From Fibrobacter succinogenes (lineage in GTDB: Bacteria; Fibrobacterota; Fibrobacteria; Fibrobacterales; Fibrobacteraceae), in assembly GCA_902791475.1 (NCBI GenBank), contig CADAWC010000023.1, forward strand, positions 1 to 64,000: a stretch of DNA of 64,000 nucleotides, read 5' to 3'. Below are positions 1 to 64,000 of this stretch, piece by piece. The translations under genes were made by a program, and so were the position numbers. A model generated the notes under the pieces. It was not told the origin of the DNA and ran no database searches. It was given only the letters and a program-made list of their open reading frames with translations. Each line of letters begins with the position of its first letter. Positions within the stretch are counted from its first letter, which is position 1.

Positions 1-263
1 GTGCTGACGAAAACTACGCACTCGCTGCCTAATTAACGGCAACGCCGGGCCTCATTCCGCTCCCATCGGGGTGTACGTCCGGACGCAATATGGGATAGGG
101 AAGTGTCATGCCTGGGGGCATTTCCCGAGATTTACTAGGCTGGTCAAACTCCGCGCCGACCTTCTTGGGCGTGGATAAGACGAGATCTTAAATACGAAGG
201 GAACACTTGTAGGAACGTACATGGACGTGATTTTGGACAGGGGTTCGACTCCCCTCACCTCCA
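1..263 (+). ncRNA. ssrA: tmRNA (ssrA), 3' part
   Basis: This is the 3' part of transfer-messenger RNA, which rescues stalled ribosomes by adding a degradation tag. Codons at 3-29 read ADENYALAA and stop at TAA (30-32), the classic end of a tmRNA tag. The 3' end has a T-arm with GGTTCGACTCC (about 242-252) and the acceptor strand ending in an encoded CCA at 261-263. The 5' acceptor half and the first tag codons lie before the window, so the gene is partial. The short open frame that crosses it on the other strand is not a gene. A strong terminator follows directly. Confidence 0.95.
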
Positions 264-264
264 G

Positions 265-297
265 AAAAAAAGAACTCACTATGTGAGTTCTTTTTTC
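265..297 (+). terminator. Rho-independent terminator of ssrA
   Basis: AAGAACTCAC and GTGAGTTCTT form a perfect stem around a TAT loop, flanked by an A-run and followed by six or more T. It starts two bases after the tmRNA CCA end. Confidence 0.9.
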
Positions 298-386
298 TGT
301 TTTATAAGAACCGCTCGGCTCTTGAGTAATTGAAAAATCCATCTTGCTGTTTCAAAAAATCTGTTTTTTTTAGACGACGTTGCCAT

Positions 387-420
387 CTATTAACTAGTAA
401 CTATTAACTAGTAACTATTT
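387..420. repeat. Short array of CTATTAACTAGTAA units
   Basis: Two perfect direct copies of a 14-bp unit (387-400 and 401-414) and a partial third. The core ACTAGT is palindromic. The same word family recurs at about 7939-8081 and 41924-41951, always between genes. Confidence 0.8.
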
Positions 421-449
421 TTTTATACATTTTAGGCAAAGGAGGTTGT

Positions 450-863
450 ATGGATTGCAGAATCTTAGTCCGTTTCATTGGAGTCCAAGAGGATCTTGAT
501 GCTTTGTGGAGTGCTTTCATGGAGCATTTTCCGGAGGCCGAACTGCCTAGCGTCGATTCCGGTGAATGGTATTCCGTCGAAGATTATATGACCGATGAAT
601 ATGAATGCCGCTTCGAGGAACTGCCGGAGTCTGAGCTGTATGCAATCGATGGAACTTTCCTAGTCGAAGGCGAACCTCCCGAGGATGTCCTGACTGAAAT
701 CCTGGAACGCTTTGAGCGCGTTTATGCCGTCTTCAAGTGGTCTACGATGGATGTTGGCGTGGGCTGCGGAACGAGCGAAGGTTGGGGTGAATTCAATGCC
801 GACCGCGCTGATGATGGTTCTGATGAAGCTAACGAAATCTCCGAAGCCGTGCTAGGATTCTAA
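450..863 (+). CDS. Small acidic hypothetical protein
   Basis: I do not recognise this 137-residue protein. It has no signal peptide or membrane segment, so it should be cytoplasmic. It is strongly acidic (many Glu and Asp throughout), with an N-terminal beta-strand-like stretch (CRILVRFIGV) and a C-terminal tail rich in Asp, Glu and Ser. The start is well supported: ATG at 450 follows AAGGAGG at about 439-445. It stands alone between the ssrA terminator and a convergent operon whose last stop codon is only 18 bases away. No function is proposed. Confidence 0.8.
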   Translation: MDCRILVRFIGVQEDLDALWSAFMEHFPEAELPSVDSGEWYSVEDYMTDEYECRFEELPESELYAIDGTFLVEGEPPEDVLTEILERFERVYAVFKWSTMDVGVGCGTSEGWGEFNADRADDGSDEANEISEAVLGF

Positions 864-870
864 GAGATCT

Positions 871-886
871 TCTAAGTTCGCTTAGA
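871..886. other. Hairpin with TTCG loop between convergent genes
   Basis: TCTAAG-TTCG-CTTAGA is a perfect 6-bp stem with the very stable TTCG tetraloop. It lies between the convergent stop codons at 863 and 882. There is no following T-run, so a terminator role is only possible, not shown. Confidence 0.4.
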
Positions 887-1685
887 ACATCCATCCAATG
901 GCAAGAACGCTTTCGGCGATGGTCTTATCCAAAAGCCGTGTGCCATATTTGCTTCTGTAAACTTGCGTGCTTTCTTGGAATTTGGGCTTTTGGATGAATG
1001 TCCCGATGTTTATTTCCGTGCTGAAAATGAAATGCTCGTAGCAGTAATTAAAGCCAAAACCAAGAGTGTAATATAGGGCGTATTCTTTTTCTTTAAGGCT
1101 TAGCGCTTGTCTGTAAGAACTTGAATCTCGGTGCAAGTCCACATTGTATAGGACGGGGGCGATTTGTGCCTGGATAAAACCTTCTACCTGACGATTGCTT
1201 TTGTGGTGGTTTTCTCCATTGATGCTCACATAGCTATAGCTGCCGAGGTTTCTGCGCCCCCAATGCCACCTCAATGCAAGTGGAATGGCAAAAGTTTGTA
1301 TGGTTCCTTCGGCATCTGTGTTTTCGCGAATGTCCTTGCTGTTGAATCCGTCATAACCGAATCGCAACGCAAAACTCCAGAAGTTTGCGAATAAGTGCTC
1401 GTAGCTTAAAGAAAAACTTAAACTTTGTGCGACCAAAAGAAGCGTCACTCTGTTTGAATTGTTGGGTGGGGCGCTTAATCCGAATGTGTCTGCAGCTTCC
1501 TCTTGTTGCGGGAGTGCTTCTTGTTGTGTGGATGTTGCGGTATGTTCGGCGCGTTCAGAAGTTGCCTTTGCCGTGTCGATAACGTATGTTACCTTGTGCG
1601 TGTCCGTGTAGACTGTATCTATGATTCGTTCCTGTGAAAACGCGCAAACAACGCAGATGAAAATAAAAGCTAGTGTATGCCGCAT
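882..1685 (-). CDS. Secreted DTVY-motif protein, predicted outer-membrane barrel (third gene of operon)
   Basis: This 267-residue protein has an N-terminal signal peptide (MRHTLAFIFICVVCAFSQ). A short segment follows with DTVY and repeated Asp-Thr spacing (about residues 23-38), then a Thr/Glu/Gln-rich linker. The C-terminal two thirds alternate hydrophobic and polar residues and end in aromatic residues (AIGWMF), as in small outer-membrane beta-barrels. The ATG is separated by one base from the stop of the upstream gene, so the two are probably translationally coupled. The three genes of this operon share the same design: signal peptide, DTVY segment, linker, barrel-like domain. I infer paralogues. 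The function is unknown; a porin-like or surface structural role is one possibility. Confidence 0.75.
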   Translation of the reverse strand: MRHTLAFIFICVVCAFSQERIIDTVYTDTHKVTYVIDTAKATSERAEHTATSTQQEALPQQEEAADTFGLSAPPNNSNRVTLLLVAQSLSFSLSYEHLFANFWSFALRFGYDGFNSKDIRENTDAEGTIQTFAIPLALRWHWGRRNLGSYSYVSINGENHHKSNRQVEGFIQAQIAPVLYNVDLHRDSSSYRQALSLKEKEYALYYTLGFGFNYCYEHFIFSTEINIGTFIQKPKFQESTQVYRSKYGTRLLDKTIAESVLAIGWMF

Positions 1686-1686
1686 A

Positions 1687-2616
1687 TTAGAATCCTATTT
1701 TAGCATCTGTTCCAAAGAACAATCCTTTGGCGCACCATCCATTCATAAAACGGTATGTCATCTTTTCTCGATAAGGATCATGAGTCAGGTATTTCAGGTA
1801 TTTACGAGAATTATCGCCCCAGTATTGATAACCGACAATGAACCCAAATGACCAAAGCATGTTTTCGGCGTTCCAAGCCATGCCCAGTGTGGCGCTTGGG
1901 GCAATGCCGACATCGATACTTCCTTTTTTGGGGTCGGCGCTTTTATATTTCTTGTCGTAGGCTATCTTAAATGCGGGACTTGCCATGGTCTGGATGTAGA
2001 AGGAAATACTGTTTAGCGGAGTGTTCCTGAATTTTACGGGGTGCTTTTTCGGGTTGACTTTAGTTGTTGTAAATGTGAGGTAGTATTGGCGATATCCGAT
2101 ACCTGGGCTAAAGATGCTTCTAAAACCTTCCCATGTGGGGTCGTCACCGGTTCGAGTGTACTCGTAAAAAAGGATGATACTGGATAAATTAAACATGAGC
2201 GAACCTCTGTACGAGTTTTCAATTTCGTAATCGAAGTCAAACATGGGGGCTCCAAACCATATCGAAAACAGGGTAAGACCTGTTGTGGCTCCGATGTAGA
2301 ATTTATTTGCTGGTGGAATGGTGTCGGTGCTGTATTCTGTGATATATTCGTTCTTTAGGGGCTTTGCATTATTCTCTGTTGCGGCATTTGCTTCGGACAT
2401 TTCGTTGTTGTTGTTGTGACTTTCGAAATGCTGAACGTTATCGCTGTTGGCTTGTATACCCGCTTCCTGTATGTAGACGGTGTCTGGTGGAGATACTACG
2501 TAAAGCGTATCCGTGATTCTTTTTTGAACATAGACCGTGTCGGTTATACCCAATGCTGGGCTAATGGCGATGACGAAAAATACAGCAAAAATCAAACTAA
2601 ATCGATTGAACTTCAT
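1687..2616 (-). CDS. Secreted DTVY-motif protein, predicted outer-membrane barrel (second gene of operon)
   Basis: This 309-residue protein starts with a signal peptide (residues 1-23, ending around SPALG) and then carries three DTVY/DTLY motifs in about 30 residues (TDTVYVQKR, DTLYVV, DTVYIQE). An Asn/Glu/Ala-rich linker follows to about residue 95. The rest looks like beta-strands with many Tyr, Phe and Gly (for example YRQYYLTFTTTK) and ends with an aromatic residue (DAKIGF), consistent with an outer-membrane barrel. Its ATG overlaps the upstream stop codon by one base (TAATG). This is a family resemblance seen within the window only; the function is unknown. Confidence 0.75.
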   Translation of the reverse strand: MKFNRFSLIFAVFFVIAISPALGITDTVYVQKRITDTLYVVSPPDTVYIQEAGIQANSDNVQHFESHNNNNEMSEANAATENNAKPLKNEYITEYSTDTIPPANKFYIGATTGLTLFSIWFGAPMFDFDYEIENSYRGSLMFNLSSIILFYEYTRTGDDPTWEGFRSIFSPGIGYRQYYLTFTTTKVNPKKHPVKFRNTPLNSISFYIQTMASPAFKIAYDKKYKSADPKKGSIDVGIAPSATLGMAWNAENMLWSFGFIVGYQYWGDNSRKYLKYLTHDPYREKMTYRFMNGWCAKGLFFGTDAKIGF

Positions 2617-3410
2617 TAGAAAATCCCCACGCCAAAGTTTATTCTGAAGTCAAACTGGATTCCGCCTGTGATGTAGGCAAATTGCTTATTGAGCAGTTCC
2701 TTGTCTGTGAAATTATAAGCTAAACCATATTCAATGCTGAAAATACTGCGGTTCCCTCTAAAAATATGTCCGCTATGTATGTAAGGGGTGTATAAATAGG
2801 CGGTTTCGTGTCTGCTGTGCGGTCTGTCGTTGATGAGGTTTGTGTTGTCCCAGGTGTTGTCGTAGTCGTGTTTGCGGATGAGCCAGTTTCCTCCGATATC
2901 AATAAAGCCACTGTATTTTGATGGTCTAAAATAATGGCGGTAGCCAATACCAATATCGTACTGTGCAATGTAACCATTATAAATATGACTAGATGTTCCC
3001 CAAGGGATTTTTTTACTGTATCGGAAATTCATCATAAAAGAGTTTTTACGATTTCCGGAAATTTCCAAATTCCCGCCAACAGAGGTGAGCGTAGAATCGC
3101 TCATGAGCCAGAGTAACGAAACAATATCAAAGTGCAAATAAATGGTATGGTGTGTGTAGCTTGTGTCGTAACGTAAAAATTTTGTGGTGTCTTCTCCGAG
3201 TGGATTGCGTTCGGTCGGTGCGCAACATTTCGCTTGTAAAAGTTGCTTGGCGACTGTGGTGTTCTTGATGTAAATAGTGTCTGCTTTCGGTTTTATCGGA
3301 ATGTAAACGGTATCGCGGACAATTTGTTCCACAAAAACGGTATCGTGCTTATTTAAATTTGCACAGAATGATGTGGCACAAAGCAGTAGGATTGTTAATA
3401 AAGTTTTCAT
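2616..3410 (-). CDS. Secreted DTVY-motif protein, predicted outer-membrane barrel (first gene of operon)
   Basis: This 264-residue protein begins with a signal peptide (MKTLLTILLLCATSFCA). The motifs HDTVFVEQ, RDTVYIPI and ADTIYIKN follow within residues 22-51. The remainder is aromatic and beta-rich (IYLHFDIVSLLWL, GIGYRHYFRP, FRINFGVGIF), as expected of a small outer-membrane barrel; it closes on Phe. It is the first gene of the three-gene operon. The AT-rich leader on its side runs through 3411-3500 toward the divergent GH8 gene. No Shine-Dalgarno sequence is obvious. The function is unknown. Confidence 0.75.
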   Translation of the reverse strand: MKTLLTILLLCATSFCANLNKHDTVFVEQIVRDTVYIPIKPKADTIYIKNTTVAKQLLQAKCCAPTERNPLGEDTTKFLRYDTSYTHHTIYLHFDIVSLLWLMSDSTLTSVGGNLEISGNRKNSFMMNFRYSKKIPWGTSSHIYNGYIAQYDIGIGYRHYFRPSKYSGFIDIGGNWLIRKHDYDNTWDNTNLINDRPHSRHETAYLYTPYIHSGHIFRGNRSIFSIEYGLAYNFTDKELLNKQFAYITGGIQFDFRINFGVGIF

Positions 3411-3609
3411 TTAACGAAAATATAACAAATGACAAAATCTAATCTAGCTTAGTAGAATTTTTTTTGATAAAGGGTAATATAAGCAGATTGTAATGTGATA
3501 AAAGTTAAATGAATGGTTGCTCGGGTAAACGATATTCTTTTTTTTACTTGCATTTCGAGTATCTAATTTCTAAATATATTCTGGGTTGGAATCGGTGTGT
3601 GGAGGTTTT
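3411..3609. promoter_or_regulatory. Divergent intergenic region
   Basis: About 200 bases of AT-rich sequence separate the minus-strand DTVY operon from the plus-strand GH8 gene, so promoters for both must lie here. No clear operator or sigma consensus was identified. GGAGG at 3601-3605 is the GH8 ribosome-binding site. Confidence 0.5.
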
Positions 3610-5193
3610 ATGTTTTTATCCCGTATTGTGCCGCTCTGCATCGCAACGGCTTTCACCACGTCACTTGCTGTTTTGGACTTGCCAAATGCGCAGCCCAAAG
3701 TCGATGAATCTTATTGGAACAAGGCTCTCGATAGTACTTGGCAAGGCTTAATTCGTCGAAATATCCAGCCGTATAGTGCTGGGGAAGGGCTTATTCATCG
3801 TCCTAAGAGCGAAACTCCGGGCGATGCCGTGAGTGAAGGCGTTGGCTATGGCATGCTTGTTGCGCTTTATTCCAATGACCAGGCTACATTCAATAAAATG
3901 TGGGATGCTGCCAATACGGTCATGTGGGATGGCTGCTATTACAATTGGCAGATGGCTCCGACTGGTAAAATCAGTGGAATGGGGGCTGCCTCCGATGCCG
4001 AAGAAGATGTTGCTCTGGCCTTGATTTTTGCCGATAAGCTTGTTTCTGCGGGCAAGTGGCAACCTTACACTTCAACAAAGTTTGGTTACGATTACAAGAC
4101 GCATGCGCAAAAAATTCTCGATTGCATGTGGGAAACGAAACAGGTTGTCGGGGACGGAATTCTTGCGCCGGGTGCCGGCTGGGGTGGCCGTTCTTTCGTG
4201 AATCCGGGGTATTTTTCTCCGGCTTGGTATAAGGTTTTTGCCAAGTTCGATTCTAATGGCGACCGTTGGAACAGTGTTGTCAACAAGTCCTACGAAATCA
4301 TTGCTCAAAGCCCGGGCTACAGCATGGGTATGGTTCCTGACTGGATGACTCCGGAGGGTGGCTGGGTTGGCTCAGCAGGTCTTGGCTATAATGCCTATTT
4401 CGAAAGCAAGGCTTTCTTTAAGGATGCTATCCGCATTTTGTGGCGTGTCGCTATTGATGCCATCTGGTTTGATGAAGAACGTGCAAAGACGTTCCTCAAG
4501 AACGCTTTGACCTTTATTAATTCTAAAGGTGGCGCAAAGGCAGCAAATTTCTACCAAATCGAAAATGCGGGCGAGCTGTTGCCAGCAGAAGACAAGTGGT
4601 ACGATTTTAACAATTCTAAGGATTCAACGACTTGGCGCTACCGCAGCGAACATAGTCATTTGACGATTGGCATGTGGGCGACTGCAGCGATGGCTGTGGG
4701 CGAGAAGGAAGATCGCATTGCTTTCAGTGAAGAAATGGGCAAATTCTACGAAGGTGGCGATTTCTTTGGTCTTTCAACGGATACGTCGGGCGCTCTCGAA
4801 GATACGCTTCACAATGAAATGTACTTTGACCAGTTCTTGGCCTGGTTTGGAACGTCTATGATGAGCGGAACTTTTGTGAACGTCATCGATGCGATTGACA
4901 ATCCGAAGGCGGCTACGGTTGGGGATTCTTCTTCGCTTACGAAACCTGTTGTTGGAATTGCTGAACATCGCATGGCTCGTGTGGCGGGCATGAAGATTAG
5001 CCATTTGGATGGCGCTGTGATGATGTCCGTTCCCGAAATGGCTCAGTGGAGAATCTTTGACTTGAACGGTCACGTTGTGGCGACTGCCTCTGGTAAAGAT
5101 TTCCTCTGGAAATCCCGTGGTCAAAGCGGAATCTATGTTGTGAAGGCTGTTAGCCGTAAACAAAGTTATTCTCGCAAGATTACTGTTCGCTAA
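3610..5193 (+). CDS. Glycoside hydrolase family 8 endoglucanase/xylanase with C-terminal sorting tail
   Basis: This is a secreted GH8 enzyme, a family of inverting glycanases that cut beta-1,4-glucan or xylan chains. From ATG 3610 (preceded by GGAGG at 3601) it has 527 residues. A longer frame opens at 3586 but lacks a ribosome site and would spoil the signal peptide (MFLSRIVPLCIATAFTTSLA). The GH8 signature SEGVGYGML holds the expected proton donor Glu76, and AASDAEEDVALAL holds the conserved Asp129. The catalytic domain covers about residues 25-430. The last 80 residues form a small beta-sandwich-like tail (WRIFDLNGHVVATA ... GIYVVKAV ... KITVR) that resembles type IX secretion sorting domains. 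The role is presumably plant cell wall breakdown. The exact substrate cannot be read from the sequence. Confidence 0.93.
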   Translation: MFLSRIVPLCIATAFTTSLAVLDLPNAQPKVDESYWNKALDSTWQGLIRRNIQPYSAGEGLIHRPKSETPGDAVSEGVGYGMLVALYSNDQATFNKMWDAANTVMWDGCYYNWQMAPTGKISGMGAASDAEEDVALALIFADKLVSAGKWQPYTSTKFGYDYKTHAQKILDCMWETKQVVGDGILAPGAGWGGRSFVNPGYFSPAWYKVFAKFDSNGDRWNSVVNKSYEIIAQSPGYSMGMVPDWMTPEGGWVGSAGLGYNAYFESKAFFKDAIRILWRVAIDAIWFDEERAKTFLKNALTFINSKGGAKAANFYQIENAGELLPAEDKWYDFNNSKDSTTWRYRSEHSHLTIGMWATAAMAVGEKEDRIAFSEEMGKFYEGGDFFGLSTDTSGALEDTLHNEMYFDQFLAWFGTSMMSGTFVNVIDAIDNPKAATVGDSSSLTKPVVGIAEHRMARVAGMKISHLDGAVMMSVPEMAQWRIFDLNGHVVATASGKDFLWKSRGQSGIYVVKAVSRKQSYSRKITVR

Positions 5194-5198
5194 AGGTG

Positions 5199-5385
5199 AT
5201 GCCCCATCAAGTGGGGCATGACACGTTAGACTTTGCATTCCACTTCGTTGCTTGACTGCTGCGGGTATCAAATGCGAGTCCACAAGTGGCCTCTTGCTTG
5301 ATACCCTTGCATGTCATTCCCGCCTTGAGCGGGCGGACAGCACTTGGAACTTTGTTCCATAGTGCGCATGGCCACCTTTAGGTGG
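5199..5385. repeat. Cluster of REP-like palindromes
   Basis: The spacer after the GH8 gene holds several hairpins: ATGCCCCA-tcaag-TGGGGCAT (5199-5219), GGGTATCAA (5263-5271) paired with TTGATACCC (5298-5306), CCCGC-cttga-GCGGG (5319-5333) and CCACC-ttta-GGTGG (5372-5385). Words such as GTCATTCCCGCC are typical of bacterial REP elements. The first hairpin may also help end GH8 transcription, although no T-run follows. Related palindromes occur at 24733-24750. Confidence 0.65.
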
Positions 5386-5401
5386 GAATCTCCTTTCTAT
5401 T

Positions 5402-6493
5402 CTACGCAGATATTTTTTCAAGCAGTGTATCGCAGATTTCTGCGAGCATTCTTTCGTGCGTGCACACTTCGGGAGACACTCCTTCTATTGTCCCCGTTGT
5501 GTAGTAACTCGTGCAGGCGCATTCATGTGCACAGCAGCGGTAGCGAATATCGCACCCCTCGCATTCTTTTTTGTCGTTGTCCAAAAATTCTCGAATCTTG
5601 TCGCAAGCCGTCTCGTCAAAGCCGGTGAAAACGTTCCCCTGCACATAGTGGGTGTTTGGGTTTGAGGTGATGAACCGTGTGCAAGGGAACATATTTCCAT
5701 TCGTTGCGACACCGATGGCTCCATTGTACACATGGCACGAATAAAGCCTGTATCGCGAATTGATAAGCGTTATTTTGATTTTGTCATGGATTGTGCCGAG
5801 AAAGAACTTTTCACCTTTTTCGCGACACGCTCTCCAGTATTCTGCCATTTTCTGGTATTGCAAGGCAAGTTTGTCAAAATCTTCGCTGCTCCACTTGCCG
5901 TCAAAATCGACACTTGTAGTAAGACTCTGGAAACCTTGGTCGTGCAGCCACTTGACGCTCTCGAAAAGCGTGCTTACGTGTGCGCGCGTGACTGTGCTCA
6001 ATGCTACAGCGCCGAGTTTCACGAATCGCGGAATGTTTGGCTCTATAGCCTTGAAGCTTTCGGTTCCGCTTACAGTGCGTCGGGCGATATCGTGGTGGTG
6101 TTCTGGCCCGTCGAGCGAAAGGTAAATGCGGAATTTTTCACGTTCGCAAAAGTCAAAAAATTCATCGTCGAACAGCGTGCCGTTCGTGTTGACCGCAAAT
6201 TGCAACCTAAAATTTTTTGAAATTTTGCCATTGTCCATCGCGTCATCGACAACCGCCTTTGCGAATTCGACACCTTTGTAAATGGCGTCCCTTCGTAAAA
6301 GAGGTTCCCCTCCGAAAAACGTGATGTTTAAGTACGACTGCCTAAAGAAAATCGTGCGGTCTAGCGCAATTTTAATCGCCTGCTCGAGAGTCGCATCATC
6401 CATGACCGTTTTGCGGTCCGCTTGCGATTCCTTGTAATAGCAGTAAATACAACGTAAATTACATTGTTCTGTAAGGCAAAGGACTAGGTTCAT
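5402..6493 (-). CDS. Radical SAM/SPASM peptide maturase
   Basis: A radical S-adenosylmethionine enzyme that probably modifies a ribosomally made peptide. From ATG 6493 it has 363 residues. The strand before the cluster motif (LVLCLTEQCNLRCIYCYY) gives C-x3-C-x2-C for the radical SAM 4Fe-4S cluster; FFGGEPLL is the usual SAM-binding GGE. The C-terminal third is a SPASM domain with many Cys (CHVYNG, FPCTRF, CEGCDIRYRCC, ECACTSYY, VCTHER) for auxiliary clusters. A TTG at 6535 would add 14 residues and overlap the upstream gene by 26 bases; neither start has a good ribosome site. It follows two Ser-rich paralogues (7811-6510) on the same strand, its likely substrates. From memory it resembles the family called FibroRumin radical SAM maturase; this was not checked. 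Confidence 0.9.
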   Translation of the reverse strand: MNLVLCLTEQCNLRCIYCYYKESQADRKTVMDDATLEQAIKIALDRTIFFRQSYLNITFFGGEPLLRRDAIYKGVEFAKAVVDDAMDNGKISKNFRLQFAVNTNGTLFDDEFFDFCEREKFRIYLSLDGPEHHHDIARRTVSGTESFKAIEPNIPRFVKLGAVALSTVTRAHVSTLFESVKWLHDQGFQSLTTSVDFDGKWSSEDFDKLALQYQKMAEYWRACREKGEKFFLGTIHDKIKITLINSRYRLYSCHVYNGAIGVATNGNMFPCTRFITSNPNTHYVQGNVFTGFDETACDKIREFLDNDKKECEGCDIRYRCCAHECACTSYYTTGTIEGVSPEVCTHERMLAEICDTLLEKISA

Positions 6494-6509
6494 GCGGGAA
6501 ATTTTCTGA

Positions 6510-7193
6510 TTACACTTGAATGTCGCTTTGCTCAAACGTTGTCACCATGCTTTCTATAAGGCAACCTGGATTGTTTGGGTCTTCGCACAGGTGGATACGG
6601 GGGTTGAGAGTGTCTATGACAGGTGTAATCTGTGGGACGGGGACTTTGATATCGCTGCTACTAGATTGTGCATCAGGCGTACTTTCGCTCGAGCTACTTT
6701 CTTGGATAATAGGGTCGCCAGCGAGAGGTTCGGGCTCTACTATGGAACTGCTTGACAGCGTTTCGCTTGAGGAAGATTCTTCGTACGGTGGGAGAATGCC
6801 TGCTTCTGGGGGCTGCTCCATTGAAGAGCTACTTGGCTTTTCGACGGATGATGAAGAAATGATCATCGGGATGCCGGATAGGGGCTCAATCGAGGAACTG
6901 CTACGGGGCTGCGACGCCGACGAAAGCGCTTCGATGGCTTCGCTGCTGAGATGCTCGCCACTTGAAGAAATGTCGGTATAGCTAGAACTGCTGTGTTGTT
7001 CTCCGCATGCAGCCTGTCCGCATGTGGGGTTTGTTTCGGGCTGCTTGGGGTGGTCTCCGCCAATTGCAGACACGCTGTCATCGCAGGCTGTGGTCCCGAA
7101 GGATGCCGCAATTCCGAGTGCGGCTGCGACTGCGCTTTTAGCAAAATGGTTCAATTTTGAACTTTTAATGACTTTTTTCTTCTCGATTTTCAT
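6510..7193 (-). CDS. Ser-rich lipoprotein-like protein, likely maturase substrate (paralogue B)
   Basis: 227 residues from ATG 7193, which has AGGGGG just upstream; an earlier ATG at 7208 lacks this. The N-terminus is MKIEKKK followed by a basic stretch, a hydrophobic segment (SAVAAALGIAASFGTTAC) and a lipobox-like TTAC. The body is poly-Ser runs alternating with Pro/Glu/Ile-rich spacers (GIPMIISSSS, GILPPYEESSSS, LAGDPIIQESSSS). The last 35 residues are less biased and hold two Cys (HLCEDPNNPGCLIESMVTTFEQ). It shares the MKIEKKKV start, LSSEAIEALSS and the SMV(T/S)T(F/Y)E end with the upstream paralogue. The stop lies 16 bases before the maturase ATG. The role as substrate is inferred from position. 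Confidence 0.8.
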   Translation of the reverse strand: MKIEKKKVIKSSKLNHFAKSAVAAALGIAASFGTTACDDSVSAIGGDHPKQPETNPTCGQAACGEQHSSSSYTDISSSGEHLSSEAIEALSSASQPRSSSSIEPLSGIPMIISSSSVEKPSSSSMEQPPEAGILPPYEESSSSETLSSSSIVEPEPLAGDPIIQESSSSESTPDAQSSSSDIKVPVPQITPVIDTLNPRIHLCEDPNNPGCLIESMVTTFEQSDIQV

Positions 7194-7217
7194 GGTTCCC
7201 CCTAACACTTGCAGATC

Positions 7218-7811
7218 TTATACATTGTCAAACATTTCGTATGTGGAAACCATGCTTACTAACGGGAAATCATCGTCGTCATGGCACATAATGACGTTGA
7301 CGCCCATGGAATCAATTTTGTTGCAATCTGTTGGCCATGGACCGATAACAGTATCATTTGAAGAACTGCTGGATTCTTCTTTAACACTCGATGAACTGCG
7401 GGGCTTTTCCACAAATGTGCTGCTGGAGCTTTCGGACGAGCTGCTGACGGCTTTTTCTGAGGAGCTAATGGGCGTTTCTGAAGAAGAACTGGCGAGATTT
7501 TCTGAAGAACTGCTCGGCGTTTGTACAGATGAAGACGAAAGCGCTTCGATGGCTTCGCTGCTGAGACGTTCGTGACTCAGCGGAATATCGACTACAGAAG
7601 AACTGGACTGTATTTCCGGGGTTTCGGAATCGTCGCTACTGTTTGGGTTATTGTTGTCTGGTTCAACTGGGCCGACAACTTGACCGCTTTCGGCGTCGCC
7701 TGTACAACCACTCATCAAAATTGCGGACATGCCAAGCAACGAGGCGACCCCAGCTTTGGTGGCGCTCGACAAACGTGAATTACCGGTAACTTTCTTCTTC
7801 TCGATTTTCAT
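7218..7811 (-). CDS. Ser-rich lipoprotein-like protein, likely maturase substrate (paralogue A)
   Basis: 197 residues from ATG 7811, preceded by GAAGGAG; an ATG at 7835 is in frame but has no such site. It begins MKIEKKKV, has a hydrophobic segment (AGVASLLGMSAILMSGC) ending in a lipobox-like MSGC, then an acidic Asn/Asp region and long poly-Ser tracts. The C-terminal part without Ser bias reads DCNKIDSMGVNVIMC, HDDDD, then SMVSTYEMFDNV. The last part matches the end of paralogue B, so the conserved C-terminus may be the modified or recognised core. It is the first gene of the three-gene cassette, 24 bases before paralogue B. It could instead simply be a cell-surface lipoprotein. Confidence 0.8.
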   Translation of the reverse strand: MKIEKKKVTGNSRLSSATKAGVASLLGMSAILMSGCTGDAESGQVVGPVEPDNNNPNSSDDSETPEIQSSSSVVDIPLSHERLSSEAIEALSSSSVQTPSSSSENLASSSSETPISSSEKAVSSSSESSSSTFVEKPRSSSSVKEESSSSSNDTVIGPWPTDCNKIDSMGVNVIMCHDDDDFPLVSMVSTYEMFDNV

Positions 7812-7938
7812 AAAAATCTCCTTCAACCATAACACTCCACTTTAATATAGTTTGTTTTGGAATATAAAGTGTAATTTGGGGCCTTTTTTTTGATTGGCGC
7901 TGAACGTTTTTGTTGCATCCGTTGCATATAGGCTTCTT

Positions 7939-8094
7939 GAGTTACGAGTTTAGAGTTACTAGTTACTAGATTGCTCAAATTATGCCGTGTTTTGTTGGAT
8001 GAAAAAAAACGCCCGGTTTCCCGAGCGTCTTTTGTAATTAAGTTCTCTTAACTAGTAACTATTAACTAATAACTAGTAACTGCGACGAAGTCGC
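7939..8094. repeat. TAACTAGTAAC-type arrays with GC mini-hairpin
   Basis: Two short arrays of GTTACTAGTTACTA/TAACTAGTAACTA words (about 7939-7971 and 8046-8081) flank the ilvBH terminator. The second array runs directly into GCGAC-GAA-GTCGC (8082-8094), a 5-bp stem with a three-base loop, four bases before the ilvH stop codon. This array-plus-hairpin design recurs at 11208, 12708, 19521 and 41952. Confidence 0.7.
8002..8033 (-). terminator. Rho-independent terminator of ilvBH
   Basis: Read on the minus strand, ACGCTCGG-GAAA-CCGGGCGT forms an 8-bp stem with one G-T pair and a GAAA tetraloop, followed by a run of T. It lies 65 bases downstream of the ilvH stop. Confidence 0.8.
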
Positions 8095-8097
8095 GAA

Positions 8098-8592
8098 CTA
8101 AGTCTTGTCTTCACCGCGGAGCATGATGACCTTGCCCGTGCGGATGTATTCCACGATTTCGAACTTCTGCAACAAGCTCTTGAGGGTATCGACCTTCTGG
8201 CTGTTGCCCGTAATCTGGATAATCATGGAAGTCATCGTCATATCCACCGTGTTGGCGTGGAAATGGTCGCAAAGCTGCAAGATTTCGGTGCGCTGTTCTG
8301 CTGTGCAACGAACCTTGATGAGGGCGAGTTCCTTTTCCACGGCGTCCGTACCGGTATGGTCCTTGGCCTGTACCACGTCCACGAGCTTCTCGAGCTGCTT
8401 GATGATCTGCATCAAGATCTCGGGATTGCCGTGAGCGATGATGTTCATGCGGCTGAAGTTCGGGTCGAGCGTGGGGGAGACGACGAGAGAATCGATGTTG
8501 TAGCCACGGCGGGAGAACACGAGTGCAATACGCACGAGCACGCCCGGGCGGTTTGCCACTAACAAGCTAATAGAATGTGCAATATCTTTCAT
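8098..8592 (-). CDS. ilvH: Acetolactate synthase small (regulatory) subunit
   Basis: This 164-residue protein matches the usual length of IlvH/IlvN, which binds the large subunit and mediates valine feedback in branched-chain amino acid synthesis. The N-terminal ACT domain (about residues 4-78) contains ISLLVANRPGVLVRIALVFSRRGYNIDSL, the family signature. The C-terminal domain (about 85-158) includes LALIKVRC and a predicted strand-helix fold (MTSMIIQITGNSQKVDTL). It follows ilvB by 15 bases, with AGGAG as ribosome site. The two genes should be co-transcribed and end at the terminator at 8002-8033. Confidence 0.96.
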   Translation of the reverse strand: MKDIAHSISLLVANRPGVLVRIALVFSRRGYNIDSLVVSPTLDPNFSRMNIIAHGNPEILMQIIKQLEKLVDVVQAKDHTGTDAVEKELALIKVRCTAEQRTEILQLCDHFHANTVDMTMTSMIIQITGNSQKVDTLKSLLQKFEIVEYIRTGKVIMLRGEDKT

Positions 8593-8607
8593 TTTCTAAT
8601 TCTCCTA

Positions 8608-10326
8608 TTACGTCGATCCGGTGGGTTTTTCGAGCTGCGTCTTCGGCTGTTCGGTGATCATGCTTGTGATCGGAGCGCCTGCCGGAATCATCGGGAACAC
8701 GTTGTCTTCCTTTTCGCATTCGCAGTGGATGAGGATCGGGCCGTCGTTGTAGTCCAAAGCCTTCTGGATCACGCGTTCAGCATCGGCCGGGCGCTTGATA
8801 CGGAGACCCGGGATGCCGTAAGCTTCAGCGAGCTTCACGAAGTCCGGGTTGCCTTTCATGTCCACGCTGGAGTAGCGGTGGTCATAGAAGAGTTCCTGCC
8901 ACTGGCGCACCATGCCGAGGTACTTGTTGTCCATCACGAAAATCTTGATGGGGAGCTTGTGGATGGCTGCCGTTGCAAGTTCTGCTTCGGTCATCTGGAA
9001 ACCTCCGTCACCGCTGAAGCTGCAAACCGGCCAGCCGGTTTCGTTGCCGAATGCGGCACCGATAGCAGCCGGGAAGCCAAAGCCCATCGTGCCTGCGCCA
9101 CCGCTGGAGTGGAGCTGACGCGGATAGTTGATGTGGAAGAACTGTGCAACCCACATCTGGTGCTGGCCCACGTCTGTCGTGACAATTGCCTTGCCCTGGG
9201 TGAGTTCGCTCACGGTAGCAATGATGTGCTGCATACGGAGGCCGCCCTGCTTGGCGTAGGTGAGCGGGTAGCGCTTCTTCCAGGTCTGGCAAGTCTTGAT
9301 CCAGTCGGCGGTATCGAGCTTGTTCACCATCGGGAGGAGCTGTTCCAAGACGAGCTTGGCGTCACCGCACATGAACACATCCGGCTGCAACACCTTGCCT
9401 TCTTCGGCAGGGTCGATGTCGATGTGCATCTTCACGGCGTTCTTGCAGAATTCGCTGAGCTTACCGGTAATGCGGTCGTCCCAACGGCTACCGATCGAAA
9501 GGATCAAGTCGCATTCGAGAACAGCCTTGTTGGCGTAAATTGTACCGTGCATGCCGAGCATGCCGAGCGAAAGTTCATGGTCGGTCGGGAATGCGCCGAG
9601 GCCAAGCATCGTGCAGCAAACCGGAGCACCGAGCTTTTCGGCAAGTTCCTTCACCTGGCGGTGTGCGCCAGAAATCATGGCGCCGTGGCCCACGAGCAAA
9701 AGCGGCTTCTTGGAATTCTTGAGGTATTCGGCGGCCTTTTCAACGCTTTCTGTAGAAGCATAGGTCGGAATCTTGTAACCCGGAAGGTCCATCTGATCCG
9801 TGAACGGAGCGGTGCAGGGGCCTGCAGTCACGTCCTTCGGGAGGTCAATAAGCACCGGACCCGGACGGCCTGTACGTGCAATGTGGAAAGCTTCCTTCAT
9901 CACGCGCGGGAGGTCATTCGTGTCTTTCACCAAGTAAGAATGCTTGACGGTTGCAAAAGTCATACCGCTCGTATCGCATTCCTGGAAAGCGTCCTTGCCC
10001 AAGTTCGGAGTCGTCGTCTGTGCCGTGAGCACGACGATAGGGCTAGAATCCATGAGAGCTGTATAAATACCTGTAAACGTGTTCGTTGCACCCGGACCGC
10101 TAGTGACAAGAGCTACACCGACCTTACCGGTCTGGCGGGCATAACCGTCAGCCATGTGGGTTGCACCCTGTTCATGACGGCTGAGCACAACTTTGATGCT
10201 GGAGTCGAGGATGGCATCGAACATCGGAATGGCCGATCCACCGGGATAGCCGAAAATTGTGTCGACGCCTTCACGCTTGAGGCATTCGATAATCACTTCG
10301 GCACCACTTAAGGTCTTATTTGCCAT
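8608..10326 (-). CDS. ilvB: Acetolactate synthase large (catalytic) subunit
   Basis: A 572-residue ThDP-dependent enzyme that condenses pyruvate to acetolactate, or pyruvate with 2-ketobutyrate, the first common step to valine, leucine and isoleucine. The N-terminal domain has GYPGGSAIPMFDAI and RHEQGATHMADGYAR with the conserved catalytic Glu. The central FAD-related domain runs from about residue 190 to 330. The C-terminal ThDP-binding motif is GDGGFQMTEAELATA to MDNKYLGMVRQWQ. Length and motifs are standard. ATG 10326 is preceded by AGGAT. An AT-rich leader precedes it; no leader peptide rich in branched-chain residues was found. Confidence 0.97.
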   Translation of the reverse strand: MANKTLSGAEVIIECLKREGVDTIFGYPGGSAIPMFDAILDSSIKVVLSRHEQGATHMADGYARQTGKVGVALVTSGPGATNTFTGIYTALMDSSPIVVLTAQTTTPNLGKDAFQECDTSGMTFATVKHSYLVKDTNDLPRVMKEAFHIARTGRPGPVLIDLPKDVTAGPCTAPFTDQMDLPGYKIPTYASTESVEKAAEYLKNSKKPLLLVGHGAMISGAHRQVKELAEKLGAPVCCTMLGLGAFPTDHELSLGMLGMHGTIYANKAVLECDLILSIGSRWDDRITGKLSEFCKNAVKMHIDIDPAEEGKVLQPDVFMCGDAKLVLEQLLPMVNKLDTADWIKTCQTWKKRYPLTYAKQGGLRMQHIIATVSELTQGKAIVTTDVGQHQMWVAQFFHINYPRQLHSSGGAGTMGFGFPAAIGAAFGNETGWPVCSFSGDGGFQMTEAELATAAIHKLPIKIFVMDNKYLGMVRQWQELFYDHRYSSVDMKGNPDFVKLAEAYGIPGLRIKRPADAERVIQKALDYNDGPILIHCECEKEDNVFPMIPAGAPITSMITEQPKTQLEKPTGST

Positions 10327-10759
10327 AATTTATCCTGTCTTTTAAAGAATAGATGAAAATTTAGATGGGCTGAAATATAGGAGTATTTTTTGAGGGTGGC
10401 AAGAGGTAAATGCCTAGTTTTGTGAAAATTTTTGAAATTTTTGGTAAAAATTTTAATTTTTGAAGTCGAAAAAATGTAAAAATTGATGATTTTTGTTAAA
10501 AGTTTGAATTTGATGAATTATGGTAAAGTAAAAATTGAAGATTTTTGAGCTAAAATTTGTTGTTTGGTTCGTTTTATGTCTAAAATAATGTGAAAATTTT
10601 GGCGAGTGTGCAAAAAATATATCCGAGAACGGATTTGCCCCGCAAATGTCTGACAACAAGAACCCAAAACTAATAACTAATGACAATTGACTAATGACCA
10701 ATGGCCAAAGACTAGTCTTGTTCTAAATCTCTCGCCATAAAATTTTCTAATTTGTAATT
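10327..10759. promoter_or_regulatory. AT-rich divergent spacer upstream of ilvB
   Basis: About 430 bases without a supportable gene. The stretch 10380-10620 is very AT-rich, with repeated TGAAAATTTT-like words, and probably holds the ilvB promoter. ATCCG-AGAA-CGGAT at about 10621-10634 is a small hairpin. 10669-10716 is a degenerate array of ACTAATGAC/ACTAATAAC words like those at 19545-19590. No attenuator leader peptide or T-box was seen. Confidence 0.5.
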
Positions 10760-11161
10760 ATGATTAAAAAGATTTTTCTCTCGCTGATTCTTGCGGCTGC
10801 ATTCGTGTTCGCCGCTGACCCGATCACCATTGAAGGGCGTTTGACCGAAATTCCGGGAAAAATGCCGAGCAATGACTTATATAGCTATGTCTATGTATTT
10901 AAGTACAAGGTCTCGAAGGTGGTTTCGGGTAAGCTCGACGCCAAGGAAGTTCTCGTGGGCGTTTATAACCCGCTCATCGCGCGTGGCAAGGTCAAGGACA
11001 AAATGGCCGACAAGTCCAAGGGCAACGTTGGCGAATTCAAGGCCAAGTCCAAATACACGCTCAAGCTCATCCCGCTCGAAGGCAACTGGGACGGTGCTGT
11101 CGAAGATGAATACTTTGACGATGAATCCCCGCGCTACCTCGCCATTGAAGTGAATGAATGA
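10760..11161 (+). CDS. Small secreted hypothetical protein
   Basis: This 133-residue protein has a clear signal peptide (MIKKIFLSLILAAAFVFAADP, cleavage after AFA is likely), so it is exported. The mature part is Lys/Glu/Asp-rich with beta-strand-like segments (ITIEGRLTEIPG, YVYVFKYKVSKVVSG, YTLKLIPLEG) and an acidic end (EDEYFDDESPRYLAIEVNE). I do not recognise the family. The fold could be a small beta-barrel or beta-sandwich of about 110 residues. No Shine-Dalgarno sequence is visible before ATG 10760. It is followed by a repeat region and the MBOAT gene; an operon is possible but not shown. Confidence 0.75.
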   Translation: MIKKIFLSLILAAAFVFAADPITIEGRLTEIPGKMPSNDLYSYVYVFKYKVSKVVSGKLDAKEVLVGVYNPLIARGKVKDKMADKSKGNVGEFKAKSKYTLKLIPLEGNWDGAVEDEYFDDESPRYLAIEVNE

Positions 11162-11165
11162 TTTT

Positions 11166-11286
11166 TAGGTATTAGGTGATAGGGGTTAGGTATTAGGGCT
11201 TATAATCGCGCCTTCGGCGCCAAGTTAACCTAAAGCCTATAACCTACAACCTGTTACCTGTATATTTTCCCTCGTCTCTCGTCTAA
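11166..11286. repeat. AGGTATTAGG arrays in opposite orientation around a GC mini-hairpin
   Basis: The left side (11166-11200) repeats AGGTATTAGG/GGGTTAGG. The right side (11221-11264) repeats the complementary sense AACCTA/CCTATAACCT. Between them sits GCGCC-TTC-GGCGC (11208-11220). The whole can fold as one long imperfect hairpin. It ends with CCCTCGTCTCTCGTCT (11270-11285), a word also found before 18620 and 28286. Confidence 0.7.
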
Positions 11287-11289
11287 CCC

Positions 11290-12708
11290 ATGGTTTTCTC
11301 TTCCCAGATTTTCCTTTTCTATTTCTTGCCGACATTTTTGGTTGGCTATTTTGTTCTCTTCAAGCTCGGGGCTAAGCATTCGTTCCTGAACTTGTTCATC
11401 ACCATCTTCAGTTACGTTTTTTACGGCTGGCTTGAACCGTGGCTCGTGTTCCTCATGTTCGGCTGTACGCTCGTGGTGTACGTGGCGGGGCGGTTTATCT
11501 CGGCGCCGAACGCAAGCAGGTTCCAGCGGAATTTTGCGCTCGGGACTGCCATTGCGGTGAATCTCGGGGCGCTCGGGTTCTTCAAGTATTACATGTTCGG
11601 CATGGGAATCGTGAACGATTTTGCGACCATGCTCGGCTGTGAACCGTTCTCTATTATGACGGTTCTTTTGCCGGTGGGCATTTCGTTCTACTCGTTCCAG
11701 TCCATGAGTTACGCGATTGACGTGTGGCGTGGTACGGCTCCTCCGGTCAAGAACTTTGCGACTTTCGCATGTTATGTGGCGCTTTTCCCGCAGCTTGTGG
11801 CGGGCCCGATTGTGCGTTACAATACGGTCGCCGAAGAACTTGAAACCCGCACGCATACGCTCGAAAACTTTGTGCGCGGTATTTTGTTCTTCTGCTTTGG
11901 TTTTGCCGAAAAAATCTTCCTTGCAAACCAGGTGGGCATTATCGCTGACCGCGTTTTTGCGGCCGATGCTCCGGGCGTCATCAACAGCTGGTGGGGCTCG
12001 CTTGCCTACATGTTCCAGATTTACTTTGACTTCTCGGCCTATTCTAATATGGCGATTGGTCTTGGCCTTATGCTCGGGTTCCATTTCCCGCGCAACTTCA
12101 ACGGCCCGTACCGCTCCGTAAGCATTACTGATTTCTGGAAGCGCTGGCACATTTCCCTTACGAGCTGGTTCCGCGATTACTTGTACATTCCGCTGGGTGG
12201 CAACCGCGTGCCAACGGGGCGCATGTACTTCAACCTTTTCCTCGTGATGTTCGTGAGTGGCGTTTGGCATGGCGCGAACTGGACGTTCGTGTGCTGGGGC
12301 CTTTACCACGCCTTCTTCATGATTGTGGAACGTGCGAACAACAAAAACGCCTGGTACTACAAGGCTCCTCGCGTGGTGCAAATCCTTCTGACCCAGGTGA
12401 TAGTGCTTTTTGGCTGGGTGCTGTTCCGTGCGGATTCCATTGGCGATGCCGTCCGCATGTGGAAGAATATGATTGGGCTTGGCGCAACGGCTGCTTCCGA
12501 CGTGATTTTGTCTGCTGAAATTTTTACGCCGACGTGCATTGTGTTCATGTTGCTGGCGGGTTTACTTTCGTTCTGGAAGTTCCGCAGTTACGATTGGTGT
12601 ATTGACGTTTCGTTCAAAAAGTCGCTCATTGCACTTGGTTTATTTATTTTGGCAACGCTTGCGCTCTTTACCCAGAGCTACAACCCGTTCCTTTATTTCC
12701 AATTCTAG
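11290..12708 (+). CDS. MBOAT-family O-acyltransferase (AlgI-like)
   Basis: This 472-residue polytopic membrane protein belongs to the membrane-bound O-acyltransferase family, close in pattern to AlgI and DltB, which pass acetyl or other acyl groups across the membrane to surface glycans. About 10-12 hydrophobic segments are visible. Family motifs are present: FPQLVAGPIVRY, YFDFSAYSNMAIGLGLMLG, FWKRWHISLTSWFRDYLYIPLGG (His287) and SGVWHGANWTFVCWGLYH with the key His327. Length is normal. The usual soluble partner (AlgJ/AlgX-type SGNH protein) is not adjacent; the next gene encodes a predicted barrel protein. The substrate is unknown; an exopolysaccharide, lipopolysaccharide or cell wall glycan is likely. 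Confidence 0.93.
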   Translation: MVFSSQIFLFYFLPTFLVGYFVLFKLGAKHSFLNLFITIFSYVFYGWLEPWLVFLMFGCTLVVYVAGRFISAPNASRFQRNFALGTAIAVNLGALGFFKYYMFGMGIVNDFATMLGCEPFSIMTVLLPVGISFYSFQSMSYAIDVWRGTAPPVKNFATFACYVALFPQLVAGPIVRYNTVAEELETRTHTLENFVRGILFFCFGFAEKIFLANQVGIIADRVFAADAPGVINSWWGSLAYMFQIYFDFSAYSNMAIGLGLMLGFHFPRNFNGPYRSVSITDFWKRWHISLTSWFRDYLYIPLGGNRVPTGRMYFNLFLVMFVSGVWHGANWTFVCWGLYHAFFMIVERANNKNAWYYKAPRVVQILLTQVIVLFGWVLFRADSIGDAVRMWKNMIGLGATAASDVILSAEIFTPTCIVFMLLAGLLSFWKFRSYDWCIDVSFKKSLIALGLFILATLALFTQSYNPFLYFQF

Positions 12709-12903
12709 CGGCGAAGCCGCAGTCGACAGTGGTTAGTAAACAGTGGTTAGTAAACAGGAATATTTAAGTGGCTAGTATACAGTGATCAGTAAACAGGAAT
12801 GTAAAAGGAACGTTCTTATTACAATCCTAACCACCAACCACTAATCACTAACCACTTGTATTTCTTATTACATTACGCTCATACCCCAAAGGGCCGAAGG
12901 CCC
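12708..12903. repeat. Intergenic element, copy A (GTGGTTAGTAAACA type) with GC mini-hairpins
   Basis: GCGGC-GAA-GCCGC (12708-12720) starts at the MBOAT stop codon. From 12728 to about 12857 come repeats of GTGGTTAGTAAACA, then TTAAGTGGCTAGTA, then AATGTAAAAGGAACG, and finally the inverse word CTAACCAC several times. The left and right ends are complementary. Nearly the same sequence occurs in opposite orientation at 35823-35952 (about six mismatches over 107 bases). A second hairpin GGGCC-GAA-GGCCC lies at 12891-12903. Confidence 0.85.
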
Positions 12904-12943
12904 GAGCCCATACCTAAATGTTTCCTTTACTATATTATTATCC

Positions 12944-14185
12944 ATGAAAATTGGTTTGAATAAGATATTCATTTTGCTAGCGATAATGGCGGGTGTTGCT
13001 TTTGCGGACCCGATTCCTGCGGAAGCCCTCACGCAAGGCGGACTTGTAATGCGTGACCGCCAATTGCGCGATATCGGACTTGTGATGCGTGGTGGGCGAG
13101 GGGGCTATATTGATATCGGCTATACCTATACGCCTTCGTCTGAACAGTTGCAGCTCAAGAGCAAGTACGGTGTTCACGATGGTTTTGCTTTTAGGCACCA
13201 TTACGGTATTTTCGGGAGCTGGGTGCTGGATTCGATTTCGCATTTGGGTTTCTTGACTTGGTATGAACGCGCCGGTTGGGATTCTCAGGACTTTTTCTTC
13301 TTCCCGCATTATGGCGATTTTGCCCATATTTCGTCTGTGCTCACGTGGGGCTTTTCTTACACGAATACGAAACTTGACGCTACCATTGCTTTGGGCTTAC
13401 AGCACCAAAATCTTGAAAAAGCGGGGTGGCGGGTTTATCCGGACGAGAGCGATTCGCTGTTGTTCTACTGGGGACACGCTCGTTATAAGAACGTGAGTTT
13501 CCAGGGAAGTTTCTATCGCAATACGTTCCAGACTCTTCGATTCTCTTTGGAATTGGAATCGCGAGAACTTTATGGTGGTGCTAAAGGCGGATACAAGACT
13601 TATTTGCCGAATTTGAGTGCAACTGTTTATCGCCGTAAGGATAATGAAGACGATAAAAATTTTGTTCGTTTGAACTGGGAACAAAATCTTTACAAACAAA
13701 CTGTTTATGCCAATGTCGCTTATGACTTTCCGAAAGGAGGTTTCCATTCAGCGACGTTGAAGTATTATCCGGATCCTTCGCGTTTGATGGGCTTTGAAGC
13801 TTCTTGCTTGCGTCGTAATGAAATTGGCGGTTCCAGGGAATTGCTCTGGGGTGGTGCCATTGATTTCTTTGTTCTTCGCTTGGCTTATAATTCCGCCTTT
13901 GATTACGACAACATGTTCCGTGCGAAGGGAACGTTCATTGCCGAATTCCATATTGACTTGGGTGCTTTTGATGGCAAGTTCTTTGGTCTCGGTGCGGCGA
14001 AGGCGGCTCCGATGGAAACGTCGAATAAAAACTTTGACTTGAATAAATTCATGAAGGTTCGTGCAGAACAGCAGAATTTGGGCAGCACGAAGGTTGATGC
14101 TCAGGGCAATAAGGTGATTGAGGCTAAGGGAATCCGCTACGAAAAAATTGATGCGGGTTCGATATCTAATGAGGGAGGCCGCTAA
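12944..14185 (+). CDS. Secreted protein, predicted outer-membrane barrel
   Basis: This 413-residue protein has a signal peptide (KIFILLAIMAGVAFADP). The mature part begins with a Gly/Arg-rich segment containing LVMR twice (GGLVMRDRQLRDIGLVMRGG), then many amphipathic beta-strand-like stretches with Tyr, Phe and Trp (GYIDIGYTYTP, FAFRHHYGIFGSWVL, VYANVAYDF). This is typical of an outer-membrane barrel with about 12-16 strands. The last 70 residues are more polar, with no aromatic closing residue, and could be periplasmic. It overlaps the following lipoprotein gene by one base (TAATG), so the two probably work together. I do not recognise the family and give no function. Confidence 0.75.
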   Translation: MKIGLNKIFILLAIMAGVAFADPIPAEALTQGGLVMRDRQLRDIGLVMRGGRGGYIDIGYTYTPSSEQLQLKSKYGVHDGFAFRHHYGIFGSWVLDSISHLGFLTWYERAGWDSQDFFFFPHYGDFAHISSVLTWGFSYTNTKLDATIALGLQHQNLEKAGWRVYPDESDSLLFYWGHARYKNVSFQGSFYRNTFQTLRFSLELESRELYGGAKGGYKTYLPNLSATVYRRKDNEDDKNFVRLNWEQNLYKQTVYANVAYDFPKGGFHSATLKYYPDPSRLMGFEASCLRRNEIGGSRELLWGGAIDFFVLRLAYNSAFDYDNMFRAKGTFIAEFHIDLGAFDGKFFGLGAAKAAPMETSNKNFDLNKFMKVRAEQQNLGSTKVDAQGNKVIEAKGIRYEKIDAGSISNEGGR

Positions 14186-14682
14186 TGAAATACTTGCGTT
14201 TGTTCCTTTGTCTGGTAACTCTCTCTCTGACGGCTTGCATGAGTCACGTGTTTATAGACACGACGACGCGACTCCAGGTTGAAAACAAGACGGATGTGAC
14301 GATTTTGGGACTTGATATTATTTCTGAAGATGGAACGTCTGTTCAGTCGTGGATTCGCGATGCGATTGAACCGGGCGAAAAGAGCAAGGTCGTCGAAGAA
14401 GACTGGGTTGGAACGTTTAAGGTCCGCGTCCGCTTTGAAAAGTGGAATGGCAAGTCGCTTGCAAGTATAGGTAAGCTTTGTGTATATAGCTCGGTTAGTA
14501 GAGTGTACAATACTTTAGCCAAACAAGGCGAACCGAATGTTTTTGAAAAGGAAGTAAAAGGTTGCGGCGAAGAAGATGTTCACATGATCTATTCTGAAAC
14601 AACCCTGGACTTTGAAGGCGGCAGCCAGTACTTAGTAGTCTCGCAAGACGAAGATGGAAACGTGGCGTTTAAGTTGAAGTAG
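14185..14682 (+). CDS. Lipoprotein of unknown function
   Basis: This 165-residue protein has a lipoprotein signal (LRLFLCLVTLSLTAC, lipobox LTAC with Cys18), so it should be attached to a membrane. The mature domain is beta-rich: RLQVENKTDVTILGLDI, GEKSKVVEEDW, GTFKVRVRFEKW, QYLVVSQDEDGNVAFKLK. It looks like a single immunoglobulin-like or C2-like sandwich, but I cannot name a family. Its ATG overlaps the stop of the predicted barrel gene by one base. The pair resembles a barrel-plus-lipoprotein set; this is inference. A 14-copy tandem repeat starts four bases after its stop. Confidence 0.7.
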   Translation: MKYLRLFLCLVTLSLTACMSHVFIDTTTRLQVENKTDVTILGLDIISEDGTSVQSWIRDAIEPGEKSKVVEEDWVGTFKVRVRFEKWNGKSLASIGKLCVYSSVSRVYNTLAKQGEPNVFEKEVKGCGEEDVHMIYSETTLDFEGGSQYLVVSQDEDGNVAFKLK

Positions 14683-14686
14683 AGTT

Positions 14687-14784
<98 letters not shown>

Positions 14785-15029
14785 AAGTTCTGCCAACTAA
14801 GTTCCCCTGTCTACTTCCTACCGCCTACATCTTACTTTTTTCTTTCGTCTAAAACCTCAATTACATCTAATAATTAGCCACACGGATTTGCTCAGGACTA
14901 ACGTCCTTCGCCATAATTAAATTTGACATCCGTGAGCACCGTTAGGTGTGAACCAATCCGAGTGACATCCTGCATTCGCAAACCACCAACCACTAACCAC
15001 TTCTTACTTTTTTACTAAATTTCTACTCA
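14785..15029. other. Intergenic region upstream of smc with small inverted repeats
   Basis: This stretch holds AGGAC-TAAC-GTCCT (14894-14907), CACC-GTTA-GGTG (14937-14948) and a wider pair CACGGAT (14881-14887)/ATCCGTG (14928-14934). CCACCAACCACTAACCACTT (about 14982-15001) is a fragment of the right end of the 12.7-kb element. The smc promoter must lie here or further upstream, but none was recognised. No RNA gene was recognised. Confidence 0.55.
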
Positions 15030-18000
15030 GTGCAGATAACTAAGTTAAAGATTTTTGGTTTTAAATCCTTCGCGCAGAGGACAGAAATTAACTTCCCGAC
15101 GAAGGGTCTTACGGCGGTCGTGGGGCCGAACGGCTGTGGCAAGTCCAATATTACGGATGCCATCCGCTGGGTGCTTGGCGAACAGAAAGCCGCCGCTTTG
15201 CGTATGGGTAAAATGCAAGACGTTATCTTTAGCGGTACCGAAGAACGTGCCGCCATGAGTCTTGCTGAAGTTTCCATCGTCATCGATAATAGCGATGGTA
15301 CGCTTGCTTCTGATTATTCCGAAGTCATTGTGACGCGCCGCGTGCACCGCGATGGTTCGGGCGAATACCTCATCAACAACCAGGAATGCCGCCTGCGTGA
15401 CGTTCACGCTTTGCTCTTTGACTCGGGCCTTGGTTCCAGCACGTATTCGCAGATGAACGCTGACATGATCAAGGCGGTGCTTTCGGACAAGGCGGATGAC
15501 CGTCGTGTGCTCTTTGAAGAAGCCGCCGGCGTGAGCAAGTACAAGCAGCAGCGCAAGGAAACGCGCCGCCAGCTCGAACGCGTGCAGATGGACATGGAAC
15601 GAGTCGAAGACAACTTGCGCAGTGTCCGCCGCTCCGTCCGCCTCTATGAAACTCAGGCCGAAAAGGTCAATGCATACAAACAGCTAAATACGCGTCTCCG
15701 CGAACTTGATTTGTCTGTCAGTTTGGACAAGTTTGAAGATTACAAGGAAGGCTTGGCCACGCTGGATACGACTACCAAGCGCATGAACCACGAAGTTGAA
15801 TCTTCCAAGACGAAGGCGACCGAACTCCAGGCAAAGATTGAAGAAAAGAAACTTGCCATTAGCGAAGACGAAAATGCCTACCGCGACTTGGAACGCGAAG
15901 TGCAGGCGGCAACGATTGCCCTCAACGACTTGAACAACAATATCGTCCGCTTGCGCGATTCCATGTCTAGCCTCCAGTCCTCTAACGACAAGGCGCAAAG
16001 CGAAATTGAACGCAGCGAACAGAAGTCGCAGGAACTCTCCGAAGAAAAGGCTCGCCTCGAAGAAGAAATTGCCGTTCTCGGTAGCGAAAACGACATGGAC
16101 GAGCTGAATGCGCTTTTGGAACGTGAACGCGAAACGCTCCAGGTCATGCGCGATAAGGTCGATGACTTGCGTACGCAGTCCCGTGAGCTTTCGAACGAAC
16201 GCTTGCAGGCCACAAACCGCGTGAACTCCCTCCGCGGGCGCTTTGAACGCATGGATGCCGAAGTCAACATGCTCCAGTCGAACATCGCGAAGTGGCAGAC
16301 CGAAATCGAAGGCCTCGACAAGCAAAAGTCCGATGCCGAAGCGAACATCGCCGAAATCCAGGCGGGCATCGAGGATACGAATCGCGAAATCGAGAATCTT
16401 GAAGAACAGCGCGCCACGCGTGAAGAACGCTTGGAATCCGAACGTGCCGAACTGACCGAAGCGCAGCAGAAATTGCAGGGCTTGAAGAACGAAGAAGCTC
16501 GCTTGCAGTCTCGAATCGATGTGCTCCAGAGCGTGATGAACGAAGCTTCGGATGCAAACCGTTACCTCAAGGAAAACAAGGCGAACCTCATTGGCGGTCT
16601 CGTTTCGGAACGCATCGAGGCAACGCCGGAATACGCATCAAGCGTCGAAGCGGCTCTCGGTGAAATCCTGGATTCTGTTGTCGTGAATGGCGACAGTGCC
16701 GTGAATGAAATTGTAGATGCGCTCAAGAGCGAAAACGTGGGCAAGGTGCTCATGTCGCTTGTTTCGAGTGCGGCCCCTGCTTACGACAAGCCGGTGAACA
16801 ATCCGGGCGTTGTCGGTTCGCTCAAAGATTTTGTGAAGACGGATGATGAAGTTTCTCCGTGGCTCTCGGGAATCCTCTCTCGCTATTTTGTTGTGGATTC
16901 CTTGCAGACTGCACTGAATTTGGCGAAGGAATACCGTGGCGAAAACTTGAATTTTGTCACTGCCGATACGATTGTGCGTACAAGCGGCCTTGTGTCGTTT
17001 GGCGTTTCGACGTCGGGGGCACTCTCCCGCAAGAACGAAATTGCAGATGCCGAAGCGCTTTTGGAAAAAGTGCAAGGCGATATTTTGGCGGGCGAAGAAA
17101 ATGTGGACCGCTTGCGTGAACTCACCGAAGAAGACGCGCAAATGCTTTCGTCCTTGGTCGATGAAATCCGCGAAAAACGCGATTCTCTGCGTGGTGGCGA
17201 TGCTTCTATCCGCATTCACCGGAATACGGTTGAAAACTGCACCCGTCGCTTGAACCAGCTCAATGGCGAAGTAACGAACGCGCAGAACAGAATTGAAGCG
17301 GCGGCGCAGTCCAAGAACAGCGATGCGGAACTTGCCGAAGCCGAAACCGAAGTCGAAAAGGTCGAAGAACGTTACCAGACGATTTCGGACCAGCTGGGCG
17401 AAAACGAGACGATGCTCCGCGAAAAAGAAGAAGATGTCCGCGAACTCGAACGCAGTGCGCAAGACAAGACTTCTCGCCTCAAGCAGAACCAGAACCGTGT
17501 GGTCGCCATTGCCGACCAGATGGAATTTTTGGACAATACGATTCGCAACCGCCGTGAAGAAATCGAAAAGAACACGGTTTCCATTGAAAAGTTCGAGACG
17601 GATTGCAACAAGCTTGCGGATGAAGCGCAAGTGAAGGATAATGCGCTCCGTGAACTGGAACGCAACCGCGACCTCGCTCGTGAACGCTACGACCTCGTGA
17701 GCGGTGATTTGGAAGGCTGGCGCGACGAAGTGAACCGCCTCCGCGACGACATGATTGAAAAGATGAAGGAACTGAACGACGTCGGCCGTCGTCAGGAATC
17801 CCTTCAGAACAATCTCGACCGCCTCCGCGAACGCATCACGAACGAATGGACTGTCGATTTGGACAATCCCGAAAATGTGGAACGTGTGGAATACACGCAG
17901 CCCGAAGCCGACCGCGAAATCCGTGAACTCCGCGGAAAAATCAAGGAACTCGGCCCGATTAACATCAACGTGATGGAAGATTACGAAGACGAAAAGAAGC

Positions 18001-18584
18001 GCCTCGAAGAAGTCGAAAAGCAGTTCGATGACCTCGATCGCGCCCGTGCATCGCTCGACCGCACCATCACAAAGCTCGATGATATAGCCCGCCAGCGCTA
18101 CCTCGATACGTTTGCACGCATCCAGAAGAACTTCCAGTTCGTGTTCAGCAAGCTGTTCCTCAATGGCGAAACGAAGATGAACCTCGTGGAACGTGTGGAC
18201 GAAATGGGCAAGCCGATGGACATTCTCGATGCCGACATCGAAATCAACGTCCGCCCGACCGGTAAGAAGATGCGCGGTATCAAGGCTCTTTCCGGTGGTG
18301 AACACGCGCTTACTGCAACGGCGCTCCTGTTCGCTATTTACATGGAAAAGCCGTCTCCGTACTGCGTGTTGGACGAAGTTGATGGTCCGCTTGATGACGC
18401 TAACGTCGGTCGCTTTATGGCGCTCCTCCGTGAATTCAGTAAGCAGACCTTGTTCATCGTCGTGACGCATAACAAGCGTACCATGGCCGAAGCCGATATG
18501 CTCTACGGTGTGACCCAGGAAATCAAGGGCATTTCCCGCATTGCTAGCGTGCAGCTCGCCGACGCCACTAAGTTTGCTATATAG
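15030..18584 (+). CDS. smc: Chromosome segregation protein SMC
   Basis: This 1184-residue ATPase compacts and segregates the chromosome with ScpA and ScpB. The N-terminal head has [12 protein letters not shown] and Walker A [21 protein letters not shown] (about residues 32-52). Long coiled-coil arms (about 165-505 and 665-1000, very rich in Glu, Arg, Leu) surround a hinge (about 515-660, starting [22 protein letters not shown]). The C-terminal head has the ABC signature [18 protein letters not shown] and Walker B [16 protein letters not shown]. Length and architecture are standard. scpA and scpB are not in the window. Large antisense frames over this gene are compositional shadows. Confidence 0.97.
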   Translation: [1184 protein letters not shown]

Positions 18585-18619
18585 ACCGCTCGGCTCTATT
18601 GTCGTTTTTTTTGTCATCC

Positions 18620-19513
18620 ATGATTCTCTCGTCTTTCGTCTCTCGTCTGCCTTCTCTGAAAGGTTTCGCTCTCGCGGCTGCGTCCGCCATTTGCTACGGC
18701 ACGAACCCGCTGGGCGCCTTGCATTTGTACGCCCAGAATTACTCGCCGGAGACGGTCCTCTTTTACCGTTTTTTCACGGCGGCGATTCTCCTTTTGACTG
18801 TGATTCTCGCGAAGGGCTCGCATTTTAAAATCTCGTTTCGCGAGTTCCTTGCGCTTGTCGCGTTCGGATTCCTCTTTGCGGTAAGTTCGCTTACGTACTA
18901 CGCATCCTTCAAGTACATGGATGCGGGGCTTGCATCCACGCTCCTCTTCTTGTATCCGCTTGAAGTCGCGGTCATCATGTCGCTATTTTTCAAAGAAAAA
19001 ATGAAAAAGAGCGTGATCGCGTCTATCGCAGTTTCGATGGTGGGCGTCTCGCTTTTGTACAATGGCGATAGAGGCTTTTCTGTAAGTTCCATCGGCTGGC
19101 TGTTGGTCTTTATTTCGTCTTTTACTTACGCCATTTATATCGTCATGGCGAATCGCGTGAACCTCCAGATGGGGGCTGTGAAGATGACGTTTTACGCCAT
19201 TTGCTTCTGCCTCGTGTTTTTGCTGCTTTATTCAGTGACACTTGGCGCTGGTTTCCCGCCGCTCTTTACGCAGGCCAGTTCGTGGGGCTGGGGCTTTATG
19301 CTTGGCCTTGTGCCGACGGTGCTCTCGCTCATCTTTATGGTCAAGGCCGTGAAAATCATCGGCTCCACGCCCACGGCAATTCTCGGGGCGCTTGAACCCG
19401 TGACCGCTGTGACCATTGGTGTGACTGTATTCGATGAAACGCTCACCACCCGCCTCATCGCAGGCATCGCCTTGATTCTCGGCTCTGTAGTGCTTGTGGC
19501 CGTGAAAAAGTAG
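18620..19513 (+). CDS. EamA/DMT-family transporter
   Basis: This 297-residue protein has ten hydrophobic segments in two repeated halves, the EamA (drug/metabolite transporter, RhaT/YdcZ-type) pattern. FALAAASAICYGTNPLGA and ETVLFYRFFTAAILLLTVI are typical of the first half; SSFTYAIYIVMANRV and STPTAILGALEPVTAVTIGVTVFDETLT of the second. It probably exports a small metabolite; the substrate cannot be told. An earlier TTG at 18599 is in frame, but ATG 18620 is more likely. The first codons overlap a CTCTCGTCT-type repeat found elsewhere only between genes, so residues 2-10 (ILSSFVSRL) are repeat-derived. Confidence 0.88.
   Translation: MILSSFVSRLPSLKGFALAAASAICYGTNPLGALHLYAQNYSPETVLFYRFFTAAILLLTVILAKGSHFKISFREFLALVAFGFLFAVSSLTYYASFKYMDAGLASTLLFLYPLEVAVIMSLFFKEKMKKSVIASIAVSMVGVSLLYNGDRGFSVSSIGWLLVFISSFTYAIYIVMANRVNLQMGAVKMTFYAICFCLVFLLLYSVTLGAGFPPLFTQASSWGWGFMLGLVPTVLSLIFMVKAVKIIGSTPTAILGALEPVTAVTIGVTVFDETLTTRLIAGIALILGSVVLVAVKK
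18623..18648. repeat. CTCTCGTCT-type repeat overlapping a start region
   Basis: The words TTCTCTCGTC, TTTCGTC and TCTCGTCTGCC lie just after ATG 18620. Related arrays lie just before the MBOAT gene (11270-11285) and ribE (28233-28265). Here the array is translated. Confidence 0.6.
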
Positions 19514-19520
19514 AATAGTC

Positions 19521-19590
19521 GCACCGTAGGTGCCAAACTAAAATCTACTGACTAATGACTATTGACTAATAACCAACAACTAAGTTCTAT
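19521..19590. repeat. GC mini-hairpin plus ACTAATGAC-type array
   Basis: GCACC-GTA-GGTGC (19521-19533) is directly followed by a degenerate array of CTACTGACTAATGACTATTGACTAATAACC (split words, about 19545-19580) and AACTAAGTTCT (about 19579-19589). The order hairpin then array is the same as at 12708. Confidence 0.65.
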
Positions 19591-19693
19591 ATAATACATT
19601 TTACGTTTTTTAGGTCCATTTTTCCGAGCAATTCCTCGTTTTTTCCTCATTTTTCTGGAGCTTTTTAACGGTTCCGTTTGTAAATTTATTTAC

Positions 19694-20755
19694 ATGAAAA
19701 ATTTAATCCAAACTCTTTTGCTTTTTCCGATTGCGGCTCTGTTTGCGTCGTGCAATAACTCAACATCTGGTCCGGAATCATTTCGGGAACCGATAAGTTA
19801 CACTCCAGATGGCAAATGTACGATTGATATGTCGAAGTACAAAACTCAGGAACAGTTGGACTCGTTGCGTACTTTTTGTGATACCATTTTTGTTCATAGT
19901 GTCTTGAATGTTTATAAGGACACTGTTTACGATGATACCGTAATTACAGACAATAAAAAGTACACCAGTTTTATTTACTTTGACCGTTATACGGAAAAAT
20001 CCGATACACTTACTAAGCATAGTGCTGCAAAAAGTGGGACTTCAGGCCCATGCGGTAGAGTTCCTGTTTATTGCAATCTTGATTCCTCTGATACGCAAAA
20101 GACGTTTAGTTGCGAAATTTCCAGTGTGTGTTATATGTATAATCAGACAGATAATCTTGCAACGAGTTCTGCCGAGGTTGCTGTTGTTCGTTTAGATCCT
20201 GTATTAATAACGAATGAGCCACTATGTTCTCAACCGGGGTATCGCTGTGTGCGTGATACTGTTTTCCACGATGCTTTCCATACGACATATCGAACCATTG
20301 CCCGTGATACAACGTTTCTAAATTATGGTCCAAGAGCTTGGACGGATTATGTTCCTGCCATCAATGCGCCCGCATTTGATACGGCTGCGTTCCGCAAAGC
20401 GTTGGACACTCTCGATACGCAAAAGCCAATCTTCGGAATAGATACTTTGTTCTCAGGATATACCATTACGGTGGATGGGTTGCCGAACTGGGCTTCGAAT
20501 AATACTAAATGCACGATGGTAGATTCTTCACGTGTTTGTATTTATAAAGAAATCGAACTTCGTCCCATATCAATGCTTACGACTTACCCAACGCTTTACA
20601 ACAAAAAGCCATTCTATCTTTGGAATAATCTTGAATCGCCTTTGGAAAAAGACACTTTGATTACATGGAAATTGAGATATAGATATTCCGGTGGTCATAA
20701 TTTTGAAGGAAATCGCGACTCGTTAGAAATAACTACGCTTTTTAAGGGAATTTAG
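19694..20755 (+). CDS. Lipoprotein of unknown function with repeated Asp-Thr motifs
   Basis: This 353-residue protein has a lipoprotein signal (LIQTLLLFPIAALFASC, Cys20). The early mature part repeats Asp-Thr words: CDTIFVHSV, KDTVYDDTVITD, EKSDTLTKHS, and later RDTVFHDAFH and RDTTFLNYG. They recall the DTVY segments of the 882-3410 proteins. It contains several Cys pairs (GPCGRVPVYC, FSCEISSVC, LCSQPGYRC) that may form disulfides in the periplasm or on the surface. No enzyme motif was recognised. It is preceded by an AT-rich leader and followed by a 17-base gap to the next gene. Confidence 0.75.
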   Translation: MKNLIQTLLLFPIAALFASCNNSTSGPESFREPISYTPDGKCTIDMSKYKTQEQLDSLRTFCDTIFVHSVLNVYKDTVYDDTVITDNKKYTSFIYFDRYTEKSDTLTKHSAAKSGTSGPCGRVPVYCNLDSSDTQKTFSCEISSVCYMYNQTDNLATSSAEVAVVRLDPVLITNEPLCSQPGYRCVRDTVFHDAFHTTYRTIARDTTFLNYGPRAWTDYVPAINAPAFDTAAFRKALDTLDTQKPIFGIDTLFSGYTITVDGLPNWASNNTKCTMVDSSRVCIYKEIELRPISMLTTYPTLYNKKPFYLWNNLESPLEKDTLITWKLRYRYSGGHNFEGNRDSLEITTLFKGI

Positions 20756-20772
20756 ATTGTTATATTAGCAGC

Positions 20773-21039
20773 ATGCTAAGTACATGTTCAATTTGCAAAA
20801 AGGAATTTAATGACAAGGTGGGGATGTCCCCGATGGAAAGTAACCTTGCCATCCGTTATCGCAATAAAATCGGCAATATTTGCCCCGATTGTCAGGCCGA
20901 AATCCGCAAGACAAAACAGGGGCGGTGGCGGCTTTTCTTCTGGAATGTGAAAGTAGCTCTTTATTGTTTGCGATTCCTTGCGCTTTTTGCGCTCCCGTTT
21001 ATTGCACTCGTTGTTGTTCTTGCGCTTTACGTGCTGTAG
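20773..21039 (+). CDS. Small membrane protein with zinc-ribbon-like motif
   Basis: This 88-residue protein begins with MLSTCSICKKEF and later NICPDCQAEI, giving two CxxC pairs about 35 residues apart, a typical zinc-ribbon spacing. The C-terminal 40 residues are strongly hydrophobic (VALYCLRFLALFALPFIALVVVLALYVL) and should cross the membrane once or twice. The soluble metal-binding part would be cytoplasmic. I do not recognise the family; the function is unknown. It ends before a good terminator, so it may be co-transcribed with the lipoprotein gene 17 bases upstream. Confidence 0.7.
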   Translation: MLSTCSICKKEFNDKVGMSPMESNLAIRYRNKIGNICPDCQAEIRKTKQGRWRLFFWNVKVALYCLRFLALFALPFIALVVVLALYVL

Positions 21040-21063
21040 CTTCTGTATACTTATGTAACAAAA

Positions 21064-21097
21064 TCCCGCGGAAATCTCAATTTTTGCGGGCGTTTTT
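21064..21097 (+). terminator. Rho-independent terminator
   Basis: CCCGC and GCGGG form a 5-bp GC stem around a loop of about 16 bases, in which AAA and TTT can extend the pairing. GTTTTTTG follows the stem. It lies 25 bases after the stop of the zinc-ribbon protein gene. Confidence 0.65.
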
Positions 21098-21167
21098 TGT
21101 ATATATTATTTTAAAAGTTTTTCTACCGCAATGTATTATCCCCGCTTGACGGGCATCATGAGGTCCT

Positions 21168-22916
21168 ATGCTCCTAGAAAAAATCAAGTCCCCTGCCGAC
21201 GTGAAAGCGTTGGACATCAAGAGTCTCGAACAGCTTGCCGCCGAAATGCGCACAGCACTCCTTAAAAAGCTTTCTAAGCGTGGCGGTCACGTGGCGCCGA
21301 ACCTCGGCTTTGTCGAAGGGACGATTGCGCTCCACTACGTTTTTGAATCCCCGAAGGACAAGATTGTCTATGACGTGAGCCACCAGAGCTACAGCCACAA
21401 GATGCTCACGGGCCGTGCCCAGGCGTTCTTGGACGAATCGCATTACGGCGATGTGACTGGCTATAGCGAACCGACTGAAAGTGAACACGATTTCTTTATG
21501 GTGGGGCATACCTCTACGTCGGTGAGCCTTGCGCTTGGCCTTGCGACCGCTCGCGATGTGCTGCGTGAATCTGGCAATGTGATTGCTGTAATTGGTGACG
21601 GTTCCTTGAGCGGTGGCGAAGCGTTTGAAGGTCTTGATAATGCTGGCGAATATGCGACGAATTTTATCGTTGTGTTGAACGATAACGAGATGTCTATCGC
21701 CGAAAACCACGGCGGGCTTTACAAGTCCCTGGCAGAACTTCGCGCGACTGCGGGCAAGTCTGAAAACAATTACTTTAAGTCGCTTGGCTTTGATTACAAG
21801 TATCTTGAACAAGGTAACGATATCGCTTCGCTCATTGAAATTTTCAAGTCCGTGAAAAATTCGACGCGCCCAGTCGTGGTGCATCTGCATACGCAAAAAG
21901 GCCGTGGCTATTCGTATGCCGAACAGAACCGCGAAGGCTGGCATTGGGCGGCTCCGTTCAACATCGAAACGGGCGAAATCAACTGGGGCAGTGGCGAAAA
22001 TTATAGCGAAGTTCTTGGCCTTTACCTCATGGCGAAAATCAAGAGTGACCCGAAGGTTGTCGTGATTCATTCTGCGGTTCCGGCGGGGATTGGCTTTTAT
22101 CCAGCCCGCCGCAAAGAGGCGGGCAAGCAGTATATCGACGTGGGTATTGCTGAGGAACATGCGGTTGCCCTGGCGTCGGGACTTGCGAAGGGCGGGGCCA
22201 AGCCGGTTTACAGTACTCATAGCACGTTTATCCAACGCACCTACGACCAGCTTTCGCAAGACTTGTGCGCGAACAATAATCCGGCGACAATTTTGGTGAC
22301 GATGTCGGGTGCAGACGGCATGAACGATACGACGCACCTTTGCATTTTCGATATTCCGATGCTTTCGAATATCCCGAACTTAGTTTATCTGTGCCCGACG
22401 TGCGTTGAGGAGTTCAAGACGATGGCGGACTGGGCGATTGACCAGACGGAGCATCCGGTGGCGATTCGCATTCCCAATGCCGTGCACCATAGGAGTGATA
22501 TTTTCGAGAAGGATTATTCCGAGCTCAACAAGTTCAAAGTCGTGCATCGTGGCGAGCGTGTGGCTTTGATTGGCCTTGGCGATTTCTACCAGCGAGCCGC
22601 AGCTGTGGCGCTTGAACTGCGTCGCGAAGGCATTGATGCAACGCTTGTGAACCCGCGTTATGCAAGCGGGGTCGATAAGGACTTGCTTTTGGAACTTGCA
22701 AAGACTCACGATGTGTTTGTCTCGCTCGAAAATGGCGTGATCGAGGGTGGTTTTGGTCAAAAGGTCGCGACCTCTCTTGGCGATACAAGTGCGAAGGTGC
22801 TTGTGCGCGGACTTTCCAAGGAGTTCTACGATAAGGTGAGCTTTGCGGATCTCTGTGAGAAAAATCACTTGAATCCGTCGCAGGTCGCAAAAGACGTGAT
22901 GCAGCTTCTATCGTAA
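21168..22916 (+). CDS. dxs: 1-deoxy-D-xylulose-5-phosphate synthase-like ThDP enzyme
   Basis: This 582-residue enzyme belongs to the Dxs group of transketolases. Dxs joins pyruvate and glyceraldehyde-3-phosphate, the first step of the methylerythritol route to isoprenoids and thiamine. ThDP site: GDGSLSGGEAFEGLDNAG followed by LNDNEMSI. The N-terminus has RGGHVAPNLGFVEGTIALHYVF and VYDVSHQSYSHKML. The pyrimidine domain has VGIAEEHAVALASGLAKGG and TFIQRTYDQLSQDL with the conserved Glu. It is shorter than typical Dxs (about 620-640), and several motifs differ (SEHDFFMVGHTSTS, GADGMNDTTH), so it may be a divergent Dxs or a paralogue. No second copy is in the window. Confidence 0.85.
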   Translation: MLLEKIKSPADVKALDIKSLEQLAAEMRTALLKKLSKRGGHVAPNLGFVEGTIALHYVFESPKDKIVYDVSHQSYSHKMLTGRAQAFLDESHYGDVTGYSEPTESEHDFFMVGHTSTSVSLALGLATARDVLRESGNVIAVIGDGSLSGGEAFEGLDNAGEYATNFIVVLNDNEMSIAENHGGLYKSLAELRATAGKSENNYFKSLGFDYKYLEQGNDIASLIEIFKSVKNSTRPVVVHLHTQKGRGYSYAEQNREGWHWAAPFNIETGEINWGSGENYSEVLGLYLMAKIKSDPKVVVIHSAVPAGIGFYPARRKEAGKQYIDVGIAEEHAVALASGLAKGGAKPVYSTHSTFIQRTYDQLSQDLCANNNPATILVTMSGADGMNDTTHLCIFDIPMLSNIPNLVYLCPTCVEEFKTMADWAIDQTEHPVAIRIPNAVHHRSDIFEKDYSELNKFKVVHRGERVALIGLGDFYQRAAAVALELRREGIDATLVNPRYASGVDKDLLLELAKTHDVFVSLENGVIEGGFGQKVATSLGDTSAKVLVRGLSKEFYDKVSFADLCEKNHLNPSQVAKDVMQLLS

Positions 22917-22951
22917 TGACCGAGCGTCGCTAATTTTAGTATTATGTAGCC

Positions 22952-24121
22952 ATGAAAAAAGTTAAAATAATCGTCATGATTATTCCGCTGGTGCTTTTCT
23001 TTATCGCATCGGCGGTTTATGTGTATTTTGCGAATGCCGAAGCATTGCACGATGTGATGCTGGATAGTACGTCCAAAATTGATGTGGACCCCGATATTAT
23101 TGAAAAGTCCCTGTCTAAAGTGCAGGTGGACATGGAACTCGGCGAGCCTTTTAAAGTCTACCCGATAGAGACGAGCCCCGATAGCGAGGAAGTTTTCCGC
23201 TCGACGCTCATTGAGTATCCGTTCGGGAGTTCTCCGCGTGCGGATTCGCAGAACAATGTGAGTTTGCGCGGTATTATTTTGTACGTGCATGGCTACAACG
23301 ATTACTTCTTCCAGAAGGAACTTGCCGAAAAGGCGGACTCTGCGGGCTTTGCATTCTTTGCGATTGATTTGCACTATTGCGGACGCTCGTATGTGGATGG
23401 TGACCCGCGTGGTGACATGCGTAATATCAAGGAGTTTTACGCTGAACTTGATGTTGCTGTAGAACTCAGCAAGAAAATTGCAGTGGACGATTACGAAGAG
23501 GCGGAACGCGTTCCGTTTGTGATTGTGGCGCATTCCCAGGGTGGTTTGATTTCGTCGCTTTACGTGAATGACCGCAGTGATGAACATTTTGCGGCACTCG
23601 TGCTCAATAGTCCGTTCTTGGATATGAACTTTAATTGGTTCCTGCGTAAAATTGGGCTTCCGATTCTTGCCGATTTGTCGATATTTATGCCGGATTTTTC
23701 TGTAGGTTCTACAGGCGACCCGAATTATGCTTATTCCCTTTTGAAACATGAAAAGGGCGAATGGGAGTACAATGAAAATTTGAAGAGTGAATCGCGCCCG
23801 ACGCAATATTTAGGCTGGCTCCGTGCAATTATGAATGGTCAAAAAAGGGTACACTCTAAACTCGATATAAAGTCACCGGTGCTTGTAATGCATGGCGATT
23901 GCTCTGCAGTGGGAGAGGAATGGACGGACGATTATATGCATTGCGATGGGGTACTGAACGTGGAACACATTGAAGAATGGGCTCCGAATTTGGGCGAAAA
24001 GGTGACGACGCGTACAATCCCCGATGGTTTGCACGATTTATTCCTTTCTCGCAAGGATGTTCGCGATAAAGCGTACCAAGAAACGTTTGGCTTTATCGAT
24101 GCCCATGTGAAGAAAGATTAA
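22952..24121 (+). CDS. Alpha/beta hydrolase (serine aminopeptidase S33-type lipase fold), membrane-anchored
   Basis: This 389-residue protein starts with a single hydrophobic anchor (VKIIVMIIPLVLFFIASAVYVYF), so the enzyme probably sits in the periplasm. The hydrolase domain has GIILYVHGYNDYFFQKELAEKA (oxyanion region), the nucleophile elbow VAHSQGGLIS with Ser195, a possible acid residue near LVMHGDCSAVG, and a catalytic His in PDGLHDLFLS. It resembles monoacylglycerol lipase-like or S33-type hydrolases. The substrate is unknown: a lipid, ester or peptide is possible. It starts 35 bases after the Dxs-like gene; co-transcription is possible. Confidence 0.85.
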   Translation: MKKVKIIVMIIPLVLFFIASAVYVYFANAEALHDVMLDSTSKIDVDPDIIEKSLSKVQVDMELGEPFKVYPIETSPDSEEVFRSTLIEYPFGSSPRADSQNNVSLRGIILYVHGYNDYFFQKELAEKADSAGFAFFAIDLHYCGRSYVDGDPRGDMRNIKEFYAELDVAVELSKKIAVDDYEEAERVPFVIVAHSQGGLISSLYVNDRSDEHFAALVLNSPFLDMNFNWFLRKIGLPILADLSIFMPDFSVGSTGDPNYAYSLLKHEKGEWEYNENLKSESRPTQYLGWLRAIMNGQKRVHSKLDIKSPVLVMHGDCSAVGEEWTDDYMHCDGVLNVEHIEEWAPNLGEKVTTRTIPDGLHDLFLSRKDVRDKAYQETFGFIDAHVKKD

Positions 24122-24234
24122 ATTTTGTATGCTTTGCCTCATTCTGTCTCCAATGGGGGAAAGAATCCGGTGCATTTTGTATCATGTTTAAAAAACATGT
24201 TATCTTTTACTCTGAATTATCAAGGAGTTTTTTG

Positions 24235-24675
24235 ATGAATAAATTTTTGGCTATTTCTTTTTGTGCAATGATGCTTGCTACGGCTTGTAATTCTTCTGAA
24301 GAACCGAAGCAACAGGCGACTGCAAAAAAGGTCGAGGCAGTTCAGCCGGCCGCAGCTGTTGTTGAACAGAAAGTAGCTCCGATTACAACGGTGGATTGGC
24401 AGAAGGCTTTTGAAATGCATAAGGCTGGTGCTGTCCTTATTGACGTGCGTACCCCGGCCGAAGTGGCAAAGGGTATGGCCGCTGCAACTGCAATCAACAT
24501 TCCGCTTCAGGAAATGCCGCAGCGCTTGAGCGAATTCCCGAAGGACAGGGATTTGCTGATTTACTGCCGCAGTGGCAAGCGTAGCATGGCCGCTTCCAAG
24601 TTCCTCGTTGAAAACGGTTACACCCGTGTGTTCAACGTCGAAGGTGGCATCCTCGCTCTCCCGCCGCAGAACTAA
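24235..24675 (+). CDS. Rhodanese-domain lipoprotein
   Basis: From ATG 24235, preceded by AAGGAG, this is a 146-residue lipoprotein; an in-frame ATG at 24184 has no ribosome site. The signal ends in the lipobox ATAC (MMLATACNSS). An Ala/Lys/Val-rich linker follows, then a single rhodanese domain: VLIDVRTPAEVAKG, INIPLQEM and the active loop IYCRSGKRSMAAS with the catalytic Cys. C-terminal GYTRVFNVEGGIL is typical. Single-domain rhodaneses move sulfane sulfur or serve in periplasmic thiol chemistry. The precise role is unknown. A lipid anchor places it outside the cytoplasm. Confidence 0.9.
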   Translation: MNKFLAISFCAMMLATACNSSEEPKQQATAKKVEAVQPAAAVVEQKVAPITTVDWQKAFEMHKAGAVLIDVRTPAEVAKGMAAATAINIPLQEMPQRLSEFPKDRDLLIYCRSGKRSMAASKFLVENGYTRVFNVEGGILALPPQN

Positions 24676-24703
24676 TTACGGCGTTGTCATCTAGAAACAC
24701 CAT

Positions 24704-24760
24704 CATCATGGCACATCATCCCGGCTTGTCATCCCGGACTCCGTTCCGGGACGGGATTGC
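24704..24760. repeat. REP-like palindromes
   Basis: CATCCCGGCTTGTCATCCCGG and CCCGGA-ctccgt-TCCGGG (24733-24750) form the typical GTCATCCCGGA type of repetitive extragenic palindrome. It resembles the elements at 5199-5385. It lies between the rhodanese gene and ribD. Confidence 0.6.
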
Positions 24761-24780
24761 CATCTTGGGTTGCTAAAAAC

Positions 24781-26052
24781 ATGACTCCAGAAATCACAAA
24801 CTTCATGCAGTTTGCCTTAGAGCAAGCTTTCTTTGCGATTGGTGAGAGCCGCCCGAATCCGGCGGTCGGTGCCGTAGTCGTCAAAGATGGAATTGTCGTG
24901 GGGAAGGGGCGCACGCAGCGTCCTGGGAGTGCTCATGCCGAAGTCATGGCATTACGCGATGCGGGTGAACTCGCTCGCGGAGCCTCTATTTTTGTGACTC
25001 TGGAACCGTGTTGCCATTATGGTCGCACGCCGCCTTGCACCAAGGCGATTATTGAAGCGGGAATCCAGAAAGTCTATTTTGCACATTCCGACCCGAATCC
25101 CGTTGTGCATGGGAAATCTCGCAAGATTCTCGAAGAGGCGGGTATTGAAGTTCACGAGGGCGTGGACGCTTGCATTCTTGCTTACGTTGAGGATTGCTCG
25201 AACGGTGAATCTTGTACGGAATGCCGCGTCTTTGAGTTTACGAGCTCGTTGCCGTTGGATAAAGCTTCTCGAGAAGCCGAAGGTCGAGCGGTCTTTGCCG
25301 AAGTCGAACGCTATTTTGAAGCGTATGATTATTTTGTACGCACCAAGCGCACCTTTGTGGAAGTCAAGTCTGCTGTTTCTCAGGATGGCTTTATGGGCTG
25401 CGTGGATAAGGCGGGGAACCATTTGCCGCTAGCGATTACAAAGCAAGGCGCAAACTGTTGGAATCATGAACTCCGTGCGATGAGTGATGCTGTTCTTGTT
25501 GGTGCGGGCACGCTCCTTGCCGATAACCCGGGCCTTGGCGTGCGTTATGCCGCAGGCAACAATCCTGTGAAAATCGTTTGGGCGGGGCATCACGAATTTA
25601 CTGCTGACGAAATTTCGCGTTTGAAAATTTTCAGTGTTAGCGATGTTAAGCCAATTGTATTTTCGTGCGTTGCGCAACCGAAATTGCTGAATGTTGCGGA
25701 ATGCGTTATACTCTTAAACGATTCTTTTGCCGAAAACTGGCATGCGATGGTTGACGATTTGTCTGCTCGCGGAATGCACCGCCTGATGGTGGAACCGGGT
25801 GCACGCCTTGCCCGCGAACTGTTCAACGACGAATCTCGCAATCTCTCGCAAACGCAAAATGCGCAGCCTTTATGGAACCGCCTTGATTTTTGGCGTTCTA
25901 CCGATCCTTCCGTTGATATTGCCCTTGAAAATCTCATCGAGTCTGGCGCCGTCAAGGCTGGCCTCGAATACCCCGAATTGCCCGCTAACATCGTTGCCAA
26001 AGAATCCGCCGTCATCGGCCCCGATGTCTTGACGGTGTATTATCCGGGATAA
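24781..26052 (+). CDS. ribD: Bifunctional riboflavin biosynthesis deaminase/reductase RibD
   Basis: This 423-residue enzyme deaminates and then reduces the pyrimidine intermediate from GTP in riboflavin synthesis. The N-terminal deaminase domain has ESRPNPAVGAVVVKDG, the zinc ligands HAEVMAL and EPCCHYGRTPPCTKAI, and SDPNPVVHGKS. The reductase domain starts near RTFVEVKSAVSQDGFM and has LVGAGTLLADNPGLGVR and LMVEPGARLARELF. ATG 24781 is chosen; a TTG 24 bases earlier adds nothing conserved. It is longer than the usual 360-370 residues, mainly because of a Cys- and Glu-rich insert (about residues 138-185, with CSNGESCTEC) between the two domains. The other riboflavin genes lie 2.2 kb downstream. 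Confidence 0.93.
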   Translation: MTPEITNFMQFALEQAFFAIGESRPNPAVGAVVVKDGIVVGKGRTQRPGSAHAEVMALRDAGELARGASIFVTLEPCCHYGRTPPCTKAIIEAGIQKVYFAHSDPNPVVHGKSRKILEEAGIEVHEGVDACILAYVEDCSNGESCTECRVFEFTSSLPLDKASREAEGRAVFAEVERYFEAYDYFVRTKRTFVEVKSAVSQDGFMGCVDKAGNHLPLAITKQGANCWNHELRAMSDAVLVGAGTLLADNPGLGVRYAAGNNPVKIVWAGHHEFTADEISRLKIFSVSDVKPIVFSCVAQPKLLNVAECVILLNDSFAENWHAMVDDLSARGMHRLMVEPGARLARELFNDESRNLSQTQNAQPLWNRLDFWRSTDPSVDIALENLIESGAVKAGLEYPELPANIVAKESAVIGPDVLTVYYPG

Positions 26053-26060
26053 TAGCTTTT

Positions 26061-27032
26061 TTATTTTTCCATTATTTCTTCTTTGGATAGCTTGAAGTAT
26101 GCTGAGGCTTCTTCAATGGTTAGTTTTTTGTCGCTTACCATTTTTCTAGCCGTGTTAATTTTTTCTTCTACGGCTTCCTTTATTTTTTGATGTTCTTCGG
26201 CAAGTTTTTCCTCAAATTGTTTTTTAAGTTGTTGACGTTCTTCAGCCATTTGCTGTCGGAAATAATCGCCAATGCTTACGAAACCGTATTTTTGCCCAAT
26301 GCTTACGAACGCCATGTTCAGCTCCTTTAGGAAATCTTTACCTAAATACTCTACCAAATATATACTTGTTTTTTCAAGCAGGCAAGACGCCTCGTTTCGC
26401 GGCATTTTATCCAAGAATTTACAGAACTGAGGCAACAGTTCCAGCAGCTTGTCCTTGTTGAATGCATACTTTAACGCGATTATCCCCATGCCGGTCGCCG
26501 TATCTTCGCAGGCGAGGCAGTCGTTGTCGGGAATGTCCGCCATGTTGACGAACGTACATTGGAACGGCAGGACTTTTCCGCGGAAGTACTCCGGGTAAGC
26601 CTTTTCAAGGATTTTGAGCGGGTTCCAGTTATCACGTCCGTTGTAAAATATTATCGCCATTGTCGGGATTCCGCTGAATATGCGGCTCTTGTCCTGAATT
26701 TTCATGACGGAATGGATGTATTTGGAGATCTGGTCGAAAATTGTGGGGTCGCGACCTGATTTGTGCTCTAGCAGGATTCCGACGAGAATCGGGGCACCAG
26801 TCGAAACGTTTACGCGAAATGCTAAATCCGCTTCGCCGGTGTCGTCAACTTCCGAATAGGAATCGGGAATACGCATGAGCGTATCGAGATTGACTTGGTT
26901 TAGAAACGTGTCAACATCGTAGTTTATTTTTCTCGCAAGCTCAAGCAGGTAGCGGACATGTGCTGTGTCGGCAAATAGCCAGCGGAAGTATGCATCGTGT
27001 TTTCGTTTGGGTGTTTTATTTTCGTTTTCCAT
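26061..27032 (-). CDS. Rpn-family PD-(D/E)XK nuclease / putative transposase
   Basis: This 323-residue protein matches the Rpn (recombination-promoting nuclease, formerly putative transposase YhgA-like) family. The start KRKHDAYFRWLFADTAHVRYLLELA is characteristic. The nuclease core shows DTGEADLAFRV and VGILLEHKSG, which fit the Asp and E-x-K of PD-(D/E)XK enzymes. IFDQISKYIHSVMKI follows. The C-terminus is a long charged coiled coil (about 250-300) and a small helical end. These genes are often multicopy and may act in recombination or phage defence. It is convergent to ribD (8-base gap), with no terminal repeats seen, so it is not shown to be mobile. Confidence 0.88.
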   Translation of the reverse strand: MENENKTPKRKHDAYFRWLFADTAHVRYLLELARKINYDVDTFLNQVNLDTLMRIPDSYSEVDDTGEADLAFRVNVSTGAPILVGILLEHKSGRDPTIFDQISKYIHSVMKIQDKSRIFSGIPTMAIIFYNGRDNWNPLKILEKAYPEYFRGKVLPFQCTFVNMADIPDNDCLACEDTATGMGIIALKYAFNKDKLLELLPQFCKFLDKMPRNEASCLLEKTSIYLVEYLGKDFLKELNMAFVSIGQKYGFVSIGDYFRQQMAEERQQLKKQFEEKLAEEHQKIKEAVEEKINTARKMVSDKKLTIEEASAYFKLSKEEIMEK

Positions 27033-27307
27033 TTGTTTCTAGGGCCAATTATTTCAAGCGAATTGGCACGCAATCTCATATAGCAAAGGATATAGAAAAC
27101 GATCTAGCGAATAAAAGTTTTTGAAAATGTCTTGCATCGTCAAAAACGGATGTGCTTAATTTAACAAACTCTTTTCAGAAAAACAAGAGATATTTTGTTT
27201 TAGAATCATTTTGCAACCAACTGTTTGCAATTTTAAATTTTAGAAATACATTAGTTGACTTTGGATGGCATTTTTTTACTTTTGAAAGTATGTTAGATAA
27301 AATGTTT

Positions 27308-28213
27308 ATGAAAACCTTTACCTTTTTAATTTTATTCCTTGTGGCCTGCGCATTTTCTGATAATACGCAATATGAATGGACTGATGAAAACGGTTGTTCG
27401 TATTGCCTTTATGGATATTTTAAAAATGGAAAATGCGTGCATCCTTCAAAGTTCAGTTGGTGGGGCTTTTCTTCCTTTTATCATTTATTTAATTCTAGAA
27501 AAATAGATAAAAATTTTTTTGTGATTAATTATCCTTTCCACCCGACTTTCCACGTCTATTGCGAAAATGATTCTGATTATTGCAAGACGATAAGCGATCC
27601 TATGGCTAAAAAGCTGATGCCGTCTTTGAAGGACCGTAAGTCCTTGTGTAATGAACAACATAAAAAGACTGAAAATACAGGCATGTTTTATGATATGCCT
27701 ATACCTTGTGAAGATTTAGAGTTCCGCTGCGATTTTGTGAAGTTTAATAATAAAAAATCATTTCTTGAAGTTTTGGGTACTGGACATTGCCCGATTCGTG
27801 TGAATGTGGGGCCAATGGGGATCCAACCTACAACAACTTTTTTATTTGGTAATTTTCATGTGGTAAAGAGAAAGGGAGAGTTTTGGATAGAAAACGAAGA
27901 AGCCTTTCTTCAATCCATTGATCCTCTGCAGCGCCCAATCAAAAAATTTGTTACGAGAAACTTTTTCACACTCGGCGAATGTTCCCTTTCAAATTGCGAA
28001 ATTCTGAATTATGTCGGAGAACAACTTCAGGATTTCGATATCAAATGCAACTTTATTAAAAAGAAGGATAACGAGGGGCATGTGACGGTCCTTTCAGAGG
28101 GCGTATGCCCTATAGAAATCTTGGATAAGGATGGCAAAAAACAGGTATATCGCGTGCGCTCCGTTAAAGACGGTGACTCCTATAAACTGATAATGACCAA
28201 TAAGCAAAAATAA
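27308..28213 (+). CDS. Cys-rich secreted protein with internal duplication
   Basis: From ATG 27308 (MKTFTFLILFLVACAFSDN, a signal peptide) it has 301 residues. The open frame extends upstream to 27152, but that part looks non-coding and has no ribosome site; ATGs at 27290 and 27302 are also possible. The N-terminal part has CSYCLYGYFKNGKCVHP. Two related modules follow: CEDLEFRCDFVKFNNKK to HCPIRVNVGPMG, and CEILNYVGEQLQDFDIKC to VCPIEILDKDGKK. Each has a Cys-x3-5 start, a C(D/N)F(V/I)K strand and a (H/V)CPI strand, probably disulfide-linked. I do not recognise the family. The gene is AT-richer than its rib neighbours. Confidence 0.7.
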   Translation: MKTFTFLILFLVACAFSDNTQYEWTDENGCSYCLYGYFKNGKCVHPSKFSWWGFSSFYHLFNSRKIDKNFFVINYPFHPTFHVYCENDSDYCKTISDPMAKKLMPSLKDRKSLCNEQHKKTENTGMFYDMPIPCEDLEFRCDFVKFNNKKSFLEVLGTGHCPIRVNVGPMGIQPTTTFLFGNFHVVKRKGEFWIENEEAFLQSIDPLQRPIKKFVTRNFFTLGECSLSNCEILNYVGEQLQDFDIKCNFIKKKDNEGHVTVLSEGVCPIEILDKDGKKQVYRVRSVKDGDSYKLIMTNKQK

Positions 28214-28232
28214 TCCGCCTTAAATAGCCTTC

Positions 28233-28265
28233 CTCTCTCGTCTCTAGTCTCTAGTCTCTCGTCTA
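28233..28265. repeat. CTCTCGTCTCTAGT array before ribE
   Basis: CTCTCGTCTCTAGTCTCTAG and TCTCTCGTCT are tandem variants of a 7-9 base word, ending 20 bases before the ribE start. The same family lies before the MBOAT gene (11270-11285) and at the EamA start (18623-18648). Confidence 0.7.
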
Positions 28266-28285
28266 AATTGCTAAATTTGCCGCGT

Positions 28286-28885
28286 ATGTTTACGGGTATA
28301 ATTCAAGCAACTGGCGAAATCATTTCCCTTGAAAACAGGGGTGATGCGCTTACAATGCGCATGAAGTCGCCAGGATTCTTTAAAAACAGCAAATTGGGCG
28401 ACAGCATTGCCAATAACGGCGTGTGTCTCTCCGTTGAAAACTGTACCGATGACGAAGCAACGTTCTGTCTCATGCACCAGACTGTCGTGAATACGTCCTT
28501 TAAGCAGGCAAAAGTCGGGGATCTCGTGAATCTCGAGTATCCTTGCCGTGCCGATAGCTTTATGGGCGGTCACTTTGTGATGGGGCATGTGGACTGCACC
28601 ACGGACGTCTTGCGCGTCACTCCGCGTGAAACGGGCGTGGAAGTCGATTTGGCTCTGCCAGCTGACTTGCGCCGCTATGTCATCCGTCGTGGATCCATCT
28701 CCTTGAACGGCATTAGCCTTACGGTGGCCGAAAAGGGGGAGGATTTCATCCGCGTTTGCATTATTCCCGATACTTTAGCCCGCACGAATCTCAGGAACTG
28801 GGTGCCTGGCACCGTGGTGAATGTAGAAGTCGATATGCTCGGCAAATATATTGAAAACTATCTAAAGGAACGTGACCTTGCTTAA
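28286..28885 (+). CDS. ribE: Riboflavin synthase, alpha chain
   Basis: This 199-residue enzyme dismutates two lumazines to riboflavin, the last step of the pathway. The start [12 protein letters not shown] is the invariant N-terminus of the family, so ATG 28286 is chosen over the earlier in-frame codon at 28268. Two lumazine-binding repeats are visible (about 1-95 and 96-195): the first has [13 protein letters not shown] and [20 protein letters not shown], the second has [36 protein letters not shown]. No FMN riboswitch precedes it. It overlaps the next gene by about 8-14 bases, so it opens the operon ribE-ribBA-ribH-nusB. Confidence 0.95.
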
Positions 28886-30119
28886 TACGATTGAAGAGGC
28901 CATTGAAGATTTCAAGAACGGTAAGTTCTTGGTCGTGGTTGATGACGAAGACCGTGAAAATGAGGGCGATTTCATTATCGCCGCCGAAAAAATCACTCCC
29001 GAAAAGGTGAACTTCATGCTCCACGAGGGGCGTGGCGTGCTTTGCTGCCCGCTTCCGATTTCTCGCTGCCGCGAATTGAATCTTACGCGTCAGACTGCCG
29101 AAAACACCTCCATGCTCGGCACTCCGTTCACCGTCATGGTCGATAAGCTCGAAGGCTGCACTACGGGTGTTTCTGCCCACGACCGTGCCGCAACGATCCA
29201 GGCTCTCGCCGATCCGAATTCCAAGCCTTCGGACTTTGGCCGTCCGGGTCACATTTCTCCGCTTTACGCCCAGGAAGAAGGCGTTTTGCGCCGTGCAGGC
29301 CACACCGAAGCTGCAGTGGACCTTACAAAGCTTGCTGGTCTCCGTCCGGCTGCCGCCCTCATTGAAATCATGAACGAAGACGGCACGATGGCCCGTATGC
29401 CGCAACTCCAGGAAGTCGCCAAGAAGTTCGGCCTCAAGATTATTTCTATCAAGGACTTGATTGACTACCGCCTGAAAACGGAAAAGCTTGTGCAGCGCGT
29501 GGCCGCTCCGCACGTTTCGACCAAGTACGGCGATTTCACGGCTTATGCCTACCGCAGCAAGACCGATGGCGTCGAACATGTGGCCTGGGTTGCCGGTAAT
29601 CCGGACTTCAGTAAGCCGGTTTATGTGCGCGTTCACAGCGAATGCCTCACGGGCGATATCTTTGGTAGCCTCCGTTGCGATTGCGGAGACCAGCTTGCCG
29701 CAGCCATGAAGTTCATTGGCGAACATGGTGGCGTGTTCCTCTACATGCGCGGTCAGGAAGGCCGTGGCATTGGTCTTTGCAATAAGCTCCGCGCTTATGA
29801 ATTGCAAGAAAAGGGTATGGACACGGTCGAGGCGAACCTCCACCTTGGGTTCAAGTCCGACTTGCGCCAGTACGGTACGGGCGCCCAGATTTTGGCAGAC
29901 CTCGGCGTGAAGGAAATGCGACTCCTCACGAACAATCCGAGCAAGATTTCTGGTATTTCCGCCTATGGTCTCAAGATCGTGGAACGCGTGCCTATCGAAA
30001 TCAAGCCCAACAACATCAACCGTTTTTATCTGCGCACCAAGAAAGAAAAGATGGGCCACGAGCTCCATCTCGACAATGCAGATCATGGCGCAGCCGAAGT
30101 TTTAGATGAAGGAAAATAA
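28872..30119 (+). CDS. ribBA: Bifunctional DHBP synthase / GTP cyclohydrolase II RibBA
   Basis: This 415-residue fusion makes both precursors of riboflavin. The N-terminal RibB domain (about 1-205) makes 3,4-dihydroxy-2-butanone 4-phosphate from ribulose 5-phosphate: [18 protein letters not shown], and [26 protein letters not shown]. The C-terminal RibA domain (about 215-400) opens [25 protein letters not shown] with the zinc Cys residues, [11 protein letters not shown], and [17 protein letters not shown]. Start is GTG 28872 or, better spaced to AAGGA at 28865, TTG 28878. It overlaps ribE. Length and motifs are standard for the fusion. Confidence 0.95.
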
Positions 30120-30120
30120 G

Positions 30121-30588
30121 ATGAAAGAATTCAAAAATTCCCTCAATGGTTCTGGTTTGAAGGTCGCGATTGCCGTTGCCCGCTTCAATGAAGTGGTGAC
30201 TGACCGCCTCCTCGAAGGCGCAGTCCGCGAACTCGAAACGCTCGGCGTCGATAGCGATAATATCGCTGTGGCTCATGTGCCGGGCGCTTTTGAACTGCCG
30301 GGCCTCTGCCGCAGATTTGTGGATTCTGGCAAGTACGATGCCGTGATTGCTCTCGGTGCCGTTATCCGTGGCGAAACGGGGCACTATGACGTTGTCGTGA
30401 ACAATTCTACGGGCGGAATCGCATCGCTCGCTGCCGAAGGCAAGGTCCCGGTGATTCTCGGAATCTTAACGACTGACACGGTCGACCAGGCGATGAACCG
30501 CGCTGGCCTCAAGGCCGGAAACCTCGGCTGCAATTGGGCAAGAACTGCCGTTGAAATGGTAAATCTTTACAAGCAGATTGGAAAATAA
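30121..30588 (+). CDS. ribH: 6,7-dimethyl-8-ribityllumazine synthase
   Basis: This 155-residue enzyme condenses the two riboflavin precursors to lumazine, which RibE then uses. Motifs: AIAVARFNEVVTDRLLEGA at the N-terminus, VPGAFELPG, ALGAVIRGETGHYDVV with the substrate loop, and PVILGILTTDTVDQAMNRAG. The C-terminal helix GCNWARTAVEMVNLY is typical. ATG 30121 has AAGGA at 30109-30113; an ATG at 30106 inside ribBA is less likely. It follows the ribBA stop by one base, and nusB begins two bases after its stop. It likely forms the 60-mer shell seen in the family. Confidence 0.95.
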   Translation: MKEFKNSLNGSGLKVAIAVARFNEVVTDRLLEGAVRELETLGVDSDNIAVAHVPGAFELPGLCRRFVDSGKYDAVIALGAVIRGETGHYDVVVNNSTGGIASLAAEGKVPVILGILTTDTVDQAMNRAGLKAGNLGCNWARTAVEMVNLYKQIGK

Positions 30589-30590
30589 TT

Positions 30591-31031
30591 ATGGCACAAG
30601 TAAGTTTTAGACCTGCTCGCGTCTTTGCGATGCAGTTGCTTTACGCAATGGAAATTTCTGGCGGTACGGTTGCCGATGCGCTCCCGGGCGTTCTGGAAGC
30701 CCAGCCGCTCCAGGACAACATGAAAAAGTACGGCATGAAGCTTGTCGACTTGGTCCTTGCACACAAGGCCGAACTCGATTCCGAAATCGAAGCCTGCTCC
30801 GCTCATTGGGGAATTGAGCGCATGGCGACTCTCGACAGGATTGTGCTGCGCATCGCGATGGTCGAACTTTTGTATGTTCCTGAAATCCCGATGAAGGTGG
30901 TCATCTCTGAAGCCGTTCAGGTAGCTGCCAAGTTCAGTACGGATTCTTCGGGCACGTTCGTGAACGGACTCCTCGCTGGGTTCTTGCAGAAGCGTGGCAT
31001 GGTTGCAAACAATACTAAGAAGGATGCTTAA
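30591..31031 (+). CDS. nusB: Transcription antitermination protein NusB
   Basis: This 146-residue all-helical RNA-binding protein acts with NusE (S10) in ribosomal RNA antitermination. Recognisable parts are RPARVFAMQLLYAMEISG at the N-terminus, WGIERMATLDRIVLRIAMVELLY (the family signature WxxxRxxxxDRxxLRxAxxEL) and PMKVVISEAVQVAAKFSTDSSGTFVNGLLAGFL. Length is typical. It is two bases after ribH and five bases before the DUF2723 gene. The ribH-nusB order is conserved in many bacteria. Confidence 0.95.
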   Translation: MAQVSFRPARVFAMQLLYAMEISGGTVADALPGVLEAQPLQDNMKKYGMKLVDLVLAHKAELDSEIEACSAHWGIERMATLDRIVLRIAMVELLYVPEIPMKVVISEAVQVAAKFSTDSSGTFVNGLLAGFLQKRGMVANNTKKDA

Positions 31032-31036
31032 TTTTT

Positions 31037-34000
31037 ATGAAGATTAACGAGAAGTGGCATAAGCACATCTTTGCCGGTATCGCTGGCTTTATTGCATTGA
31101 TCGTTTACATGATGACGATGGCTCCGACGGTCTCTTTCTGGGACTGCGGTGAATTCGTCGCTTGCGCCAACACGCTTGGCATTCCTCATCCTCCTGGAAC
31201 GCCGTTCTTCGTGTTCTTTGCCCGTGCGGTCATTCTCCTTTTGCCGTTCGTTGGCGAAATTGCAAAGCGCGTCAACTACATTTCTGTGGTGAGTTCTGCG
31301 GCGACGGTCTATGTGACTGCTCTCTTTGCTTGGGAACTTTTGGCAACGGTCCTCAAGACCGATAGCCTTGCTGAAAAGATTTCGGACAAGGTCCGTACCT
31401 TCGTGCTTGGCACTGCCGCTCTCGTAGCAGGCTTCCTCCTCACGTTCTCCGATACGTTCTGGTTCAACGCTGTCGAAGCCGAAGTCTACGGCATAGCCAT
31501 GTTTATCCTCATGCTCGTCTCTTACCTCGGACTCGTGTGGTACAACAAGCGCGACGAAGCGGGTAGCGACAAGCTCCTCATCTTTATTTGCTACATCGCA
31601 TTCCTTGGCGTGGGCGCTCACCTTTACACGATGCTCACGGTTCCGGCCGTGTTCGTTTTGCTCCTCGTGGCTCAGCCGAAAAAGATTGTCGAACGCATTC
31701 CTATCTGGATTACGGGTACGCTCCTTTGCTCCGTCATCTACATGGTTTCTGCATTTATCGAAATCTCTCTCGTTTGCCTTGTTGCTCTTTCTGTCATTGT
31801 CTTTGTGCCTGCAATTTCGTCCAAGTTTAGGCCGAACGTGAACAAGGCTTTCAAGCTTTCGCTTGCCTTTGCGTTCTTTGCTTTGGTCGGCTACAGCACG
31901 CACCTCTACATTCCTATCCGTTCCGAACTCAACCCGACGATCGACGAAAACGATCCGGAAATCAACATTCGCGACGAACAGGGCAACCTCCAGTTGGGTA
32001 ACCTCTTCAAGGCCGAAAACTGGGAAGCCTTCAACGCCTTTATCGAACGTAAACAGTACGGCTCCGAAAGCATGATTTCCCGTGCCTTCTATCGCCGTTC
32101 CCGAATTGCTCATCAGGTGCTCTCTTTCCCGAGCATGAGCTACGGTGGTTACCAGATTGCCCAGTACTTGCCGTACAAGGTGGGTGGGGTGAACTACGCC
32201 AACGGCGTCTACACGTTTGACGCTTCCGAAAATGAACCGGTCGAACGCCTTGGCTTCAAGTTCCCGACGCAGATGTCGTTCATGGGTGACAATGTCGCGA
32301 TGCAGCTTGCCTTCTTCTTGCTCTTTAACGGCTTGCTGATTGCTGTTTGCGTTTACATCTACAAGCGCAACAAGCATGTGGGTATCTTTGTTTCGACGCT
32401 TTACGCCCTTTGCTCTCTCGGCCTCCTGTTCTACATCAATTTTGCCGATGGCACTCGCATGGAACAGCGTGACCGTGACTACTGGGTAAATGCCATGACT
32501 CGCAATGTTGCTGATTTGAACAATGCTGGTGCAGGCATTACGTCTCTCCCGGATCCGAACGAACTCATCGATCTCCGCCAGACGATTGACTATTCCAAGC
32601 TCGCTATCGAGCGTCTTCGCATGAACAATGCTCCGGCTTCTCGAATTGCTGAATTCGAAAAGAAGATTAGCGATGCCGAAAATACGTCTGCTTGGAGAAA
32701 TTGGCAGAAGATTGAAGAAAGCTTTGCCCGTTTTGGTCAGCGCGCCCCGTTCCCGGAAGCAGTCCACATGGAAGTCCGTGAACGTGACTACTTCTATACG
32801 CCGGCATTCATTTTCATGAGCATGATTTACGGTATCGGTGCGGGTATTCTCGTGCTGCTCGCTGCAACGACTGCATCGACAATGGCTTTTGCATCCCCGA
32901 TTGCCGCCGCACTCGTGCTTGTGTCGTTCCTGGTTCCGTGCATTTCGAACTACAAGGAACATGACCGTTCCGGTCTCTGGGTTCCTTGGGATTATGCCTA
33001 CAACCTCCTCAACAGCTGCCGTCCGAACGCCATCCTCTTCACGAATGGCGATAACGACACCTTCCCGCTGTGGTTCGCTCAGGAAGTTGCCGGTATCCGT
33101 AAGGACGTTCGCGTGGTGAACCTTTCTTTGGGCAACACGGACTGGTACATCAAGCAGATGCTCACGAACGAACCTATCCTCAAGCTTTCTTACAACAAGG
33201 AAACGATCGACAACGATATGGTCCTTGACAATAGCAGCGCTAACAATCCGAACCATCTTGTTTCTACTTGGGTTCGTCGTGCTGAATCACTCAAGCCGAA
33301 GCTCAAGGAACGTATCGACCAGATGGAAGCTAAGGGCTATCTCTCTGAAGCCGATTCCGCAAAGCTTCTCCAGTTCAAGGTGAATTACCAGGTTTGGGAT
33401 GCATTCCTGGATTGGGCCAAGAGAAACCGTTCTAGCATGATGCTCACGCAGTACAAGCTCGTGATTGATCTTGCTCTCCAGAACATGGATCGCCCGATTG
33501 AAATCTCGACGACGGTCGGTACGTCTAACTTCATGGGTCTCGAAAAGTACATGATCCAGGAAGGCATGGTCTATAACTTTGTGAAGGGTGATCTCACGCC
33601 GAAGCAGAATGCCTTTGATGCACAAAAGACCGCAGCGCTCATTGATAGCGTTTACAAGTTCCGTGGCCTTGGTGACGGTTCTGCTTACATCAACTCCGAA
33701 ACGGAACGCTTGCTCAGCAGCTATGTTTCGCTCTACTTGCAGATTTCGTTTGACGCTCGCGAAAAGATTGCGGCTCTCGTTTCCAAGAAGCCGTTTACTT
33801 ACGCAGACAAGGCTGAAGTCGAACGTATTGCCACTAACGCTGCCAAGTATCTCGAACTCGGCATGTACCAGTTCCCGAGAGAATGGCGCAACTACTGGGC
33901 TGCTTCTTACGTTTATGCCTCTGCAGGCATGAAGGCCAAGGCTCTAGAAGTTGTAAATCGTGGTCTCGAAAACATTCCGTCTTATGATGGTCCGGGCCGT

Positions 34001-34114
34001 AGCCGCTTGAAGATGAGCCTCCAGCAGATCGAAGCGATTACCGATGATTTGCTCAAGGTAGATGAAGAACCGGTGGCAACGCCGGCTACTGAAGCCGCTC
34101 CTGCTGTAAACTAG
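31037..34114 (+). CDS. DUF2723-family membrane glycosyltransferase (GT-C/PMT-like)
   Basis: This 1025-residue membrane protein starts with the DUF2723 pattern: a transmembrane helix, APTVSFWDCGEFVACANTLGIPHPPGTPFFVFFAR. The Asp-Cys-Gly-Glu after the first helix is where GT-C enzymes bind a lipid-phosphate sugar. About 12-14 hydrophobic segments cover residues 1-640, including one with PWDYAYNLLNSC. A soluble part follows (residues 640-1025) with NGDNDTFPLWFAQEV and C-terminal helical TPR-like repeats. It probably transfers a sugar from a polyprenyl phosphate to a protein or glycan outside the membrane. Two dolichyl-phosphate-mannose-synthase-like genes follow directly, which fits as donor makers. 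The acceptor is unknown. Confidence 0.85.
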   Translation: MKINEKWHKHIFAGIAGFIALIVYMMTMAPTVSFWDCGEFVACANTLGIPHPPGTPFFVFFARAVILLLPFVGEIAKRVNYISVVSSAATVYVTALFAWELLATVLKTDSLAEKISDKVRTFVLGTAALVAGFLLTFSDTFWFNAVEAEVYGIAMFILMLVSYLGLVWYNKRDEAGSDKLLIFICYIAFLGVGAHLYTMLTVPAVFVLLLVAQPKKIVERIPIWITGTLLCSVIYMVSAFIEISLVCLVALSVIVFVPAISSKFRPNVNKAFKLSLAFAFFALVGYSTHLYIPIRSELNPTIDENDPEINIRDEQGNLQLGNLFKAENWEAFNAFIERKQYGSESMISRAFYRRSRIAHQVLSFPSMSYGGYQIAQYLPYKVGGVNYANGVYTFDASENEPVERLGFKFPTQMSFMGDNVAMQLAFFLLFNGLLIAVCVYIYKRNKHVGIFVSTLYALCSLGLLFYINFADGTRMEQRDRDYWVNAMTRNVADLNNAGAGITSLPDPNELIDLRQTIDYSKLAIERLRMNNAPASRIAEFEKKISDAENTSAWRNWQKIEESFARFGQRAPFPEAVHMEVRERDYFYTPAFIFMSMIYGIGAGILVLLAATTASTMAFASPIAAALVLVSFLVPCISNYKEHDRSGLWVPWDYAYNLLNSCRPNAILFTNGDNDTFPLWFAQEVAGIRKDVRVVNLSLGNTDWYIKQMLTNEPILKLSYNKETIDNDMVLDNSSANNPNHLVSTWVRRAESLKPKLKERIDQMEAKGYLSEADSAKLLQFKVNYQVWDAFLDWAKRNRSSMMLTQYKLVIDLALQNMDRPIEISTTVGTSNFMGLEKYMIQEGMVYNFVKGDLTPKQNAFDAQKTAALIDSVYKFRGLGDGSAYINSETERLLSSYVSLYLQISFDAREKIAALVSKKPFTYADKAEVERIATNAAKYLELGMYQFPREWRNYWAASYVYASAGMKAKALEVVNRGLENIPSYDGPGRSRLKMSLQQIEAITDDLLKVDEEPVATPATEAAPAVN

Positions 34115-34130
34115 TTCTCGAGGTATTGTT

Positions 34131-35069
34131 ATGGATTTGAGCTTGGTTATCCCTGTTAAGGAAGAAAGTGAAAATCTTCCCCAGTTGTTTAAGGAAATTT
34201 GGGCCGCCATTCAACCGACCGGTATGGAATTTGAGGTTATCGTTATTGATGATGGTAGCCGCGACAATACCTGGGAAGTGGTGGAGGACCTAGCAAAGGA
34301 ATACAACGCTAAGCCGGGTTCCTCGGTAAGCGCATTCCGTTTCCAGTTCAACTGTGGCAAGGCTGCTGCACTCGCTCTTGGTTTTTCCAAGGCTCGTGGC
34401 AAGTATGTCGCAACGCTTGATGGCGACTTGCAGGATGACCCGCTCGAAATCCCGAAGATGATCAAGATTCTCGAATCCGGTTACGACCTCGTCTCTGGCT
34501 GGAAGATTCGCCGCCTCGATCCGTGGCACAAGACGATGCCTTCCAAGCTTTTCAATTTGACCGTGTCGATGGTCTGTGGCAAGCGCCTGCACGATTTCAA
34601 CTGCGGCATCAAGGCTTACCGTAGTTCCGTGGTCCGCTTTATCCAGCTTTACGGCGACTACCACCGTTTTATCCCGGTCATGGCCAAGTGGCAGGGCTTC
34701 CGCATTACTGAAATGCCGGTTGCCCACCGCGCCCGCGTTCACGGCGTCTCGAAGTACGGCGTTTCTCGACTGGTGAGCGGTTTTTTGGACTTGGTTTCCC
34801 TTATGTTCATGCGTAGCTTCTCGTCGAAACCGCTCCATTTCTTTGGTCTGATTGGACTTATATTGATGCTTTTTGGCCTTGGCACTTGCGGTTATTTTGG
34901 CTATGAATGGTTCCAGACAGGTGCTATGCATGTTCGTCCGCTGCTTTTGGCAGGCGCCTTCTCGCTTGTCATGAGTGTCCAGTTCTTCTCGCTCGGTCTT
35001 CTGGGTGAGATGATGAATGGCAATAAAAAAAGGACTTATCCGGTTTCTGATGTCATTGGCGAACTGTAA
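34131..35069 (+). CDS. GT2 glycosyltransferase with C-terminal membrane helices (DPM1/GtrB-like)
   Basis: This 312-residue enzyme has the GT-A fold: SLVIPVKEESENLPQLF, VIDDGSRDNTW, then ATLDGDLQDDPLEIPKMI with the metal-binding acidic residues, then HDFNCGIKAYRSSVV and YHRFIPVMAKWQGF. Two C-terminal helices follow (LHFFGLIGLILMLFGLGTCGYFGY, LLLAGAFSLVMSVQFFSLGLLGEM). This is the layout of GtrB/ArnC-type enzymes that make polyprenyl-phosphate sugars. It lies 16 bases after the DUF2723 transferase and should supply its lipid-linked sugar. Donor sugar is unknown. Confidence 0.92.
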   Translation: MDLSLVIPVKEESENLPQLFKEIWAAIQPTGMEFEVIVIDDGSRDNTWEVVEDLAKEYNAKPGSSVSAFRFQFNCGKAAALALGFSKARGKYVATLDGDLQDDPLEIPKMIKILESGYDLVSGWKIRRLDPWHKTMPSKLFNLTVSMVCGKRLHDFNCGIKAYRSSVVRFIQLYGDYHRFIPVMAKWQGFRITEMPVAHRARVHGVSKYGVSRLVSGFLDLVSLMFMRSFSSKPLHFFGLIGLILMLFGLGTCGYFGYEWFQTGAMHVRPLLLAGAFSLVMSVQFFSLGLLGEMMNGNKKRTYPVSDVIGEL

Positions 35070-35102
35070 TTTTGTATAGATTTGTGTTTAGAGAGGTATT
35101 TA

Positions 35103-35816
35103 ATGGAGTTCCCTAAGAGTTTGGTGATTGTTCCTACCTACAATGAGAAGGAGAATATCCTCCTAATCATGTCGGCAATTTTGGAACAGAATAAGTGTCT
35201 AGAAATTTTGGTGGTGGACGATGGCTCCCCGGATGGAACGGGTGACCTCGTTCAGGCCGAAGCGGATAAGAATCCGCGAATCCATTTGATCCGCCGCAAG
35301 GGCAAGATGGGTCTTGGCTCTGCCTACGTGATGGGTTTCAAGTGGGCGCTCGAACGCGATTACGAACGCGTGTTCGAAATGGACGCCGACTTTAGCCATT
35401 CTCCGACCGACCTGAATCGCTTTTTGGAAACTGCTGAAAATGCCGATCTCGTGTTGGGTAGCCGCTATCAGGACCACCGCATCAGCGTGGTGAACTGGGA
35501 TTTGCGTCGCCTAATCCTCAGCTATGGTGCAAACGTCTACACTCGCATTGTGACTGGTCTCCCGATTAGCGATGCTACGGGTGGCTTCAAGTGCTTCCGC
35601 CGCGAAGCGCTGCAGGCATTGAACCTCGATAAGATGAAGAGTGACGGTTACTGCTTCCAGATCGAAACGACTTTCAAAATTTGGAAGAAGGGCCTCCGAG
35701 TCAAGGAAATCCCCATCATCTTTACGGACCGCACCCGTGGCACCTCCAAGATGAGCGGCGGAATCATCTCCGAAGCATTCTTCCTCGTGCTGAAACTGCG
35801 ACTGGGACTTGCTTAA
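35103..35816 (+). CDS. Polyprenol-phosphate mannose synthase-like GT2
   Basis: 237 residues from ATG 35103; the frame opens at 35082 but the conserved start is MEFPKSLVIVPTYNEKENI, with GAGAGG upstream. It matches Dpm1/Ppm1 soluble enzymes: VVDDGSPDGTGDLV, GLGSAYVMGFKWAL, FEMDADFSHSPTDLNRF with the metal-site acidic residues, SDATGGFKCFRREAL and DGYCFQIETTFK. No membrane helix is present. It would form a polyprenyl-phosphate hexose (often mannose) for a membrane GT-C enzyme, here the DUF2723 protein two genes upstream. Its role is inferred from family and context. Confidence 0.92.
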   Translation: MEFPKSLVIVPTYNEKENILLIMSAILEQNKCLEILVVDDGSPDGTGDLVQAEADKNPRIHLIRRKGKMGLGSAYVMGFKWALERDYERVFEMDADFSHSPTDLNRFLETAENADLVLGSRYQDHRISVVNWDLRRLILSYGANVYTRIVTGLPISDATGGFKCFRREALQALNLDKMKSDGYCFQIETTFKIWKKGLRVKEIPIIFTDRTRGTSKMSGGIISEAFFLVLKLRLGLA

Positions 35817-35822
35817 TTGAAT

Positions 35823-35952
35823 AGTGGTTGGTGGTTAGTGATTAGTGGTTAGGATTGTGATAAGAACGTTCCTTTTACATTCCTGTTTACTAGCCACTGT
35901 TTACTAGCCGCTTAAATATTCCTGTTTACTAACCACTGTTTACTAACCACTT
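35823..35952. repeat. Intergenic element, copy B (inverse of copy A at 12.7 kb)
   Basis: On the minus strand this reads GTGGTTAGTAAACA twice, then GGAATATTTAAG, GGCTAGTAAACA twice, AATGTAAAAGGAACGTTC and CTAACCAC words, as in 12728-12857. Six mismatches were counted over about 107 aligned bases; the last 25 bases are the same words in a shuffled order. It ends about 18 bases before the next ATG. No mini-hairpin is attached here. Confidence 0.85.
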
Positions 35953-35970
35953 CCTACTTCCTACTAACTC

Positions 35971-37662
35971 ATGCTTTCCTGTTCTGTCATTATCATTGCT
36001 TATAACTCTTGCGACTTCATTCCGGCGTGCCTCAAGTCCGTGCGCGACGCCTGCGAGGGTATCGATTCGCAGATTATCGTTCTGGATAACGGTTCTACCG
36101 AGCCGATTATTCCCGAAATCAAGAACTTCTTCCCGGAAGTGGAATGGATTGATTCCGAGGAAAACCTGGGCTTTGGTAAGGGCTGTAACCTCGCCGAAAA
36201 GCATGCGACCAAGCCGTATCTGTTCTTCATCAATCCGGATACGATTATTTCGAAGAACGCCTTCCGCGAAATGCTCAAGTTCATGGAAGAACACCCGGAA
36301 GCGGGTACGGTCGGTTGTCGTATTCTGAACGAAGATGGTACGCTCCAGTGGGCCTGCCGCCGTTCTTTCCCGACGATTGTGTCTGCCGTCTCAAAGACGA
36401 TTGGCCTTGCTGCTCTCTTCCCGAAGAGCAAGACACTTGCCAGCTACAACATGACGTACGCCGATCCGGACGAGATGATTGAAGTCGATGCCATTAGCGG
36501 CTCGTTCTTCTGCATCCGTCGAGATGTCTATGAAAAGCTGAACGGCTTTGACGAAGATTTCTTCATGTACGGCGAAGACTTGGACCTCTGCTTCCGTACA
36601 AAGCAGATGGGCCTCAAGAACTATTACACGCCGGTCACGAACATTCTGCATTTTAAGGGGCAGAGCTGCCGCACGCGCCGTTGGGGCTCGTATGTAGACT
36701 TCTACAAGGCTATGCTTATCTTCGTGAAAAAGCACAAGGACCTTTATTTTGTCCCGAATTTCCTTGTCTCGTTCGGTATTTTGTTTGCTGCATTCGTGGG
36801 CATGTTCTCGCGTCTGATTCCAAAGTTCTGGAAGATGTTCCTCGATTTGGGCGTGATTGCCTTGTGGGCGTTTGCGTTCCTGAACCATGAAAGTGTCGTG
36901 TCGGATGTGTGCTTCCAAGATTCCAGTTGCCTTGAAAGTGGATGTGCAGGGGCTAGCACGTTTATAAAGCATCCCATTATGGATTTTGCCCAGTTCGAAG
37001 ACTGGTGGCTTGTAGGTATTGTCGCTGTTGTAAACCTTGTGTTCTTGATGTTCCGTGGGGAATATACGGGATCTAGCCTCAAGGGCGAAAAGTTCTTGCG
37101 TTACCTTGTGCCGCTGAACTTGCTTGCTGTCGGCGGGTATTCAGCGTTCCGCTATTTTACCCAAACTCCAATTATCGATGACGCTACAACTTATTTGCCT
37201 TACGAATCTCATTGGATTACCTTGGTGGTTTGCTCCAGCCTCTTTATCCCGCTTGCGCTCCTTGCCTGGCGCCGCATTGCGTTCTGGATAAACTATTTCT
37301 ATCGTATTTTTGCAAAAAAACGCCACCGCTCCATCTTGCTCGGCGGTCGCGAAGATTCCCTCAACAACTGGTTCGATAGTTACAACGTGATTCCGGGTAT
37401 TGAAATTCTCGGTTGCGTGAGCTCTGAACCCGAAAAGCTCTCCGAAGAAAACCGTAAGCATCTCCTTGGCCCGCTTTCGGACATGGAGTCCATTTGCAAC
37501 CGCACGGGCTGCCGCGAGCTTTTGGTGGTCTCGAATTTCTCGGGTTACCGTGAAGAATTCAACATGAATTGGCTCGATAAACTGGGCATGTGCGTGTATT
37601 TGCTCATTGGAAATGGCAAAAATGGCAATTTTGCCCTCGTAAACCTCAAATATCTTCGTTAA
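35971..37662 (+). CDS. GT2 glycosyltransferase fused to membrane and CoA-binding-like domains
   Basis: 563 residues. The N-terminal GT2 domain (about 1-255) is rhamnosyltransferase-like: SVIIIAYNSCDFIPACLKSV, VLDNGSTEPII, FFINPDTII, SGSFFCIRRDVYEKLNGFDEDFFMYGEDLDLC. Several hydrophobic segments follow (about 260-440). The last 110 residues (RSILLGGREDSLNNWF, IEILGCVSSEPEKL, LGPLSDMESICNRTGCRELLVVS) resemble the CoA-binding-like domain in front of polyprenyl-phosphate sugar-1-phosphate transferases such as WbaP, but the transferase domain itself is missing. It probably acts in surface polysaccharide synthesis. The combination is unusual. No ribosome site is obvious. Confidence 0.85.
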   Translation: MLSCSVIIIAYNSCDFIPACLKSVRDACEGIDSQIIVLDNGSTEPIIPEIKNFFPEVEWIDSEENLGFGKGCNLAEKHATKPYLFFINPDTIISKNAFREMLKFMEEHPEAGTVGCRILNEDGTLQWACRRSFPTIVSAVSKTIGLAALFPKSKTLASYNMTYADPDEMIEVDAISGSFFCIRRDVYEKLNGFDEDFFMYGEDLDLCFRTKQMGLKNYYTPVTNILHFKGQSCRTRRWGSYVDFYKAMLIFVKKHKDLYFVPNFLVSFGILFAAFVGMFSRLIPKFWKMFLDLGVIALWAFAFLNHESVVSDVCFQDSSCLESGCAGASTFIKHPIMDFAQFEDWWLVGIVAVVNLVFLMFRGEYTGSSLKGEKFLRYLVPLNLLAVGGYSAFRYFTQTPIIDDATTYLPYESHWITLVVCSSLFIPLALLAWRRIAFWINYFYRIFAKKRHRSILLGGREDSLNNWFDSYNVIPGIEILGCVSSEPEKLSEENRKHLLGPLSDMESICNRTGCRELLVVSNFSGYREEFNMNWLDKLGMCVYLLIGNGKNGNFALVNLKYLR

Positions 37663-37726
37663 AACTGCTCTTTTTTGTAAAAATTGTGTTATTTTTTTTG
37701 ATGAAATAACATATTTGAAAGGTCTT

Positions 37727-37981
37727 ATGCTCGATTCTAAATTGTTAAGTATTCTTTGCTGTCCGGAAACTCGCAAGCCTCTTTCACAGGCGGGCGAGGA
37801 TTGCATCGCTCTTTTGAACAATGCTATTAAGGCTGGTACGCTCAAGAATGTTGCTGGCGAAGCTATTACTGAACCCCTGACCGAAGCGCTTACGACACCT
37901 GATGGTTCTCGCGTCTATCCGATTCGCGACGGTATACCTGTACTTTTGGCGGATGAAGCTGTTCTTCTTCCATTGGAGTAA
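37727..37981 (+). CDS. Trm112-like small protein (UPF0434 type)
   Basis: 84 residues from ATG 37727, with GAAAGG upstream; an in-frame TTG at 37715 is less likely. The start LLSILCCPETRKPLSQ and the end DGSRVYPIRDGIPVLLADEAVLL match the small Trm112/YcaR family. A less conserved middle stretch of about 35 residues replaces the usual short linker. Family members bind and activate methyltransferases in eukaryotes; the bacterial role is poorly known. It overlaps or abuts the next gene at TAATGATG (37979-37986). Confidence 0.8.
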   Translation: MLDSKLLSILCCPETRKPLSQAGEDCIALLNNAIKAGTLKNVAGEAITEPLTEALTTPDGSRVYPIRDGIPVLLADEAVLLPLE

Positions 37982-37983
37982 TG

Positions 37984-40791
37984 ATGGCTGTATCGTTGGA
38001 TTCTCTCAGAAAGGCTGTAAAAAAGAATAAGGGGCGTTCTCAGGCTATGGCCTGGCTTGCCGATATGGAACGTGCTTCGGGGGATTATGAAGCCGCTCTC
38101 AAGACGGTGGATGCCGCTCTTGCTGCATCTCCCTCCGATGTTCCTGCAATGTTGGTCCGTGCAAAAATTTTGGCAGGCCAACAGGATTTTGCCGGTAGCA
38201 TTACAGAATACAAGAAGGTGCTTGCAAAGGACCCGTTCTGTCTCTCGGCCCATAAGAGAATGGGTGAATCCTACGATAAGCTTGGCAAGGAAGCTGAGCG
38301 CAATGCCTGTTTCCGTCGTGTTCACGATATGGATCCGCTCGATCCGTTCTGGAAAGATGAATACGATGTCTTGACTGAAGAAGAACAGGCAAGCCTGGTC
38401 GCTCCGCCGATGGACGATAGTTCGTTCACGATGGATGTTTCTGACGATACTGAAAATGCGGATGCTGGTGAAGACAACATCTTTGCAAATCTTGCTGCTT
38501 CGCTCCCTAATACAGACGAAGAAGACAATTCTGCGATGGAAGCTTTGCGTAATTCGTTGAATTTTGCAACGGATGAAAATGCAAAGAATGGTGATGATGT
38601 TCCGGATGCAAGCTTTGAAGGTCATGCCTTGAATTCGTCCGAAGTGTCGTCTGCAATTTCTGACATTTTGGGTGGTGATGATGATCTTGATGTGGCCGTT
38701 TCTGACGCGGACAAGGCGCCGGCTGCAGAAGAACCTGCAACATCTTCGCTCTTCTCGCATTTCTCTGATGAAAGCGAAAAGGCCGAAACAATCGACGAAC
38801 CAAAGTCCGAAGATATTGTTGAAGAAAAGTCCGATGATGCTGAATTTAGCCTCGACAGTCTGGACGAACCGCTAGAAGCGGATGAAAAGGCGACGAATGT
38901 CGATGATGCGTTCTCGTCGCTTTTGGGCGATGATGAACTCCCGGAAGAAACTCCGGCTGCAGAAACTGTTGCTGAAGTCGCCGAGGAAAATCTCGGTACT
39001 CCTGATGAAGAACCGACGGAACAAGATAACCTTGTTGGTTTGCCTTCTGAAGGCTCTGTTCCGGCAACGCATATGGATTTCTCGGACGAGGAAGACGCTG
39101 GCAAACCGGATCTGCTTAATTTGGATGAAACTCCGGCTGCAGAAGAATCTAAGTCCGAAAGTAATGAGACAAACGTCGATGATGCTTTTGCCTCTTTGCT
39201 TGGCGAAGATGAACTTCCTGAAGAAAACGATTCGGCAAGCACAACGACTGATGCTGAAATTGCAACGGAAGAAGTCGCTGAACCTGTTGTAGAAACTCCG
39301 GCCGAAGAAACAGCTCTTGATGATAGTGCTGATTTGTCTTTGGAAGAACCTGCTGCCGAAAATGCTGAAGCTGATGCTCCGGTTGCAGAAGAAATCGAGG
39401 AAAAGCCCCTCGACGAATCTAAAGAAGAATCCTTTGGAAGCTTATTCGAAAAGTCTGCGGATGCTGAATTTAGTTTGAACGATGAAGCCCCGGCTGACGC
39501 TGAGGAATCTGTTGAGACGAAGCCTGCAGAAGAAACTGAAGAAAAGTCCCTCGAAGAATCTAAAGAAGAATCCTTTGGAAGCTTGTTCGAAAAATCTGCC
39601 GATGCAGACTTTAGTTTGAATGATGAACCTGCTGCGGATGTTGTTGAAAAAGCTCCGGAATTTACTCCGACTGAATCTGCTGAAAATGTCGCTCCGGTTG
39701 AAGGTCTTGTTCCGACATCCCATATGGATTTCTCGGATGAAGAAGACTTGCTAAAAGAAGGCGATGATTTTGTTCTGAACTTGGATGATGAAACTTCGGC
39801 TGCAGAAAAAGCTGCCGAAACTCCGGTTTCTGAAACGATTGAAGAACCTGCTGCTGAAACTTTGGAAGAGCCGAAAGAAGAAGACTCTGCGGCTGAAGAA
39901 GTTGATGGCGCCTTCGATGCTCTCTTTGGTGATGATGAAGCTCCTGCAGAAGAATCCTCTGCGGAAGAATCTGTCGCTGAAGAGCCTGTTGCGGAACAGC
40001 CTAAGGAAGAAAATTTAGCTGAAGAAATGGGTGGTGCTTTTGCCTCCATGTTTGGCGATGAAAAGCCGGTCGAAGAATCTCCTGCTGAAGAGTCTTTGAG
40101 TCAAGAAGCGACTAGTGCTGTACTTGAAGAAAAGGCTGTCAATGAAGACGTAGAAAAGAGCGTCGATGAATCTTTTGACAGTATCTTCGGTTCTGATGCT
40201 GATGACCTTCCGGAAGAAAAATCTGAAGCTGCTGAAGTTCCGGCTGACACTTCGACTAGCTCAGTGACCGAAAATATTGAAGAAACCGCAGCTCCCGCCG
40301 CAGAACCGACAAGCGTCTTCTCTGCTCCGGCTGATACTCTCGAAGAACCAGTTTCTGAACAGCTTGAAGAGCCTGCCGCAGAACCTGCTGAACAGGTCGC
40401 CGAAGAAGTTGCTCCGTCTGCAGAACTCGATTCTATTGATTCTGAAGTTTCTAACGCCTTCAAGGGACTTTTTGACGAAGACGATTCCTTGCCGGAATCC
40501 GATGAACCGAACAACAACGGTGTTGATTACCTGATGTCCGGCGATTCCGATGACGAAGTGGCTGCAAGTCTCGTCGAAAATGCGGATGCTCCGCTCTCTC
40601 GTGGTGCTGCCGATTTGGATGATAGTCTGAATACGCGCACTCTAGCAGACATTTATATGGAGCAGGGTGTTTACGACAAGGCACTTGATATTTATACGGA
40701 TCTAGCCAAGAAAAATCCGGATAATGAAGAAATCAAATCCCGTCTGGAAGAAGTAAAGAAACTTTGCCGCGACAAGTTTGGAGAAGTCTAA
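37984..40791 (+). CDS. Large acidic protein with TPR ends, FimV-like design
   Basis: 935 residues from ATG 37984 (GGAG at 37974); an ATG at 37981 is too close to it. The N-terminus (1-140) holds TPR-like helices (MAWLADMERASGDYEAALKTVDAALAASP, ILAGQQDFAGSITEYKKVLAKDP). Residues 140-850 are an extremely Glu/Asp/Ala/Ser/Pro-rich disordered region. The C-terminal 60 residues are another TPR (LADIYMEQGVYDKALDIYTDLAKKNP). Six copies of a short motif of the form DDAFxxLLGDDELPEE lie in the acidic part. No signal peptide or membrane helix is seen. The gene is one base before pilT. It recalls FimV, the acidic TPR assembly factor of type IV pili; this is inference. Confidence 0.8.
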   Translation: MAVSLDSLRKAVKKNKGRSQAMAWLADMERASGDYEAALKTVDAALAASPSDVPAMLVRAKILAGQQDFAGSITEYKKVLAKDPFCLSAHKRMGESYDKLGKEAERNACFRRVHDMDPLDPFWKDEYDVLTEEEQASLVAPPMDDSSFTMDVSDDTENADAGEDNIFANLAASLPNTDEEDNSAMEALRNSLNFATDENAKNGDDVPDASFEGHALNSSEVSSAISDILGGDDDLDVAVSDADKAPAAEEPATSSLFSHFSDESEKAETIDEPKSEDIVEEKSDDAEFSLDSLDEPLEADEKATNVDDAFSSLLGDDELPEETPAAETVAEVAEENLGTPDEEPTEQDNLVGLPSEGSVPATHMDFSDEEDAGKPDLLNLDETPAAEESKSESNETNVDDAFASLLGEDELPEENDSASTTTDAEIATEEVAEPVVETPAEETALDDSADLSLEEPAAENAEADAPVAEEIEEKPLDESKEESFGSLFEKSADAEFSLNDEAPADAEESVETKPAEETEEKSLEESKEESFGSLFEKSADADFSLNDEPAADVVEKAPEFTPTESAENVAPVEGLVPTSHMDFSDEEDLLKEGDDFVLNLDDETSAAEKAAETPVSETIEEPAAETLEEPKEEDSAAEEVDGAFDALFGDDEAPAEESSAEESVAEEPVAEQPKEENLAEEMGGAFASMFGDEKPVEESPAEESLSQEATSAVLEEKAVNEDVEKSVDESFDSIFGSDADDLPEEKSEAAEVPADTSTSSVTENIEETAAPAAEPTSVFSAPADTLEEPVSEQLEEPAAEPAEQVAEEVAPSAELDSIDSEVSNAFKGLFDEDDSLPESDEPNNNGVDYLMSGDSDDEVAASLVENADAPLSRGAADLDDSLNTRTLADIYMEQGVYDKALDIYTDLAKKNPDNEEIKSRLEEVKKLCRDKFGEV

Positions 40792-40792
40792 T

Positions 40793-41893
40793 ATGGCTGA
40801 ACTTCGCATTGAACAGCTCTTGCGTGAAATGGTAAACCGCAAGGCGTCTGACTTGCATCTGCGAGTTGGTGTTCCGCCGGTTTATCGTATCAATGGTGCT
40901 TTGCAAAGACTTTTTGATGTGCGCATCGATAGCGCTATGATGGATTCCTTCTTGGATGATATCATGAATCGCGACCAGAAACAGCGTTTTGAGGCTAATA
41001 AGGAATGCGACTTTGCAGTGGGCGCCCGCGATATGGGACGTTTCCGTGTAAACGTGTTCCGCCAGCGCGGAACAATTGCGGTTGTGATTCGTCATATCAA
41101 GGCTGTGATTCCTGCTTTCGAAGATTTGCACTTGCCCGAAGTGATTCGTGACTTGGCTTTGACTAAGCGCGGTCTTGTGCTTGTGACGGGTACGACGGGT
41201 TCTGGTAAGTCCACAACGCTTGCTTCGATGATTGACTACATCAATCAGAAAGAATCTGTGAACGTCATTACGGTCGAAGACCCGATTGAATACCTTTATC
41301 GTGATAACGTGGCGATTATCTCGCAGCGTGAAATCGGCGTGGATACGCTTTCGTATGCGAATGCACTCCGTGCGGCGCTCCGTCAGGATCCGGATGTGCT
41401 CCTCGTGGGCGAAATTCGTGACCTTGAAACAATGCAGATTGCATTAACCGCTGCTGATACGGGCCACATGGTCTTTGCGACTATCCATACGACGAATGCT
41501 GTGGAAACGATTCACCGTGTGCTTTCGATGTATCCGCCGCACCAACATGATGAAGTGCGTCTTTTGCTTGCCGAAGTTTTGGCTGGCATTATTTCGCTCC
41601 GTCTTTTGCCGACGAAGGATGGCAAGGGGCGAGTCCCGGCTGCCGAAATTCTCGTGAATACGGGCGCTATCAAGGAATACATCCAGGATAAGAACAAGAT
41701 TGACATGGTGGAACAGGCTGTTGCCGAAGGCCACCTTCAATACCATAGCCAGACGTTCGACCAGGCGCTCCTCGAACTTTACCAGAACGAGCAGATTTCG
41801 CTGGAAACGGCAATGAATGCAGCGACGAACCGCGATGACTTTGATCTTAAGATTCGTGGTATTTCTGGTACATCTGACCGCGGCTGGATGTAG
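40793..41893 (+). CDS. pilT: Twitching motility / pilus retraction ATPase PilT
   Basis: This 366-residue hexameric ATPase pulls in type IV pili. From ATG 40793 (GGAG upstream) it starts MAELRIEQLLREMVNRKASDLHLRVG, the usual PilT opening. Walker A is GTTGSGKSTTLASMI (about residues 133-147), with the Asp box EDPIEYLYRD, Walker B DPDVLLVGEIRD and the His box MVFATIHTTNAVETIHR. AIREGKTHQ of some PilTs is replaced by VAEGHLQYHSQTFDQAL. It lies one base after the acidic TPR gene. Pilus subunit and other assembly genes are not next to it; prepilin-like genes lie 6 kb away at 47.6 kb. Confidence 0.95.
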   Translation: MAELRIEQLLREMVNRKASDLHLRVGVPPVYRINGALQRLFDVRIDSAMMDSFLDDIMNRDQKQRFEANKECDFAVGARDMGRFRVNVFRQRGTIAVVIRHIKAVIPAFEDLHLPEVIRDLALTKRGLVLVTGTTGSGKSTTLASMIDYINQKESVNVITVEDPIEYLYRDNVAIISQREIGVDTLSYANALRAALRQDPDVLLVGEIRDLETMQIALTAADTGHMVFATIHTTNAVETIHRVLSMYPPHQHDEVRLLLAEVLAGIISLRLLPTKDGKGRVPAAEILVNTGAIKEYIQDKNKIDMVEQAVAEGHLQYHSQTFDQALLELYQNEQISLETAMNAATNRDDFDLKIRGISGTSDRGWM

Positions 41894-41898
41894 TAAAA

Positions 41899-41924
41899 AG
41901 GCGAGCAAAAATGCTCGCCTTTCT
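41899..41924 (+). terminator. Rho-independent terminator after pilT
   Basis: AGGCGAGC-AAAAAT-GCTCGCCT is a perfect 8-bp stem followed by TTCT, 6 bases after the pilT stop. The A-run before the stem gives a T-run on the minus strand, so it can also serve the convergent gene. Confidence 0.85.
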
Positions 41925-41965
41925 AGTAACTAATGACTATTAACTAGTAACTGCGGCTTGCCGCA
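41924..41965. repeat. TAACTAGTAAC array with GC mini-hairpin
   Basis: CTAGTAACTAATGACTATTA and ACTAGTAACT are followed by TGCGGC-TT-GCCGCA (41952-41965). The hairpin touches the stop codon of the minus-strand gene at 41966. It has the same order, array then hairpin, as at 8046-8094. Confidence 0.7.
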
Positions 41966-44020
41966 CTACTTCGTATAAACGCAGCGATCGGTGCTGTTTC
42001 CGAAGCAGGTCTTGGTCATACCGCTCACGCTGCTTACGACGCCCGGCTTACCTACGCTAGAAACCATCTTGCTTCCAGAGAAGCTTGGCTTGAATGCGAT
42101 ATCCGCTGTGCCATAATAGCTATTGGTGTCGAAATTAACGCTGTATTGTGTACCTTCTTCGGAATTATTTGTGCCGAATCCGAGCAACTTGCCGCTTGTA
42201 ATCGATGTCGTTCCGTCCGAATCGACCATGCCGCCCATACCGCCGTTCATGCGGCATTCCACGATGATGACGCCTCCAGTGATGCTGATGCCGCCATTGC
42301 TGTCGATGCCGTCCGTGTCGCCTGTGCCCACGTAAACGTAGTGGTAACCGCCAGAGACCTTGAGATTCCCGGTGCTACCGCCCATGCCTCCGCCTGCTCC
42401 GCCCCAGCCGCCGCGACCTGTGTTGCCTGTGGAGGTCGTGCTTGTGCCGCCGGCTGCATTCCAGCCGTCGTCCGTGGTGATGACGCTTGTGATGCCGCCT
42501 TCGAAGTTCATGTCTGGAGATTCCATACCTTCGTAGGCGATGGTCACGCTCACGTTGGCGTTGTCCTTGACGTAGAGTGCTTTTTCGGCGTGAACACCGT
42601 CGTCGTCTGTAGCGATGGTCATTGTGCCGCCGCTGAGAGTAATCGTGCCACTGCTGTGGAGACCATCATCACGACTGTTGATGTCGATAACGCCACCGCT
42701 AATGGTAATGCTTGAATCGCCCTTGATGCCCTTCATGCTTTCGGTGGTGGAGCAGGAACTGCCGCCCATCCCGCCAAAACCGCCCATTCCGCCGCGTCCG
42801 CCGGTCGTGCTGGTGTTCAAGCTGAGGCAGTTTTGGCCGCCGCCAGCTGTAACCTTGATGCTTGGGGCTGTTGATTCGCCGTTTGCAACGACAACGGCGT
42901 TAGCTGCCGTGATGCCGTCAAAAGCGGATGTGACGGTGATTGTACCACCTGTGATTTCGATGGAACCCTTGCCGTTTGCCAAATCAGTTGCGTCCTCGGT
43001 ATCGCTCTTGATGCCGTCGCCTTCGGTCGTTGTGATGTTGATGGTCCCGCCGCTGATTTCGACGGAGCCTTTACCCTTGAGGCCGTTGTTCTTGGCGTTC
43101 ACAGTGATGAGGCTGTTTTTCACTTTCAAATCATTGCTGGTATGGATACCGTTGTTGTAATTTGCCTTGACGATAAGCGTACCTTCGCCTTTGATGGTGA
43201 GGTCGTCCTTGGCGTAAATGCAAGCGCCCGTCGTATCAGTCTTGGCTTCGCCGGAGTCATTGGTATAAGTGTAGTTCTTTGTTCTTGAAGAACCGTCCGT
43301 GAATGTGTTGGTTGTGCCGTTCTTGGCGACAACAAAAGCCTTGCTTGCCTTTTGAATGTAAATCGGGGCGTCAGCAGTGTTCGTCAGTGTGAGCCCCTTC
43401 ATGTTCAGGTAAACGGAGGAGTCCGTTTTGGCTGTGTTCACGAGAATCTGGGCATCGCTACCGCTGTAAGAACCGCTAAAGTCGTATTCGCCACCGCATT
43501 TGATGGTAACTGTACCGCCTGTAACGGAGACGCAGTTGCCTGCGTTTGTAGCAGAAGCGCCACTTGCGGCGTAAGTGATGACGGGGCGTTCACCGGTGTT
43601 ACCGCTCACTTGTTCTGGCTGAGTGCTGGAGGAACTTTGCGTAACAGGAGCGCTCGAAGAGCTTTGTGCTACAGAAATGCTAGAGGAACTCTGTATGCTC
43701 GGTATCGTCGAACTGCTTGAATTGACTACAGGAGCAATGCTGCTCGAAGAAGCGGTTACGGCGCTGCTTGTCGGAACAATTTCAGAACTGCTAGAAACTG
43801 TAACGTTGCCCGAATTTGTGGCGCTACTAGTTGCACTGCTGATTTCGTTGCTAGCGCTACTTGTTGGATCTTCCTGAGAACCCGTTTCCTGGCTATCGCT
43901 GGAGGCGATTTCTTCGGTGACGTTGTAAAAATCTACAGCCGAAGTCGAGTCCGAGCATCCGGAGTACATTGCTAATGAAAGGCTCGAAATACAGCCCATG
44001 GTCAGAAACTTTTTATTCAT
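41966..44020 (-). CDS. Lipoprotein with carbohydrate-binding (DUF4353-type) repeats
   Basis: 684 residues from ATG 44020 (GGGAG upstream; the frame opens at 44041). A lipoprotein signal ends in YSGC. A Ser-rich linker of poly-Ser runs covers about residues 40-145. The main part is a repetitive right-handed beta-helix-like region: GGTVTIKCGGEYDFSGSYSG, VEISGGTINITTTEGDGIKSD, IEITGGTITVTSAFDGI, ITISGGVIDINSRDDGLHSSG, ITLSGGTMTIATDDDGVHAE. This is the pattern of the DUF4353 carbohydrate-binding family. Two Gly-rich loops (GGRGGMGGFGGMGG, GGWGGAGGGMGG) interrupt it. It is likely displayed on the cell surface. The bound glycan is unknown. Confidence 0.85.
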   Translation of the reverse strand: MNKKFLTMGCISSLSLAMYSGCSDSTSAVDFYNVTEEIASSDSQETGSQEDPTSSASNEISSATSSATNSGNVTVSSSSEIVPTSSAVTASSSSIAPVVNSSSSTIPSIQSSSSISVAQSSSSAPVTQSSSSTQPEQVSGNTGERPVITYAASGASATNAGNCVSVTGGTVTIKCGGEYDFSGSYSGSDAQILVNTAKTDSSVYLNMKGLTLTNTADAPIYIQKASKAFVVAKNGTTNTFTDGSSRTKNYTYTNDSGEAKTDTTGACIYAKDDLTIKGEGTLIVKANYNNGIHTSNDLKVKNSLITVNAKNNGLKGKGSVEISGGTINITTTEGDGIKSDTEDATDLANGKGSIEITGGTITVTSAFDGITAANAVVVANGESTAPSIKVTAGGGQNCLSLNTSTTGGRGGMGGFGGMGGSSCSTTESMKGIKGDSSITISGGVIDINSRDDGLHSSGTITLSGGTMTIATDDDGVHAEKALYVKDNANVSVTIAYEGMESPDMNFEGGITSVITTDDGWNAAGGTSTTSTGNTGRGGWGGAGGGMGGSTGNLKVSGGYHYVYVGTGDTDGIDSNGGISITGGVIIVECRMNGGMGGMVDSDGTTSITSGKLLGFGTNNSEEGTQYSVNFDTNSYYGTADIAFKPSFSGSKMVSSVGKPGVVSSVSGMTKTCFGNSTDRCVYTK

Positions 44021-44119
44021 AGAATATCTCCCATTCAACATTTTCTTAAAACTTATATTAGATGAATTCGCTTTTAAATGTGTGAATTGTTCTTTTTTAC
44101 GGACATTGAATTTTTAAGC

Positions 44120-44148
44120 GGAACAAAAAGTTCCGTATGGAACGAAAG
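44120..44148. promoter_or_regulatory. Alternating GGAAC/GTTCC inverted repeats in divergent spacer
   Basis: GGAAC-aaaaa-GTTCC (44120-44134) is followed by gtat and GGAAC again (about 44139-44143), so two alternative hairpins could form, or a dimeric regulator could bind. It lies in the 184-base spacer between the divergent lipoprotein (44020) and Wzi-like (44205) genes. No regulator can be named. Confidence 0.3.
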
Positions 44149-44204
44149 GGCTCAAATTTTCCATTTTTGACGAATCCGGCGAACGAAAATGCTAAATTTG
44201 GAAA

Positions 44205-45797
44205 ATGCTTTTAAAGAAAATATTCCCCTTTTTGTCTTGTTTCTTATTGGTTGCAGGCGTAATCGAATCGAAGGCCGCTTCGCCGGTTATTGAACCCGAA
44301 CATTCCCGCAACTTGCGTAATCTTGAAACCGCTCCGATGCTGTTCGAATACCATCGCCAGACGACGGGCTATGAACGCCAGTACTTTACTTACCCGCGCA
44401 GGGACACGACTTTCCGCAAAAATTTCTTTAAGACCGAAGGAAACGCACTCCTTTATTTTGATAATGTGCGAGGTCCTGGTATTCTGGGGAAGGGCTTTGG
44501 CCCGTCTGATACGGTAAATCCGCGTGTTGCGATTGCGGCAAGCATTGTTGGTGGAATTGATTATCGTGGCGGCGAATCTCTCGGTGATACGATTTTATCT
44601 GGACAAGATTATCGCATGAATCGAAAATCTGTTGGCGATACGATTTGGCCGGGTCTTGATGGCGGTATTTACTTGCGTGGCTTTGTCGATTCTGTGGACT
44701 TTGTGTTGGACGCTCGAATCTATAGCGAAGGGCATTCATCGAAGTCTCCGAAGTCTTTTGACGGCGAGTTCTTGGAAAACCAGAAGAGCGAGAATAATTC
44801 CGGTGTCGAGTACTCGAGCTATGCGCGCTACCGTACGCATTTCGCTTTTAACTACGACTGGCTGCGTTTGGACTTTGGCCGTGATGTGATGCACTGGGGC
44901 CCGGGTTACTACAATAACTTGTCCTTGAACCAGTTCGCGCTTCCGTACAACATGATGAGCCTAGACTTGATGATTGGCCCGCTTCGTGTAATGAGTTTTT
45001 ATGCAGACTTGCGCATATTCAATAGCATGAGCGATAAGAATAAGGATTTTACACGAAATCTCTTTGGCCATCGCTATGAGCTTGCCGTCGGGAACGCCAC
45101 TTTTGGTATTAGTGAACTTACGATTCTCTATGACAATATGAAGCCTTGGTTGTTTGTTCCGACTGCACCCTTGTTTATGGAAAAGGGCAACTACTCCGAA
45201 AGCAGCAACAACGGCTCGATTTCTTTTGACTTCAACTACCGCTTGTTTAATGCGGTGCGCCTTTATACGGAATTTTTCCTGGACGACATGGAATCCCCGA
45301 TTAGCCTCATCCGAAACGACAATATCGAAGCGAAGTGGGCTTGGATGGCGGGTTTCCAGGCGGGTCATGATTTTTATTACAAAGGACACAAGATTGAAGC
45401 GGGTACGATTTTTGAATACGCCCGAGTAGAACCTTATGTCTATTCGCATTTTAAAAAGAATACGGCACAGATTGCTCATTTAGGTTATCCGCTAGGGAAC
45501 CAAGGTGGGCCCAATAGCCGGACAATCGACTGGAATGTTTTTGCGCGTTTGGATGGACATATCTTTGCTTCGCTACGTCAGACTTGGTTTTGGAAGGGGA
45601 CGGATTACGGTAGTGCCGTGAATGATACGACACCAGGTAATCACCTAAAACTTCCAAAGAAGTTCCTCAGTGGTGCAAAGCTCCAGTACATGCTTACGCC
45701 TGCGATTAGCTACGAAGGCCTGCGTTTCTCGTTTATGGGTGAGCTTACGTTAATTGATGATAAAAAAGCGTATATCCGCGCTGGATTTAAATTCTAA
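44205..45797 (+). CDS. Capsule assembly Wzi-like outer-membrane protein
   Basis: This 530-residue protein has a signal peptide (LLKKIFPFLSCFLLVAGVIESKAA). The mature part resembles the Wzi family of outer-membrane barrels that help hold capsule on the surface: many amphipathic strands, and the family-like stretch DWLRLDFGRDVMHWGPGYYNNLSLNQFALPYNMMSLDLMIGPLRVMSFYADLR, here split as DFGRDVMHWGPG, LSLNQFALPYNM and IGPLRVMSFYADL. The C-terminus has SYEGLRFSFMGELTLIDDKKAYIRAGFKF with a terminal Phe, a typical barrel end. A glycan-related role fits the nearby glycosyltransferases. The assignment is by pattern, not by alignment. Confidence 0.75.
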   Translation: MLLKKIFPFLSCFLLVAGVIESKAASPVIEPEHSRNLRNLETAPMLFEYHRQTTGYERQYFTYPRRDTTFRKNFFKTEGNALLYFDNVRGPGILGKGFGPSDTVNPRVAIAASIVGGIDYRGGESLGDTILSGQDYRMNRKSVGDTIWPGLDGGIYLRGFVDSVDFVLDARIYSEGHSSKSPKSFDGEFLENQKSENNSGVEYSSYARYRTHFAFNYDWLRLDFGRDVMHWGPGYYNNLSLNQFALPYNMMSLDLMIGPLRVMSFYADLRIFNSMSDKNKDFTRNLFGHRYELAVGNATFGISELTILYDNMKPWLFVPTAPLFMEKGNYSESSNNGSISFDFNYRLFNAVRLYTEFFLDDMESPISLIRNDNIEAKWAWMAGFQAGHDFYYKGHKIEAGTIFEYARVEPYVYSHFKKNTAQIAHLGYPLGNQGGPNSRTIDWNVFARLDGHIFASLRQTWFWKGTDYGSAVNDTTPGNHLKLPKKFLSGAKLQYMLTPAISYEGLRFSFMGELTLIDDKKAYIRAGFKF

Positions 45798-45827
45798 GAC
45801 CTAAAACCTAATACCTAACGCCTAAAA

Positions 45828-47117
45828 ATGAAAAAGCCTGAACTTTTAGCACCTGCGGGTGATCTTGTACGAATGAAGTATGCATTTGCCTATGGTGCAG
45901 ATGCGGTTTATGCTGGGCAGCCGGCGTTCTCGTTGCGCGCTCGCGAAAACGGTTTCAAGAATCTTGATGACCTTGCCGAAGGCATTGCATACGCGCATGA
46001 ACATGGCAAGAAGTTCTACCTCACGAGTAACGTGATTCCGCGTAATGTGAAGGTGGAATCGTTCCAGAGAGCTTTGAATGCCGCATTGGAACTCAAGCCG
46101 GATGCCTTGATTGTCGCAGATCCGGGCTTTGTGGGCTGGCTCTTGAAGGAACATCCCGAAACGGAAGTTCACTTGTCTGTGCAGGCGAATACGACAAACT
46201 ATCTTGCTGCCTCGTTCTGGAAAAATCTAGGCGTTCGCCGTATCATCTTGAGCCGTGAACTTCGCCTGTCTGAAATTTTGGAGATAAAGAAACAAGTTCC
46301 AGACCTTGAACTTGAAGTGTTCGTTCATGGCGCCGTTTGTATGGCTATGTCTGGTCGTTGCATGCTTTCGAATTGGGTAACGCATCGCGACGCCAACCAG
46401 GGCGCTTGCGATAACAGTTGCCGCATGCCTTATCGCTTGTATGCGAACTCCGGTCCGCAGGTCGAGGACTATCGTGAACATGAAGGCTCTTTTGCGCTTC
46501 AGCGCACCGATCGCCCGGAACTCGACCCGATTGCGCTCGACGAAGACACTTGGGGCACCTACTTTATGAGTAGTCGTGACCTCTGCGCCCTGGACGTGAT
46601 TCCAGAACTTGTGGCGGGCGGTCTTGATTCCTTCAAGATTGAAGGTCGTACACGCTCTGTGTACTACTTGAGCCAGGTCGTGCGCGCTTATCGCATGGCG
46701 ATTGATGCCGTAGCAGAAGGGAAGCCTGTGCCCGAAGAAAGCCGCCGTGCGATAACCTTTGTCGATGGGCGAGGCTTTATGCCGGGATTCTTGCGTGGAC
46801 CGTTGCCGCAGAACTACGAAGCGACGCATGTGGATGCCGCTGGTGGCTGTGTGGCGGCCCAGATTAAGGACTTTGATGAGGCAACGGGCGCCTGCCTTGT
46901 GAACGTGAAAAATCCTTTCTCTATGGATGATACGTTGGAACTCATGACTCCTGATGGCATGCAGAAGTGCGAAGTCGAGGAAATGCTGGATTTCCGCGGT
47001 GCAGCTGCGGATCGTTTGAATCCGGGAACTGAAGGACGCGTTTTTCTGGGGAAAAACACCTTAAATAGCGGAAAAAACTCCAAATTTGGCTTTCTTGTGA
47101 AACGTGCAAATTCATAA
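45828..47117 (+). CDS. Peptidase U32-family protein (TrhP/RlhA-like)
   Basis: This 429-residue protein starts KPELLAPAGDLVRMKYAFAYGADAVYAGQPAFSLRA, the family opening, and contains the U32 signature ELEVFVHGAVCMAMSGRCMLSNWVTHRDANQGACDNSCR, here cited by its key parts VHGAVCMAMSGRC and NQGACDNSCR. Four Cys of this region probably hold an iron-sulfur cluster. Bacterial relatives (TrhP/YegQ, RlhA/YdcP) hydroxylate tRNA or rRNA bases with prephenate-linked chemistry; older notes call them collagenases. The length best fits the TrhP type. The first 30 bases upstream hold an ACCTAAAACC-type short repeat. Confidence 0.92.
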   Translation: MKKPELLAPAGDLVRMKYAFAYGADAVYAGQPAFSLRARENGFKNLDDLAEGIAYAHEHGKKFYLTSNVIPRNVKVESFQRALNAALELKPDALIVADPGFVGWLLKEHPETEVHLSVQANTTNYLAASFWKNLGVRRIILSRELRLSEILEIKKQVPDLELEVFVHGAVCMAMSGRCMLSNWVTHRDANQGACDNSCRMPYRLYANSGPQVEDYREHEGSFALQRTDRPELDPIALDEDTWGTYFMSSRDLCALDVIPELVAGGLDSFKIEGRTRSVYYLSQVVRAYRMAIDAVAEGKPVPEESRRAITFVDGRGFMPGFLRGPLPQNYEATHVDAAGGCVAAQIKDFDEATGACLVNVKNPFSMDDTLELMTPDGMQKCEVEEMLDFRGAAADRLNPGTEGRVFLGKNTLNSGKNSKFGFLVKRANS

Positions 47118-47144
47118 TATACCATAAAAAAATAGATTTGGAAC

Positions 47145-47618
47145 ATGGCAGTCGATAAAGCGACAAAAGAACAGGATGAACTTGAACTTTATCAGATTGA
47201 TGATAAAGCGATTGTGCCGTTCTTCCAGAAACATCTGGAAGAGTTACGGCAGTTCATTCAAGATCATCAATGCAATGATCATCTTTGCTTGTTGGTGTTG
47301 TTGAAGCAGTTTATTCGAACCTACCGCATGCCGTTCAATATGCAGCGCTATATGGAAGTTCAGAGAACTTTCATCCAGCGTTCTTTGCATGACAAAATCC
47401 AGGACCGCCAGCAGGCCGTGAGCCACTGGATTCAGGAATTTGCCGGTCGCCATCGCAACCGCATGATCCAGCTACAGTGCTTGTATCTTGATCGCGTCAA
47501 AGACCGCTTGCTCCCCGAAATCGAAAAGTTGCTTGAAAACCGCATCGACCATCTGCAAGAAAAGCTTGAGGAAAATGGTAGGCAAAATAATCCACCGCCA
47601 CCACCGCAGAATCCGTAG
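47145..47618 (+). CDS. Hypothetical helical protein
   Basis: I do not recognise this 157-residue protein. It has no signal peptide or membrane segment and is rich in Gln, Glu, Arg and His, with long predicted helices (IVPFFQKHLEELRQFIQDHQ, RDRQQ-rich stretch, IEKLLENRIDHLQEKLEENG). The C-terminus is a short Asn/Pro tail (NNPPPPPQNP). It lies 27 bases after the U32 gene and may be co-transcribed. It is convergent with the pseudopilin operon, with only two bases between stop codons. Confidence 0.65.
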   Translation: MAVDKATKEQDELELYQIDDKAIVPFFQKHLEELRQFIQDHQCNDHLCLLVLLKQFIRTYRMPFNMQRYMEVQRTFIQRSLHDKIQDRQQAVSHWIQEFAGRHRNRMIQLQCLYLDRVKDRLLPEIEKLLENRIDHLQEKLEENGRQNNPPPPPQNP

Positions 47619-47620
47619 GT

Positions 47621-47986
47621 TTATTCCCCGATAATTGTGCTGAAGCCCACAAGGGCGTGTTTGCTCGAATCCATGTATCCCTGAAAATATACGAGATAGC
47701 GTTTTTTTTCTATGGCCTTGCATTGTAACGGGGTCAGCGACAATTTGTATTCGATTTGATATTTGTCTGGTCGCTCGCAAAAGTCGGGATGTTCCTGCAA
47801 AAAACGTACAGTTTTTGCTTTTAGAACATTGTATTCAAAGTAAAGTTCATCATATTCCTTGTCGGTGATAAAGGCCCTGTTCGCGGTGCTGTACAGGTTC
47901 ATGGCCATGGTAAAAAATACGCCTGATATGGCTATGGTGACTACGAGCTCAATTAGCGTAAAACCGCTTTTGTTTAAACGTTTCAT
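47621..47986 (-). CDS. Prepilin-like protein (minor pseudopilin)
   Basis: This 121-residue protein has a class III signal: short basic leader, KSG|FTLIELVVTIAISGVFF, with Gly before the cleavage site, Phe at +1 and Glu at +5, then one hydrophobic helix. The soluble part (about 90 residues) includes NLYSTANRAFITDKEYDELYFEYN and two Cys. It should be cut by a prepilin peptidase and enter a pilus or pseudopilus. It is the last gene of the minus-strand operon and overlaps its upstream neighbour by four bases (ATGA). Whether it belongs to type IV pili or type II secretion cannot be decided. Confidence 0.88.
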   Translation of the reverse strand: MKRLNKSGFTLIELVVTIAISGVFFTMAMNLYSTANRAFITDKEYDELYFEYNVLKAKTVRFLQEHPDFCERPDKYQIEYKLSLTPLQCKAIEKKRYLVYFQGYMDSSKHALVGFSTIIGE

Positions 47987-48333
47987 TTGCTAGCTCCGTA
48001 TTTGCAGTAATGGAGCGTGCGTGTAGAGTCCGTTTTGTGTCGGACTGAAACCGCATTGTAGCATATTTCATCGGCATCTTTTTGAACTTTTACGACTGTT
48101 TCCCAACGGTTCCCGCTTGCATCGGTGTGCGTGACTATGGTGTCGCTTGCTATCGGTGTTGTCAATAAAATAATCTTGCTTAATTCTTGCCCGTAATTAT
48201 TTATCCACGCTTTGTTCGACATCGGGTTCCGGAATAAATAGCCGACAACAAGAACCCCGGTGGATGAGAGTATTGCAAAACTGACAAGCACTTCGACGAG
48301 AGTGCTTCCGATTTTGGAACGCTTAGTTCTCAT
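47983..48333 (-). CDS. Prepilin-like protein (PilV/GspI type)
   Basis: This 116-residue protein has a prepilin signal IG|STLVEVLVSFAILSSTGVLVVGYLF, with Ser at +1 and Glu at +5. The STLVEVLV form is typical of PilV/GspI-class minor subunits. The soluble domain is short (about 75 residues) with two Cys near the end (ICYNAV, LHYCKYG). It overlaps the upstream gene by 11 bases and the downstream one by four, so translation is coupled. It likely forms part of the tip of a pseudopilus. Confidence 0.85.
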   Translation of the reverse strand: MRTKRSKIGSTLVEVLVSFAILSSTGVLVVGYLFRNPMSNKAWINNYGQELSKIILLTTPIASDTIVTHTDASGNRWETVVKVQKDADEICYNAVSVRHKTDSTRTLHYCKYGASK

Positions 48334-49549
48334 AGCTTGCCTCGCCGCCTAGATAAACGATATCCGGAAGGAACGTGTGAACCGTTGTGTCGCCTTTTAT
48401 TTGTCCGTTCCTAAAGAACCCTCTCCATAGGGTTTCGCCTTCATAAAAACCGAGATAGTAGGCTATCATTTGCCCTGTCAGTTTACCGCGAAAATCGACC
48501 ATCCCTCTTGAAATTATGGAACCCTTGATATCAACGTTTTCGGTGATGGTTACGGGGATGCCTTTCGTGGTCTCGTCCCAGTTGTCGCCCATAAACAAGA
48601 CAAGTGTTTTGTCTGCTTTTAAGTTGGAGATTAAGAGGGTGCCGGTATAATCGACTTCACTGGTTTTGCGACCTTGAACAGCCAAGTTGATTGTGTTTTC
48701 TTGCTTGCGCTTTACGGATACTTCCAGTGAATCCTGCGCGAAGAATGTTCCCGAAAGCAATACGCTGTCTTTTATTGAAATTGTTCGTGCAATGATGTTT
48801 GCCTTTGTGAATGTTGCTCTCTCTCGTAAAAAGACTTTGTCTGCTTTAATCTTGCAGCGATTACAGCGACTGTCACCCTGCATCGTGACCACTCGACAGC
48901 TTAGTTCCGTCGGTACCGCGTCTGTTCCGTCAAAAACGCATCGCTCCTTTTGAAACTTTTCTGTGAATTGCTTGCGGCTGATTTCTGGGTAAAATTTCAG
49001 CGTGTCAAAATAGGGTAGGGAATCGCCGACATAGACTGTATCGTAAAATGCATCTTTTTCTGCACGCATCTTGTAATGGCTGCTGTACGAAACGGTACCG
49101 CTCATGAGCGCTGTGCCGCCATCAATACGTGCGTTTCCGACGAGGCTAATGTTGGCCTGCGATGCGAGCAACGTCAATGCAGGGCGCTTTGTCGGGATGA
49201 ATCCAGTGTGTGCCGTAAAATGGCGTGATGAATCGTGATTGAACACGTTAAGCGAGGCGAATGCGCCGTCTTGTATTTGTGAAAGTGAAAAACGGATGTT
49301 GCCGTCTTTGCTTGTATGTTGCAAACTATCGGTGCGCCAGGGCTTGTGCTCGGCTTGCATGCGGAAAAATGCGTAATTGACGCCGCTCTCCAATTCTAGT
49401 GTCGCTTGTGCATCGGTAAATCTGCGGGATGATTCAATCCGTTCGTTTTTGACCATGGTGTAAAACGACGAAACAAGAAACCCGATGATGACAAGAATGG
49501 CTATGGTGAGGGGGAGGGTAAATCCACGCTTGTTGCTTACCGCGCCCAT
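48323..49549 (-). CDS. Large minor pseudopilin (PilX/GspK-like) with beta-helix-like body
   Basis: 408 residues. The N-terminus NKRG|FTLPLTIAILVIIGFLVSSFYTMV is a prepilin signal, but +5 is not Glu, as is usual for GspK/PilX-type tip proteins. The large exported part has repeated short strands (KADKVFLRERATFTKANIIA, ISIKDSVLLSGTFFAQDSLEV) that suggest a beta-helix or bactofilin-like stack, and a CNRCK motif. FYDTVYVGDSLPYFDTLKFYP recalls the DTVY words of other secreted proteins here. The ATG is 4 bases after the ATPase stop. It could be the tip subunit that binds a cargo. The assignment to PilX/GspK is by position and signal only. Confidence 0.75.
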   Translation of the reverse strand: MGAVSNKRGFTLPLTIAILVIIGFLVSSFYTMVKNERIESSRRFTDAQATLELESGVNYAFFRMQAEHKPWRTDSLQHTSKDGNIRFSLSQIQDGAFASLNVFNHDSSRHFTAHTGFIPTKRPALTLLASQANISLVGNARIDGGTALMSGTVSYSSHYKMRAEKDAFYDTVYVGDSLPYFDTLKFYPEISRKQFTEKFQKERCVFDGTDAVPTELSCRVVTMQGDSRCNRCKIKADKVFLRERATFTKANIIARTISIKDSVLLSGTFFAQDSLEVSVKRKQENTINLAVQGRKTSEVDYTGTLLISNLKADKTLVLFMGDNWDETTKGIPVTITENVDIKGSIISRGMVDFRGKLTGQMIAYYLGFYEGETLWRGFFRNGQIKGDTTVHTFLPDIVYLGGEASYEN

Positions 49550-49553
49550 TTTG

Positions 49554-50930
49554 CTAAATCATTGCCTCTGCGGCAATTTCAGATTCTGTGGTGAATCCTA
49601 GCGCAACTTTATCTGCACCATCCATGGCGAGAGTCTTCATGCCCTCTGCGATTGCAGCTCGGCGGAGCTCTGCATTAGACGTTCCCTTATGGACCATCTC
49701 GCGGATGGTTTCGCTCATAGGCATCATCTCGAAAATGCCGACACGTCCCTTGTAACCGCTTCCGCCACAAGTGAGACAGTTTGGATCTTTGCCGCCACAT
49801 TTAGGGCAAACTTTACGGACAAGCCTTTGTGCCATGATAAAGTTCACTGCCGAAGCCACAAGGAACGGCTCGATGCCCATATCGATAAGGCGTACGATTG
49901 CAGACGGAGCGTCATTTGTATGGAGTGTGCTGAAAACCAGGTGGCCCGTGAGAGCCGCGCGTATGGCGAGTTCTGCCGTTTCGCTGTCGCGAATTTCGCC
50001 CACCATGATCACATCCGGGTCTTGGCGGAGTAGGGTACGCAACGCTGCGGCAAAAGTCAAGTCGATTTTAGCGTTTACGGCGGTCTGCGTGATTCCATCT
50101 AGCTTGTATTCAATCGGTTCTTCGATTGTTGAAATGTTCAGCTCAGGGCTACGAATCATCTGCAGTAGCGTGTAGAGCGTAGTTGTCTTACCGCTACCCG
50201 TCGGGCCTGTAATCAAGAACATTCCGTACGGCTTGTGGATTTCTTTTTCACAAAGGTCAATTTGGGCCTGAGTCATGCCCAGAGAATCCAGCTTGTGGAT
50301 AATCGTTCCCTTGTCCAAAAGACGCAACACCATCTTTTGCCCGTAATCCGTTGGCAAAGCCGAAACGCGGATGTCGACTGCCTTGGTGCCATCGTCGAAA
50401 TGAATACGGCCATCTTGAGGTCGGCGCTTTTCGGCAATATCGATGCTCGCCATGATCTTGATTCGCGATGTGATTTCTGATATGGCGCGCAAGGGGAGCT
50501 TTCTTGCAATCTTTAGCACACCATCCTTGCGGAATCGAACGAGGAACGATTTTTCACCTGGCTCAAAGTGAATATCGGAAACGCCCGTGTGCATGGCCTC
50601 CGAAATAATCTCGTTCACCATGCGGATAGCGGGGGAGTTTGCCTTGTTCCCGGCGGCAGTCATGCCGAAAGCAGGAACGGCATGCTCTGCAAATGCGCTA
50701 ATCCACTGGATGACTTTATCTTCATCCGCCTTGACCGGATTCACGTAAACCCCCGCTGCAACCTGAATGTCGTTGATCAAGTCGTAATCATCGATATCGG
50801 CCATAGCGACTGTGAGCCTTTTGCTCTCTTCGCTGTAATCAACCGGAATGACGGAATAACGGACCATTAGCTCTTGCGGTAAAAAACGCAAGGCCGTTTG
50901 CGGTGGCGGATTTTTGAGCTCGAAAGACAT
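49554..50930 (-). CDS. Type II secretion / type IV pilus assembly ATPase (GspE/PilB)
   Basis: 458 residues from ATG 50930, one base after the lipoprotein stop; the frame runs further upstream but that part is inside the lipoprotein gene. It has an N-terminal domain (PQELMVRYSVIPVDYSEESKRLTVAMADIDD), SDIHFEPGEKSFLVRFRKDGVL, Walker A ITGPTGSGKTTTLYTLL, Asp box EEPIEYKLDGITQ, Walker B DPDVIMVGEIRD, His box LVFSTLHTNDAPSAIVRL and the zinc tetracysteine CPKCGGKDPNCLTC. It powers pilus or pseudopilus assembly. It is distinct from PilT at 40.8 kb. The GspF/PilC, major pilin and secretin genes are not in the window. Confidence 0.95.
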   Translation of the reverse strand: MSFELKNPPPQTALRFLPQELMVRYSVIPVDYSEESKRLTVAMADIDDYDLINDIQVAAGVYVNPVKADEDKVIQWISAFAEHAVPAFGMTAAGNKANSPAIRMVNEIISEAMHTGVSDIHFEPGEKSFLVRFRKDGVLKIARKLPLRAISEITSRIKIMASIDIAEKRRPQDGRIHFDDGTKAVDIRVSALPTDYGQKMVLRLLDKGTIIHKLDSLGMTQAQIDLCEKEIHKPYGMFLITGPTGSGKTTTLYTLLQMIRSPELNISTIEEPIEYKLDGITQTAVNAKIDLTFAAALRTLLRQDPDVIMVGEIRDSETAELAIRAALTGHLVFSTLHTNDAPSAIVRLIDMGIEPFLVASAVNFIMAQRLVRKVCPKCGGKDPNCLTCGGSGYKGRVGIFEMMPMSETIREMVHKGTSNAELRRAAIAEGMKTLAMDGADKVALGFTTESEIAAEAMI

Positions 50931-50931
50931 G

Positions 50932-51324
50932 TTACTTCTTTGTCGAATCGACCGAAGCTGTATCTGTCGGGACAAGGAATATGCTGATGGAACGCAAAAT
51001 TACGCTCAAAGCCGTGTCTGGATTGCTGATGACATCGACAGTGTCTTTCGGGAAGTAACCGTCTTTCGTGACAACAATCTGATTCACGTAACTTTCTTCA
51101 GAAGGAAAAATCACCATTCCGCTGGAGTTTGTTGAAAGTGATTGCGCCGACTGGACTTCGTTTGTCAGTTCGACCTTGGCCTTGTCTACAGCCTTGCCCG
51201 TAATCTTGTCTGTGACGATAACTGTGTAGCGGACAGGAATGCGGGCGTCAGAATCGTCATCCTGGAGGCAGGAGGTAAGGAAGAATGAAATAAGTACTAG
51301 TAAAAAGAAAATTTTGGCTTTCAA
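50932..51324 (-). CDS. Lipoprotein with carboxypeptidase-regulatory-like domain
   Basis: 130 residues if translation starts at TTG 51324, which has AGAGG about 7 bases upstream; an ATG at 51360 is possible but lacks a site. The signal is LLKAKIFFLLVLISFFLTSC with a lipobox LTSC. The mature domain (IPVRYTVIVTDKITGKAVDKAKVELTNE, then SSGMVIFPSEESYVNQIVVTKDGYFPKDTVDV) fits the beta-sandwich regulatory domain that often follows secreted enzymes or anchors surface proteins. It is the first gene of the pseudopilin operon. A pilotin-like role is possible but is only inference. Confidence 0.75.
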   Translation of the reverse strand: MKAKIFFLLVLISFFLTSCLQDDDSDARIPVRYTVIVTDKITGKAVDKAKVELTNEVQSAQSLSTNSSGMVIFPSEESYVNQIVVTKDGYFPKDTVDVISNPDTALSVILRSISIFLVPTDTASVDSTKK

Positions 51325-51706
51325 AAGGGAACCTCTATATGGAAAAATAGTAAAAAGCATGGACTTCCATGTAAATGATGTAATTGAACGTTTATATAAA
51401 TAACGGATATTGTCTGTTTTATTGCAAACTTATTTGTTTATTACGTAAATGTAATTTATTCTTTATTTAGATTTTTTTTGTTTGTTCTTGTTTCTAGTTC
51501 GTTCTGAATTATTTGTGCGTACTGATGTAAAATTGTATGTATTGGTATAAAATAATTTTCTTTTGTACTTTACAAATTAAAGAAAAATTCCTATGATTGA
51601 ACGCAATTTGTGTGATTTATTTTTGATAAATTACGCAAAATGTAACATTTTTGACGTAAGTTGTTGATTGTTATAAAGTTAGCATCATTTATGATGATGG
51701 CAATTT
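51325..51706. promoter_or_regulatory. Long AT-rich divergent promoter region
   Basis: About 380 bases between the divergent pseudopilin operon and the OmpH-RHS operon. It is very AT-rich (for example 51400-51660), with many TTTATT and TTTGT runs and almost no coding signal on either strand. Promoters for both operons should lie here. No operator was identified. The size and composition suggest regulation by a nucleoid or curvature effect, which is speculation. Confidence 0.55.
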
Positions 51707-52243
51707 ATGTGGAAGAATTGGAAGAGAATGAAAAATAAACTATTACTGTGCCTTTTGGCAGTGCTTTTTTCGGCTGCAAGCTTTGCTGCGTCCGTCTTTT
51801 TGTTGGTTAATCAAAAATCAGGTCCGTTCTTTATCGAGTCCAGCAAGGCTCTTGAAGCCGATGCGCAAATGGTCGCTATTAACCAGAAAATCGCTTTGCA
51901 GGATGAAATACTGAAAAAACAGGAACAAGTATTCAATGATTCTATAACAAAACTTTTGGATACTCTTTCTGTCAGGCGCGGTGAAGAAGAAAAACTCATT
52001 GACCTTATGAATTTGGAAAGCAACATTTTCCGTCACAAGATGATTGACTCCATTTCAACGGCTTCGCATGATGAAGTGAATAAGGCCCTTGAATCCTTTA
52101 ATGAAAAGGCGAAAGCTTTTAGTCAAAAGAATGGAATCGGCGTCCTGTTTGGATCTGGCAGCAATTTTGTTGTCTATGGAACAGGCACAAAAGCTGATGT
52201 AACTAACAAATTTGTAGAATTTTTAGGGAGAGAACATGAATAA
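51707..52243 (+). CDS. OmpH/Skp-family periplasmic chaperone-like protein (paralogue 1)
   Basis: 178 residues. An N-terminal signal/anchor (LLLCLLAVLFSAASFAASVFLLV) leads to the periplasm. The body is a long coiled coil (about 45-130, rich in Glu, Lys, Gln, Leu), and the end NGIGVLFGSGSNFVVYGTGTKADVTNKFVEFL matches the end of the next gene. OmpH/Skp proteins hold unfolded outer-membrane or secreted proteins in the periplasm. ATG 51707 is used; ATG 51728 is a second choice. It overlaps the next gene by eight bases. It is the first gene of an operon that ends in two giant secreted proteins, which suggests it serves them. Confidence 0.8.
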   Translation: MWKNWKRMKNKLLLCLLAVLFSAASFAASVFLLVNQKSGPFFIESSKALEADAQMVAINQKIALQDEILKKQEQVFNDSITKLLDTLSVRRGEEEKLIDLMNLESNIFRHKMIDSISTASHDEVNKALESFNEKAKAFSQKNGIGVLFGSGSNFVVYGTGTKADVTNKFVEFLGREHE

Positions 52244-52775
52244 ACTGACATCCTTCATTGCCGTATTAGCCCTCGTCTTGTCTATTGCGGGCCTTGCTAC
52301 GGTTGCCTATTTTCATAATACCAAAGTCAACTATGGCTTTGTCAACACTGAAAAACTGTTGAATTCCTTTGTAGAATCGCAAAAAGCCCTTGACGAAATC
52401 CGTGCCGAAGAAGAAAAGTGGGTCTCGGAAAGGAAAGTCATTGAAGACTCCCTGAAGGCTTTTGAAGAACGCACCGCAGCGACCTACCAGAAGCTTTCTG
52501 TTGACGAAAAAAGAAAAGTCAAGAGCGAACACGTCAGCCGCATCGAGGAACTAGGCCGTTTTAACCAGGCCCGTTCTAACGCTATTCAGAACAAGCGCCT
52601 TGAAAAGTTGCAAGGCGTATATCAGAAAATCAATGCCGCGATGGTTGATTTTGCTTCCGAAAATGGCCTTGATGTCGTTTTTGCCTCTAGCAATGGAAGC
52701 ATCGTTTATGGCGATGGCTCTGATGCCGATCTGACGGAAAAGTTTTTGCTTTTCTTGAACAACCGCTTTAAATAA
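52236..52775 (+). CDS. OmpH/Skp-family periplasmic chaperone-like protein (paralogue 2)
   Basis: 179 residues with a signal anchor (LTSFIAVLALVLSIAGLATVAYF), then VNYGFVNTEKLLNSFVESQKALDEI, the typical OmpH opening, a coiled coil with many Glu/Lys, and an end NGLDVVFASSNGSIVYGDGSDADLTEKFLLFLNNRF that matches the family. GGGAGAG precedes the ATG. Two tandem OmpH-like genes directly before giant exported proteins are unusual; normally ompH sits next to bamA and lpxD. I infer dedicated chaperones. Confidence 0.85.
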   Translation: MNKLTSFIAVLALVLSIAGLATVAYFHNTKVNYGFVNTEKLLNSFVESQKALDEIRAEEEKWVSERKVIEDSLKAFEERTAATYQKLSVDEKRKVKSEHVSRIEELGRFNQARSNAIQNKRLEKLQGVYQKINAAMVDFASENGLDVVFASSNGSIVYGDGSDADLTEKFLLFLNNRFK

Positions 52776-52796
52776 CGAATCTGGGGTGGTTGGAAC

Positions 52797-53255
52797 ATGC
52801 GTTGCTTTTTGGCGTTCATTGCCGTTCTGTGTCTCTGGGGCTGCTCTGTTAAAGTCCCCAGAGATGAATTCGTCGCGTATTACGAAAAAAAATGCAAGAC
52901 AGAAATTGAACGTTCTGGAATTCATTTTTTCGCGATGGCCTTGACTCCCGATTACGAACTAGCCAAGTGGGGGACGCCTTTGGATTCCGGGATGAGGGTC
53001 GTTTTCGGCGCTTCTCCGCGCTCCGATCTTTCCTTTGAAACTGCGTTCCTGATAAGTGGACGCGACACCGCCGATGTCATTGTGTCTCGCAAAATGCAGA
53101 CCTTTGAAATTGGTGCTGCCGATATGTTTGTGCTTAGCTTTGTCGACCGCATGGATGGAGCGAAGCTTCGCTTGAAAAACGTCAGCCATGGCATTGGCAG
53201 CGTAGAAATAGAACTTAAAAACTGCAAGAATATTCGACTGGTAGAGAAGAAATGA
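52797..53255 (+). CDS. Small lipoprotein of the RHS operon
   Basis: 152 residues with a lipoprotein signal (RCFLAFIAVLCLWGC, Cys16). The mature part has beta-strand-like segments (MRVVFGASPRSDLSFETAFLISG, TADVIVSRKMQTFEIGAADMFVLSFVD, GSVEIELKNCKNIRLVEKK). I do not recognise the family. It lies 21 bases after the second OmpH-like gene and overlaps the giant RHS-like gene by four bases (ATGA). It may anchor, or assist export of, that protein. Nothing in its sequence proves this; an immunity-type role is equally unproven. Confidence 0.7.
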   Translation: MRCFLAFIAVLCLWGCSVKVPRDEFVAYYEKKCKTEIERSGIHFFAMALTPDYELAKWGTPLDSGMRVVFGASPRSDLSFETAFLISGRDTADVIVSRKMQTFEIGAADMFVLSFVDRMDGAKLRLKNVSHGIGSVEIELKNCKNIRLVEKK

Positions 53256-56200
53256 TGAAAAAAATCAGCTCCATAACACTATTGTTTGGCACTTCGGCCG
53301 TATTTGCTTTGCAAGGTGGCCCTACTCAGCCTGACTATATCGAATTTGAACCTTCAGAGATGAAGGATATGGTCAGCCTTACTTCGGGTAACTTTGCGTA
53401 CTCAATTCCTTTGGGAGATGTTCCGAGTGCGTACGGAAATTATCCTCTTTCTATCTCTTACCATGCTGGTATTTCTCCACAAAAAGAAGCTACATGGGTT
53501 GGTCTTGGTTGGACTTTAAGCCCGGGTAGCATTATTCGTGACCTTCGCGGTGTTCCTGATGATCAGTTTCATGGTGGAACGCTAGGGTTTGTCTACCAGT
53601 ATTCCGCATTGTATGCATGGAGAATCGATACCGGTTATTCGAATGGTTTTTTCTCTGTTGGACTGAGTGCATCTAACTTGGGTGGTGTTGGTGCCTCTGC
53701 CACAGTCGGTATGACTATTGCTGGGGTTGTTGATGTCGGCTTTAAAGTCAGCTCGGATCAGGGGGTTGGTGTTACAGCGGGTATTGGATATGGAGGCGTA
53801 GGCTTGAATGCCAGTGCCATGTATTCACCTAGATCTGGGGACTGGTCTCTTGGAGCAGGTGTTAGTGCGGGTGGAGATAATGTAAAAGCATCCGCTGGTG
53901 TTCAGTATACAACGGGTCAGGGGCTTTCTTATGATGTAGGAATGTCTCTCGGATCCAAAAATATTCCCGCATCGCTGAGTGCATCTGTGGGTAGCGATGG
54001 TACGAGTGTTGGCATTTCTGCAGGCCCGGTAAAGGCTAATTTAAGAAAAGGTGGAACTAGTGTTTCTTTAGGCCCCGTTTCTGTTTCTGTAGCGAATTCT
54101 ACATCGAAAGGTGGCTCTACCTCTTCGTCTGCGGGCTTTGCTGTCGTTGTACCGACGAATGTTGGTGTCTTTAGTCTTGGGTTCAACCAAACTTTGCATG
54201 AATCTCGTATGAGGGCCGCGACATCTGATTACGTATATGGATATATGTATCAGGGTGGTCCTGCTATTATGGCTGATGGCTCTAATAACATTGAAGATAT
54301 TCCTGATGCGCAGACTGGCTCTAATATGACTGGTAAACGTGGCGGATGGGATTGGACATACAAGGGACGCACTATGGAAACCCTTGGTGACGATAAATTA
54401 CAGCCTGCTTATGACATGTTTACTATTGAGTCTGAAGGGGTTGCTGGAACATTTAGAGCTTTCTCAAGAGAAGAACAGCAGATGTTTAGCTTGGTGAGCA
54501 ATAGAGCTACACAAGAAAAAGAAAAATTGGAATATTATCATCCGATTTTGAAACTAGACGATAATAGGTGGCCGAATAAAGAAGATTTTGAATATAACGA
54601 TGATGGTTCGAGAGTTTCTTCGGAATATGCGTACTATAAGGCGAATCCGTCTTTAGATGCTCCTTTTGCTGATTACAAGACTCAATTTAGGAATGAAGGC
54701 AACAGGATGGTTTATCGTGCTAATAAGGATTCTGAAGAACCTTTGACTTCTGGAATAAATTTCTTGTTCTTGGGTGAAGGTGGCTATTATGAAAGCGAAG
54801 ATTTTGGAAAGACAAAAAGTTATGGTGCTGGAAAAGTTACTGGAAAACAATTGAAGAGAGTTCTTTCGGATGCGAATAATCCATCGAAAAAGATAGAGTA
54901 TGCGCTATATGGTTCAAGAAAAATCGAACCTGTTTTTGAAGATGAAAATAACCCTGTTAGCAAGCTTAAGGGCTTTGTAATTACGAATTCTAATGGAACG
55001 AAATATTTCTTTACGCAGCCTGTGAAGTCGTATTTGAAAGTTGATTATACGATAAATCAAGAAAAGGGAACTCCTGTATTCGTTGATAAAAAATTATCAA
55101 AATATGATGGATTCTGGAGTAATTTTGGTGAAGCGGCATTGACTCTAATATGGCCTCCGAAACTCTTGCGTGGAATTAAAAAAGCGATGACTGGAACTTT
55201 GGATGCAAAATGTGGTGAAGATCCTTCTGATGAAAATATCTTGTATTCTTATCAGGTTAATATGAATCCGTATGCAACACAGTGGATGTTGACTGAAATT
55301 CAGGGGCCGGATTATATTCAATTAGATAAGAAAAATAATGATATTGCAAATAATATAGGTTATAATGTAAGATTCCATTATACGAAACCGTCCCTTTATC
55401 AATGGCGTTCTCCGTATGTACAACCAAATACACATTGGAATGATTTGCTCAACTTCAGAATTCCGCATAATGGGATGACTCCCGAAGGATGCGATACAAA
55501 AATGTATCAAGCGGCATTCGGTCTGAAGGAGTATGTCTATTTAGAGAGTATCGAAACGGCGACACATAAGGTTGAATTTGAATTGAACGACCCTGCTAAG
55601 GAAGAACGTGTTGACGGAAAGGGATGGTATTTTAGCAAACGAGATAAGGAAAATCAGAAAACCTTACCAATCTTTACAATTGCTGCTATTGGTCTTAATG
55701 TAAAGTCTGTGAAAAATGAAACAGTGAAAAAAATCATTGTAAGTACAGAAACATCAGATAACTACTCATTAGAAAATTTGAATCAAACAGAATCTATTAA
55801 AAATTGGCATGAAGCTGAATTCGAATATGATGCTTTGTATGTGAATGTGGAAATTCCCGAATTGCTTCAGAAGGAATTGAAGAATAATCCTAATTTGTTC
55901 TTGGAAACAGATTATTTGGCAAAGTTTATTCATGTTAATGATGACAATTTGATTTTGCTCAAAAAAGAAGTGATGTCTTTCGCTGTCGATAAAAATTCAT
56001 CGACTATGATTGAAAAGACAAGTGGTGATGAAACTAAGTATGGACTTTACAAAATTAAATTGAAAAAAGGAAATGGTGAAAAATTCTATTGGCAGGATAA
56101 TTCTACGAACCATTCTCTGTTTAATGAAGCTAAAAATGGTGGTGTTAAACTTGTTTTGAGTCAAGAAGGAAAGAGCTTTGCAAAAAATTCTGGAAAAACA

Positions 56201-59200
56201 TATGATTTGAAACAATGTACCCTTAAGAAAAAAGAACGAACGGATCATGATGGACGTATTCTTTATTCATATTATGCTCCTTGCAATGAAAGAAATGATT
56301 TGACACCTCCGCTTCTTGATTGGTCTGATATTGTTTTCTCAGGAGATTATAGTGACCCGTCTAAGAACCAGATGCGTTATTTGAAGAAAATATCGTACTT
56401 TGATAAGAAAAACAGCGATCCATATCGTGAATATGATTTTGAGTACGATTATTCTTTACATCCGAGGACTTTGAATTCGTATTGTAAGTCGAGATATCCT
56501 GTAGACGCGATGGTTATTCAGGATTCGCCTCTAAATGCAACTATGGATGTCTGTTCGAAAGATACCGAAAGCCGCTATTTTTATGGGAAGTTGACGTTGA
56601 AGTCGATAACTGAGAAAGGATGTCAAAATGGCCGATGCTCAACTTTGCCTCCGTTTAAGTTCGATTATAATGTTGCTTCTCAAACATCGACACGATATAG
56701 CGTGATGAATTCTTGGGCGGAGTATTCTTTAAGAAATACACCTCAGTCACAAAAGAATTGGGATAAAGTAGCGCATTCTTCCTCTTCAGAAGGTTCTTCT
56801 TCAAGCAAAAAGGAGTTCTTCTCGGAAGATTATTATGGAACCTTTACAGATATTGATGCTTCTATAGTAGCTACGAATAATTCTATCGATGAATGGGGAT
56901 TTTGGAATGTTTATGGTAATGAAAATAATCATAAAGTGAATATGTCCTTTGCTGACTATGGTGCCGCAGCATGGAGCTTGAATAAGATTACTGACCCTGC
57001 TGGTGGTGTAATGGAAATAAAGTATGAACGCGATGAATACAAAAATGGTGAAGATCATGCAAATGAACATTTGTATGTTCCTATATTCAGAGTGGGAAGA
57101 TGTGGTGATTTTGTCTATAATAAAAATTATAAGTATGAAGCTCAAGATCAGACATATAATCCAGAATATAATGACAAAACTTGTGCCTTGTTCTTCCCAA
57201 TGTATTGGCATGATCAGTGTTTGGGACCTCGTTCGGCGTTTTGGGATTATGAAGTTCCGAAAGGACATAAGGGAGGCAAATATGATTATATGGATTCGCT
57301 TGGGATTATTAAGAATGGTCAAGTTAATCCAGCCCAGACCCTGTATTTCAAATTAAGTACAGAATTGTCAACGGAAGTTGCTTGTGGCTTTGGTGGTTGG
57401 TTTGATTGCGAAAGGTATAGGCAAGTTGGTTTGTTCGGCAGTGCAACAGTCGCTGCAAAATATGACGGTGTGGCTCATAATATTTGGAATGGGGACCTTC
57501 CTTTTGAATATTTAAAAGAGTATTTCCATGGTTATGTGATTGAAGCGGGACTTGTTTCTAAAGAAGCTCGTATGCTTGTTCTCGACTTGGATTATAAAAC
57601 AATAAAAGCAGGCGTTCAAAAAGCTGGTGACAAGATAGAAGATAATAGAATGTGGGACTACATTTATACAGAAGGTAATATGTGGGCTCAGAGAGGGTAC
57701 AAGAGTATAAAAGGCGGCGATCTTCGCGTGAAGAGCTTGGTCCGTTACGATATAGATAGAACTGCAAAGACCGAATATGAGTATGAACCTGGCGAAATGG
57801 CTCAGCTTCCGGATTCTGCTTACACCACCGTTATGGGAAACGGCTTTAATACGGATCAATATTCCTATGCTTTGCCTGATGTGAATTTAAACCCGAAATC
57901 AAGAATTGTAGGCATTGAAGATAATGATCTTCTTTATGTTCCTGGTTCGAATGTTATGTATCCTAAGGTCACCGTTAAAAACTCTGATGATAAGGAAACT
58001 ACAACGAACGGAAAAACCGTATTCGAATACATCACTCCTGAAAAAGGTATACCTGGGGATTATATAGATTCTGAGACAAAGCAGAAATTACGTCCATTTA
58101 TTCGTGTAAACGCAAATTTAATGACTTGGGGTGGTTACAAAATCAATAAAGAATATAGGCTTAGACCGTCTGTTTTGACATTCAAATTCTTAGGATGTTA
58201 TGGCGGTAACCAGTTCTATCAGATTGGTAATTCTATGGATATTCTTTTGCAACCTGAGCAAACTACTTCATTCTCGTTCTATAACAATGATGTCAAGAAT
58301 GTATGTGCAATTGGTGTGTATTACAAAGAGAAGGATAAACCTGAAGAAGAAATAAGAATTAATACATTGCTAGAAGGCTTTAATGAAGTTGGCCACTTCA
58401 ACGATTTCAATGAAGTCATGCTTACGATTTCACATCTTGAAGGCGAATGGAAAGTACATCCTGCTTGGTATCGTACGCAGGAACAGGGATACTATCCTAT
58501 CCTTTATAAAGAAGTAACTTACGATGATGGTGAGGAAATTGAGCTTGAAAGAGTAGAGGAAAGTCACAAACCTCTAGGTGCGCAGAAGATTAAGCCTCTA
58601 TTTGAAAAATCTATTGTCTATCATGACTTTACGGCGTTCCTTGGCATGAATACCAAGATTTCGACCTATCGTGGAAATGACGACAAGGCTATGCTATTGA
58701 AGGTTGATTCAAATGTTTATTTGACGAAAGTTCCTGATGTACTCCCTGGAATTGCTGAAGGAACAGACGTTGCTCAAAAAGTTGGTAAACAAGTGGAACG
58801 TTGGAATAGTAAACGAGAACTCCAATGTGCTTATGGAGATGATGAAAACGATGATGTATCCGTATGTAGGCGTGGATATTGGTCATTGGGTGCTCATGCT
58901 TCTAAAAAGGCTAATCTTAAGAACCCAAATAAGGAAAGTGAAAACCAAAACATTTATTATTATCAAGACGAAGTCTCGATTGCTTATAAACGTTATCCTG
59001 TATTCCAGATAAAGTCTTTTGTAAGTAATGGCTTTGATAACCAAGAAAAGCAATTTGATAAAGCATCGTCTTCTTCAAGTTCAAACTCTAAATCTTCTTC
59101 TAGTTCCTGCGATGAACGTTGTGAACGGAATAATCAACGTAGACATTGGACCGTGATGGAAAATCACAAGTATGATCCTGTGACTAGTAACCCGACAGCA

Positions 59201-60316
59201 ACTCTTGCAAGAATTCCTGCGGAAAACAATATGGAATTGCATAAGTTGACCGTGAAACTTCCGCATCATGCTGTCTTGAAGAGTGATAATGGCGAGGCTA
59301 CAGATTTGTCAAGTCATCTGTTCAAGAAGAATATGTTGTCTTTGAATTATGCCGATTTTGTTTATTTTGATTCTAAACCGGTAACAAGTTCAACGTCATG
59401 GAATAATCTTGAAAAGGTAGAATACCTGAAGAGCTTCAGTATGAATCCGTTGAATAAGTTTAATGGAAATCTTAAGTATACTGAAAAGGATGGCAAAAAG
59501 ACATCTGTTGAAAGTAGCAAGTATCCTTATATCGAATGGGGCTCATTTACAACCAAAAAAGAACCTAAAGATATTATAGGTAGTGCAAATAATCCTTATG
59601 TCTATGTAGCATCGTATCAAGATGTTGCCTTGGGAACGTCTTCTGAAAAATGGCCTAATAAAGCCGAATTCTCTGGTAATCATATATTGCAAGTCGACAA
59701 CTATTTCAGACCTCTTGAAACAATGGATATTCTGAATAGGCGTCTATCATCACACTATTCTGCTGATGGGCTACGACAGATAGGTCTCTTCTTCCCGACA
59801 GAATTGAGTAAGACTGCGTCTATCATTCCTGTTGGTGATGAAATTAACGAGATTAATTTGAAGAATTCACTGAAGAGTAATTTGAAGGTTGATTTTGCTA
59901 AGGGTGGAATGGTCGCTAAGTCTACTGTTTCTATCAGTTCGTCCACATTCAATTGCTCTGGTGAACTTGTTGCCGAATACCGGATTAAAAAATCTGGGAT
60001 GAATTGGCAGACTGTTCGTGAAAACATTAATAAATTGAATCTTTCGCTTAAGAAGGGTGATGTCTTGAATTATCTGCGAGTTTATCCAGAAAATGCAGAG
60101 GCTAAGACATATCTTTATGATCGTTATGGCAATATGATCCAATTTATTGGTGAAGATAACGTATCGACATTCTATGAATATAACCCGCTGGGCCAGCTCA
60201 TTCAGACACGTAATGATGACGGTGTCAGCTTCAAATCTCATCATAGGGAATTTACGAATGATGATAGGGATGAAATTCCGTGGACAAAAAATAATTCTTC
60301 GTCAAGTGGAAACTAG
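53252..60316 (+). CDS. Giant RHS-like secreted protein (2354 residues)
   Basis: The start is MMKKISSITLLFGTSAVFALQGG, a signal peptide. Residues about 42-107 (VSLTSGNFAYSIPLGDVP, LSISYHAGISPQKEATWVGLGWTLSPGSI, GVPDDQF) match the opening of Bacteroidota-type secreted RHS/YD proteins. A Gly/Ser-rich strand-repeat insert covers about 128-317. A long AT-rich middle follows, with poly-Ser linkers near 1175 and 1940. The only clear YD-type repeat is at the very end (LYDRYGNMIQF, STFYEYNPLGQLIQTRNDDG), then NNSSSSGN. No toxin domain is seen. It is preceded by two OmpH-like genes and followed 15 bases on by another giant secreted protein. Codon use is more AT-rich than in the housekeeping genes. Confidence 0.85.
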   Translation: MMKKISSITLLFGTSAVFALQGGPTQPDYIEFEPSEMKDMVSLTSGNFAYSIPLGDVPSAYGNYPLSISYHAGISPQKEATWVGLGWTLSPGSIIRDLRGVPDDQFHGGTLGFVYQYSALYAWRIDTGYSNGFFSVGLSASNLGGVGASATVGMTIAGVVDVGFKVSSDQGVGVTAGIGYGGVGLNASAMYSPRSGDWSLGAGVSAGGDNVKASAGVQYTTGQGLSYDVGMSLGSKNIPASLSASVGSDGTSVGISAGPVKANLRKGGTSVSLGPVSVSVANSTSKGGSTSSSAGFAVVVPTNVGVFSLGFNQTLHESRMRAATSDYVYGYMYQGGPAIMADGSNNIEDIPDAQTGSNMTGKRGGWDWTYKGRTMETLGDDKLQPAYDMFTIESEGVAGTFRAFSREEQQMFSLVSNRATQEKEKLEYYHPILKLDDNRWPNKEDFEYNDDGSRVSSEYAYYKANPSLDAPFADYKTQFRNEGNRMVYRANKDSEEPLTSGINFLFLGEGGYYESEDFGKTKSYGAGKVTGKQLKRVLSDANNPSKKIEYALYGSRKIEPVFEDENNPVSKLKGFVITNSNGTKYFFTQPVKSYLKVDYTINQEKGTPVFVDKKLSKYDGFWSNFGEAALTLIWPPKLLRGIKKAMTGTLDAKCGEDPSDENILYSYQVNMNPYATQWMLTEIQGPDYIQLDKKNNDIANNIGYNVRFHYTKPSLYQWRSPYVQPNTHWNDLLNFRIPHNGMTPEGCDTKMYQAAFGLKEYVYLESIETATHKVEFELNDPAKEERVDGKGWYFSKRDKENQKTLPIFTIAAIGLNVKSVKNETVKKIIVSTETSDNYSLENLNQTESIKNWHEAEFEYDALYVNVEIPELLQKELKNNPNLFLETDYLAKFIHVNDDNLILLKKEVMSFAVDKNSSTMIEKTSGDETKYGLYKIKLKKGNGEKFYWQDNSTNHSLFNEAKNGGVKLVLSQEGKSFAKNSGKTYDLKQCTLKKKERTDHDGRILYSYYAPCNERNDLTPPLLDWSDIVFSGDYSDPSKNQMRYLKKISYFDKKNSDPYREYDFEYDYSLHPRTLNSYCKSRYPVDAMVIQDSPLNATMDVCSKDTESRYFYGKLTLKSITEKGCQNGRCSTLPPFKFDYNVASQTSTRYSVMNSWAEYSLRNTPQSQKNWDKVAHSSSSEGSSSSKKEFFSEDYYGTFTDIDASIVATNNSIDEWGFWNVYGNENNHKVNMSFADYGAAAWSLNKITDPAGGVMEIKYERDEYKNGEDHANEHLYVPIFRVGRCGDFVYNKNYKYEAQDQTYNPEYNDKTCALFFPMYWHDQCLGPRSAFWDYEVPKGHKGGKYDYMDSLGIIKNGQVNPAQTLYFKLSTELSTEVACGFGGWFDCERYRQVGLFGSATVAAKYDGVAHNIWNGDLPFEYLKEYFHGYVIEAGLVSKEARMLVLDLDYKTIKAGVQKAGDKIEDNRMWDYIYTEGNMWAQRGYKSIKGGDLRVKSLVRYDIDRTAKTEYEYEPGEMAQLPDSAYTTVMGNGFNTDQYSYALPDVNLNPKSRIVGIEDNDLLYVPGSNVMYPKVTVKNSDDKETTTNGKTVFEYITPEKGIPGDYIDSETKQKLRPFIRVNANLMTWGGYKINKEYRLRPSVLTFKFLGCYGGNQFYQIGNSMDILLQPEQTTSFSFYNNDVKNVCAIGVYYKEKDKPEEEIRINTLLEGFNEVGHFNDFNEVMLTISHLEGEWKVHPAWYRTQEQGYYPILYKEVTYDDGEEIELERVEESHKPLGAQKIKPLFEKSIVYHDFTAFLGMNTKISTYRGNDDKAMLLKVDSNVYLTKVPDVLPGIAEGTDVAQKVGKQVERWNSKRELQCAYGDDENDDVSVCRRGYWSLGAHASKKANLKNPNKESENQNIYYYQDEVSIAYKRYPVFQIKSFVSNGFDNQEKQFDKASSSSSSNSKSSSSSCDERCERNNQRRHWTVMENHKYDPVTSNPTATLARIPAENNMELHKLTVKLPHHAVLKSDNGEATDLSSHLFKKNMLSLNYADFVYFDSKPVTSSTSWNNLEKVEYLKSFSMNPLNKFNGNLKYTEKDGKKTSVESSKYPYIEWGSFTTKKEPKDIIGSANNPYVYVASYQDVALGTSSEKWPNKAEFSGNHILQVDNYFRPLETMDILNRRLSSHYSADGLRQIGLFFPTELSKTASIIPVGDEINEINLKNSLKSNLKVDFAKGGMVAKSTVSISSSTFNCSGELVAEYRIKKSGMNWQTVRENINKLNLSLKKGDVLNYLRVYPENAEAKTYLYDRYGNMIQFIGEDNVSTFYEYNPLGQLIQTRNDDGVSFKSHHREFTNDDRDEIPWTKNNSSSSGN

Positions 60317-60317
60317 T

Positions 60318-60323
60318 AGGAGG
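60318..60323 (+). promoter_or_regulatory. Strong ribosome-binding site for the second giant protein
   Basis: AGGAGG lies eight bases before ATG 60332. It decides between ATG 60325 (whose frame closes after about 17 codons) and ATG 60332 (open to the window end). It is one of the few perfect Shine-Dalgarno sites in the region. Confidence 0.85.
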
Positions 60324-60331
60324 AATGAAAA

Positions 60332-63300
60332 ATGAAAAAAATAATTTTGTTGATTCTTTCTGTCTTTTTCTTTGCTGACTTGGCTTTTGCGCAATGTTAT
60401 ACTCCGTCAAATTGCACAGAGCCACAAAGATGCGAGCCTCCGTCGTGTTTGCTGGATTCTGATAATAGAGGCTTTACATGGAATTATGAGATTGTTGAAA
60501 GACTTTCTCCAAACCGCAGGACTGAATTCTGGGTTGGTGAAGAAGTCTCTATTCCTGTGGAATGCTGTGATTGTATCTTGGGTGAATTCTATTCTGCAAC
60601 GGATCCTGTAAATAATCAAACTATAGAATTGCGTGTAGAAAAGAACAGGTGGCTTACTTCAGAAGAAATAGCATCGTATTCCGGTGATGTTAGTGGCCAT
60701 TGGAGAAACAAACAATATTGTTATCATGAACTAGTTGGAAGAGCTTCTCAGCCAGGAAGCTACAAAGGAACGGTTAATTTGGAACAGACTCAACGAAGTC
60801 ATTTCCGTTTTACATACCTTGGTGCAAAAACTCCCAATGAGGATGCCTATCTACGAGAATATGCTTATCCGAAAATTGATTTCTCCTTTGATGTTAAATC
60901 ATTAGATAAAACTATAGGGAATGGACCTAAACCGGATAGTAAGGCTGTAATCGTATCGAGAGATGCTGCTGCAAGTTATTCTGATCAGGCTGAAATTTAT
61001 TCCTATTTGAAAAATAATTCGGGATTTCAGCAGACCCTGGATAATCCGTTTATGGATTATTACATGACATTGCCAAATGATCAGCAAGTCGGCGTCTTCA
61101 GTATATGGAAACTACCTGAAAATTCTTGCATTCAGGTTATTGAATGTGATAATAACAACTATATATTTAGACATAAATACGCTGGAATGCAAACACTTAA
61201 CGCTGGAGCCTCTTTGGGAGAATTTCAGTTGGCTCTTTATGATGCTCCAAGTACACGTGGTAACTTAGACTGGTTTGACCATATGGCTGAGAAACAGTCT
61301 GATGTTAATACAAATGAAGACTTTTCCTATTTATATCTTGCAGAAAATTATGATCATGCAGCAGCACGATATGATCACTATAACTACAAGATGGCCTCTT
61401 TTGACAAAAATGGAACGCTTTTATATGGTAGTTTCCCTAGTTGGCTTAATTCAAGTTGCCATATAATTCAGCCCAAAGAACGTGTCCAGAATGAAACGAG
61501 TCGCATTCAGTATAGGACAACTTCTTCCGAAAATTTACGCTTGTGTACTGATAACGATGTGTTTATACCTTCTATTTACCGTTCTTATAATCTTGATGTT
61601 CAATTCCGTGATTCTGAATTAGAGCAAAATCATACCGGATATTTTGATTTTCGTATAGTAAACACGGGCAACCAAGACTTGAATCTTAACGGTTTCCAGA
61701 TTCGCTTTTTCTATGGGGAAACTTCTTATGATCCTTCTAGAGTGAAGTATTATGTTCGTGGGGGGAATCCTGCTGGACCGTGGAGCGTTGAACGTTGCCG
61801 CGATGATATGTATGTTTTAAAGATTAATCTAACATCCTATGCCCAAGTAAAGGCTGGCGGATTCTATCCTGGAGAGAACCAGTGGAGAATGCTTTTTGAA
61901 GCAGCTGTTGATGATTGGAGTAGCGGAATAAATCTTGAAAAACAGAAAATGTTCAGTTGGAAAAATACGTCTGAATTTATTTCTAACGAGAATATCGGTC
62001 TGTATGATCCCAACGGCGTGCAGATATTCGGCCGTAAAGATTTACCTGTCTGTGATGGAGGCCATGGGGGTAATGGCGGTGACAATGGTGGCGGCAACGG
62101 CGGAGATAATGGCGGAGAAGTTATTACAAATAGTAATTTGAAGGTGCTGTTCTTTGATGCTCAGGCAACTAACGATTACTATGGAGATTTCCAATTTAAA
62201 GTGGCTAATGTTGGTACTGCTGATGCTCAGATTGGTGAGTACGAATTGCGTTTCTACTATAGTGACAATAAAAATTTGGAAAACGCTAGTATTGCTTTTG
62301 CACCAAACTACGTAGACAATGGTTCTTTATCCTTCGAACAATGTGCCGATAATAAGTATATAATGCGATTAAAATTAAATTCAGGTGCATCTGTTAAGGC
62401 TGGAGGAAAATATCCTGAAAATGATCCTCTCAAAGCTGGTGTCAGCAGCAAAAACGGGCAGATTAACAAAAAAAGTATGGATAGCTGGAATAATGCTTCT
62501 GTATTGACGGATAACCCCAAAATGAGTCTTTATGATGCAAGTGGGCGCCTTGTCTATGGTGAACCTACTCCATCATGTGGCCAATCCGTGCATGACAGTG
62601 AGGATGATGAGAAAAAGAAGCAAGAATATAAATACAGATATTTGACAATCCAATTCCAGGATACGGATAAAAATAAAAAGACCCAGAATGGTGATTTTAA
62701 GTTCCAAATAAAGAACTCCGGTGAAGATGATTTCCCCATCGGGAATTATGAAATGCGTTTTTTCTTTGAAAGTAAAAAAGGCAAGTTTGATGCATCGGAT
62801 ATAGGATTTATTCCTGGAAATCTTGCTAATTCTCAAGTTACCAAAGAATGGTGCGGTGATGGAAGATATTTCATGAAGATAAAGATGGCTTCAGATGCTG
62901 TTGTTAAAGCAGATAATCATTTCCCTGAATATTATCCAGTAACTGTTTCTGTAAGACGTCTTTCAAAAGAAAATGAGGGCATTTATTTAGATTATTATAA
63001 GAACGATTTGTTTAGTTGGAACAGCTACATCGAAATGACTGATAATAAGAAGATGGGCTTGTTCGATGCAACAGGGAACCTTGTATGGGGATATCCCGGC
63101 TATAAATGCGAAAATCCGGTTACGGTAACACCGGGATCAAAGATTGATAAATCTCGTTTCCTTGTTGAAGAAACGGAGAAACTTTTACCCTTTAAGTTCT
63201 ATGATGAAGATAAGGGAAAAAATGTTACTTTAGAAAACGGTATAAATGAAGTATCGTTAAAAGTGAAAAATGTGAGTGAACTTGACGAGGCTGGTCCTGT

Positions 63301-64000
63301 TTATGTAGACTATTATATTACCCATCCGGTTGGACAAAATCCATTATTCTGTTATAGCAGGGGTACTACTTGTTTTGCTTCTTCTTCTTCGAGTAATGTT
63401 GAATTCTCGGTCCCTGATGTAGTTTTTGACTTAAGAAGCGATTTATCGGTTAAGCGCATGTCTACAGGTAACAAACATGTCTACAGGTTTACCTTAAAGA
63501 ATGGCTTGAAGAAAAAAAGTGAGGTTGAATTTAAATTCTCGTTACGTGATGAATGTGCTGATTGCTTGATTGAAGATCCCGAGCCTGGTCCGTATTTTAT
63601 GATAAAGCCAGGTCAGATGATTTGTGAGGCCATTGAAAGAGAAGGGCTTGAACCGTTTGATGGTTGCGAGACAGAGTGGGATCCAACGAAGTATTTTATA
63701 TGGAAAATTAAAGACGATTGGTCTGCTGAATCTGGTTTGACTTCGGAATATGAGAAGACGGATCGAGTTGTTATTTATTCAAAGGATGAAGTTGTTCTTT
63801 ATGGCCATGGCGATGATGGAGATGCAAAGTTTAAAAACTCAAATGGATATATTCCTATTCCTGGTATTACGGTACAGGAACAGTTCCCGAATCGTACAGA
63901 TGCTGTAGCCTATTCGGGCGGCCAGTTGTTGCTTAATGGAGATTTCGAAGATCCTTCGCTGATTGGCTGGGATTTGGATGATGGTGTGGCCTCTAGCATT
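60332..64000 (+). CDS. Giant secreted protein with three CBM3-like modules (3' end missing)
   Basis: The frame is open from ATG 60332 to the window end (1223 codons, no stop). The signal peptide is MKKIILLILSVFFFADLAFAQ. Residues 22-415 are unknown, with many Cys early (CYTPSNCTEPQRCEPPSC). Three modules resemble cellulose-binding CBM3: about 419-567 (YFDFRIVNTGNQDLNLNGF ... DDWSSGINLEKQKMFSWKN ... LYDPNGVQIFG), 602-745 and 768-925 (NGDFKFQIKNSG ... GLFDATGNLVWGYPG). A Gly/Asn-rich linker lies at 576-597. Beyond 930 there is beta-rich sequence, a possible degenerate copy near 950, and LLLNGDFEDPSLIGW at about 1197, the start of a CBM4/9-like domain. It is in one operon with the RHS-like gene. 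A cellulose- or glycan-binding surface role is inferred. Confidence 0.88.
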   Translation, partial: MKKIILLILSVFFFADLAFAQCYTPSNCTEPQRCEPPSCLLDSDNRGFTWNYEIVERLSPNRRTEFWVGEEVSIPVECCDCILGEFYSATDPVNNQTIELRVEKNRWLTSEEIASYSGDVSGHWRNKQYCYHELVGRASQPGSYKGTVNLEQTQRSHFRFTYLGAKTPNEDAYLREYAYPKIDFSFDVKSLDKTIGNGPKPDSKAVIVSRDAAASYSDQAEIYSYLKNNSGFQQTLDNPFMDYYMTLPNDQQVGVFSIWKLPENSCIQVIECDNNNYIFRHKYAGMQTLNAGASLGEFQLALYDAPSTRGNLDWFDHMAEKQSDVNTNEDFSYLYLAENYDHAAARYDHYNYKMASFDKNGTLLYGSFPSWLNSSCHIIQPKERVQNETSRIQYRTTSSENLRLCTDNDVFIPSIYRSYNLDVQFRDSELEQNHTGYFDFRIVNTGNQDLNLNGFQIRFFYGETSYDPSRVKYYVRGGNPAGPWSVERCRDDMYVLKINLTSYAQVKAGGFYPGENQWRMLFEAAVDDWSSGINLEKQKMFSWKNTSEFISNENIGLYDPNGVQIFGRKDLPVCDGGHGGNGGDNGGGNGGDNGGEVITNSNLKVLFFDAQATNDYYGDFQFKVANVGTADAQIGEYELRFYYSDNKNLENASIAFAPNYVDNGSLSFEQCADNKYIMRLKLNSGASVKAGGKYPENDPLKAGVSSKNGQINKKSMDSWNNASVLTDNPKMSLYDASGRLVYGEPTPSCGQSVHDSEDDEKKKQEYKYRYLTIQFQDTDKNKKTQNGDFKFQIKNSGEDDFPIGNYEMRFFFESKKGKFDASDIGFIPGNLANSQVTKEWCGDGRYFMKIKMASDAVVKADNHFPEYYPVTVSVRRLSKENEGIYLDYYKNDLFSWNSYIEMTDNKKMGLFDATGNLVWGYPGYKCENPVTVTPGSKIDKSRFLVEETEKLLPFKFYDEDKGKNVTLENGINEVSLKVKNVSELDEAGPVYVDYYITHPVGQNPLFCYSRGTTCFASSSSSNVEFSVPDVVFDLRSDLSVKRMSTGNKHVYRFTLKNGLKKKSEVEFKFSLRDECADCLIEDPEPGPYFMIKPGQMICEAIEREGLEPFDGCETEWDPTKYFIWKIKDDWSAESGLTSEYEKTDRVVIYSKDEVVLYGHGDDGDAKFKNSNGYIPIPGITVQEQFPNRTDAVAYSGGQLLLNGDFEDPSLIGWDLDDGVASSI

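Follow-up and report, generated by a model that had tools for sequence, protein, structure and literature searches.

A Fibrobacteraceae family of radical SAM/SPASM enzymes encoded beside Ser-rich lipoprotein-like or Lys-rich partner proteins

Organization of the locus

The DNA analysed here, referred to below as the window, is a stretch of 64,000 nucleotides from a Fibrobacter succinogenes contig (CADAWC010000023.1, assembly GCA_902791475.1). Fibrobacter are gut bacteria and important degraders of plant fibre in the rumen. An earlier note on this DNA had described two paralogous, Ser-rich proteins with lipobox-like signals, encoded directly ahead of a radical SAM gene on the same strand. The ORFs and translations of the window confirm this arrangement: presumed substrate 2, presumed substrate 1 and the enzyme follow one another in this order of transcription (Table 1), with 24 bases (7194-7217) between the lipoprotein genes and 16 bases (6494-6509) before the enzyme gene. 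The latter is taken to start at ATG 6493, because homologues align from this codon; the mechanical ORF would begin at TTG 6535.

The paralogy of the two presumed substrates is visible in their common MKIEKKKV start. Their mechanical ORFs (232 and 205 aa) contain 22% and 25% Ser, and lipobox-like sites are found at TTAC (Cys37) in substrate 1 and MSGC (Cys36) in substrate 2. Their strongest feature is a common C-terminal tail, C-x-D ... SMV[ST]T[FY]E. Substrate 1, the paralogue nearest the enzyme, also bears the motifs PLSGIP, EAGILPP and PLAGDP.

Table 1. Genes and sequence features of the cassette (window coordinates)
Feature	Position	Strand	Basis or remark
Radical SAM/SPASM maturase, 363 aa	5402..6493	-	CxxxCxxC at residues 11-18; 8 invariant C-terminal cysteines; radical SAM domain not preceded by an N-terminal extension
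Presumed substrate 1, Ser-rich, lipoprotein-like, 227 aa	6510..7193	-	
Presumed substrate 2, Ser-rich, lipoprotein-like, 197 aa, paralogue of substrate 1	7218..7811	-	
Substrate 1 leader/signal region, MKIEKKKV...TTAC, residues 1-37	7083..7193	-	Leader profile A3, E 7.2e-17
Substrate 2 leader/signal region, MKIEKKKV...MSGC, residues 1-36	7704..7811	-	Leader profile A3, E 2.2e-18
Substrate 1 C-terminal tail, CEDPNNPGCLIESMVTTFEQSDIQV	6513..6587	-	Tail alignment; DNA pattern
Substrate 2 C-terminal tail, CNKIDSMGVNVIMCHDDDDFPLVSMVSTYEMFDNV	7221..7325	-	Tail alignment; DNA pattern
Substrate 1 Gly motif, PLSGIPMI	6861..6884	-	Enrichment at family level
Substrate 1 Gly motif, PPEAGILPP	6786..6812	-	Sequence reading; enrichment at family level
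Substrate 1 Gly motif, PLAGDPII	6705..6728	-	Motif scans; enrichment at family level

Genes named from their sequence as ilvB and ilvH lie upstream on the same strand, and ilvH is likewise upstream of 40 of the 49 enzymes of the window clade defined below. Reading of the ORFs of 3586-10326 by eye recognised no adjacent transporter or protease gene, as the earlier note had stated. Promoter and terminator scans of 5190-8100 returned 0 and 3 sites, respectively, none above shuffles. Convergent with the cassette, 3586-5193 (plus strand) encodes a family 8 glycosyl hydrolase (PF01270, 109.5 bits) ending in a T9SS-type sorting domain (TIGR04183, 25.1 bits, cut-off 23). Farther on, 882-3410 (minus strand) holds three tandem ORFs (267, 309 and 264 aa). 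They start like signal sequences, contain a DTVYV/DTVYI stretch and end in tails resembling beta-barrels; no Pfam model rose above its cut-off for them.

The enzyme

The enzyme matches Pfam PF04055 (Radical_SAM) with 59.2 bits (cut-off 29.5). The Pfam SPASM model scores 16.8, below its cut-off of 21.5, but eight C-terminal cysteines (C253, C271, C311, C314, C320, C325, C327 and C344) are invariant in 62 aligned enzymes, which bears out the radical SAM/SPASM assignment of the earlier note. C11, C15 and C18 of the CxxxCxxC motif are also invariant in the 62; the Fe-S cysteines are thus intact. In the NCBIfam search that had been suggested for this maturase, none of the models shown has its cut-off reached. 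PapB (NF047865) comes top with 203.6 bits against 340, and is followed by nif11-type, quinohemoprotein-type and SCIFF maturases, all far under cut-off. The predicted structure (pLDDT 94.3) matches known folds along its whole length, with Z scores of 36.5 for CteB, 32.5 for ChlB, 31.8 for anSME and 27.1 for TigE. CxxxCxxC, SPASM cysteines and a matching fold, the marks of the broad class of radical SAM/SPASM maturases, are all present.

Two other possibilities were set aside. An anti-phage defence role was considered, but the enzyme met just weak viperin models (best 46.2 bits), read as the common radical SAM core, and the two lipoproteins had zero matches to anti-phage defence models. Apparent in-frame TGA codons in two homologues (G057 and G059) precede the true start, and the profile search gives both genes free of stops.

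Occurrence and partner types

Homologues were detected in 64 of 111 Fibrobacteraceae genomes by single-sequence search (E 1e-20). A profile search of 167 genomes of the phylum (E 1e-60) gave the same number of positive genomes, all within Fibrobacteraceae, and no homologue at this strength in the 56 other genomes of the phylum. Some genomes hold as many as four enzyme copies. There are 117 homologue places in total (two 30%-identity fragments in L106 and L108 were dropped from the 115 tblastn rows), and neighbourhoods were examined at 113 of them, leaving out G092:C3, G095:C105 and two in G095:C14. An adjacent precursor-like gene is conserved at all 113.

The partners, which change rapidly, fall into three broad kinds. 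The 49 genes of the window clade (67-100% identity) are all preceded by one to four Ser-rich tail proteins. A second set of 30 genes (44-58% identity) is in every case preceded by a leader-bearing Ser-rich or Ser/Thr-rich protein without the tail; 28 of these were found by the Ser rule within 90 bases, and L066 and L124 were added by individual reading. In a subgroup of four, the partner ends in SM-x-[ST]-xx-GHI-x-IP. The third set (34 genes, 45-57% identity) has no Ser-rich protein directly upstream; instead, a Lys/Arg-rich protein is encoded 11-64 bases downstream in 34/34. The same downstream rule is satisfied by 0/30 genes of the second kind and 3/49 of the window clade, those three being a flavodoxin-like protein. 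The Lys-rich partners (69-183 aa, 16-27% Lys/Arg) form several families without mutual sequence likeness. Since all 34 enzymes of this kind have such a downstream protein, they appear to be paired with another type of precursor and not to be solitary.

Fast-changing Lys-rich proteins with histone-tail-like starts are found at L102, L104, L105, L113, L115, L122 and other B-type loci, and many loci of the third kind adjoin hemB/hemL or purF, as named from sequence. A structure model of the Lys-rich partner A2 places its Gly motif between two helices, but the mean pLDDT of 67.7 is too low for the model to be used as support. A Pfam search of ten partner proteins returned none over cut-off. At L109, a 668-aa ORF upstream of the enzyme has a long Ser linker and two similar domains with MAENLNF repeats; the cassette is therefore not the only place where Ser-rich linkers occur in these bacteria. 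Two chance ORFs were taken out of the partner sets by hand.

Partner type is predictable from the enzyme tree. This tree comprises 62 of 111 usable sequences after near-copy thinning (L120, which has no full reading frame, was excluded). Five partner types correspond to five groups with 4 changes, the minimum, against a mean of 28.4 for shuffled labels; the labels were assigned by hand, by identity above 66% for the window clade and from hand lists for the other groups, so that the rules are partly identity-based.

The dedicated cassette of enzyme and presumed Ser-rich substrates proposed in the earlier note is supported for the window clade, where the tail protein is always upstream; for the wider family it has to be modified, 34 of the 113 homologues having the downstream Lys-rich protein in place of a Ser-rich neighbour.

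C-terminal tail

The distribution of the tail was followed with a degenerate DNA pattern for SMV[ST]T[FY][DE], counts and adjacency being read from the match listing against homologue positions. Of 85 matches in 111 genomes, 82 adjoin window-clade enzymes and 3 lie elsewhere (G012, G037:C122 and G103); the backwards pattern gives 3 matches in the same genomes. The tail alignment shows a near-constant Cys ahead of SMV. C-x-[DE] is found in 78 of 94 window-clade partners (shuffle mean 38.8, maximum 51), and at least two Cys follow residue 50 in all 93 scored tails, one of the 94 partners having no scorable tail. CX3D was tried as a core and rejected, C...[DE] occurring in 42/94 partners for a shuffle mean of 38.2. 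A loose tail rule also gave chance matches (L087 up3634, L098 and L111), which were not counted as partners.

Leader and Gly motif

The Ser-rich proteins of the first two kinds share a leader, M-x-I-x-K-x-K-V ... LAA-x-LG ... C. Its lipobox Cys is at median residue 37, and a lipobox-like site is present in 89/94 window-clade and 34/35 tail-less proteins. In the 42-residue leader profile, M1, I3, G27 and C36 are invariant in 35 sequences. The profile finds matches in 68 of 80 genomes of the genus at E 0.01; in the window's own genome, the strong matches are just the two window proteins. The Lys-rich partners have no such leader; therefore, leader recognition cannot be general.

The leader is also borne by proteins encoded away from the enzyme. 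Twenty such places, chosen for reading among the leader-profile matches (further ones exist), encode proteins of 81-168 aa, and no radical SAM gene was seen near them within stretches of 5-10 kb. The genomes of 19 have an enzyme homologue, and G024 (84% complete) is without a detected one. The earlier expectation that the Ser-rich proteins would stay with a radical SAM gene largely stands for the tail and gives way for these leader-bearing relatives. These small proteins (L224-L243, e.g., L226, L230, L233 and L242) carry motifs such as PLGGIV, TAGIP and LAGDV, and several of them lack a lipobox Cys. It is possible that they are substrates in trans.

The partners carry the N-terminal leader, a Gly motif, or both. 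The form [AG]-G-[ILMVDE]-[PIVLM] occurs in 19/20 tail-less Ser-rich proteins (shuffle mean 2.0), 17/20 distant leader proteins (1.0) and 15/39 window-clade proteins (2.3), in deduplicated sets that retain relatives and with short motifs discovered on the same data. In the Lys-rich set it is not clearly enriched (6/30, mean 3.0, reached by 64 of 1000 shuffles). The form [LI].G.[PIV], derived from the Ser-rich set and then applied to the Lys-rich one, is found there in 18/30 (shuffle mean 4.4, reached by 0 of 1000 shuffles), and an alignment of nine divergent Lys-rich proteins is fully constant only at Met1 and at the I and G of IxG. This form has no match in substrate 2 of the window. By protein count, loose forms of the motif are not enriched in the window clade. 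G.[PIV] and [AP].?G..P were also tried and show no enrichment there. Reversed sequences exceed shuffles in some sets (e.g., 8/20); part of the Gly-motif signal is therefore local clustering of G and P. The z-scores of a first motif scan were not used, because sets that still hold relatives make them too high.

Proposed maturation system and alternatives

The agreement between enzyme clade and partner type and the near confinement of the tail to its clade argue for a dedicated enzyme-substrate pair, and it is probable that the partner proteins are chemically altered by the enzyme. We consider it reasonably likely that the locus belongs to a Fibrobacteraceae-specific, RiPP-like protein-maturation system, with the Ser-rich lipoproteins as substrates and the Gly motifs, together with the tail, as sites. 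The two lipoproteins would be synthesized in the cytoplasm, where the conserved Lys-rich start MKIEKKKV..., a long n-region of the signal sequence, would serve as leader. The enzyme, which has no RRE of its own, would modify short core motifs in the unfolded chain. From the sequence comparisons, the shared Gly motif [AG]-G-[ILMVDE]-[PIVLM] appears to be the best candidate site; in the window clade, the Cys/SMVTTFE tail may be a second or replacing one. Sec export, lipidation at Cys36/37 and display on a flexible Ser-rich stalk would follow; the surface anchor or appendage mentioned in the earlier note is a conceivable product. Export and lipidation by the general Sec and lipoprotein machinery of the cell would be consistent with the export-type leaders and with the lack of a recognised transporter or protease gene nearby. 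Related enzymes would treat tail-less Ser-rich lipoproteins and the cytoplasmic Lys-rich proteins of the adjoining downstream genes in the same way; leader-bearing proteins from other parts of the genome are perhaps further substrates, reached in trans. Of the two elements of a RiPP precursor, the leader is present in Ser-rich and distant proteins and absent from Lys-rich ones, and the variable core is a presumed one throughout.

As to the chemistry, Cys is absent from 23 of 34 Lys-rich partners and occurs once in the other 11, and 21 of 35 tail-less Ser-rich partners have none after residue 45. With 0-1 core Cys in most partners outside the window clade, the family-wide reaction is probably not a Cys thioether, and a general reaction of this kind seems unlikely from the partner sequences. 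More tentatively, one enzyme family may install an undescribed, Cys-independent modification at Gly motifs of unrelated scaffolds (Ser-rich lipoproteins, distant signal-peptide proteins and cytoplasmic Lys-rich proteins), with the signal sequence as leader, the window clade having added a second, Cys-containing C-terminal core.

The chief rival is confined to the window clade, and we hold it to be rather unlikely. There, the enzyme would be a thioether maturase of ranthipeptide or sactipeptide type linking the conserved tail Cys to another residue, e.g., to the Asp of C-x-D or to one within SMVTTFE, and the Gly motifs would be only linkers. The closest families are or include thioether formers (PapB, and the SCIFF maturase at 130 bits), the closest solved structure is that of CteB, and the paired tail cysteines and C-x-[DE] described above would suit such a bond. 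However, the CX3D motif of PapB is not enriched, and a plain disulfide, formed once the protein is exported, might account for the two tail Cys. The cysteine counts of the other partners mean that thioether formation cannot be the chemistry of the whole family.

That the neighbours are not substrates at all is improbable. The true substrate would then be a small molecule or a protein encoded at an unlinked site, and the neighbours would serve as partners or inhibitors or be chance passengers; modification of the neighbours is indeed deduced, and leader proteins do occur far from the enzyme. Yet all 113 genes examined have a typed neighbour whose type tracks the enzyme tree, and the nearest NCBIfam families act on peptides or proteins. 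It is very doubtful that the enzyme resembles anSME in converting Ser or Cys oxidatively to formylglycine in an unfolded protein destined for export: the lack of an RRE, whole-protein substrates and the fold match would agree with this, but the PCD of anSME is PCT here, C271 and R273 being invariant in 62, and TIGR03942 gives 91.5 bits against a cut-off of 349.45. Finally, the earlier note had mentioned FibroRumin maturases. A system of this type would share the host group, by name alone, since the name points to Fibrobacter; with TIGR04136 at 37.9 bits against a cut-off of 400, its probability is negligible and the suggestion can be abandoned. The name FibroRumin was in no paper of the literature searched.

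Known radical SAM/SPASM maturases mostly modify short peptides. What would be new here is a radical SAM/SPASM maturation system with protein-sized partners: a lineage-wide family tied to lipid-anchored or Lys-rich proteins of several unrelated designs, the design being predicted by the enzyme tree. If the more tentative reading of a Cys-independent modification is true, surface lipoproteins would undergo a maturation like that of natural-product peptides. The window offers a compact testable set (one enzyme, two partners and two candidate cores) in which a new protein modification, possibly with a role at the cell surface, could be sought, and the family allows a comparison of how enzymes of this kind select substrates when they have no RRE. 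Within the literature searched, the system is not described. The Fibrobacteres row in PMC4289311 holds no RiPP class. In another study, radical SAM genes of S85, which may or may not include a counterpart of the present one, change with pH (PMC5442110).

Comparison with known systems

PapB is the top-scoring family for the window enzyme, and each of the 62 aligned enzymes matches it with E 1e-20 or lower; both have a radical SAM core and a SPASM domain, and PapB works with a dedicated precursor, PapA (PMC9413430), like the present pairing. The enzyme nevertheless scores under the PapB cut-off, and CX3D (or CX3E) is not enriched in its partners, which at 69-300 aa are lipoprotein-like or Lys-rich proteins instead of short peptides.

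CteB, the SCIFF maturase (TIGR03974), is the nearest solved structure (PDB 5wgg, 5why; rmsd 2.7 over 337 residues, 26% identity). The present enzyme aligns from CteB residue 94 onward, however, and lacks the N-terminal part, which in CteB holds the RRE; the TIGR03974 score of 130 bits compares with a cut-off of 425, and there is no small six-Cys peptide here. anSME (TIGR03942; PDB 4k36-4k39; 21% identity) likewise lacks an RRE, and its substrate is an entire exported protein, modified at a short motif. The system proposed here would be similar in outline, but PCDFY of anSME aligns with PCTRF, so that Thr stands in place of the Asp right after the auxiliary-cluster Cys, the catalytic base of anSME. 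By the tests made, the enzyme belongs to neither the PapB nor the CteB family, nor to that of anSME, and it is built like PapB and CteB.

What the first reader, a model, noticed from the sequence alone, without database searches (positions are those of the whole stretch)
51707..64000. Operon of two OmpH/Skp-like chaperones, a lipoprotein and two giant secreted proteins
Five genes on one strand are joined by overlaps or short gaps (-8, +21, -4, +15 bases). Two tandem OmpH-like proteins lead, then a lipoprotein, a 2354-residue RHS-like protein and a protein of more than 1223 residues with CBM3-like modules. OmpH/Skp genes normally sit with bamA/lpxD. Here they look dedicated to the export of giant surface proteins. 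I know of no described system with this exact order.
Basis: partly seen in the sequence, partly recalled or inferred. Interest (0 to 1): 0.8.

Follow-up and report, generated by a model that had tools for sequence, protein, structure and literature searches.

The report
RHS toxin operon with dedicated chaperones
A bacterial gene cluster that makes a swappable-tip toxin from two giant secreted proteins carries its own pair of OmpH/Skp-type periplasmic chaperones and a small lipoprotein; the same set recurs in two bacterial phyla, giving a concrete handle on how such giant toxins get out of the cell.

Summary
The last gene ends at contig position 67,705 (2,457 aa): CBM3-like modules, YD repeats, an RHS core and a C-terminal DUF4329 (Tox-JAB-2) domain. 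An overlapping lipoprotein gene, the likely immunity gene, follows. So this is an RHS polymorphic-toxin operon, not two generic surface proteins.

The OmpH link is real. In 168 Fibrobacterota genomes, all 17 loci with this giant-A family have a distinct OmpH gene just upstream (17/17; seven loci were not used to build the profiles). The usual single OmpH sits next to bamA, wherever its neighbours were read. Other two-protein RHS operons inspected in the genus lack OmpH. Eight of 12 Bacteroidota plasmid records with a giant-A relative have the same OmpH-lipoprotein-giant order.

These OmpHs mostly appear membrane-tethered (heuristic). Toxin tips swap while the rest is conserved, and 12 of 13 neighbouring small genes look exported or membrane-bound, so the toxins probably act in the envelope.

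Best mechanism: a tethered Skp-type holdase that keeps the giants unfolded or assembles them before outer-membrane transfer. The holdase role and the exit route are inferred. No published description was found in the open-access library searched.

The parts
51361..51706 (.). AT-rich intergenic region between the divergent gene at 50932-51360 (-) and the operon; probable promoter region
   Evidence: sequence read; promoter-like matches here are no more than chance
51707..52243 (+). OmpH-A, divergent OmpH/Skp-like protein (178 aa) with an N-terminal hydrophobic anchor; duplicate seen in 8 Fibrobacteraceae loci
   Evidence: PF03938 25.8 bits, below cut-off; clade 100/100 in tree
52236..52775 (+). 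OmpH-B, accessory OmpH/Skp-like protein (179 aa), N-terminal transmembrane anchor by heuristic
   Evidence: PF03938 74.1 bits; 17/17 linkage to giant A; N-terminus compared with canonical OmpH
52797..53255 (+). small lipoprotein (152 aa); family with a lipobox Cys conserved in all 23 homologues aligned from Fibrobacterota and Bacteroidota; no Pfam family
53252..60316 (+). giant A (2354 aa): signal peptide, conserved N-terminal domain (LQGGPxxPDYxxFEP...WVGLGW), C-terminus ending in YD/RHS repeats
60332..64000 (+). giant B, in-window part (continues to contig position 67705, L005:2333-9706; 2457 aa): signal peptide, CBM3-like modules, YD repeats, RHS core, C-terminal DUF4329/Tox-JAB-2 tip. Followed beyond the window by a probable immunity lipoprotein at 67662-68492

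Best explanation
The operon encodes a polymorphic RHS toxin built from two giant Sec-exported proteins, with its own periplasmic handling module. Giant A (N-terminal shell plus first YD repeats) and giant B (adhesin-like modules, remaining YD repeats, RHS core, swappable C-terminal toxin) together would form the RHS shell around the toxin tip. The accessory OmpH proteins form membrane-tethered Skp-like trimers that catch the giants as they leave Sec, keep them from folding or aggregating and/or assemble A with B, before transfer to the cell surface. The small lipoprotein helps at the outer membrane. The tip (here a JAB-type putative peptidase) acts in the envelope of neighbouring bacteria; the exported protein from the next gene protects the producer. 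Shown here: gene order, cross-phylum conservation, one-to-one linkage, tip swapping. Inferred: tethering (heuristic), holdase role, shell formation, outer-membrane route, target.
For: 17/17 giant-A loci (>150 bits; next best 71.7) have an accessory OmpH (>130 bits) just upstream; seven of these loci were outside the profiles; genome-level Fisher p 1.7e-20. The same order OmpH-lipoprotein-giant A is seen in 8 of 12 Bacteroidota plasmid records. OmpH and giant-A distances co-vary (Mantel r 0.89). Canonical OmpH sits by the Omp85/POTRA gene and is a separate clade, 100/100. Accessory N-termini have longer uncharged hydrophobic runs than canonical ones (p 3e-6). Giant B of G015 vs G016 is largely 95-100% identical (locally 71-85%) up to the RHS core, then about 20%; A about 97% throughout. 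Tips: DUF4329 x3, Tlde1; next gene exported or membrane in 12/13. Best PDB match of the OmpH-B profile is Skp in the F. johnsoniae T9SS translocon (8gl8_G, E 1.2e-9); that protein is needed for SprB export (PMC10994853).
Against: No binding or secretion data. RHS loci of other clades in the same genus do without accessory OmpH, as do two Bacteroidota loci with the lipoprotein, so the chaperone is not needed for RHS toxins in general. Neither giant has a recognised T9SS C-terminal signal. Four Fibrobacterota loci lack the lipoprotein between OmpH and giant A. Tethering rests on a heuristic, not a trained signal-peptide predictor; for some members a cleavage site cannot be excluded.
Confidence: 0.6

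Rival explanations
1. The accessory OmpH trimer is not a holdase but a structural docking adaptor: like SkpA in the F. johnsoniae T9SS extended translocon, it binds a translocon part and brings the giants to an outer-membrane exit such as SprA.
For: SprA_N found in 160/168 Fibrobacterota genomes including this one; SkpA is a structural T9SS part needed for export of the adhesin SprB (PMC10994853); the 8gl8 Skp is the best PDB match of the OmpH-B profile; a T9SS is proposed in F. succinogenes (PMC6851124).
Against: Neither giant has a T9SS C-terminal domain by Pfam or NCBIfam; B ends in the toxin; the SkpA-SprA contact residues were not tested here; nearly all Fibrobacterota have SprA, so SprA does not track the operon.
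Confidence: 0.2
2. The OmpH pair and lipoprotein serve self-protection or quality control: they hold or clear the toxin in the periplasm so it cannot harm the producer, rather than help its export.
For: Tips seem to act in the envelope (Tlde1, DUF4329) and candidate immunity proteins are exported, so a periplasmic guard would be useful.
Against: The OmpH/lipoprotein pair follows the giant-A type, not the tip: tips differ between loci with the same OmpH, and each tip has its own neighbour gene.
Confidence: 0.1
3. The operon is a Tc-type (ABC) toxin whose A component is encoded elsewhere; giants A and B equal TcB and TcC.
For: Split SpvB/YD plus RHS layout resembles TcB-TcC; this genome has a TcA-like gene on another contig (TcA_TcB_BD E 8.3e-49); one homologue has a weak SpvB hit.
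Against: TcA occurs in only 4 of the 15 genomes with the operon (Fisher p 0.15); no TcB Pfam domain in giant A; both giants have signal peptides and giant B carries adhesin-like modules.
Confidence: 0.05
4. OmpH genes are there by chance or as a general envelope-stress gene that hitchhikes.
For: Gene neighbourhoods are often shared among close relatives.
Against: 17/17 linkage over many families of the phylum plus a second phylum, including three different loci in one genome that keep matching pairs.
Confidence: 0.02

Closest known systems
RHS/YD polymorphic toxin systems with signal peptide and SpvB-type N-terminus ('TcdB/TcaC export pathway', Zhang et al. 2012, PMC3482391)
   Same: Sec-exported giant RHS proteins, RHS core, swappable C-terminal toxin (including Tox-JAB-2 = DUF4329), immunity gene, tandem orphan cassettes; fibrobacteres listed for this pathway
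   Different: That survey mentions no OmpH or chaperone; here the N-terminal half is a separate giant and an OmpH plus lipoprotein module is part of the operon
SkpA of the Bacteroidota T9SS extended translocon (Lauber et al. 2024, PMC10994853)
   Same: A Skp/OmpH family protein serving a secretion process, needed for the adhesin SprB
   Different: SkpA lies in an operon with a second Skp, conserved even in Bacteroidota without a T9SS, and serves the general T9SS; the window's OmpHs lie in a toxin operon, look membrane-anchored and have a single toxin clade as partner
Canonical OmpH/Skp next to bamA
   Same: OmpH domain (PF03938)
   Different: Separate clade, typical signal peptide, unlinked locus
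Tc (ABC) toxins
   Same: Two-part SpvB/RHS shell architecture in outline
   Different: No linked or co-occurring TcA, no TcB Pfam domains, added OmpH and lipoprotein

Membership tests
OmpH/Skp family | PF03938 match above curated cut-off | tested here: met
   OmpH-B 74.1 bits vs 32.4; OmpH-A only 25.8 bits, so inconclusive for that copy alone
Canonical (housekeeping) OmpH | gene adjacent to bamA | tested here: not met
   window copies sit upstream of the lipoprotein and giant A; the canonical copy is on contig C52 next to Omp85/POTRA
RHS polymorphic toxin system | RHS-associated core followed by a short C-terminal toxin domain | tested here: met
   TIGR03696 44.7 bits vs 32.5; DUF4329 47.6 bits vs 28.6
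RHS polymorphic toxin system | tip varies sharply while the rest is conserved | tested here: met
   G015 vs G016 giant B largely 95-100% identity, then about 20% after the core
RHS polymorphic toxin system | immunity gene directly downstream; orphan tip cassettes | tested here: met
   small gene follows each of 13 cores; tandem cassettes in G015, G016 and G031. Immunity function itself not tested
TcdB/TcaC (SpvB) export class | signal peptide plus SpvB domain and integrin-like beta-propeller | tested here: inconclusive
   signal peptide present by eye; SpvB below cut-off in one homologue (16.3 vs 22 bits), none in the window's protein
Tc (ABC) toxin | TcA component linked or co-occurring | tested here: not met
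   TcA in 4/15 operon genomes, unlinked
T9SS substrate | C-terminal sorting domain (TIGR04183/TIGR04131) | tested here: not met
   no match in either giant; T9SS itself present (SprA)
T6SS-delivered Rhs | T6SS sheath gene (VipB/TssC) in the genome | tested here: not met
   no VipB match in the window's genome
Skp-type holdase | trimer that binds unfolded client | not testable with these tools
   needs protein work

The most novel reading that the evidence does not exclude
The accessory OmpH trimer and the lipoprotein are the core of a separate, substrate-specific envelope export pathway for signal-peptide RHS toxins, shared by Fibrobacterota and Bacteroidota, in which a membrane-tethered Skp hands two giant half-shells to an outer-membrane exit (the T9SS translocon or an unknown one) without a classical T9SS signal.
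Probability: 0.25. Interest if true: 0.82.

Novelty: new variant of a known kind. Interest (0 to 1): 0.64.

Why it matters
How signal-peptide RHS/SpvB-type toxins cross the envelope is, to my knowledge, open (the 2012 survey names an export pathway but no chaperone). A dedicated, conserved OmpH plus lipoprotein pair gives two specific genes to delete and pull down, and adds to recent evidence that Skp-family proteins do more than outer-membrane protein biogenesis. It also offers a genetic marker for finding such toxin operons in two phyla.

Tried and rejected
(1) Chance or hitchhiking of OmpH: rejected. (2) OmpH as a general need of RHS proteins: rejected; other two-protein RHS loci in the genus lack it. 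(3) Tc holotoxin: rejected as obligate partner. (4) T6SS delivery: no sheath gene in the genome. (5) Phage or defence link: no giant-A relatives in viral contigs or phage records; no PADLOC hits. (6) Solved-structure matches for giant A: none; giant B only weak cellulose-binding matches. (7) Lipoprotein fold: single-sequence AlphaFold model is unusable (mean pLDDT 40.5) and profile searches gave nothing. (8) The first genome-contig scan used a single divergent protein and gave only one weak, unrelated match. (9) Monophyly of accessory OmpH against Bacteroides standalone OmpH: neither shown nor rejected (p-AU 0.317).

Full report
OBSERVATION. The contig ends at 68,789. Beyond the window, the last gene ends at 67,705 (2457 aa) and is overlapped by a lipoprotein gene at 67,662-68,492. 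Pfam and NCBIfam: OmpH for genes 1 (weak) and 2 (clear); nothing for the small lipoprotein; only a marginal RHS repeat in giant A; CBM_3, YD repeats, RHS-associated core and DUF4329 in giant B. Zhang et al. 2012 call DUF4329 Tox-JAB-2 (PMC3482391). The window's tip carries the HSH and S..D pattern given there for that family (by eye).

WHAT IT IS. Three signs mark an RHS polymorphic-toxin operon. First, the RHS core is followed by a 168-aa tip. Second, two closely related strains (G015, G016) have giant B largely 95-100% identical (a few stretches 71-85%) up to the core and about 20% after it, while giant A is about 97% identical throughout. Third, tandem orphan core-plus-tip cassettes, each followed by a small gene, lie downstream in G015, G016 and G031. 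Of 10 tips scanned, three are DUF4329 and one is Tlde1, a peptidoglycan-acting domain (the activity of Tlde1 is from my own knowledge). In 12 of 13 cases the gene after the tip has a signal peptide, lipobox or membrane anchor by eye, which points to action in the envelope. The immunity role itself is inferred.

IS THE OMPH LINK REAL? The window's genome has a third OmpH on contig C52, next to a POTRA/Omp85 (bamA) gene; the F. succinogenes genes FSU_2655 and FSU_2654 show the same pairing (PMC6851124). A profile of the giant-A N-terminus over 168 Fibrobacterota genomes gave 17 strong loci in 15 genomes, with a wide gap to the next match. A profile of accessory OmpH gave 17 strong loci at the same places, just upstream of giant A, plus one weaker orphan in G051. 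Seven of the 17 loci were not in the profiles. By contrast, RHS cores occur in 31 of 61 relatives, and the other two-protein RHS operons inspected (for example G004, G024, G033) have no OmpH upstream. The link therefore belongs to one giant-A clade. Paralogous loci within one genome (G048) keep matching pairs, and OmpH and giant-A distances correlate (Mantel r 0.89).

SECOND PHYLUM. Twelve Bacteroidota plasmid records hold a giant-A relative. In eight, an OmpH gene and a lipoprotein gene of about 165-215 aa precede giant A in the window's order. Two have the lipoprotein only. One (Hymenobacter BRD67) is a broken locus with OmpH about 4 kb downstream, and one (Hymenobacter HDW8) belongs to another clade without OmpH. 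The lipoprotein is one family in both phyla, with the lipobox cysteine conserved in all 23 sequences aligned. It is missing from the usual place in G015, G016, G116 and G095.

ACCESSORY OMPH. In a tree with 30 canonical Fibrobacterota OmpHs, all operon-linked OmpHs fall on the other side of a 100/100 branch. When two Bacteroides standalone lipoprotein OmpHs are added, a single accessory clade is neither shown nor rejected, so origin from a Bacteroidota paralogue is possible. N-termini differ: canonical copies have short signal peptides ending in motifs such as SFA/E, whereas Fibrobacterota accessory copies have longer uncharged hydrophobic runs (p 3e-6), and four Bacteroidota copies have a clear lipobox. 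This is a heuristic; cleavage cannot be excluded for some members. Membrane tethering is not exclusive to the operon, since the Bacteroides standalone OmpHs also look lipidated.

MECHANISM. Best reading: the tethered Skp-like proteins receive the giants at the Sec exit, keep them unfolded or help A and B join, and pass them on; the lipoprotein acts nearer the outer membrane. Giant A ends in YD repeats and B carries the rest plus the core, so the two could complete one RHS shell; this is inferred. The exit route is unknown. SprA is in nearly all genomes of the phylum and a Skp protein is a structural part of the F. johnsoniae translocon (PMC10994853), but neither giant has a T9SS sorting domain. 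Tc-type delivery is unlikely: TcA is in only 4 of the 15 genomes. T6SS sheath genes were not found in this genome.

NOVELTY. Searches of the open-access literature for OmpH or Skp together with RHS or polymorphic toxins gave no description. That library lacks most subscription papers, so absence there is weak evidence. Polymorphic RHS toxins and Skp are both well known; the dedicated OmpH plus lipoprotein module is the new part. I rate it a new variant of a known kind.

Noticed in passing
G000 contig C69 (L155:3715-12642, - strand): A 2975-aa open frame with a TcA_TcB-binding domain (E 8.3e-49). TcA-like genes occur in 24 of 168 Fibrobacterota genomes, not tied to this operon.
   Followed up: partly
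L043-L048 (G004, G009, G024, G033, G025): A second clade of two-giant RHS operons in the same genus, without any OmpH gene, often with exported small genes after the tip.
   Followed up: partly
L113 (G051:C279): An orphan OmpH of the accessory type beside two similar secreted proteins of about 940-1000 aa, suggesting the accessory family may serve other large secreted proteins.
   Followed up: partly
L036, L038, L098, L118, L120 upstream of OmpH: Outside the genus, adhesin-like genes (LamG, DUF2341, InlB-type repeats, phage-tail-fibre-like) precede the OmpH gene.
   Followed up: partly
window 47621-51360, - strand: A divergent cluster with a GspE/PilB-like ATPase and prepilin-like proteins lies next to the operon (by eye).
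   Followed up: no
L034:2170-9944 (G031), L095 (G115): Giant A is interrupted in these two genomes (split frame; one internal TAA), from decay or draft error; left as found.
   Followed up: no
L156, L157: Two plasmid records of Bacteroides/Phocaeicola look like chromosome pieces; each carries a standalone lipoprotein-type OmpH.
   Followed up: partly
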